Source of the DNA: a virus
DNA: 20,322 bases
Reading direction: 5' to 3' (one strand)
IMG/VR virus record: IMGVR_UViG_3300044225_000500
Coordinates: 1 to 20,322 of that record
Positions 1 to 20,322 of the stretch are shown here, piece by piece (the stretch's first letter is position 1; each line of letters starts with the position of its first letter). Both the position numbers and the translations under genes were made by a program. The notes below the pieces were generated by a model. That model made no database searches. It was not told the DNA's origin and saw nothing but the letters and a program-made list of their open reading frames with translations.

Positions 1-332
1 GTGCTATTGTAAATCAATGCACCCATCGCAGTAATCGTGGCTGTTGTAAAGCTAATATCATTGAAATCAGTTATTGCTGTTGTGCCAGATGTGCTTGGTG
101 CCACTTTTGTCAGTGTGCCACCACCAGTAGCATATGTGCCGCTGGAAGCAACCTCACCAGTTGTCACAAAAACTGTTGTTGTGGCCCCTAAAGTTGCAGT
201 TGTGCTTGACTTTCCACCACCGCTCTCTGCGTAAAGAGCCAGCTTGAAAGCATTGCCATTTGTGGCAAAGTTGTGTGTACCCAACAGTAGCTCTTGTTTG
301 AAAGATGTACACATTGCTTGTGCTATTGCCAT
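1..332 (-). CDS. Phage structural protein, C-terminus cut by window edge
   Basis: The N-terminal 110 residues of a minus-strand gene that leaves the window at base 1. It starts MAIAQAMCTSFKQELL and then becomes Thr/Ser/Gly/Ala-rich, with patterns typical of beta-rich virion proteins (GATTTVFVTTGEVAS, TDFNDISFTTATITA). An AGGAG lies 6 nt before the ATG, and that ATG overlaps the stop of the previous gene by one base (TAATG), so the start is secure. I recall this N-terminus from structural genes of uncultured marine phages, but I know of no assigned role. Its place after the connector genes suggests a tail or head-completion component. Confidence 0.75.
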   Translation of the reverse strand, partial: MAIAQAMCTSFKQELLLGTHNFATNGNAFKLALYAESGGGKSSTTATLGATTTVFVTTGEVASSGTYATGGGTLTKVAPSTSGTTAITDFNDISFTTATITAMGALIYNS

Positions 333-619
333 TATATTCTCCTTATAGCATCTGCTAATTCCAGTTGACCCGCTTCACGAACCTTCGCACATATTGTAGC
401 ACGTTCCTCCCTCCTCGCCAACTCCACGTAGTATTGTAAAATATTTCTCACTTTGTCTTTGAAAGCCTCTGCTTGAATCCTTATCTCCTCTGGAGAGTCT
501 TCGGAAACATATACGATTTTGTTAGTAGCCATTTCTGATATCTGATCATTTGAAAGACCCCCCTTGTTAGATGTCATAACACTAACCGGACCCAGTCCCG
601 TTGCCCCTGTATTAAACAT
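332..619 (-). CDS. Small conserved phage protein of unknown function
   Basis: 95 residues when started at the second ATG (MFNTGATGLGPVSVMTSNKG). GGGAG lies 8 nt before this ATG but only 2 nt before the ATG at 625, so the second is preferred. The first third has no regular structure signal. The rest (IRIQAEAFKDKVRNILQYY to the end) looks like an amphipathic, charged helical region. The start lies inside the end of the preceding gene and the stop shares a base with the next ATG, so the three genes are translationally coupled. I recall similar short proteins near the connector genes of marine phages, none with a known function. Confidence 0.7.
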   Translation of the reverse strand: MFNTGATGLGPVSVMTSNKGGLSNDQISEMATNKIVYVSEDSPEEIRIQAEAFKDKVRNILQYYVELARREERATICAKVREAGQLELADAIRRI

Positions 620-1289
620 TATCATGTCTCCCGAATATCACTGGTTTTTCATCTTGTGGCTCCGGTGACTCAAACTCTGACTGCCTCACTATTAACAACG
701 ATCCATCTTTTACTGTCTGAACCAAAGGGTCATCCAATCTATGATAACCATATAACTTCTCATTATCTGGAACATTTGTATCTAAAAGTGTTGAGTTGTG
801 AGCCACCTCTATCTTTATCCCTTTTGAAACTGCTATGGCTAACCAAAATTCTACACAAGCTCTGCCAGACTCAGCCATATTTACGTTTTTATATGTATAG
901 TCTATGCCATAAAGACACAGGGTCTTAACCTTACTCCATATTGCGTATGCCACAGCATAAGCCACAGTGTTATTAAAATAACAAAAGCCTAAGCCTGTAG
1001 CCACCTCCTTTAACGGGAAAAGTTCTAGGTAACTTATTCTTTCATCCAGTTGACAAGTAATAACTGGTTTTGTGTTTTTTGATAAAAATTCACGGGCAAC
1101 ACCTGTTTGTGTACCCGCGTTTTCTGTATCCAAAAACCTAGACACAGGATCCATCATAAATGTTTTGTCAACGTGTATGATTGCTCCTATGCAGTTTATT
1201 CCCCAAACTTCGTCAAAATGTTGTGAGGCTATTCTCGCAGAAACGTAATCAGCGTAACTGCTACCAAGCCCTACTATAGCTACTTTCAT
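612..1289 (-). CDS. Rossmann-type protein resembling the MAF/DUF115 (MptE-like) family
   Basis: 225 residues. It opens with a beta strand and a glycine turn (MKVAIVGLGSSYADY), as in a nucleotide-binding Rossmann fold. Later blocks are VWGINCIGAIIHVDKTFMMD, FCYFNNTVAYAVAYAIW, LCLYGIDYTYKN and AESGRACVEFWLAIA. I recognise this combination from phage proteins usually annotated as hypothetical, and it resembles the DUF115 / 6-hydroxymethylpterin pyrophosphokinase MptE-like domain, which also occurs in flagellin-glycosylation accessory factors. The reaction and substrate are unknown. It sits among connector and tail genes, not metabolic genes, so virion glycosylation or nucleotide-sugar handling is only a guess. 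The start is supported by AGGGAGA a few bases upstream. The family is plausible from motifs, but I could not test it by search. Confidence 0.75.
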   Translation of the reverse strand: MKVAIVGLGSSYADYVSARIASQHFDEVWGINCIGAIIHVDKTFMMDPVSRFLDTENAGTQTGVAREFLSKNTKPVITCQLDERISYLELFPLKEVATGLGFCYFNNTVAYAVAYAIWSKVKTLCLYGIDYTYKNVNMAESGRACVEFWLAIAVSKGIKIEVAHNSTLLDTNVPDNEKLYGYHRLDDPLVQTVKDGSLLIVRQSEFESPEPQDEKPVIFGRHDNV

Positions 1290-1296
1290 TGTCTCC

Positions 1297-1974
1297 CTAT
1301 GTCCTCGGTCTTTCTGGAAGCCCCTCTCTGTAAGCGTCCGCGTTTTCTCTAGCCTCTGCCAAGTCTTTTAACCTAGATAAACTCTCTGCGAATCGAGATT
1401 CATATAAAGCAATTATATCAGGCTCACCCTTCATAAAAATATAAGCCTCTATCAAAGAGCCATACAAAAGAGAGTTTGGAGAGTTTTCACTAAGCCATGT
1501 GTACTCCGTGTCTGCCAAAGCTGTCAGACTGTTTGGCCTATAATAATAATGCAATTCAACTGTGTAATCCGCATTAGGGGTTGGCCCTAATATAAAGTTA
1601 GCATTTACAAGCCCGCTTGCAGATGTAACAGATGAGTCAAAGAAACCATAATACAGCGGCTTTCCTGTTGATGTCACATCAGGAAATGCCTCCCTCATAA
1701 AGTTGACATCCTTTTCTAAAAGGAAGCCCTCACTTCCAGAGGTCGTGATAAATAAGGAAAATGGAGCTAAAAAATCTGTGGGGGTTCTTAGATACTGGTT
1801 GCCTGTGGTCATTACACCAGTGGCGTTCTTTCTAAAGTTCTCCAGATCAACATTAGAGAATATTCTTTGTTCTGCTGCTTTTATAAAGTTTGAAAGATTA
1901 GCGACAAAGGTCGCCTCGCTGTTGTCGGTATAAGATTGAATAGCGGTTTTTAGCTCACCAAAGGTAAAAGACAT
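1297..1974 (-). CDS. Head-tail adaptor-like protein
   Basis: 225 residues. The N-terminal half has the helical pattern of phage adaptor proteins (FGELKTAIQSYTDNSEATFV, NLSNFIKAAEQRIFSNVDLE). A beta-rich middle follows, with TPTDFLAPFSLFI, GKPLYYGFFDSS and YTVELHYYYRPNSLT. It ends in a charged helix (LYESRFAESLSRLKDLAEAR). This layout matches the adaptor family that attaches beneath the portal in podoviruses such as SU10 or P22 (gp4-like). It would act in the virion neck, sealing the DNA-filled head. A second protein of nearly equal length with a related layout is encoded at 3558-4238, so the phage may stack two connector rings. Family assignment is by pattern memory and is moderately sure. 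Confidence 0.75.
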   Translation of the reverse strand: MSFTFGELKTAIQSYTDNSEATFVANLSNFIKAAEQRIFSNVDLENFRKNATGVMTTGNQYLRTPTDFLAPFSLFITTSGSEGFLLEKDVNFMREAFPDVTSTGKPLYYGFFDSSVTSASGLVNANFILGPTPNADYTVELHYYYRPNSLTALADTEYTWLSENSPNSLLYGSLIEAYIFMKGEPDIIALYESRFAESLSRLKDLAEARENADAYREGLPERPRT

Positions 1975-1978
1975 TTTA

Positions 1979-2500
1979 CTACCCTAAAGCTGTGACTGGC
2001 CCAGCACTTGCAAAAAAGCCGCCTCCAGAAACAGACCCCGTTGTTGCACCGCCAGAAACAGAAACGGTATAAGTATCATCTGATACTTTTGTTATAGAAT
2101 ACCCAGTGGACAACTCCATCACCGCCTGAGTTATGCCGTCAAATGGCTCGACAGTTCTAAACCTTACAGTATCGCCTGTGTCTCTTCCGTGATTAACTTC
2201 TGTAATCGTTATAGTTGTTGTCGCTCCACCAGAAGCACCAGTCGTAAACGGATTGTCTTGCAGAAGATTAATTACATCAGGCTCCAGCCTGTTTGGCCTT
2301 GCATTAGCAAGTGACTGACCATCAGAAACCCTCACCCTGCCAATAAAGTTTTGCGGGTGATCATGGTCAACCACATCTTTTCCAACACGCATACCTGTTC
2401 TGGTTCCGTTCTTTATTTCAAAAACAAGGTCAGATAACTTGTACCTGAACCCTGTTTTATCACATATACCATATGCGTGTTTTCCTACTGCGTTAGGCAT
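1979..2500 (-). CDS. Structural protein with Cys-containing N-terminus and a beta-rich C-terminal domain
   Basis: 173 residues in two parts. Residues 1-70 include YGICDKTGFRYKLSDL and DHDHPQNFIGR. This resembles a zinc-ribbon-like N-terminus of marine phage structural proteins, but here only one Cys is left, so metal binding is unlikely. Residues 90-173 are beta-rich, with NHGRDTGDTVRFRTVEPFDG followed by YSITKVSDDTYTVSVSGGAT. That HG-x-GD-VRF pattern recurs in phage tail proteins and is sometimes matched to an E1 FCCH-like fold. It lies between the two adaptor-like genes, which points to a neck or tail-hub part. It begins 3 nt after the stop of the LysM repeat gene. Confidence 0.7.
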   Translation of the reverse strand: MPNAVGKHAYGICDKTGFRYKLSDLVFEIKNGTRTGMRVGKDVVDHDHPQNFIGRVRVSDGQSLANARPNRLEPDVINLLQDNPFTTGASGGATTTITITEVNHGRDTGDTVRFRTVEPFDGITQAVMELSTGYSITKVSDDTYTVSVSGGATTGSVSGGGFFASAGPVTALG

Positions 2501-2503
2501 TTA

Positions 2504-3556
2504 TTAACCTGCCCTTGTAAAACGCTTGCCTCTTGTGGCTGCGCCAGTGCCGCGCATTACACCACCTTTAGACATGCCTTTTTTTCTCATCATTCCGCCT
2601 CTAGCCATGCCCTTTTTCTTCATCATTCCACCCATAGCGTAGCCCTTTTTCTTCATGGCACCGCCTTTTTTCATAACAGATGCGCGGTTAGAGGCTCTAC
2701 GAGCTTTCTTCCTAAGAGCCTCAAGGCGTTTGTTTTCAGATGATGTAACAGGCTTAGTTGTTTGACTGCTTGCTGCCCTTGCTTTCGCACTAGGCACTGG
2801 CTTTCCACGCTTTCCACCCATTGGCGTTGTCATTGGTTTTGGTGCAGAAGCAGCATCTGCGGCTCTACGCTGTTTATTGATTTCACCAAGCTGATTGAGA
2901 CGAGTCGTGACCCTAGCTCTTTTATTTGCTGTTTCAGACTGTTTTGCAGGAACTGGCTTCCCAGCTTTCTTTGCTCTTTTAGCCGCAGTATCATCAGCCA
3001 ACCCCTTCATGGACGATTTTGTCATCCCAGAGTAAACACCGCCGCGTCCCTTGCCACCAGTTGGCATCTTAATGCTTTGTCCAACGCGAATTTCATTGGC
3101 GTTTTTGATTCCGGGATTAGCAGCCATCAAAGACTTGAGAGTAAGGCCTCTTGACTTGGCAATCTGAGACAGGGTGTCTCCTGACTTAACTTTTACAGAT
3201 CCGCCTTTGGCGTAGCCCTTCTTCATCATACCGCCTTTTTTCATGCCCTTTTTCTTCATCATACCGCCAGCAGCCATTTTGCCTTTGCCGTCAGCAGCAA
3301 AGAATGGAACCTTCTTCCCATCCTTTTCAACCATCCTGAGCTTTCCGCCTTTGGACATTCCTTTTTTCTTCATGGCACCGCCCATAGCATAACCCTTCTT
3401 TTTCATCATACCGCCAGCTTTCATAGGCTTCTTTCCCATCAATTCTGATTTTTTCTTGAAAGGCATGGGGGTGAGTTTCTTTTTATTTGGTGGGACAACC
3501 TTGTCTTGGCCTTTTGGCCCGCCCTTTTGACCCAGCTTTTTAATCTTAATAGGCAT
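2504..3556 (-). CDS. Lys/Met/Gly-repeat protein with embedded LysM domain
   Basis: 350 residues and extremely basic. A LysM peptidoglycan-binding domain lies at about residues 121-164: VKVKSGDTLSQIAKSRGLTL, then AANPGI, then IRVGQSIKMP. It is flanked by low-complexity arms. Residues 46-120 and 295-335 carry repeats of the form MMKKKGYAMGG / AMKKKGMSKGG. Between them, residues 165-295 are rich in Lys, Arg, Ala and Ser. LysM suggests binding to the cell wall, either as a virion-associated entry factor or during lysis, but no catalytic domain is visible. A GGAGGG lies just before the ATG. Neighbours on both sides are connector-type genes, so I infer a virion protein. The repeat function is unknown, and DNA binding through the basic arms is equally possible. 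Confidence 0.8.
   Translation of the reverse strand: MPIKIKKLGQKGGPKGQDKVVPPNKKKLTPMPFKKKSELMGKKPMKAGGMMKKKGYAMGGAMKKKGMSKGGKLRMVEKDGKKVPFFAADGKGKMAAGGMMKKKGMKKGGMMKKGYAKGGSVKVKSGDTLSQIAKSRGLTLKSLMAANPGIKNANEIRVGQSIKMPTGGKGRGGVYSGMTKSSMKGLADDTAAKRAKKAGKPVPAKQSETANKRARVTTRLNQLGEINKQRRAADAASAPKPMTTPMGGKRGKPVPSAKARAASSQTTKPVTSSENKRLEALRKKARRASNRASVMKKGGAMKKKGYAMGGMMKKKGMARGGMMRKKGMSKGGVMRGTGAATRGKRFTRAG
2552..2674 (-). repeat. C-terminal Lys-Gly-Met repeat block
   Basis: About four tandem copies of an 11-12 residue unit in the LysM gene (residues 295-335): KKGGAMKKKGYAMGG, MMKKKGMARGG, MMRKKGMSKGG. At DNA level the plus strand shows repeated cctttttcttcatcat-like tracts. Confidence 0.85.
3197..3421 (-). 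repeat. N-terminal Lys-Gly-Met repeat block
   Basis: Residues 46-120 of the LysM gene hold about five copies of the same unit as the C-terminal block: AGGMMKKKGYAMGG, AMKKKGMSKGG, AAGGMMKKKGMKKGG, MMKKGYAKGG. A 25-residue non-repeat insert interrupts them (includes KKVPFFAADG). The unit KKKGYAMGG is identical in both blocks, so the two arms arose by duplication around the LysM domain. Confidence 0.85.
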
Positions 3557-3557
3557 A

Positions 3558-4238
3558 TTACCCTCCTAGGTAAAATGTGTCATATGGTACAAATTTTAAC
3601 GCAGAGGAATCTGTGTCCTCGTTTGCTGCCAGTTCAAACTGGAACTCATATTCCTGTTTTAGGGGGGCAACCCTATTTGCCACTTCTGGTTTCTTCATAG
3701 CTATATAATACGCTAATCCTGTCACCAAACAAGGCACAAACCTAGGGGGTACAGCCGCTGTTCCGGATATACCGGAAGTAACCCCATCTATCCCCAGAAG
3801 GTAGAAATAAGCGAGCGTATACGTTGCTGCACTGTCTGGTACAGGCCAGAGAGTAAAAGTTGTAGACGTTGCCAACCTTTGCACAAAGATCTGCGAAGGT
3901 TTGCCTTGAGCGTTTTTATTGCTTGTTTTAGCGTATGTAGATACCGAAACCCTCTGAACGTCAGTATCGACCTGATTCGTGCCAGTGCCTGTGCGAATCT
4001 GGTGTTCAATGATGTCAATAGTTCCCGTAGGCAACGTATAAGTTGCTGTGCCTGCTGTAAGAGCTTGCGTCCCAGCATTGATAGTCCACAAATTAAGTCC
4101 ACGATTTTGCCACTCCAATGTTAAAAGGTTAAAACTCCGCCTAGCGGTTTTAAGGTCATACCCAGTTTGTAATGAGAGTCCCGCTCTTTCAAACGCCTCT
4201 TCAAATATTTCTGGTAGGTCGGGTGTTACAACAGCCAT
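3558..4238 (-). CDS. P22 gp4-like head-tail adaptor / DNA stabilisation protein
   Basis: 226 residues. The N-terminus PEIFEEAFERAGLSLQTGYD and RRSFNLLTLEWQNRGLNLW is the characteristic opening of phage gp4-like adaptors. A beta-rich middle (ATYTLPTGTIDIIEHQIRTG, TFTLWPVPDSAATYTLAYFY) and a helical end (VPPRFVPCLVTGLAYYIAMK, LKQEYEFQFELAANED) follow. In P22 this protein binds the portal after packaging and keeps the DNA in the head. The ATG shares a base with the previous stop (TAATG) and has AGGAAGG upstream. It is the better gp4 match of the two adaptor-like proteins in the window. Confidence 0.82.
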   Translation of the reverse strand: MAVVTPDLPEIFEEAFERAGLSLQTGYDLKTARRSFNLLTLEWQNRGLNLWTINAGTQALTAGTATYTLPTGTIDIIEHQIRTGTGTNQVDTDVQRVSVSTYAKTSNKNAQGKPSQIFVQRLATSTTFTLWPVPDSAATYTLAYFYLLGIDGVTSGISGTAAVPPRFVPCLVTGLAYYIAMKKPEVANRVAPLKQEYEFQFELAANEDTDSSALKFVPYDTFYLGG

Positions 4239-4498
4239 TATGTGACCTTCCTATGAGACTTTACTTTAGCTCGTATTTTTTTAGGCTGCTTTGCAAACTG
4301 CTTACCAGCCTTAGTTGCTCTTCTTTTAGCACGGGTGGTGGCCGCGTACTCCTTTGATGAGAGGGCTTTAATAGCTGATGACGGAAGATATCTCTCTCCT
4401 GTTGCTTTTGGCCCCTGTGTGGACGGTTTTCCACTCTTGGTTCTCCACTTTTGTTTCGTCCAAGACTTCAAACTTCTCTGCGATTTTTTTAACGCCAT
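4238..4498 (-). CDS. Small basic protein of unknown function
   Basis: 86 residues, roughly a third Lys or Arg. Visible blocks are SLKSWTKQKWRTKSGKPSTQ, GERYLPSSAIKALSSKEYAA and KRRATKAGKQFAKQPKKI. I recall proteins with the same SGKPS...GERYLP...L...EYA pattern in marine phages and algal viruses, of unknown function. It has no membrane segment or enzyme motif. AGGGAA lies just upstream of the ATG. It belongs to the island of basic proteins at about 2500-7800 and is coupled to the adaptor gene by a TAATG overlap. A nucleic-acid-binding role is likely from charge alone. Confidence 0.72.
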   Translation of the reverse strand: MALKKSQRSLKSWTKQKWRTKSGKPSTQGPKATGERYLPSSAIKALSSKEYAATTRAKRRATKAGKQFAKQPKKIRAKVKSHRKVT

Positions 4499-4515
4499 AA
4501 AGTTCCCTATAACTT

Positions 4516-5010
4516 TTACACATTAAGAGCTGCGGCTACAGAGGCTATTAAGAAAAAGAACAGACCAACAATCACTAAAATAAGAACAAAAACACCCAAA
4601 GCGGTTTTTATATTATCCTCTAGTTCTTTCTGCTTTCTTATCTTTTCTTTTCGGGCTGCTGCTGCGGCTTCTTTTGCTTCCCTTATTCTTTTAGCCCTTT
4701 CCTCGGTTATACTTTTCCAAGTTCCGTGACCAAACCTCATATCAATCATTGAGGCTATCTCCTGCATCTGCTCTTTAGCAAGTTTTGCATTAATAACCTC
4801 GGTTGCTACTGATTTTACACCAAATTGATCGGCAACACCACCAACACCTGATTTTTTACTTCTTAGCTTTTGTACCTGTTTCTCACCCTCAAATAAATTA
4901 TCTATGTAACCTGCTATATCCGAGACATCATTAGCCGTTCCGATAGCGCCTTTAATGCCATCGACTGCTGCCTTAAATAAGGATATGCCAGCGAGAGTCT
5001 CTGCGATCAT
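4516..5010 (-). CDS. Coiled-coil protein with C-terminal membrane anchor
   Basis: 164 residues. Residues 1-60 are small and amphipathic (AGISLFKAAVDGIKGAIGTA, ISDIAGYIDNL-like). Residues 100-132 are a charged Ala/Glu/Arg/Lys coiled coil (EERAKRIREAKEAAAAARKE). Residues 134-160 form one strong hydrophobic span (GVFVLILVIVGLFFFLIASV). It is therefore probably tail-anchored in the inner membrane or carried in the virion and inserted on entry. Marine phages often encode similar proteins without a function. Holin or spanin-like roles are possible, but no lysis enzyme is encoded in the window. The ATG follows directly after the stop of the preceding 56-residue gene. Confidence 0.75.
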   Translation of the reverse strand: MIAETLAGISLFKAAVDGIKGAIGTANDVSDIAGYIDNLFEGEKQVQKLRSKKSGVGGVADQFGVKSVATEVINAKLAKEQMQEIASMIDMRFGHGTWKSITEERAKRIREAKEAAAAARKEKIRKQKELEDNIKTALGVFVLILVIVGLFFFLIASVAAALNV

Positions 5011-5181
5011 CTATTTTAATACCATTTCTAAACAAAAACATTGATCTTTTTCATTATCAAAACCGTGAACTGTACTAGCCACATGACACTCAGATATTTT
5101 GTCATGCATACTTATTATTTTTGTCTCTATTTCAACTGGCGAGGTATTAACAACGGCGCAAAATAATATATATCTGATCAT
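5011..5181 (-). CDS. Small hypothetical protein, 56 residues
   Basis: A short gene filling the gap between two others. It reads MIRYILFCAVVNTSPVEIET, continues with KIISMHDKISECHV and ends DQCFCLEMVLK. It starts 2 nt after the upstream stop and its TAG is directly followed by the ATG of the coiled-coil membrane gene, so the fit is exact. The first 12 residues are hydrophobic with one Cys, perhaps a weak signal or lipoprotein-like N-terminus, and three further Cys follow. The ribosome site is weak (AAGGCG), consistent with translational coupling. Function is unknown. Confidence 0.65.
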   Translation of the reverse strand: MIRYILFCAVVNTSPVEIETKIISMHDKISECHVASTVHGFDNEKDQCFCLEMVLK

Positions 5182-5183
5182 TT

Positions 5184-5477
5184 CTACGCCTTACTTTTTT
5201 GTGACTTTCTTATGCTTTCCTTGCCCTGCTTGAATATTCTAGCGACTTCTGTCTTTCCCATAACTTTAGCCCTCTGCTCCCCAACAGTAAGTATCTGTAT
5301 CTTCCTAGCGTAAGGCTTCTTAATCTTTTTTACTTTTGCAACAGTTGATCTAGCGTCTGCTGGTGTGGCGAACTTAATTCCAACTGTGTCCTTTGGGTTT
5401 TCGTCTGTGTACAACCTTCGGCCAGAACCCTTTGGTTTTTTACCAGTGCCTACCTTTGGATCTCTTTTTTTCCTCAT
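5184..5477 (-). CDS. Small basic phage protein of unknown function
   Basis: 97 residues from the ATG that shares its first base with the upstream TAA (TAATG). A longer frame to 5546 exists, but it would overlap the preceding gene by 70 nt. The true N-terminus MRKKRDPKVGTGKKPKGSGR is one I recall in marine phage genomes, followed by RLYTDENPKDTVGIKFATPA and KPYARKIQILTVGEQRAKVM. No known domain. It is basic and soluble, with short predicted strands and helices in its second half. It is one of the 1-nt-overlap genes of the basic island. Function is unknown. Confidence 0.75.
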   Translation of the reverse strand: MRKKRDPKVGTGKKPKGSGRRLYTDENPKDTVGIKFATPADARSTVAKVKKIKKPYARKIQILTVGEQRAKVMGKTEVARIFKQGKESIRKSQKSKA

Positions 5478-6259
5478 TAGTTTCGATATCCGCCACCAGC
5501 TTTCTTGTAGGCTTGTGCCATCATTTGAGCTTTTCTTGCTGACCACTGGCCCGGAGCGCCACCTTTCCCACCAGCCTTAATTCTATTGAATATCCTTTTT
5601 CTCAACGCAGGCTTTGTGTAGTTCCCTGCCTCATTTACACGGGACTTTGTCTTACCACCCTTTTTCATTGGCTCAACATCACCACCAGACCCATATTTAC
5701 TGAATTTTCTAAGATCGGTCGGCTTTAAGGGCTGGATCCCCTTAAATCCCTTCGTCCCCTTTGGTATTTTTACCTTTGGCTTTCTTTTTGTTGTAGATCC
5801 GCCCTCTCTTAATTTAAGAGCAGACAATGTCTTTGCCTGACCAGCATGTGACTTGGATGCTTTCTTTAGAGCCTTTACTACTTTACCAACCTTCTTCTTT
5901 ACGTTTCCACCTGACTTCAGCTCTTCAAGTTGACGAGGCGTTGAATCAAACCCCCTACGAGGCTTATTGGCATCCTTTTGTATTTTTTCTTTCATGGCCT
6001 GCTGTCTTGACTTTGCCTTTACACCAGTCGCTGGAGTCCTTTTCCTAATACCAGCCATGTAATCCTTACCAGCAGATCTAACCTTTGCTGCACCACCAGA
6101 ACTAAAAGAAGAGGCCTTCCTATTGTAAGACCCCTTACCTTTCTTTGGCTTTACTATGCTTGGTTTAATTTTTTTTACAGCTTTAGCTACTGGGTTTTTT
6201 ACAGTTGCACTGCCACCACGTTTCATGGCTACTGGCTTTTTTGTTGGACACCTTCGCAT
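5477..6259 (-). CDS. Long basic protein with GG motifs and conserved GQWSARK C-terminus
   Basis: 260 residues. It starts at the ATG that has AGGAG 7 nt upstream inside the previous gene, and the more distal ATG at 6280 lacks such a site. Residues 1-200 are low-complexity Lys/Arg/Gly/Ser sequence with repeated double-glycine motifs (MKRGGSATVK, FSSGGAAKVR, KSGGNVKKK, REGGSTTKRK, GSGGDVEPMKKGG). The last 60 residues are ordered: NEAGNYTKPALRKRIFNRIK, GGAPGQWSARKAQMM and KKAGGGYR. I tentatively recall this C-terminal block as DUF5872, found in phages, bacteria and algal viruses, function unknown. The GG motifs also occur in the proteins at 2504-3556 and 6753-7241. Confidence 0.78.
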   Translation of the reverse strand: MRRCPTKKPVAMKRGGSATVKNPVAKAVKKIKPSIVKPKKGKGSYNRKASSFSSGGAAKVRSAGKDYMAGIRKRTPATGVKAKSRQQAMKEKIQKDANKPRRGFDSTPRQLEELKSGGNVKKKVGKVVKALKKASKSHAGQAKTLSALKLREGGSTTKRKPKVKIPKGTKGFKGIQPLKPTDLRKFSKYGSGGDVEPMKKGGKTKSRVNEAGNYTKPALRKRIFNRIKAGGKGGAPGQWSARKAQMMAQAYKKAGGGYRN

Positions 6260-6423
6260 AATGCTTCTCCTTGACAACAATCATCTACTACAGACCCACA
6301 AACAACACACTGATCGTGACCATGTACATTAACTGTTTTTAAGCTGCCCTGACATCTGGGACATCTGGGGCCGCAATGCTCCTTAACCAAAGAATGTTTT
6401 GACTTTATTTCGCTTGTTGACAT
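6229..6423 (-). CDS. Zinc-ribbon protein
   Basis: 64 residues if started at the ATG at 6423. It shows CGPRCPRCQG and, about 17 residues later, CVVCG, a two-pair Cys layout of a zinc ribbon, plus VHGHDQ and DDCCQGE. It is probably a small metal-binding protein that contacts nucleic acid or protein. The start is uncertain: a longer frame with a GTG at 6474 exists, but its upstream part is the shadow of the 36-residue gene at 6383-6493, which owns the ribosome site. No good site precedes 6423, so coupling to that gene is likely. The end overlaps the next gene by 31 nt. Confidence 0.62.
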   Translation of the reverse strand: MSTSEIKSKHSLVKEHCGPRCPRCQGSLKTVNVHGHDQCVVCGSVVDDCCQGEALCEGVQQKSQ

Positions 6424-6493
6424 TCTTTTTGTGTTTACCGGGACGGCGAATCCGTTTCCGCTTGATATGTACACTTTCCACTCTCCTCGCCAT
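6383..6493 (-). CDS. Hidden 36-residue basic protein (MARRVE family)
   Basis: Complete small gene in a frame overlapping the zinc-ribbon gene. It reads MARRVESVHIKRKRIRRPGK, then HKKNVNKRNKV and KTFFG before TAA. Half of its residues are Lys or Arg. The ATG shares its first base with the TGA of the upstream HNH-like gene (TGATG), the same spacing as neighbouring genes. I recall nearly identical 35-40 residue proteins, annotated as hypothetical, in marine phages, which is the main reason to prefer this frame. It may bind nucleic acid. The function is not known. Confidence 0.75.
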   Translation of the reverse strand: MARRVESVHIKRKRIRRPGKHKKNVNKRNKVKTFFG

Positions 6494-6753
6494 CAGGACT
6501 TACCATTGGCCTTTTTTGCCTTTCTTGTTCTTCTAAACGATCTATTAACAGATGCTCTAACAACCTTTAGATTAGATAATCTGTTGTCCCTTGGGTTGCC
6601 ATTTTTATGGGCCACATCTTTTCCATCACCTTTAGACACTCTGCCATCAGACATCATTTTTCTTCTCGCGGCATTTCTACTAGCCCTTTTCTTTTTCTGA
6701 GATGGCTTGCTTTGGTACTTTTTGTATTCAGATGCGTAATCCCTGCGGCGCAT
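6493..6753 (-). CDS. Small HNH-like basic protein
   Basis: 86 residues. The second half, HKNGNPRDNRLSNLKVV followed by NRS, matches the end of an HNH nuclease core (H-x-N/D-G-x-x-x-D-N-R-x-x-N-L). The first half (RRDYASEYKKYQSKPSQ, then KKKRASRNAARRKMM) is a basic helix. In the usual motif a second acidic or His residue precedes the conserved His (DxHH or DVDH), and here that position reads DVAHK, so catalysis may be lost. Phages carry small proteins of this pattern, and some HNH proteins assist terminase in packaging. A nuclease or a structural DNA-binding role are both possible. The ATG overlaps the upstream stop (TAATG). Confidence 0.72.
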   Translation of the reverse strand: MRRRDYASEYKKYQSKPSQKKKRASRNAARRKMMSDGRVSKGDGKDVAHKNGNPRDNRLSNLKVVRASVNRSFRRTRKAKKANGKS

Positions 6754-7241
6754 TACTTTGCCCTTGTTCTTCCGCGCTGTGCGATTCCATCAATCGGACG
6801 TTTACGCTTAACAGAGCCACCCTTGTTCATTTTAGAAAAGGGAATTCTCTTATACGGGCCTCTTATGCCCTGTGGTGACATAGCCCCCTCTCTTGGCCCA
6901 GCGGTAACTGGTTTTTCTTTACGAAGATCAAAAGCGAGAGCTGGGGGTATTTTTTGAATTTTTACTTTACCACCACGACTCATTGTCATTGGTGTGGCTG
7001 GGGCAAACTGACCGGGATCACCCATAGGATTTTTTTTATCCATAGGCTTGGCTGCTGCTGCTGGCGCAGGCGAGGCCCCTTTCCTTTTCTTCTTTTTTAA
7101 TGCTTTAGCTGCCATCGGCCCCAGACCCATCAATCCACCGCCAATAATCCCCTTGTCTTTCATAAATTTAAGAGATGGCTTTGCTGTAAGAAGGCCCATA
7201 AACGCCTTGGTTACTGGCTTCTTTTTCATTTTTTTAGGCAT
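6753..7241 (-). CDS. Basic Lys/Pro/Gly-rich protein with GG motifs
   Basis: 162 residues from the ATG preceded by AAGGGGAATAGG. A longer frame reaching 7364 would run through the neighbouring gene and has no ribosome site. The N-terminus MPKKMKKKPVTKAFMGLLTA is followed by LKFMKDKGIIGGGLMGLGPM, a short Gly/Met-rich hydrophobic stretch, and then Lys/Ala/Pro-rich linkers. RGGKVKIQ and NKGGSVKRK repeat the double-glycine basic motif seen in two nearby genes. No recognised domain. The hydrophobic part (about residues 30-50) is too polar at its ends to call a membrane segment with confidence. Confidence 0.72.
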   Translation of the reverse strand: MPKKMKKKPVTKAFMGLLTAKPSLKFMKDKGIIGGGLMGLGPMAAKALKKKKRKGASPAPAAAAKPMDKKNPMGDPGQFAPATPMTMSRGGKVKIQKIPPALAFDLRKEKPVTAGPREGAMSPQGIRGPYKRIPFSKMNKGGSVKRKRPIDGIAQRGRTRAK

Positions 7242-7288
7242 CCTATTCCCCTTTAACTGCTTCTGCATTGAAGCTCTACTAATTGTCA

Positions 7289-7498
7289 TTACAGTAATCT
7301 CTGTAAGAATGGAGCAAGAATTACAAGACCAACAATCCACCATAGACGTTGATCTAACTTGCACATATGACCCTTATGGTCATCGAGACGCTCTTCAATG
7401 CGCTGATATCGCAGATTGCATTCGGCCTCATGCTTTGCCAGCTCTGCCATAACCTGCTCTACAGTGAGTTCCTGAACTTGTTGCTGCTCAAGTTTCAT
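7289..7498 (-). CDS. Small coiled-coil protein with C-terminal membrane segment
   Basis: 69 residues from the ATG overlapping the upstream TGA (TGATG). It begins MKLEQQQVQELTVEQVMAEL and continues through a charged helix with EAECNLRYQRIEERLDDHKG. It ends in one hydrophobic span, LWWIVGLVILAPFLQRLL. This shape resembles XhlA-type hemolysin/holin accessory proteins, in which an amphipathic helix precedes a single membrane segment. A role at the inner membrane during lysis is possible but not shown, since no endolysin is encoded in the window. Confident as a gene, uncertain in function. Confidence 0.72.
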   Translation of the reverse strand: MKLEQQQVQELTVEQVMAELAKHEAECNLRYQRIEERLDDHKGHMCKLDQRLWWIVGLVILAPFLQRLL

Positions 7499-7788
7499 CA
7501 ACATTTCCACCGTCTTCTTGCTTGCCTAAGCCTGCTATTTGGATTCTTAGCGGCCTTTGGAAATTTTTTCATTTGACCTGCTGATCTAGCGCAAAAAGAC
7601 TTGCGCCGTTTCGCAGCCTTGCTACCCGGCTTTACCTTGCCTGTGACGGCTGTTTTGAGCTTACTTCCGGGATTTGCCCGTCTGTAAGCCGCAACGCCTT
7701 TAGCGGTCATTCCCGCGCCCTTTTTAGTGGCGCGAAAATTACCAGACTTTACCGATGTTTTAATCGGTGTTTCTTTTTTCCTAGGCAT
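7498..7788 (-). CDS. DUF6321-like small basic protein
   Basis: 96 residues with blocks GNFRATKKGAGMTAKGVAAY, RRANPGSKLKTAVTGKVKPG, RRKSFCARSAGQMKKFPKAA and NSRLRQARRRWKC. I recognise this as the pattern of DUF6321, a short domain seen in marine phages including cyanophages, function unknown. It is strongly basic and contains two Cys. It starts 8 nt inside the end of the upstream structural gene, with the ATG directly within TATGCCTAG. As the first gene of the basic island after the head genes, it may be a minor virion component that contacts DNA. Confidence 0.8.
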   Translation of the reverse strand: MPRKKETPIKTSVKSGNFRATKKGAGMTAKGVAAYRRANPGSKLKTAVTGKVKPGSKAAKRRKSFCARSAGQMKKFPKAAKNPNSRLRQARRRWKC

Positions 7789-8398
7789 AGAAAACAGTCA
7801 TAAATGCAAAGGTTGCTGATGTGTAAGAAAGATAAGCACCGCCATCAAACAATATTCCATGCTCAGGTACGGTTATATCTCTTGATGTCTCATCATCAGC
7901 TATACTTCTCAACTTCAGAAGACTTGTTCCGGTTTCGGAGCCAGCCAAAAAGTCCATTGTTCCTGCGGTTGCAGAATTAACAATCAAAACACCTTTGATT
8001 CTAGCCCTGCCAGCAAACACCACATCTTTAACAGTTGTTGCAAGATGCCCTATTTTTATGTTCGCTGCTGGTTGTGCAGACAACTCTGCCGCTGTTACGG
8101 TTCTAAAAAACTTTGTGCTGGAATGCCCCGTTGCAGATCCAGTTAGCGTTACTACTTCTGACTGAGAATCACCATTTACATCAGTGCCTGTGATCGTGAC
8201 GGTTTTGCCGTTGTCGCCAGTTCCTGTGGTGGTGACATTAATCAACTGCGCTCCAGTGAATGTGGCTACGCCCCCGCTGGTGTCTGCCCCATCAAGGGTC
8301 GCTGTCGTGTTCGGACGAGCAGCCTCTAGGACAGAATCATCGTCAGCAGCGTTTGCATCCGCTGTTATCATAATGGATTTAATATCCGAATGGCCCAT
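7781..8398 (-). CDS. Beta-rich virion structural protein
   Basis: 205 residues, with Thr/Gly/Ala/Val-rich alternating patterns (GDNGKTVTITGTDVNGDSQS, EVVTLTGSATGHSS, RARIKGVLIVNSATAGTMDF). It has almost no Cys or Trp, and the C-terminal third looks like a beta-sandwich (VPEHGILFDGGAYLSYTSAT). Such proteins are commonly head decoration or tail-attachment proteins, but I cannot assign which. The ribosome site AAAGGAGA lies 6 nt before the ATG and is contained in a hairpin (see 8404-8438), so its translation may be controlled. Confidence 0.72.
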   Translation of the reverse strand: MGHSDIKSIMITADANAADDDSVLEAARPNTTATLDGADTSGGVATFTGAQLINVTTTGTGDNGKTVTITGTDVNGDSQSEVVTLTGSATGHSSTKFFRTVTAAELSAQPAANIKIGHLATTVKDVVFAGRARIKGVLIVNSATAGTMDFLAGSETGTSLLKLRSIADDETSRDITVPEHGILFDGGAYLSYTSATFAFMTVFYA

Positions 8399-8403
8399 AT
8401 CAA

Positions 8404-8438
8404 TCTCCTTTAAGAAAGGAGAGGGGTAGCCCCCTCTC
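8404..8438 (-). promoter_or_regulatory. Two mutually exclusive hairpins over a ribosome site
   Basis: Hairpin A pairs 8404-8411 with 8415-8422 (8 bp, 3-nt loop) and hides the AGGAG of the 7781-8398 gene. Hairpin B pairs 8419-8426 with 8431-8438 (8 bp, mostly G-C, 4-nt loop). They share bases 8419-8422. On the minus-strand RNA, B is made first and its formation would free the ribosome site. B may also act as a weak terminator, though only CTTTCTT follows. Confidence 0.5.
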
Positions 8439-8446
8439 TGTTAATA

Positions 8447-9181
8447 TTAGCCATTAGCATAGTCAAAAGCTGCACCGTGGATTTTAATAACCAACTTACC
8501 AGCAGTATAGGCTGCTTCTGTAGCATCACCAGATGTCAGATATAGGAACTTCTTGCTCAGAGCCGCTAGTGTAGATCCAGCATCTGCCTCAGCATAAAAA
8601 CCAAGTGTGAGATCGCCGTTATTTAGAAGAACGGTTCCACTTGTCACAGCAGCATTTTCTGCATCTGTTCCTGTTGCAGAACAAACAAGATTGATGTCTG
8701 GGTCACCGCCAGTTGGAACCTCAAGACAAGCAAACTCTATTAGATACGGAATACCGTTTACAGCACTGGTAAGCTCTGCAATATAAGCGTTTGCAGCCCC
8801 ACCATCTGTTCCAATAACATCGTCTGCTGTTCCACCAGAGGCTAGGCCACCGTGAAGATCTATAAGTATAGTTGTTGTAATATCCCCGCCGATTTTTGTA
8901 ACAAATGTGTTGATTGCTGCGTCAGCAATACCAGAACCGTGTGCATTTGGTGTGATGTTAAAGATTGTAGCCGCTGTGCCTAGGCTGGCGTTGTTAGCGC
9001 CAACTGTTGTTCCCGCCGCCACAATGTTGTCACGACCAGAAGTTGCAACCTTCTGTATCTCTAAAACACCGCTGCTTGTTGAGTTGATTTGTTCGGTAAA
9101 AGCACCAGTGGTTGCATTCTTAGATACAACCTTAAATCCGTTTTCGGAGCGCACTGCTCCATTAAAAGTGGTAGTAGCCAT
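8447..9181 (-). CDS. Beta-rich virion structural protein
   Basis: 244 residues. It starts MATTTFNGAVRSENGFKVVS with AGGAG upstream. It is rich in Ala/Gly/Thr/Asn and lacks charged clusters. Blocks include NNASLGTAATIFNITPNAHG, DITTTILIDLHGGLASGGTA, IPYLIEFACLEVPTGGDP and LSKKFLYLTSGDATEAAYTA. It resembles structural proteins that follow the capsid gene in marine phages. Its role is probably head decoration, capsid fibre or tail, which I cannot resolve. A strong terminator and an extended -10 element separate it from the capsid gene, so its expression may be set apart. Confidence 0.75.
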   Translation of the reverse strand: MATTTFNGAVRSENGFKVVSKNATTGAFTEQINSTSSGVLEIQKVATSGRDNIVAAGTTVGANNASLGTAATIFNITPNAHGSGIADAAINTFVTKIGGDITTTILIDLHGGLASGGTADDVIGTDGGAANAYIAELTSAVNGIPYLIEFACLEVPTGGDPDINLVCSATGTDAENAAVTSGTVLLNNGDLTLGFYAEADAGSTLAALSKKFLYLTSGDATEAAYTAGKLVIKIHGAAFDYANG

Positions 9182-9203
9182 TTGAAACTCCTGTCTTGGC
9201 TAG

Positions 9204-9228
9204 TGTCAGCCACAGGGTGCGGCTGTCA
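9204..9228 (-). other. Imperfect hairpin in the leader of the 8447-9181 gene
   Basis: CAGCC (9207-9211) pairs with GGCTG (9221-9225). Two more pairs extend it beyond one mismatch. It lies between the terminator after the capsid gene and the next ATG, so it would be in the leader RNA. Confidence 0.35.
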
Positions 9229-9239
9229 GGGTTTAGGAC

Positions 9240-9248
9240 ATTATAACA
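9240..9248 (-). promoter_or_regulatory. Extended -10 promoter element downstream of capsid terminator
   Basis: On the minus strand TGTTATAAT is a perfect extended -10 (TG-N-TATAAT). The region 17 bp upstream has no good -35 and lies in the terminator hairpin. It would start RNA about 50 nt before the 8447-9181 gene. Confidence 0.4.
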
Positions 9249-9249
9249 A

Positions 9250-9275
9250 AAGAAAGGGCGGCATAAAAGCCGCCC
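9250..9275 (-). terminator. Rho-independent terminator after the major capsid gene
   Basis: GGGCGGC (9269-9275 read on minus) pairs perfectly with GCCGCCC (9256-9262) around a 6-nt TTTTAT loop. TTTCTTTTG follows. It lies 28 nt after the capsid stop. This is the clearest terminator in the window and probably shapes the capsid-to-downstream ratio. Confidence 0.85.
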
Positions 9276-9302
9276 GATCAAATAGTGTTAGATTAACTTG
9301 AA

Positions 9303-10211
9303 TTAATCTGCGCCCGGTGAGCCATAAATGCCCAATGGGTCTGATACACCGAAGCTGTAACGCTCACGAGCCTTGTAGCGAACATTGCCTGTATCAAAGT
9401 CACCATCCATAGATGTTGCCATTGGAGTACGGACAAAGTGCTTCATGCCGTTTGGAACATCGGTTGTCACAAAGAACGCATCTGTATCAGTCAAATAGTG
9501 ATTGATTGAGAAGCCTTCTGGGATCGAACCGTTGTTGCGAATAGCGTTCAGATCGTTATCAGCAGTTCCTACACGACCTTCTGTCTGTAGCAAGCGAGTT
9601 GCAACAAACATAAGTGCGGGTGGAACAACCAGCTTGCGTGGGCGAGCCGCAATCAAAAGACCACGCTCATCTACGAAAGCTGCAATGTTGATAACTGCAT
9701 CTTCCAGCGAAGTTTCATTCAAGTCGGCTGCAACTGATGGACGGTTGGCGTTTGTACCACCAGCAACTGTTGGGTGACTTGCATTAAACAATGTCACTCC
9801 ATCACCTGATGTGAAGGTATCAAAACCAGTGTTCAACAGTGATGCTGCTTTGACCTGCTTTGTGTATGCCATAGCCCGTGCAAGAGCTTTGGTATAACGA
9901 GCAGACAAAGAGTCATACAGATTATCTTCCATAGCTTCCTCAGTAACCGAGAAACCCATTGCAACGGTTTCGTGGTTATAGCGGGCTGTGAAAGATTCTT
10001 GAGCCGTGTCGAATGAGACCTGTGCGCCCTCTTGCTTAACTGGTGCAGCACCAAAGCCTGAGAGTTTGACCTCCTCTTCAAAGCTACGCTCAGAAGTTTC
10101 GGTTTCATAGATCTCTGCATGTTCGTTTTCGTACTTGCCGTACTCAAGACCAAACAGTGCATTTAGACCGGGGAGAAGCTCTTTAAGGAGCTGTGCGCGT
10201 GAAATAGCCAT
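9303..10211 (-). CDS. Major capsid protein (HK97-fold, gpT-like)
   Basis: 302 residues. It forms the icosahedral shell. Key blocks are FGLEYGKYENEHAEIYETET, FEEEVKLSGFGAAPVKQEGA, an E-loop-like region, and YNHETVAMGFSVTEEAMEDN followed by LYDSLSARYTKALARAMAYT. The last is the long spine-helix signature seen in Mu gpT-like and related marine phage capsids. The C-terminal part (RKLVVPPALMFVATRLLQTE) matches the P-domain/A-domain pattern. AAGGAGG precedes the ATG, and a strong terminator follows the stop. The position after scaffold and decoration-type genes fits. HK97 fold is inferred from family knowledge. Confidence 0.88.
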   Translation of the reverse strand: MAISRAQLLKELLPGLNALFGLEYGKYENEHAEIYETETSERSFEEEVKLSGFGAAPVKQEGAQVSFDTAQESFTARYNHETVAMGFSVTEEAMEDNLYDSLSARYTKALARAMAYTKQVKAASLLNTGFDTFTSGDGVTLFNASHPTVAGGTNANRPSVAADLNETSLEDAVINIAAFVDERGLLIAARPRKLVVPPALMFVATRLLQTEGRVGTADNDLNAIRNNGSIPEGFSINHYLTDTDAFFVTTDVPNGMKHFVRTPMATSMDGDFDTGNVRYKARERYSFGVSDPLGIYGSPGAD

Positions 10212-10223
10212 AGTACAACCTCC

Positions 10224-10826
10224 TTAAGCTGCTGACGGAGCGTTGCCAGAAACGACACCGATTCCGAGTTGATGACCAGTGTTGAACTTACACACCATGA
10301 TTGGGAACGCTGTTCCCTTCTCATCACCGTCAAATCCACCCAAGAAATCTACAACTCTTATTGGTAGAGCTGCGGTGGTTGCTGCTGTGCTAATGTCCAA
10401 AGACACACGAGAGATACCCAATGTTGAAGATGATGTGCCTTGAACCAGCGCACAGTTAGCTGCGATATCGTCATCATTGACGGTGCCGTCAGCTTGAATT
10501 GTGAACAGGACGTTAGGATCATCCATAACATAGGCCATACCACCTGTGTGGGCGGCACCTGACCATTGTTGGCTAAATGTAAGCTGACTTGTGCTTACAT
10601 CTGTATAACGACATCCAAGAAAAATACCAATCGGAGTAGCTGAAGTAGTACCCGTATCTTTCTGAATGGTGGTGGTGGATCCAGCGTCAGTTAGTTTGAC
10701 GATGTCACCGTAACAAATCCTTGTGGATTCTGACGAAAGAATGGGATACTGACGGAAAGAACCATTATAGTTCCCACCTAAGTTACCCATCGGACGCAGA
10801 CCAAAGGGAGCGGCAGTAGCGGACAT
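10224..10826 (-). CDS. Probable head decoration/stabilisation protein
   Basis: 200 residues. It starts MSATAAPFGLRPMGNLGGNY, after AAGGAGGG. The body is Thr/Ser/Gly/Asp-rich with beta patterns (FRQYPILSSESTRICYGDIV, TPIGIFLGCRYTDVSTSQLT, MAYVMDDPNVLFTIQADGTV). It lies directly upstream of the major capsid gene, the usual place of a lambda gpD-type head-stabilising protein, but the sequence does not show gpD motifs. I recall the APFGLRP opening from marine phage structural genes. The role is inferred from position and composition. Confidence 0.72.
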   Translation of the reverse strand: MSATAAPFGLRPMGNLGGNYNGSFRQYPILSSESTRICYGDIVKLTDAGSTTTIQKDTGTTSATPIGIFLGCRYTDVSTSQLTFSQQWSGAAHTGGMAYVMDDPNVLFTIQADGTVNDDDIAANCALVQGTSSSTLGISRVSLDISTAATTAALPIRVVDFLGGFDGDEKGTAFPIMVCKFNTGHQLGIGVVSGNAPSAA

Positions 10827-10867
10827 ACTTGTCCCTCCTTATTATCTACGGCAAGCTCCCGCTAAGG

Positions 10868-11311
10868 TTACTTGCCAAAGGTTGTTTTTGTGCTTCGTTC
10901 TGGGGGCAGAACGGGCATACGAGAGTCTGACTGTCTAAGAAAGTTGTTATCCACAGAATTAATTTGATTAGCATTCATTTCTTTGTGGGCTTCAGTCCTA
11001 GACGCAGTATATTCGGTTGAATTTTCACAAAGTAGCAATCCTCCAACCTCAACATTACCTTCAAATCGAGAGTCGATATCAGGCAACACTTGCAGTTCAG
11101 GATGATCTTCAGCTTTGACCGGAACCCAACCCTCACGAAACTTAGAAGAAACATTCGTATTGTCACTCTGACCCAGCGTTGATGTGCGAATCCAGCGATA
11201 GCTTACGCCCTCACGGGGTTCGGGGGTAGGTAACGTGCCTGCTCTTTTCCAAGTCTTTGGACGCTCGAATTTATCACGAGTTCCTGTTGCGCGTGGTTTT
11301 CTTTCAGCCAT
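10868..11311 (-). CDS. Conserved phage protein between scaffold and capsid genes
   Basis: 147 residues. A basic N-terminus (MAERKPRATGTRDKFERPKT) is followed by GVSYRWIRTSTLGQSDNTNV, SKFREGWVPVKAEDHPE, GNVEVGGLLLCENSTEYTAS and a helical Gln/Asn-rich end. The pattern GW-PV-A-DHPE with G-VEVGGL-L is one I recall from marine phages at this same position, of unknown function. The ATG lies 8 nt inside the scaffold gene with AAGGAGTC upstream. It may be a minor head or capsid-assembly protein. Confidence 0.72.
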   Translation of the reverse strand: MAERKPRATGTRDKFERPKTWKRAGTLPTPEPREGVSYRWIRTSTLGQSDNTNVSSKFREGWVPVKAEDHPELQVLPDIDSRFEGNVEVGGLLLCENSTEYTASRTEAHKEMNANQINSVDNNFLRQSDSRMPVLPPERSTKTTFGK

Positions 11312-12236
11312 TTGAAGACTCCTTCAAGAGTTGCGCCGCATATTGTTCTGCCGTAAGGCCAAGTCTTTTGGCGAGTGAGACTTGTGTTGAGGTTAATTGC
11401 ACTCTGCGTGGTTTTTTTGCACTCCTACTTTGGGGGGCAACCACGGAACCAGTTTGACGAGCAGGTGCTTCCTCAATTTGCTCATCAAACTTGTCTGGAA
11501 ATGTTTTACGCATTGCTTCATCAATGCGCTCATAATACTGATCGCTTTTTGTGTCGATGCCTTCTTTAACAAGTTTTTCATGTACACCAAAAGCATAACC
11601 TGTCATTTCGCTGTCTTCACCAAACCAAGCGTTTTTAGTACCCCACTCTTTTGCCTTTTCATCAGGCTCAACCACTTTGGGTTTGCTTGTTACAGGCTGT
11701 GGAGCGGGTGCTTCTCGCTTTTGAGGCTTGTAAGACTCCACTCTAAACTTTTCATTTTGGAGCTTGCTAAGTTTTTCTTGAGCGTTAATTAACGCATCAG
11801 GATCTCCAGTTTCATAAGCGGCCTTGTATTCGTTTTTTGCTTTATCAAGCTCTGCGTCTACTCGGCCCTTAGCCTGCTCCACCAAAACGCCTTCGCCATC
11901 TTCCAATGCTTTGCGAAGTTTTTGGTTCTCCTCATATACCTGTTTAGCGTAGCTAACAGCCTCTTCTTGCATTTTAGAGGCTTCTTCTTTACGCCTACGC
12001 TCTTCATGGTATTCAAATTTTAACTGCTTAATGCGCTTCTGCACATTATCGCTATATTGTTCGATCTCACTGTCTTCGGGTACTTTTGGTTCAACACCCT
12101 CTGCACGGCGAGGCTTCTCCTCTTCAGGAGTATCCTCAATGATCTCTAACTCAAAACCGCTATCTTCCACTTCTTGAAAGTTATCGGTAACTTTTTCTTG
12201 CTCTTCAGCCTGAGCAACGGCTTGTGGCTCGCTCAT
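11304..12236 (-). CDS. Capsid scaffolding protein (probable)
   Basis: 310 residues, strongly acidic at the N-terminus (EVEDSGFELEIIEDTPEEEK). A long charged coiled coil spans about residues 55-170 (RIKQLKFEYHEERRRKEEAS, KLRKALEDGEGVLVEQAKGR). It ends with a basic tail (SAKKPRRVQL, then LGLTAEQYAAQLLK). Acidic, helical, with a basic C-terminal capsid-binding segment, and placed just upstream of the capsid genes: these are the usual traits of a scaffold that guides prohead assembly and then leaves. No protease domain is visible. The start overlaps the co-chaperonin stop (ATGA). Confidence 0.78.
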   Translation of the reverse strand: MSEPQAVAQAEEQEKVTDNFQEVEDSGFELEIIEDTPEEEKPRRAEGVEPKVPEDSEIEQYSDNVQKRIKQLKFEYHEERRRKEEASKMQEEAVSYAKQVYEENQKLRKALEDGEGVLVEQAKGRVDAELDKAKNEYKAAYETGDPDALINAQEKLSKLQNEKFRVESYKPQKREAPAPQPVTSKPKVVEPDEKAKEWGTKNAWFGEDSEMTGYAFGVHEKLVKEGIDTKSDQYYERIDEAMRKTFPDKFDEQIEEAPARQTGSVVAPQSRSAKKPRRVQLTSTQVSLAKRLGLTAEQYAAQLLKESSNG

Positions 12237-12601
12237 ACTCTTGAATATCCTCTTGGGTCATCGACAACAGCCTCTACTGTGTCATCATTGATAAGACGGA
12301 ACTCTTGCTTTTCGATCTTAAAACGTGTGCCGGAATAGGATCGAAAGATGACAAAGTCACCCTCTTTACAATACGGGCCATTAGGAAACTTATCTGTATC
12401 TTTATATGCGTCAGGCCCAGCTTTAACAACAAATCCTATCACTGATGCGGTTTGCTCCGCGTTCTTCAGTGCGTCTGGCATATATATGCCTGAATCTGTT
12501 TTTTCTTTGACTTCAAGTGGTTTAATCAAAAGTTTATACCCAGCGGGTACGGGTATTTTTGATGCAACATCTTTGTTGACTTCTTTGCTTGCAGAATACA
12601 T
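12233..12601 (-). CDS. groES: GroES-like co-chaperonin
   Basis: 122 residues with the whole Cpn10 layout. The strand GYKLLIKPLE is followed by the mobile loop KEKTDSGIYMPDALK, in which IYM (residues 39-41) stands for the GroEL-binding hydrophobic tripeptide. Then come VIGFVVKAGPDAY, CKEGDFVIFRSYSGT and FRLINDDTVEAVV. It has about 15 extra N-terminal residues and an insert near residues 63-78 compared with bacterial GroES. It would cap host GroEL, as T4 gp31 does for its capsid protein. It sits directly before the scaffold gene with a 4-nt overlap. AGGAGA precedes the ATG. Whether it replaces or mimics host GroES cannot be told. Confidence 0.9.
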   Translation of the reverse strand: MYSASKEVNKDVASKIPVPAGYKLLIKPLEVKEKTDSGIYMPDALKNAEQTASVIGFVVKAGPDAYKDTDKFPNGPYCKEGDFVIFRSYSGTRFKIEKQEFRLINDDTVEAVVDDPRGYSRV

Positions 12602-12702
12602 CTGATCTCCTTGCAGTGATTAAGGCTCACAGCGCCGTGCAGGGACACACCCCCGAATAGTAGTATTTACAATATACAATACACTTACTTGGAACGGAAG
12701 GC
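12602..12702 (-). other. Intergenic gap before the co-chaperonin gene
   Basis: A 101-bp gap in an otherwise overlapping operon. It has an A/T-rich core (12661-12690, gtatttacaatatacaatac) and a G/C-rich half nearer the gene. I see no strong hairpin with a T-run and no convincing -35/-10 pair. An internal promoter for the co-chaperonin/head block is possible. Confidence 0.35.
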
Positions 12703-12897
12703 CTAGTCGTTGATGAATTTTTCTTCCAAGTCGATAATGTCTCTTTCGATGGCAGCGAGAGCCTCAACCTTTCCCACCGCTTCCCTGTATTCTTCAAAGG
12801 ATTTGCACCCACCACAGGCCATATGGTCAGCGAGAGCATTTAGGTACTCCCTAATTTTTGCTCTGATTGGTGAATATACTGTATCATTCTTCGCCAT
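12703..12897 (-). CDS. Small conserved phage protein of unknown function
   Basis: 64 residues. It reads YSPIRAKIREYLNALADHMA, CGGCKSFEEYREAVGKVEAL and AAIERDIIDLEEKFIND, probably two or three helices with a single CGGC motif. I recall this SPIRAKIREYLNALADHMA pattern next to portal genes of uncultured marine phages. The CGGC pair could be redox active or bind metal with a partner, but only one pair exists. It overlaps the portal stop by 14 nt, so it is coupled to portal translation. Function is unknown. Confidence 0.75.
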   Translation of the reverse strand: MAKNDTVYSPIRAKIREYLNALADHMACGGCKSFEEYREAVGKVEALAAIERDIIDLEEKFIND

Positions 12898-15328
12898 TTC
12901 TGTTACTTAGCTCCCTAGCTATTTCCAATCCAATTTCAGTGCCTTCTCTTATATCCTGTTTTTGGGATTGTTCAAGCTCGCTCGCTATTTTTATTCCAAG
13001 TTTAGCGCCTTCTCTTTGCTCTTCTGACGCAAGCCTATCCTTTTGCATAGAAATATTTTCAGACTTAGACTTCATATCGGCCTGCAACTTAGCAATATCC
13101 ATTTCTTTTTTATGTGCAAACTCTGCCTCTTTTAGAGACATTTCTCTTTGTTGTATTTGTGTGAGAGGGTCTTGCTGTTGTTTTTGATTTTCTTTTTGCT
13201 GCATTTCTGCCTGATCTTTACGAAGCAGTTTTTGTGCAGCCTGAGAAGCCAGCCTACTAAGTTCAACCTCTACATCGTCTGGAAGAGGTGCGTTCTCATC
13301 AGGCATACTAACACCCAAGTTCTTTTCTATTTCTCTTCTATACTGGAATGCAACATGCTCTGTTATGTGAGCGGCTAAAGCAGCTTGTATCGCCCCAGCA
13401 AACGGTGATTGACCAACGATTTCTTTTAGTTTTGGATCTTCAGCCGCAGCTAAATGCACAGAAATATGTGCTTCGTGATCCTGATGCTTAAACGCCTTGA
13501 CTGGCTCTTGTTTCAAAATGGACATGTTTTCACTAACAGGATCTGCCGAATCAATGTCATCAGGTAACTTAATTATTTCTTCAGCGTCTTTAATTCCAAG
13601 AACCTCAAGCATTTGCCTGTGTAATTTACCAAGATCATAAAGATGCGGTGCTTGCTGCGCTAGTTGCATAGCAGCCTGATACTGAACAACCCTTTGAGAC
13701 ATAGTAGCGGCATTAGGGTCAGACACAGGTATGACATCAATACGACCATCAAAATCCTCTTGTCTGTTAAAGTCACCATCTGTTTCATAAGAGTATTGTG
13801 ATGGCATATAATCTTTTATGATGTTTGCCAGTAAACGAAGTTCATTTTTTAACGCATGATGAAGTCTTGCCTGAACACCAGACATAACCTTCATGCTGCG
13901 CTCCATTAGCGCGAGTGTAGTTCCGACCGGAGCTTGTGGGTTGAGGTTTCCAATTTGTACATCAGCAACGGAGCCAATCCGTCTCCCCTCTTCCACGATA
14001 TTTCCGAGAAGCTGATATAATACTGAGGACGGCTCCTTGTAAGGAAGGAATGCGATGCTATCCCTAATTGCACCACCCGGTACATCAACATCCCTGAACT
14101 CACCCGGCATGAGAGGCGAATCATCACCCTTAATACGGAGTCCGCGAGCCTTGAGGCCAGCCGGAAGGTTAGAGAGCGTACCCGCGTCAATAAGTTGACG
14201 AAGAATACTTGTGGCACTCTTAGCAAGACCACCAATAAGATGAATAAGACCCGTTCCATAGAACCCAAGGCCCGGTAAGTATCTGTAGTGAACAAAGTGT
14301 TGTCTTTTACGCTTCTTAGAATCGTCCTCATACCAATTCCTTCTAATCGCCAAGATTGTTTCTGACGACTTATCTATAGTTACAATATACGGTCTGGCTA
14401 TACCATCCTTGTCCTCGAAAGGCTCAGGCATAAGAAGATCAACGTGCATTTCAAGAAGCGTGTGCCTATCATCCTCTTCAAGTACAGCGACCTCTCCCTC
14501 GATCTCATCATATTTTTCTTGTATGTCTGAAATATCTGGCTCAGGATCTGGAAGATCTACATCAATGTAAAAACCGTTAACTTGAAGCTCTACTATTTCG
14601 TTTGGTGTCTTTTTCATTACATGAGTGTAACGCGGGCATGTGTTCAGATCTGATGCGCCGTAAGAAACAACAAAATCCTCAGCAGGCACAAACATGGCGC
14701 ACGGTCGCTCCATAATCGGATCATAATAAACTTTTTTGAAAGATGATCCTGCAAGCGGGAGCCTAAACAACATCTGCTCAGTTTCATCACGATATTCTGT
14801 CATCTCCTCGGTGAGAAGATAATTCATCTCGTGTTCAACTCTCTCGCCCTGCTTTACCTTTTCGTAATCTTTCTTACCAATAAGTTTAACTCTCACTGGC
14901 CCTGAAGCTGGAAATATCTCACCCATAGCCTGAGCCTGAAACCTTACAGTTGCCTCTGTAAGCACCGGGTGGAACACACCTGAAGCGCCCTGCCAAGGTT
15001 GAGTCCTTTCCTCAATCTTCATACCAAGAAGATCAAGACCTTTAACATATGCCCTAGCCCAGTCTTTTCTGGATTGCCTGTCTGAAATAAAATCTTCTAT
15101 TAATTCAGAGGCCAAAGACTGTAAATCAGCCTCCTCAATAAACTCTGCTAAATTTGCATCATGGTCTGGCCCCATAATGTCTTCTGCGACCTCTCCCGTG
15201 AAATCAATAATCATAGCCCCATCATCGTTACCGATACTTATTGCTTCAGGATTAACAATCTCGACACTAACTTCATCCGTACCCTCAACATCAACGGATG
15301 ATGGCACCATTGGTTTTTCAATAGCCAT
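12884..15328 (-). CDS. Portal protein (P22-type)
   Basis: 814 residues. It forms the twelve-part ring at one head vertex through which DNA is packaged and later leaves. The core includes QSRKDWARAYVKGLDLLGMK, RTQPWQGASGVFHPVLTEAT, FRLPLAGSSFKKVYYDPIME, FVHYRYLPGLGFYGTGLIHL and PVGTTLALMERSMKVMSGVQ. This is the signature of the large P22/SU10-like portals and not the shorter HK97 type. The last 130 residues are a Gln/Lys/Glu coiled coil (KENQKQQQDPLTQIQQREMS), comparable with the helical barrel of P22 portal. It is preceded by a small gene and followed by the CGGC protein. The acidic N-terminal 60 residues are not recognised. Confidence 0.9.
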   Translation of the reverse strand: MAIEKPMVPSSVDVEGTDEVSVEIVNPEAISIGNDDGAMIIDFTGEVAEDIMGPDHDANLAEFIEEADLQSLASELIEDFISDRQSRKDWARAYVKGLDLLGMKIEERTQPWQGASGVFHPVLTEATVRFQAQAMGEIFPASGPVRVKLIGKKDYEKVKQGERVEHEMNYLLTEEMTEYRDETEQMLFRLPLAGSSFKKVYYDPIMERPCAMFVPAEDFVVSYGASDLNTCPRYTHVMKKTPNEIVELQVNGFYIDVDLPDPEPDISDIQEKYDEIEGEVAVLEEDDRHTLLEMHVDLLMPEPFEDKDGIARPYIVTIDKSSETILAIRRNWYEDDSKKRKRQHFVHYRYLPGLGFYGTGLIHLIGGLAKSATSILRQLIDAGTLSNLPAGLKARGLRIKGDDSPLMPGEFRDVDVPGGAIRDSIAFLPYKEPSSVLYQLLGNIVEEGRRIGSVADVQIGNLNPQAPVGTTLALMERSMKVMSGVQARLHHALKNELRLLANIIKDYMPSQYSYETDGDFNRQEDFDGRIDVIPVSDPNAATMSQRVVQYQAAMQLAQQAPHLYDLGKLHRQMLEVLGIKDAEEIIKLPDDIDSADPVSENMSILKQEPVKAFKHQDHEAHISVHLAAAEDPKLKEIVGQSPFAGAIQAALAAHITEHVAFQYRREIEKNLGVSMPDENAPLPDDVEVELSRLASQAAQKLLRKDQAEMQQKENQKQQQDPLTQIQQREMSLKEAEFAHKKEMDIAKLQADMKSKSENISMQKDRLASEEQREGAKLGIKIASELEQSQKQDIREGTEIGLEIARELSNRNGEE

Positions 15329-15329
15329 T

Positions 15330-15533
15330 TTATGTTTCCTTTTTCTCGGTATCGGGTTTTTTCATTATAACAGCATGGCGGGCATGATGGGAGCCTTCCA
15401 TGTTACTTACAACTTTCCACCCTAAACTCTTAAAAATTTTTATCTCTCTGTGTGAAATAAATCTGTATATTCCCGATTTATCATCAATAATATGAAACTG
15501 GTCTTTTGTACTTTGGCTCGTCATCCCACTCAT
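15330..15533 (-). CDS. Small hypothetical protein between terminase and portal
   Basis: 67 residues, or 64 from the ATG at 15524. Neither start has a clear ribosome site, and both lie within the end of the terminase gene. Blocks are DKSGIYRFISHREIKIFKSL, GWKVVSNMEGSHHARHAVIM and a charged tail KKPDTEKKET. It has His-rich central residues and probably an alpha/beta fold. No known family. It ends 2 nt before the portal ATG, which supports it as a true operon member. Confidence 0.65.
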   Translation of the reverse strand: MSGMTSQSTKDQFHIIDDKSGIYRFISHREIKIFKSLGWKVVSNMEGSHHARHAVIMKKPDTEKKET

Positions 15534-16992
15534 CCATAGTGCTTCTAATCCAACCGCCCTGACGAAACCTCAACAATGCCTGAGTTGTGGAGTCAACCAA
15601 ATCATCATTATCGCCAGCAGGAAAAGCAGCACATTCCTCTATTACCTCGTCAGCCCACCTAGTTGGCGGACACCATATCACACCACTAGCAAAAAGATCA
15701 CTAACAGCGTTTACACGGGCTATTTTGTCCTGTCCTCTTGACGGGGTAAACTCTGTCACAGGTATTCCCATAGCCCTAAGCTCAAAAATCAAAGGAGAAC
15801 CAGAGGCTTTTGCCTCAACAATCATCTGATCTGGCTCAAACTCCCAATATTTGTCATACGCAGCGCGTTTTAACTCTGGAAACTCCAGTTTTTCCTTGTA
15901 TGCATCCAATAATATCAGATTTGGTTGCAAATCACCACTTTCATTAGGGTGTTGAAACACTCCCCACGTTGTGCAAGCGCTATAATCGGCTCTTTGTGTC
16001 TTCAAAAAGGCCGTATCCCAGCTTTGAATGATGGCTTCACAGGCTGGAGGGTCATCTTTTTCCCATTCCTGCCACCATTCACGCTTAATTAGCGCACCTT
16101 CTTCGGAAGTAGGGTCTTGCTGGTACTGTGCAGACCATTTTGACACTGGTAATTCAGCTCTTAGAGCCTCTAATTGGTCTAAAGGCCAGAACTCAGGCCA
16201 TAAAGGATCTCCAGAAGGCATGATTGCTGGCAATTCTATAATTTCCCAGTCATCAACACCCTCTCTTTGGGTTACAGATTTAATTATTTTGCCAGTCAGG
16301 TCTCTTGTAGACCATCTTGTCATAACAATTATTATAGATCCACCCGGTTGCAGCCTTTGTCTTGGGCCTGATGTGTACCATTCATACACTTTGTCGTAGA
16401 CTTCTGGGTTGTAAGCCCCCAGTGCCGCCTCCTGCTCCGAGTGGGGGTCATCAATAATGAGAACGTCAGCACCTTTACCAGTAACTGCACCACCAACACC
16501 AATAGCAAAATAATCACCCCGCTTGTTTGTGTTCCATCTTCCAGCAGCTTTCGAGTCAGAGGATAACTCTATACCCGGAAAAACCTGTTGGAAGTCCTCC
16601 TGACCGATAAGGTTTCTTACCTTACGACCAAATCCTACAGCAAGTTCTGCCGTGTGTGCAGTTTGAATTATTTTTTTTTCTGGGTATCTACCTAAAAACC
16701 AAGCCGGAAATAAAAAAGACGCAAACTCTGACTTGGTGTGTCTTGGCGGCATATTTATTATCAGACGTTTTAGATCTCCATTTGCAACACGCTCAAACGC
16801 ATCCGCCATAATCTCGTGATGCTTGCCCCCAATAAATGCAGGCCACATCTTTTTTACAAAAGTTAGAAAGTCCTCTCTTGACGCCTCTTTCTCTTTTGCA
16901 TTCTCAAGCTCAAGTAAAAGATCAAGCATCTCTTTTTGATCTTCTAGTGGCAGTTGATTGATTTTTGATTTTACGGCAGCAAGTTCTTTCAT
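15484..16992 (-). CDS. terL: Terminase large subunit (packaging ATPase and nuclease)
   Basis: 502 residues. The N-terminal ATPase has a Walker A-type loop MPPRHTKSE (residues 81-89), Walker B VLIIDDPH (177-184) and a coupling motif IIVMTRWSTRD (221-231). The C-terminal RNase H-like nuclease shows the three acidic sites: IQSWDTAF (Asp326), MIVEAKA (Glu393) and GDNDDLVDSTTQALL (Asp463/464). It cuts and pumps phage DNA into the prohead through the portal. All motifs are intact. The ATG overlaps the preceding stop (ATGA). The small subunit gene is not adjacent but about 2.7 kb away, beyond an operon on the other strand. Confidence 0.95.
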   Translation of the reverse strand: MKELAAVKSKINQLPLEDQKEMLDLLLELENAKEKEASREDFLTFVKKMWPAFIGGKHHEIMADAFERVANGDLKRLIINMPPRHTKSEFASFLFPAWFLGRYPEKKIIQTAHTAELAVGFGRKVRNLIGQEDFQQVFPGIELSSDSKAAGRWNTNKRGDYFAIGVGGAVTGKGADVLIIDDPHSEQEAALGAYNPEVYDKVYEWYTSGPRQRLQPGGSIIIVMTRWSTRDLTGKIIKSVTQREGVDDWEIIELPAIMPSGDPLWPEFWPLDQLEALRAELPVSKWSAQYQQDPTSEEGALIKREWWQEWEKDDPPACEAIIQSWDTAFLKTQRADYSACTTWGVFQHPNESGDLQPNLILLDAYKEKLEFPELKRAAYDKYWEFEPDQMIVEAKASGSPLIFELRAMGIPVTEFTPSRGQDKIARVNAVSDLFASGVIWCPPTRWADEVIEECAAFPAGDNDDLVDSTTQALLRFRQGGWIRSTMDEWDDEPKYKRPVSYY

Positions 16993-17195
16993 GTGCCTAG
17001 CATATCTGTTTTTTCACAGCTATATTTATAATTTGCTGTAAAATACTCTGGCCCGATTCTTTTGGTGTCGTGTATCATTTCAGCAACCCTCTCTATGCAC
17101 TGTTGATTTGTTGGATACGGCCCTCTGTTGTCCATCAGTTCAACACAAAAATCAGGCAATGAAGCAAGGCAAACAAGTATTGCGGCTTCAAACAT
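16989..17195 (-). CDS. Small Cys-containing hypothetical protein
   Basis: 68 residues: MFEAAILVCLASLPDFCVEL, DNRGPYPTNQQCIERVAEMI, then YKYSCEKTDM. The four Cys and the weakly hydrophobic first 15 residues suggest an exported, disulfide-bonded protein, though no clear signal peptidase site is visible. I recall similar LCLASLP...C..L.D.RGPY...QQC.ER.AEM proteins in marine phages without known function. AGGAGAGG precedes the ATG and the stop overlaps the terminase start. Confidence 0.72.
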   Translation of the reverse strand: MFEAAILVCLASLPDFCVELMDNRGPYPTNQQCIERVAEMIHDTKRIGPEYFTANYKYSCEKTDMLGT

Positions 17196-17436
17196 CTTCC
17201 TCTCCTAAACACCTTGACAATAAAACCGACTTAGCAAGCTCTAATAAAAATACCATATCAGGGGCTTTTGCATGAGATGTGCCTACAAACAATCTTCCCT
17301 GCTTTGTCCAGCCAACAACAAGGGCTTCCATCATATCAACCTCTTCACAGATATTGTTTAGCATATCATTAGGCTCAAGAGGATCATCATCAACAGGGAT
17401 GCTGCTCTTTGGAAAATGTATAATATTGTCAGACAT
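17188..17436 (-). CDS. Small conserved phage protein of unknown function
   Basis: 82 residues. An acidic first half (SIPVDDDPLEPNDMLNNICE) is followed by MEALVVGWTKQGRLFVGTSH, a short beta hairpin, and a hydrophobic helix DMVFLLELAKSVLLSRC. It has no known domain. I recall the DEALVVGW...GxLxVGTSHA-like pattern from marine phages. It lies in the leading part of the late operon, just after a double hairpin. The ribosome site is AAGGAT. Its end overlaps the next gene by 8 nt. Confidence 0.72.
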   Translation of the reverse strand: MSDNIIHFPKSSIPVDDDPLEPNDMLNNICEEVDMMEALVVGWTKQGRLFVGTSHAKAPDMVFLLELAKSVLLSRCLGEEDV

Positions 17437-17447
17437 AACAGATCCTT

Positions 17448-17518
17448 AAAAAATAATGACGGCGGGGAGCGGAGAGGACTCGCTCAACCCGCCGGGGGTG
17501 TTGGGAGACTTACACCCC
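17448..17518 (-). terminator. Tandem G/C hairpins, candidate terminator or attenuator
   Basis: On the minus RNA a first hairpin pairs 17512-17518 with 17495-17501 (7 bp, 10-nt loop). A second pairs 17488-17493 and 17481-17485 with 17461-17466 and 17467-17471 (11 bp with a 2-nt bulge, 9-nt loop). A run of six T (17453-17448) comes 7 nt later, just before the ribosome site of the next gene. Confidence 0.5.
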
Positions 17519-17545
17519 ATGAAAGTATATCTTCTATAAACCCAA

Positions 17546-17707
17546 TTAGCTATCCCCGTCCATGTTTTCTTTTGGATAATATACATCAACGTGAGAATCG
17601 CACTTAGGACAACTCAGGTTTGTCACCATTGAGTAGAACTCATTTTCCTCTTCAATGTCGTGATCCCCACCCCAAATAAGCTCTGTTTTACAGTGCCAAC
17701 AGTTCAT
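17546..17707 (-). CDS. Zinc-ribbon protein, 53 residues, first gene of the late operon
   Basis: A complete small gene: MNCWHCKTELIWGGDHDIEE, then NEFYSMVTNLSCPKCDSHVD and VYYPKENMDGDS. CWHC at residues 3-6 and CPKC at 33-36 form the two knuckles of a zinc ribbon. GGGGAG lies 6 nt before the ATG. I recall very similar short proteins in uncultured marine phages. It might bind DNA or RNA polymerase, as small phage zinc ribbons sometimes do, but this is inference. It is the first gene read leftward from the divergent promoter region. Confidence 0.82.
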   Translation of the reverse strand: MNCWHCKTELIWGGDHDIEEENEFYSMVTNLSCPKCDSHVDVYYPKENMDGDS

Positions 17708-17719
17708 TTTTTTCTCCCC

Positions 17720-17767
17720 AATATATATAATATATTATATAATATATGATTAATATATTATAATATA
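17720..17767. promoter_or_regulatory. A/T-only divergent promoter region with palindromes
   Basis: 48 bp with one G. It contains an 18-bp perfect palindrome (17724-17741) and a 10-bp one (17751-17760). TATAAT -10 boxes occur on the plus strand at 17759-17764 and on the minus strand at 17734-17739 and 17757-17762. No good -35 boxes are visible. It lies between oppositely directed genes, so it probably drives both, and it could also be a melting site for replication. Confidence 0.6.
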
Positions 17768-17796
17768 CTAACTAAGGGTTTTTTCGGGAGACAAAG

Positions 17797-18531
17797 ATGC
17801 CTTTTTTACAAAGCAACATACCACACTTCAAATGTTGGGTGCGGCGTGAATATACATGTAATCATGTGAACTACCACGGCGAGTTTTTACACGCTATGTG
17901 TATTGCTGTGACAACAATGCCAAATCGGTGCCTGAGTTTTCAGGTTATATTCACAGGTTGTGAATCCGATGACACGGATGAGGATAATGTCCACGGCGGT
18001 GCCATGTGGGCGAGAATGCCAATAACTGCACTGGTCGGAGACACTCCGTTTGATGAATGGCCTGAGCCTATGCCAGTACACGCTGCACAGCCTTGGGACT
18101 GTATGTCTCACACCCACGCCGTTTACACATTAAACAGAGCAACACCATGTCCTTGGATTGTAAAGGTTGATGGTGAGTTCTACCCAGCTAAATATTATTT
18201 CACTGTTGATTACACTGATAGCGAGATAGCCGATGATCCGGCACAGCACAAACAAAGCCATGTTTTAGAACTGCTTGATGCTGGTGAGTGGACAGGGAAT
18301 ATAGTGGCACTACCAAACAATCGGGTAAGGGTGACACACCCAGCTTGGTTTGAAACAGGTGAAGGCGCACCAGACTTCCTGCCATCACAGCATATACACT
18401 ATTCAAAATCAGATCTTGACTATACACTTGATGTTAATCAAATATTTGATAATCTTTATGCAGAAGACGATTTAGAACAAGCTGCTAAGGAAGCATATGG
18501 GAACCTTACTTTGGGAGATGATGATGCGTGA
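17797..18531 (+). CDS. Conserved hypothetical protein, first gene of plus-strand operon
   Basis: 244 residues, starting MPFLQSNIPHFKCWVRREYT after CGGGAGACAAAG. It is rich in His, Trp, Cys and acidic residues. Blocks are FLHAMCIAVTTMPNRCLSFQ, VIFTGCESDDTDEDNVHGGA, WARMPITALVGDTPFDEWPE, TPCPWIVKVDGEFYPAKYYF and NNRVRVTHPAWFETGEGAPD. The fold looks mixed and mostly beta. I recall this protein from marine viral sequences, always without function. No enzyme motif is recognised. It is read away from the late genes, and so may be an early or accessory function. It overlaps the next gene by 8 nt. Confidence 0.8.
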   Translation: MPFLQSNIPHFKCWVRREYTCNHVNYHGEFLHAMCIAVTTMPNRCLSFQVIFTGCESDDTDEDNVHGGAMWARMPITALVGDTPFDEWPEPMPVHAAQPWDCMSHTHAVYTLNRATPCPWIVKVDGEFYPAKYYFTVDYTDSEIADDPAQHKQSHVLELLDAGEWTGNIVALPNNRVRVTHPAWFETGEGAPDFLPSQHIHYSKSDLDYTLDVNQIFDNLYAEDDLEQAAKEAYGNLTLGDDDA

Positions 18532-18730
18532 TACACACCCTGACATTCTTGGTGCTGCTAGAAAGTACGCCGAGGGCAAAATAGCCGTGCATAAAACAAA
18601 CATTGATGTTTATGTGGAAAACCCTTCAGGTATCGGGGAACATTCCGATATCGTAGAGGCTGTTATTGAAGAGCTAAAGAAGGTGGCTGAGTGGGAAGAT
18701 GTTATCGAATCAATAGATAACAACTGGTAA
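18524..18730 (+). CDS. Small hypothetical protein, 68 residues
   Basis: Start chosen at the third of three adjacent in-frame ATGs, because GGGAG then lies 6 nt upstream. The gene overlaps the previous one by 8 nt. Sequence blocks are DTHPDILGAARKYAEGKIAV, NIDVYVENPSGIGEHSDIVE and KKVAEWEDVIESIDNNW. It is likely one helix, a short beta hairpin and a second helix. It is acidic. The phrase NIDVYVENPSGIGEHSDI recalls short phage proteins of unknown role. Nothing indicates an enzyme. Confidence 0.72.
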   Translation: MRDTHPDILGAARKYAEGKIAVHKTNIDVYVENPSGIGEHSDIVEAVIEELKKVAEWEDVIESIDNNW

Positions 18731-18758
18731 AAAGTTATATGGAACTTAGGAGACAAAA

Positions 18759-18962
18759 ATGGAATCTTTGTTAATTTTAGGTGCTTTGGCATATGGAATA
18801 CATCACTACAGCAAAACAGATGATGTGGAGCTTATGGAAGATAAGCAAATCAACTATGCATTTGACGAGGGCATACACAGGATAGACTGGTCAAAGGCAG
18901 GGAACTTTAGAACAACCAGCACGGAGAACAATGTGAAGTGGGTCATAGTGACAAACGAATAG
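18759..18962 (+). CDS. Small protein with possible N-terminal membrane segment
   Basis: 67 residues after TTAGGAGACAAAA. The N-terminus MESLLILGALAYGIHHYSKT has a short hydrophobic run of about 12 residues, which may anchor it or act as a weak signal. The rest is acidic and soluble: DDVELMEDKQINYAFDEG, IDWSKAGNFRTTSTENNVKW. No known family. Third gene of the plus-strand operon. Confidence 0.65.
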   Translation: MESLLILGALAYGIHHYSKTDDVELMEDKQINYAFDEGIHRIDWSKAGNFRTTSTENNVKWVIVTNE

Positions 18963-18971
18963 GGGGACAAA

Positions 18972-19235
18972 ATGGCTATCTACTCAGTGTTAAGATCGCC
19001 GGGGCCAAACTACGATATGAAATACTGCGTTGCTGTGAATGGTGAGCCGATGACAAATCCAACACATTCGGTTCTAGCAGCGGAGCAGGCAAAAACGATA
19101 TGCGAAACATACGGCCTACAGGGTCAATACTCCATCAACAGTCTATTCAGAATAGATTGCGAGAGAAAAGCAAAAGCCGAAGGTGAGAAGTTTAACAAAG
19201 AAAAACTAGAAGACCCATACGGGGAAAAGACCTAG
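18972..19235 (+). CDS. Small hypothetical protein, last gene of plus-strand operon
   Basis: 87 residues, after AGGGGGACAAA. It reads MAIYSVLRSPGPNYDMKYCV, AVNGEPMTNPTHSVLAAEQA and KTICETYGLQGQYSINSLFR, and ends in a charged tail. The middle resembles a small alpha/beta fold in which a strand with VNGEPM is followed by a helix. Function is unknown. The gene is followed by A/T palindromic sequence and a G/C hairpin that probably end the transcript. Confidence 0.7.
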   Translation: MAIYSVLRSPGPNYDMKYCVAVNGEPMTNPTHSVLAAEQAKTICETYGLQGQYSINSLFRIDCERKAKAEGEKFNKEKLEDPYGEKT

Positions 19236-19303
19236 TTTGAAATTTTTTGAAAAAAATTTTTTACCCCCTAGGATTCCTACCCTTCTTTTCTACTGAAGGG
19301 TGG
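19236..19303. terminator. Convergent terminator candidate region
   Basis: An A/T inverted repeat (19240-19259, with T to 19262) follows the plus operon. TAGGA and TCCTA (19269-19279) flank one base. ACCCTTC (19279-19285) pairs with GAAGGGT (19295-19301) around 9 nt, and this hairpin includes the stop of the minus-strand DUF1289 gene. No single element is a textbook terminator. Confidence 0.45.
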
Positions 19304-19508
19304 GCCTCTCAATCTCCTCCCACGCCTGCCAGAGAAAAAGGGTACGGGTACGCACCACTTCCATCATCAAGACCGCCTCAGAGGGCGTTAAATCGTCCCA
19401 GATGGATATCTCCTCTATAGTTCTGTTACACCCTAGGCACAGACTATTAACTTCATCAATGGTGCAGACGCCTACACAAGGGGAGGGCTTTACTAAAATA
19501 TCTGTCAT
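19290..19508 (-). CDS. DUF1289 family protein
   Basis: 72 residues. PSPCVGVCTIDEVNSLCLGC holds the four conserved Cys (residues 11, 15, 24, 27), followed by NRTIEEISIWDDLTPSEAVL. This is the DUF1289 pattern of small proteobacterial proteins thought to bind an Fe-S cluster or zinc. In bacteria these are annotated as YdhL-like, of unknown role. It is rare to find one in a phage structural region, so it may have been acquired from the host. It lies between the small terminase and the plus-strand operon, on the minus strand, and has no close partner gene. Confidence 0.82.
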   Translation of the reverse strand: MTDILVKPSPCVGVCTIDEVNSLCLGCNRTIEEISIWDDLTPSEAVLMMEVVRTRTLFLWQAWEEIERPTLQ

Positions 19509-19530
19509 CGTATGTGCAGAACCTCATGTA

Positions 19531-19608
19531 GGGTGCGTGGGTAGGCGCATGACTATATGGGGTGGATGGGGGTAGGTGGGGTCACCAAGGCTTCGTGCAT
19601 AGGAAGCC
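19531..19608. other. G-run tract and hairpin beside the small terminase gene
   Basis: The plus strand has G-runs at 19531-19533, 19539-19541, 19559-19562, 19568-19572 and 19578-19581, spaced to allow a G-quadruplex with one long loop. A hairpin follows: GGCTTC (19589-19594) with GAAGCC (19603-19608). No gene covers 19509-19648. Packaging-site or regulatory role is possible. Confidence 0.45.
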
Positions 19609-19648
19609 AGCCCCCAACGAAAACCAGATAGTCCCGAAACGGCCCTAA

Positions 19649-20113
19649 TCACGATCCGATCAGCCGATCAAGTTTTGCCCTCAAATCTCGCTCAATTTCA
19701 GAGGCGGTGCGCTCAGTCGTGTCGGTCTGCTCAACCCTGTCGGTAAACATCCCGACTGTCTTGCCCACCAGCTCAAGAGCCCGAATGCGTGACGATGCAT
19801 TGTCAGCCGATACCGCTTCCTCTTGCAGTGATTTCAAAACCCATTCCTCACGCCTTGCGAGCCGCGTTCGGTGATCCTGCTCATTATCGGCTTGAATGGC
19901 TTTGATCCTTGCGGAGACCTTGGGGTTCTGGGCAAGGCGGCAAGCCTCACTCCAAACAGTGCTATCTTTCATGGCATCAGCGGCATAGCACTCACGATAC
20001 GCATCACTCAGGACTGAGCCCCCTGCCACCAGCTTTGCAAAGGCCTCTTGCTTGCCTGTCAGTGGTCTATCCTCTTTACCCACTACCCTTAGATGTGTTG
20101 GTTTCTTTCCCAT
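19649..20113 (-). CDS. terS: Terminase small subunit
   Basis: 154 residues. After a basic N-terminus, LTGKQEAFAKLVAGGSVLSD and AYRECYAADAMKDSTVWSEA, then NPKVSARIKAIQADN, form the helix-turn-helix opening of the Terminase_2 / TerS family. A long charged helix follows (HRTRLARREEWVLKSLQEEA) and then an oligomerisation-type end. It recognises the packaging site and delivers DNA to the large subunit. An in-frame TAG upstream fixes the ATG. The gene looks richer in G+C than the rest of the window. Confidence 0.85.
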   Translation of the reverse strand: MGKKPTHLRVVGKEDRPLTGKQEAFAKLVAGGSVLSDAYRECYAADAMKDSTVWSEACRLAQNPKVSARIKAIQADNEQDHRTRLARREEWVLKSLQEEAVSADNASSRIRALELVGKTVGMFTDRVEQTDTTERTASEIERDLRAKLDRLIGS

Positions 20114-20298
20114 GTTCTATTCCCTATGAGCGCAACGCATTGTGCTTGGCGCACGGCAAGCGCGGTTTCAACTTTTGTCATTTTACCACCCCAAAAAGTT
20201 CTATGGAACCTGTAGGCAACCCTAAAACCTCAATATGCCCTCAATCGCTCTAGGATGGCTCAGGACGGCCTTTAGGTGTTTTTGGGTACTTTCCTACC
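20114..20298. other. Upstream region of small terminase, no supported gene
   Basis: Minus-strand leader of the small terminase gene. A short frame of 30 residues (20089-20181) overlaps it but is not convincing. I see no clear -35/-10 pair. GTTC and GAAC (20198-20209) make a small hairpin. Confidence 0.4.
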
Positions 20299-20321
20299 AA
20301 AAATGCGCCAGCGGCGTTTTT
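20299..20321. terminator. Possible bidirectional terminator at the window edge
   Basis: CGCC (20306-20309) pairs with GGCG (20313-20316) around AGC. A run of A lies on the left and five T on the right, so either strand gives a short stem and T-run. The stem is only 4 bp, extended by A-T pairs beyond a 2-nt bulge. It would separate the small terminase region from whatever lies to the right. Confidence 0.4.
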
Positions 20322-20322
20322 A

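Follow-up and report, generated by a model that had tools for sequence, protein, structure and literature searches.

A LysM domain as an optional head on a tagged polycationic protein encoded between two tail-adaptor genes of a short-tailed phage

Introduction

What is the role of a LysM domain that has no adjoining enzyme, is embedded in a highly cationic and mostly disordered chain, and is encoded between two tail-adaptor genes? This question is raised by one gene of the window, by which we mean the whole 20.3-kb viral record analysed here, which derives from an uncultured short-tailed phage that is probably marine. A first-pass annotation of the DNA described the gene product as a single LysM domain held between two arms of a Lys/Met/Gly-rich repeat, and proposed either a virion protein that grips peptidoglycan together with DNA or lipopolysaccharide, or a minor capsid protein.

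Genomic context of the LysM gene

On the minus strand, the relevant genes run from terminase through portal, GroES-like protein (PF00166), scaffold-like protein and capsid protein to the decoration genes; after these come a group of small cationic proteins and adaptor 1, followed by the LysM gene, a gene of the phrog_28581 family and lastly adaptor 2. The LysM gene lies within the head-tail block, between two SU10-type adaptor genes:

3558..4238 (-), adaptor 1, SU10_adaptor PF24175, upstream neighbour (E=5e-13)
2504..3556 (-), cationic LysM protein, 350 aa, charge of +80, mostly disordered
1979..2500 (-), small conserved neighbour, phrog_28581, function not assigned (E=2.3e-27)
1297..1974 (-), adaptor 2, SU10_adaptor PF24175 and phrog_2941 virion structural protein (profile match)

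The succession of TerL, portal, GroES, scaffold, capsid protein and SU10-type adaptors is that of the HTVC023P/Pam1-type short-tailed phages, and the window phage is of this type. Its capsid protein is 73% identical to that of Planktothrix phage Pag-Yong1 and 67% identical to that of Pelagibacter phage HTVC023P, and the adaptor of another relative, DSL-LC04, is annotated as Pam1-like. The HTVC023P-type pelagiphages and Pam1-type cyanophages (HTVC023P, HTVC027P, CRP-901/902, DSL-LC04 and Pag-Yong1) share with the window phage the head-tail block, the GroES-like gene, a capsid protein 56-73% identical and the cationic gene set. Unlike the window phage, HTVC023P, HTVC027P, DSL-LC04 and Pag-Yong1 yielded no LysM in genome-wide searches, and the phages of this group have no Lys-rich tagged protein between the adaptors.

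Several other genes of the window have features of their own. The phage GroES-like co-chaperonin gene (12233-12601, minus strand; PF00166) is kept beside the scaffold gene in cultured relatives. The DUF6321 protein (7498-7788, minus strand; PF19846) corresponds to a module that several PHROG families bear C-terminally on much longer proteins. Two genes upstream of adaptor 1, the product of 4516-5010 (minus strand) has a strongly hydrophobic C-terminal segment (Kyte-Doolittle mean 3.2), and 19290-19508 (minus strand) encodes a DUF1289 protein (PF06945) that is possibly host-derived. A 244-aa protein encoded on the plus strand (17797-18531) has no Pfam match; its look-alikes (MPxLQSNIPxFKxWxRREYT...) are found between tagged cationic genes and the portal gene in other marine phages, for example L062, L069, L077 and L080.

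Architecture of the protein

The 350-aa protein starts with ATG and consists of 20.6% Lys, 15.7% Gly and 9.1% Met, with a pI of 11.6 and a net charge of about +80. Its most hydrophobic 19-residue stretch has a Kyte-Doolittle mean of only 0.38, so that neither a transmembrane segment nor a signal peptide is present. A Pfam search found no enzyme domain in the protein, in agreement with the first-pass annotation, and the possibility that the LysM forms the end of an endolysin was rejected on the same ground. The following parts can be distinguished within the chain:

3200..3409 (-), N-terminal repeat arm of four MMKKKGYAMGG-type units and one insert, residues 50-119 (pLDDT < 55)
3263..3349 (-), conserved insert GGKLRMVEKDGKKVPFFAADGKGKMAAGG, residues 70-98, with a predicted beta-hairpin at 74-85
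3062..3193 (-), LysM domain, residues 122-165, predicted with its two helices and two strands (pLDDT 81-87)
2666..3019 (-), variable helical linker, residues 180-297, with cassettes swapped between relatives (19-sequence alignment, AlphaFold)
2561..2659 (-), C-terminal repeat arm of three units, residues 300-332
2507..2554 (-), C-terminal tag RGTGAATRGKRFTRAG, residues 335-350, near-invariant among slot proteins, the slot being the interval between the two adaptor genes

The LysM domain, first placed at residues 121-164, is well formed: the PF01476 match at residues 122-165 (E=2.7e-13) covers positions 2-43 of the 43-position profile and scores 50.1 bits against a curated cut-off of 20.9. In the AlphaFold model, confidence is restricted to this domain (pLDDT 81-87) and to some linker helices, while the arms and the C-terminal tag mostly stay below pLDDT 50. 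A fold search with this low-confidence full model matched mostly LysM proteins, none below E=0.001. Compared with the PF01476 family at large, the domain is full-length, high-scoring and has conserved groove loops; it differs in its surroundings, since no enzyme adjoins it, no signal peptide precedes it and disordered cationic arms lie on either side.

The repeat arms around the LysM are likewise borne out by a strict unit pattern and by shuffling. Seven MMKKKGYAMGG-type units satisfy the pattern, four before the LysM (50-60, 61-71, 99-109 and 110-119) and three after it (300-310, 311-321 and 322-332), while in 2000 residue shuffles of its sequence the pattern matches 0.10 units on average and never more than 2. 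The arms are therefore real, although the initial estimate of about five and four units is reached only by including the degenerate edge units KPMKAGG and VMKKGG. The two arms do have a unit core in common, MKKKGYAMGG, as had been noticed; its copies differ at 6 of 30 bases, all of them synonymous, which indicates that the units are old copies kept by selection rather than products of recent slippage.

Two strongly conserved parts had been overlooked. One is the insert GGKLRMVEKDGKKVPFFAADGKGKM within the first arm, which is also present in repeat proteins without LysM; the other is the C-terminal tag, with the consensus RGxGAAx[RK]GxxF. In a 19-sequence alignment, invariant columns fall mostly in the LysM and this tag. 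The dN/dS ratio is about 0.08 for the LysM (43 sequences) and about 0.07 for the tag, and its median is 0 for the VPFFAADG core motif of the insert (25 sequences), all with synonymous sites near saturation; the LysM and the tag are under purifying selection. It is thus highly improbable that the protein is a low-complexity product of slippage devoid of selected function. The strong variation in repeat number among relatives would suit such an origin, but the six synonymous changes between identical units speak against it, and dN/dS values of 0-0.08 contradict it for the LysM, the insert and the tag.

The adaptor slot in related phages

A search with the LysM protein itself retrieved 80 loci, a sample biased towards LysM, and frequencies were therefore taken from the adaptor-1 sample. 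Searches with adaptor 1 and adaptor 2, followed by inspection of the stretch that separates the two, yielded 164 loci in which both genes are present, or 63 after dereplication at 95% adaptor identity; the adaptor-1 scan alone contributes 39 dereplicated slots. Among these 39, a Lys-rich ORF is present in 35, a LysM in 20, at least two repeat units in 13, and both LysM and repeats in 8. LysM occurs with fewer than two repeats in 12 slots and repeats occur without LysM in 5, so that the two elements combine freely. The start of the LysM ranges from residue 4 to about residue 180, and the number of repeats from 0 to 9 in LysM slot proteins and up to 10 where LysM is absent.

These counts do not support the view that a LysM between two repeat arms is a conserved design. 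The combination of LysM with at least two repeats does recur in related viral genomes, yet in just 8 of 39, at no fixed position and with LysM missing from about half of the slots; homologues in which repeats are absent or variable in number, or which lack LysM, go some way against the original proposal. Because about half of the relatives manage without it, LysM is not essential to the slot. The conserved core of the slot is a Lys-rich disordered body followed by a C-terminal tag, and LysM is a common but optional head on this cationic carrier.

In six relatives (L115, L140, L143, L146, L147 and L154), a LysM ORF of 117-143 aa is directly followed by a separate cationic ORF that bears the tag at its C-terminus, and the window protein accordingly looks like a fusion of these partners. 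The existence of two genes in some relatives and of one chain in others suggests, at the level of gene organisation, that the LysM and the tagged cationic part work together. Another conserved module, LPxxVRNKMGYMxxGG, is found in the tagged cationic slot proteins of these six loci and of L105.

The arrangement is common among IMG/VR relatives and is therefore no curiosity of one contig. None of the cultured phage records searched shows it: tblastn against phage records returned LysM similarity alone. A text search of papers on HTVC023P-type, Pam1-type and PhiGT1 phages gave no mention of LysM or lysine-rich proteins, and searches of an incompletely covered literature for Lys/Gly-rich phage virion proteins returned nothing relevant. 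A weak match links the C-terminal repeat region to phrog_27899 (109 aa; E=0.002), an uncharacterised family that, unlike the slot protein, has no LysM. A bacterial origin of the whole arrangement was considered and rejected, as a family-alignment scan of genome contigs matched little beyond LysM.

Two C-terminal tags on cationic proteins

Across the 39 dereplicated slots, 32 of the 35 Lys-rich proteins end in the tag (pattern RGxGxAx(x)G), compared with 0.09% of shuffles. The full motif RGxGAAx[RK]GxxF is C-terminal in 175 of its 176 occurrences among Lys-rich ORFs and is absent from 9472 other ORFs. Beyond the adaptor slot, tagged cationic ORFs adjoin portal, terminase or adaptor genes; in the cultured phage HTVC023P the tag is borne by gp51 and by gp32, which comes directly after the portal-like ORF gp31. 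A tblastn search with the tag peptide by itself returned no match, probably owing to low-complexity filtering. Lys-rich ORFs contain a second tag, DGxAx[RK]G[KR]TR, 94 times, 92 of them at the C-terminus, and two of the other ORFs also carry it. This second tag stays near capsid-decoration genes, while the first tag stays near adaptor, portal and terminase genes. In the window, the second tag ends a cationic protein encoded at 6753-7364 on the minus strand (RPIDGIAQRGRTRAK), and among related loci it turns up in 92 Lys-rich ORFs, mostly in the vicinity of decoration genes.

This division bears on the possibility that the LysM protein is a histone-like internal protein, packaged in many copies to condense DNA in the capsid, with the LysM as a passenger. 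A charge of about +80, disordered Lys/Gly/Met-rich arms and the cluster of other small proteins with pI above 10 in the same block would all fit such a protein. However, it is a different tag (DGxAx[RK]GxTR) that marks the capsid-gene side, the slot tag keeping to adaptor and portal neighbourhoods, and charge alone leaves the conserved LysM and tag unexplained, which makes this role unlikely.

Peptidoglycan, lysis and assembly

The closest solved relatives of the LysM domain (Ecp6, LytE, SafA and a cell-wall endopeptidase) bind chitin or peptidoglycan. In known complexes of LysM with glycans, the sugar site is lined by the loops that correspond to SGDTL and NPxIKNANxI, and in the 19-sequence alignment the residues of these two loops are nearly all invariant. 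Both features count against a purely structural LysM, one that would serve as a protein-protein module in neck or tail assembly, as in contractile-tail baseplates, and would never contact peptidoglycan. The adaptor-gene neighbourhood, the LysM-containing baseplate hub families in PHROGs (e.g., phrog_46) and the optional nature of the domain, which suits an assembly accessory, lend this idea some appeal, but the place of the LysM in the chain varies widely, which would be unusual for a fixed structural contact, and we consider the idea improbable.

LysM is also typical of phage endolysins, such as phi29 gp15 and gp43 of Roseobacter phage CRP-207, in which it accompanies an endolysin-like domain. 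The slot protein shares the LysM with these enzymes and differs in having no catalytic domain, in the position of its gene among adaptors and in the presence of a separate PF00959 lysozyme in a near-complete relative; its endolysin PHROG matches overlap just the LysM and the adjoining low-complexity region. In that relative (G008, 59.8 kb), the lysozyme, which has no LysM, its holin-like neighbour and a 3115-aa LPD38 protein all lie far from the slot. LysM was found in 5 of 12 related genomes checked (G008 and four others), in one copy each, at the slot gene. A lysozyme without its own binding domain could make a peptidoglycan-binding helper useful, and the protein might then be a non-virion accessory of lysis that binds peptidoglycan late, its cationic arms disturbing the envelope or aiding the lysozyme. 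Yet the gene is embedded among adaptors, about 17 kb away from the lysozyme gene of G008 and its holin-like neighbour, the product would be holin-dependent for want of a signal peptide or transmembrane segment, and the carrier and tag are retained where LysM is absent. A role in lysis thus appears unlikely.

A candidate component of the portal-tail channel

A protein of the virion in contact with both DNA and peptidoglycan, as first proposed, is compatible with all findings, including the position of the gene between two tail-adaptor genes; that position favours a role in the portal-tail channel over one as a minor capsid protein. The closest parallel is T7 gp7.3, in which residues 1-83, mostly positive, surround the channel DNA, while the C-terminal loop (84-98) attaches to the nozzle where this meets the adaptor; gp7.3 is ejected at infection (PMC11784390). 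Both proteins combine a disordered cationic body with a short C-terminal segment, which is a conserved tag in the slot protein, where the plan is on a larger scale. Both are encoded by morphogenesis genes beside portal or adaptor genes; gp7.3 docks at the adaptor/nozzle and leaves at the start of infection, as the slot protein may do. They differ in length (99 versus 350 aa), and gp7.3 has no repeat arms, LysM or VPFFAADG insert. No profile match indicates homology to gp7.3, and comparison of the C-termini by eye gave no convincing alignment.

By analogy with gp7.3 and from gene position, the slot protein may be a minor component of the virion, situated in the portal-tail channel, whose optional head binds peptidoglycan and is delivered to the periplasm at ejection; we put the chances of this reading at about even. 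What we infer in it is that the protein belongs to the virion, sits in the channel, touches DNA, is ejected and binds peptidoglycan. The Lys-rich disordered repeat arms would lie along the DNA end inside the channel, and the tag RGxGAAx[RK]GxxF would attach the protein to a component of the channel where adaptor and nozzle meet, like the C-terminal loop of gp7.3. On adsorption, the slot protein would be the first to exit, before the DNA; its LysM could then bind peptidoglycan glycan strands, anchoring the protein, or the ejection conduit that it touches, at the cell wall. Against such a location stands the size of the slot protein, which is 3.5 times longer than gp7.3: a folded LysM and 350 residues at 6-12 copies would crowd the tail channel. 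In addition, several further cationic proteins are encoded close by, and the neutralisation of DNA would not be special to the slot protein.

A broader and more doubtful proposal is that the two C-terminal tags constitute a general docking code in marine short-tailed phages, one portal/adaptor-side and the other capsid-decoration-side, placing disordered polycationic proteins on defined virion sites. The carrier of the adaptor slot would then swap heads, LysM among them, that prepare the host envelope for DNA entry.

Implications

Little is understood of how the cell wall of abundant marine bacteria is crossed by their short-tailed phages, and the conserved, tagged cationic carrier with its optional head, which would bind peptidoglycan, is a concrete and testable candidate for the first molecule that leaves the tail. 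The tag also offers a way to spot proteins of this sort in cultured pelagiphages, HTVC023P for one, where they are at present annotated as hypothetical.
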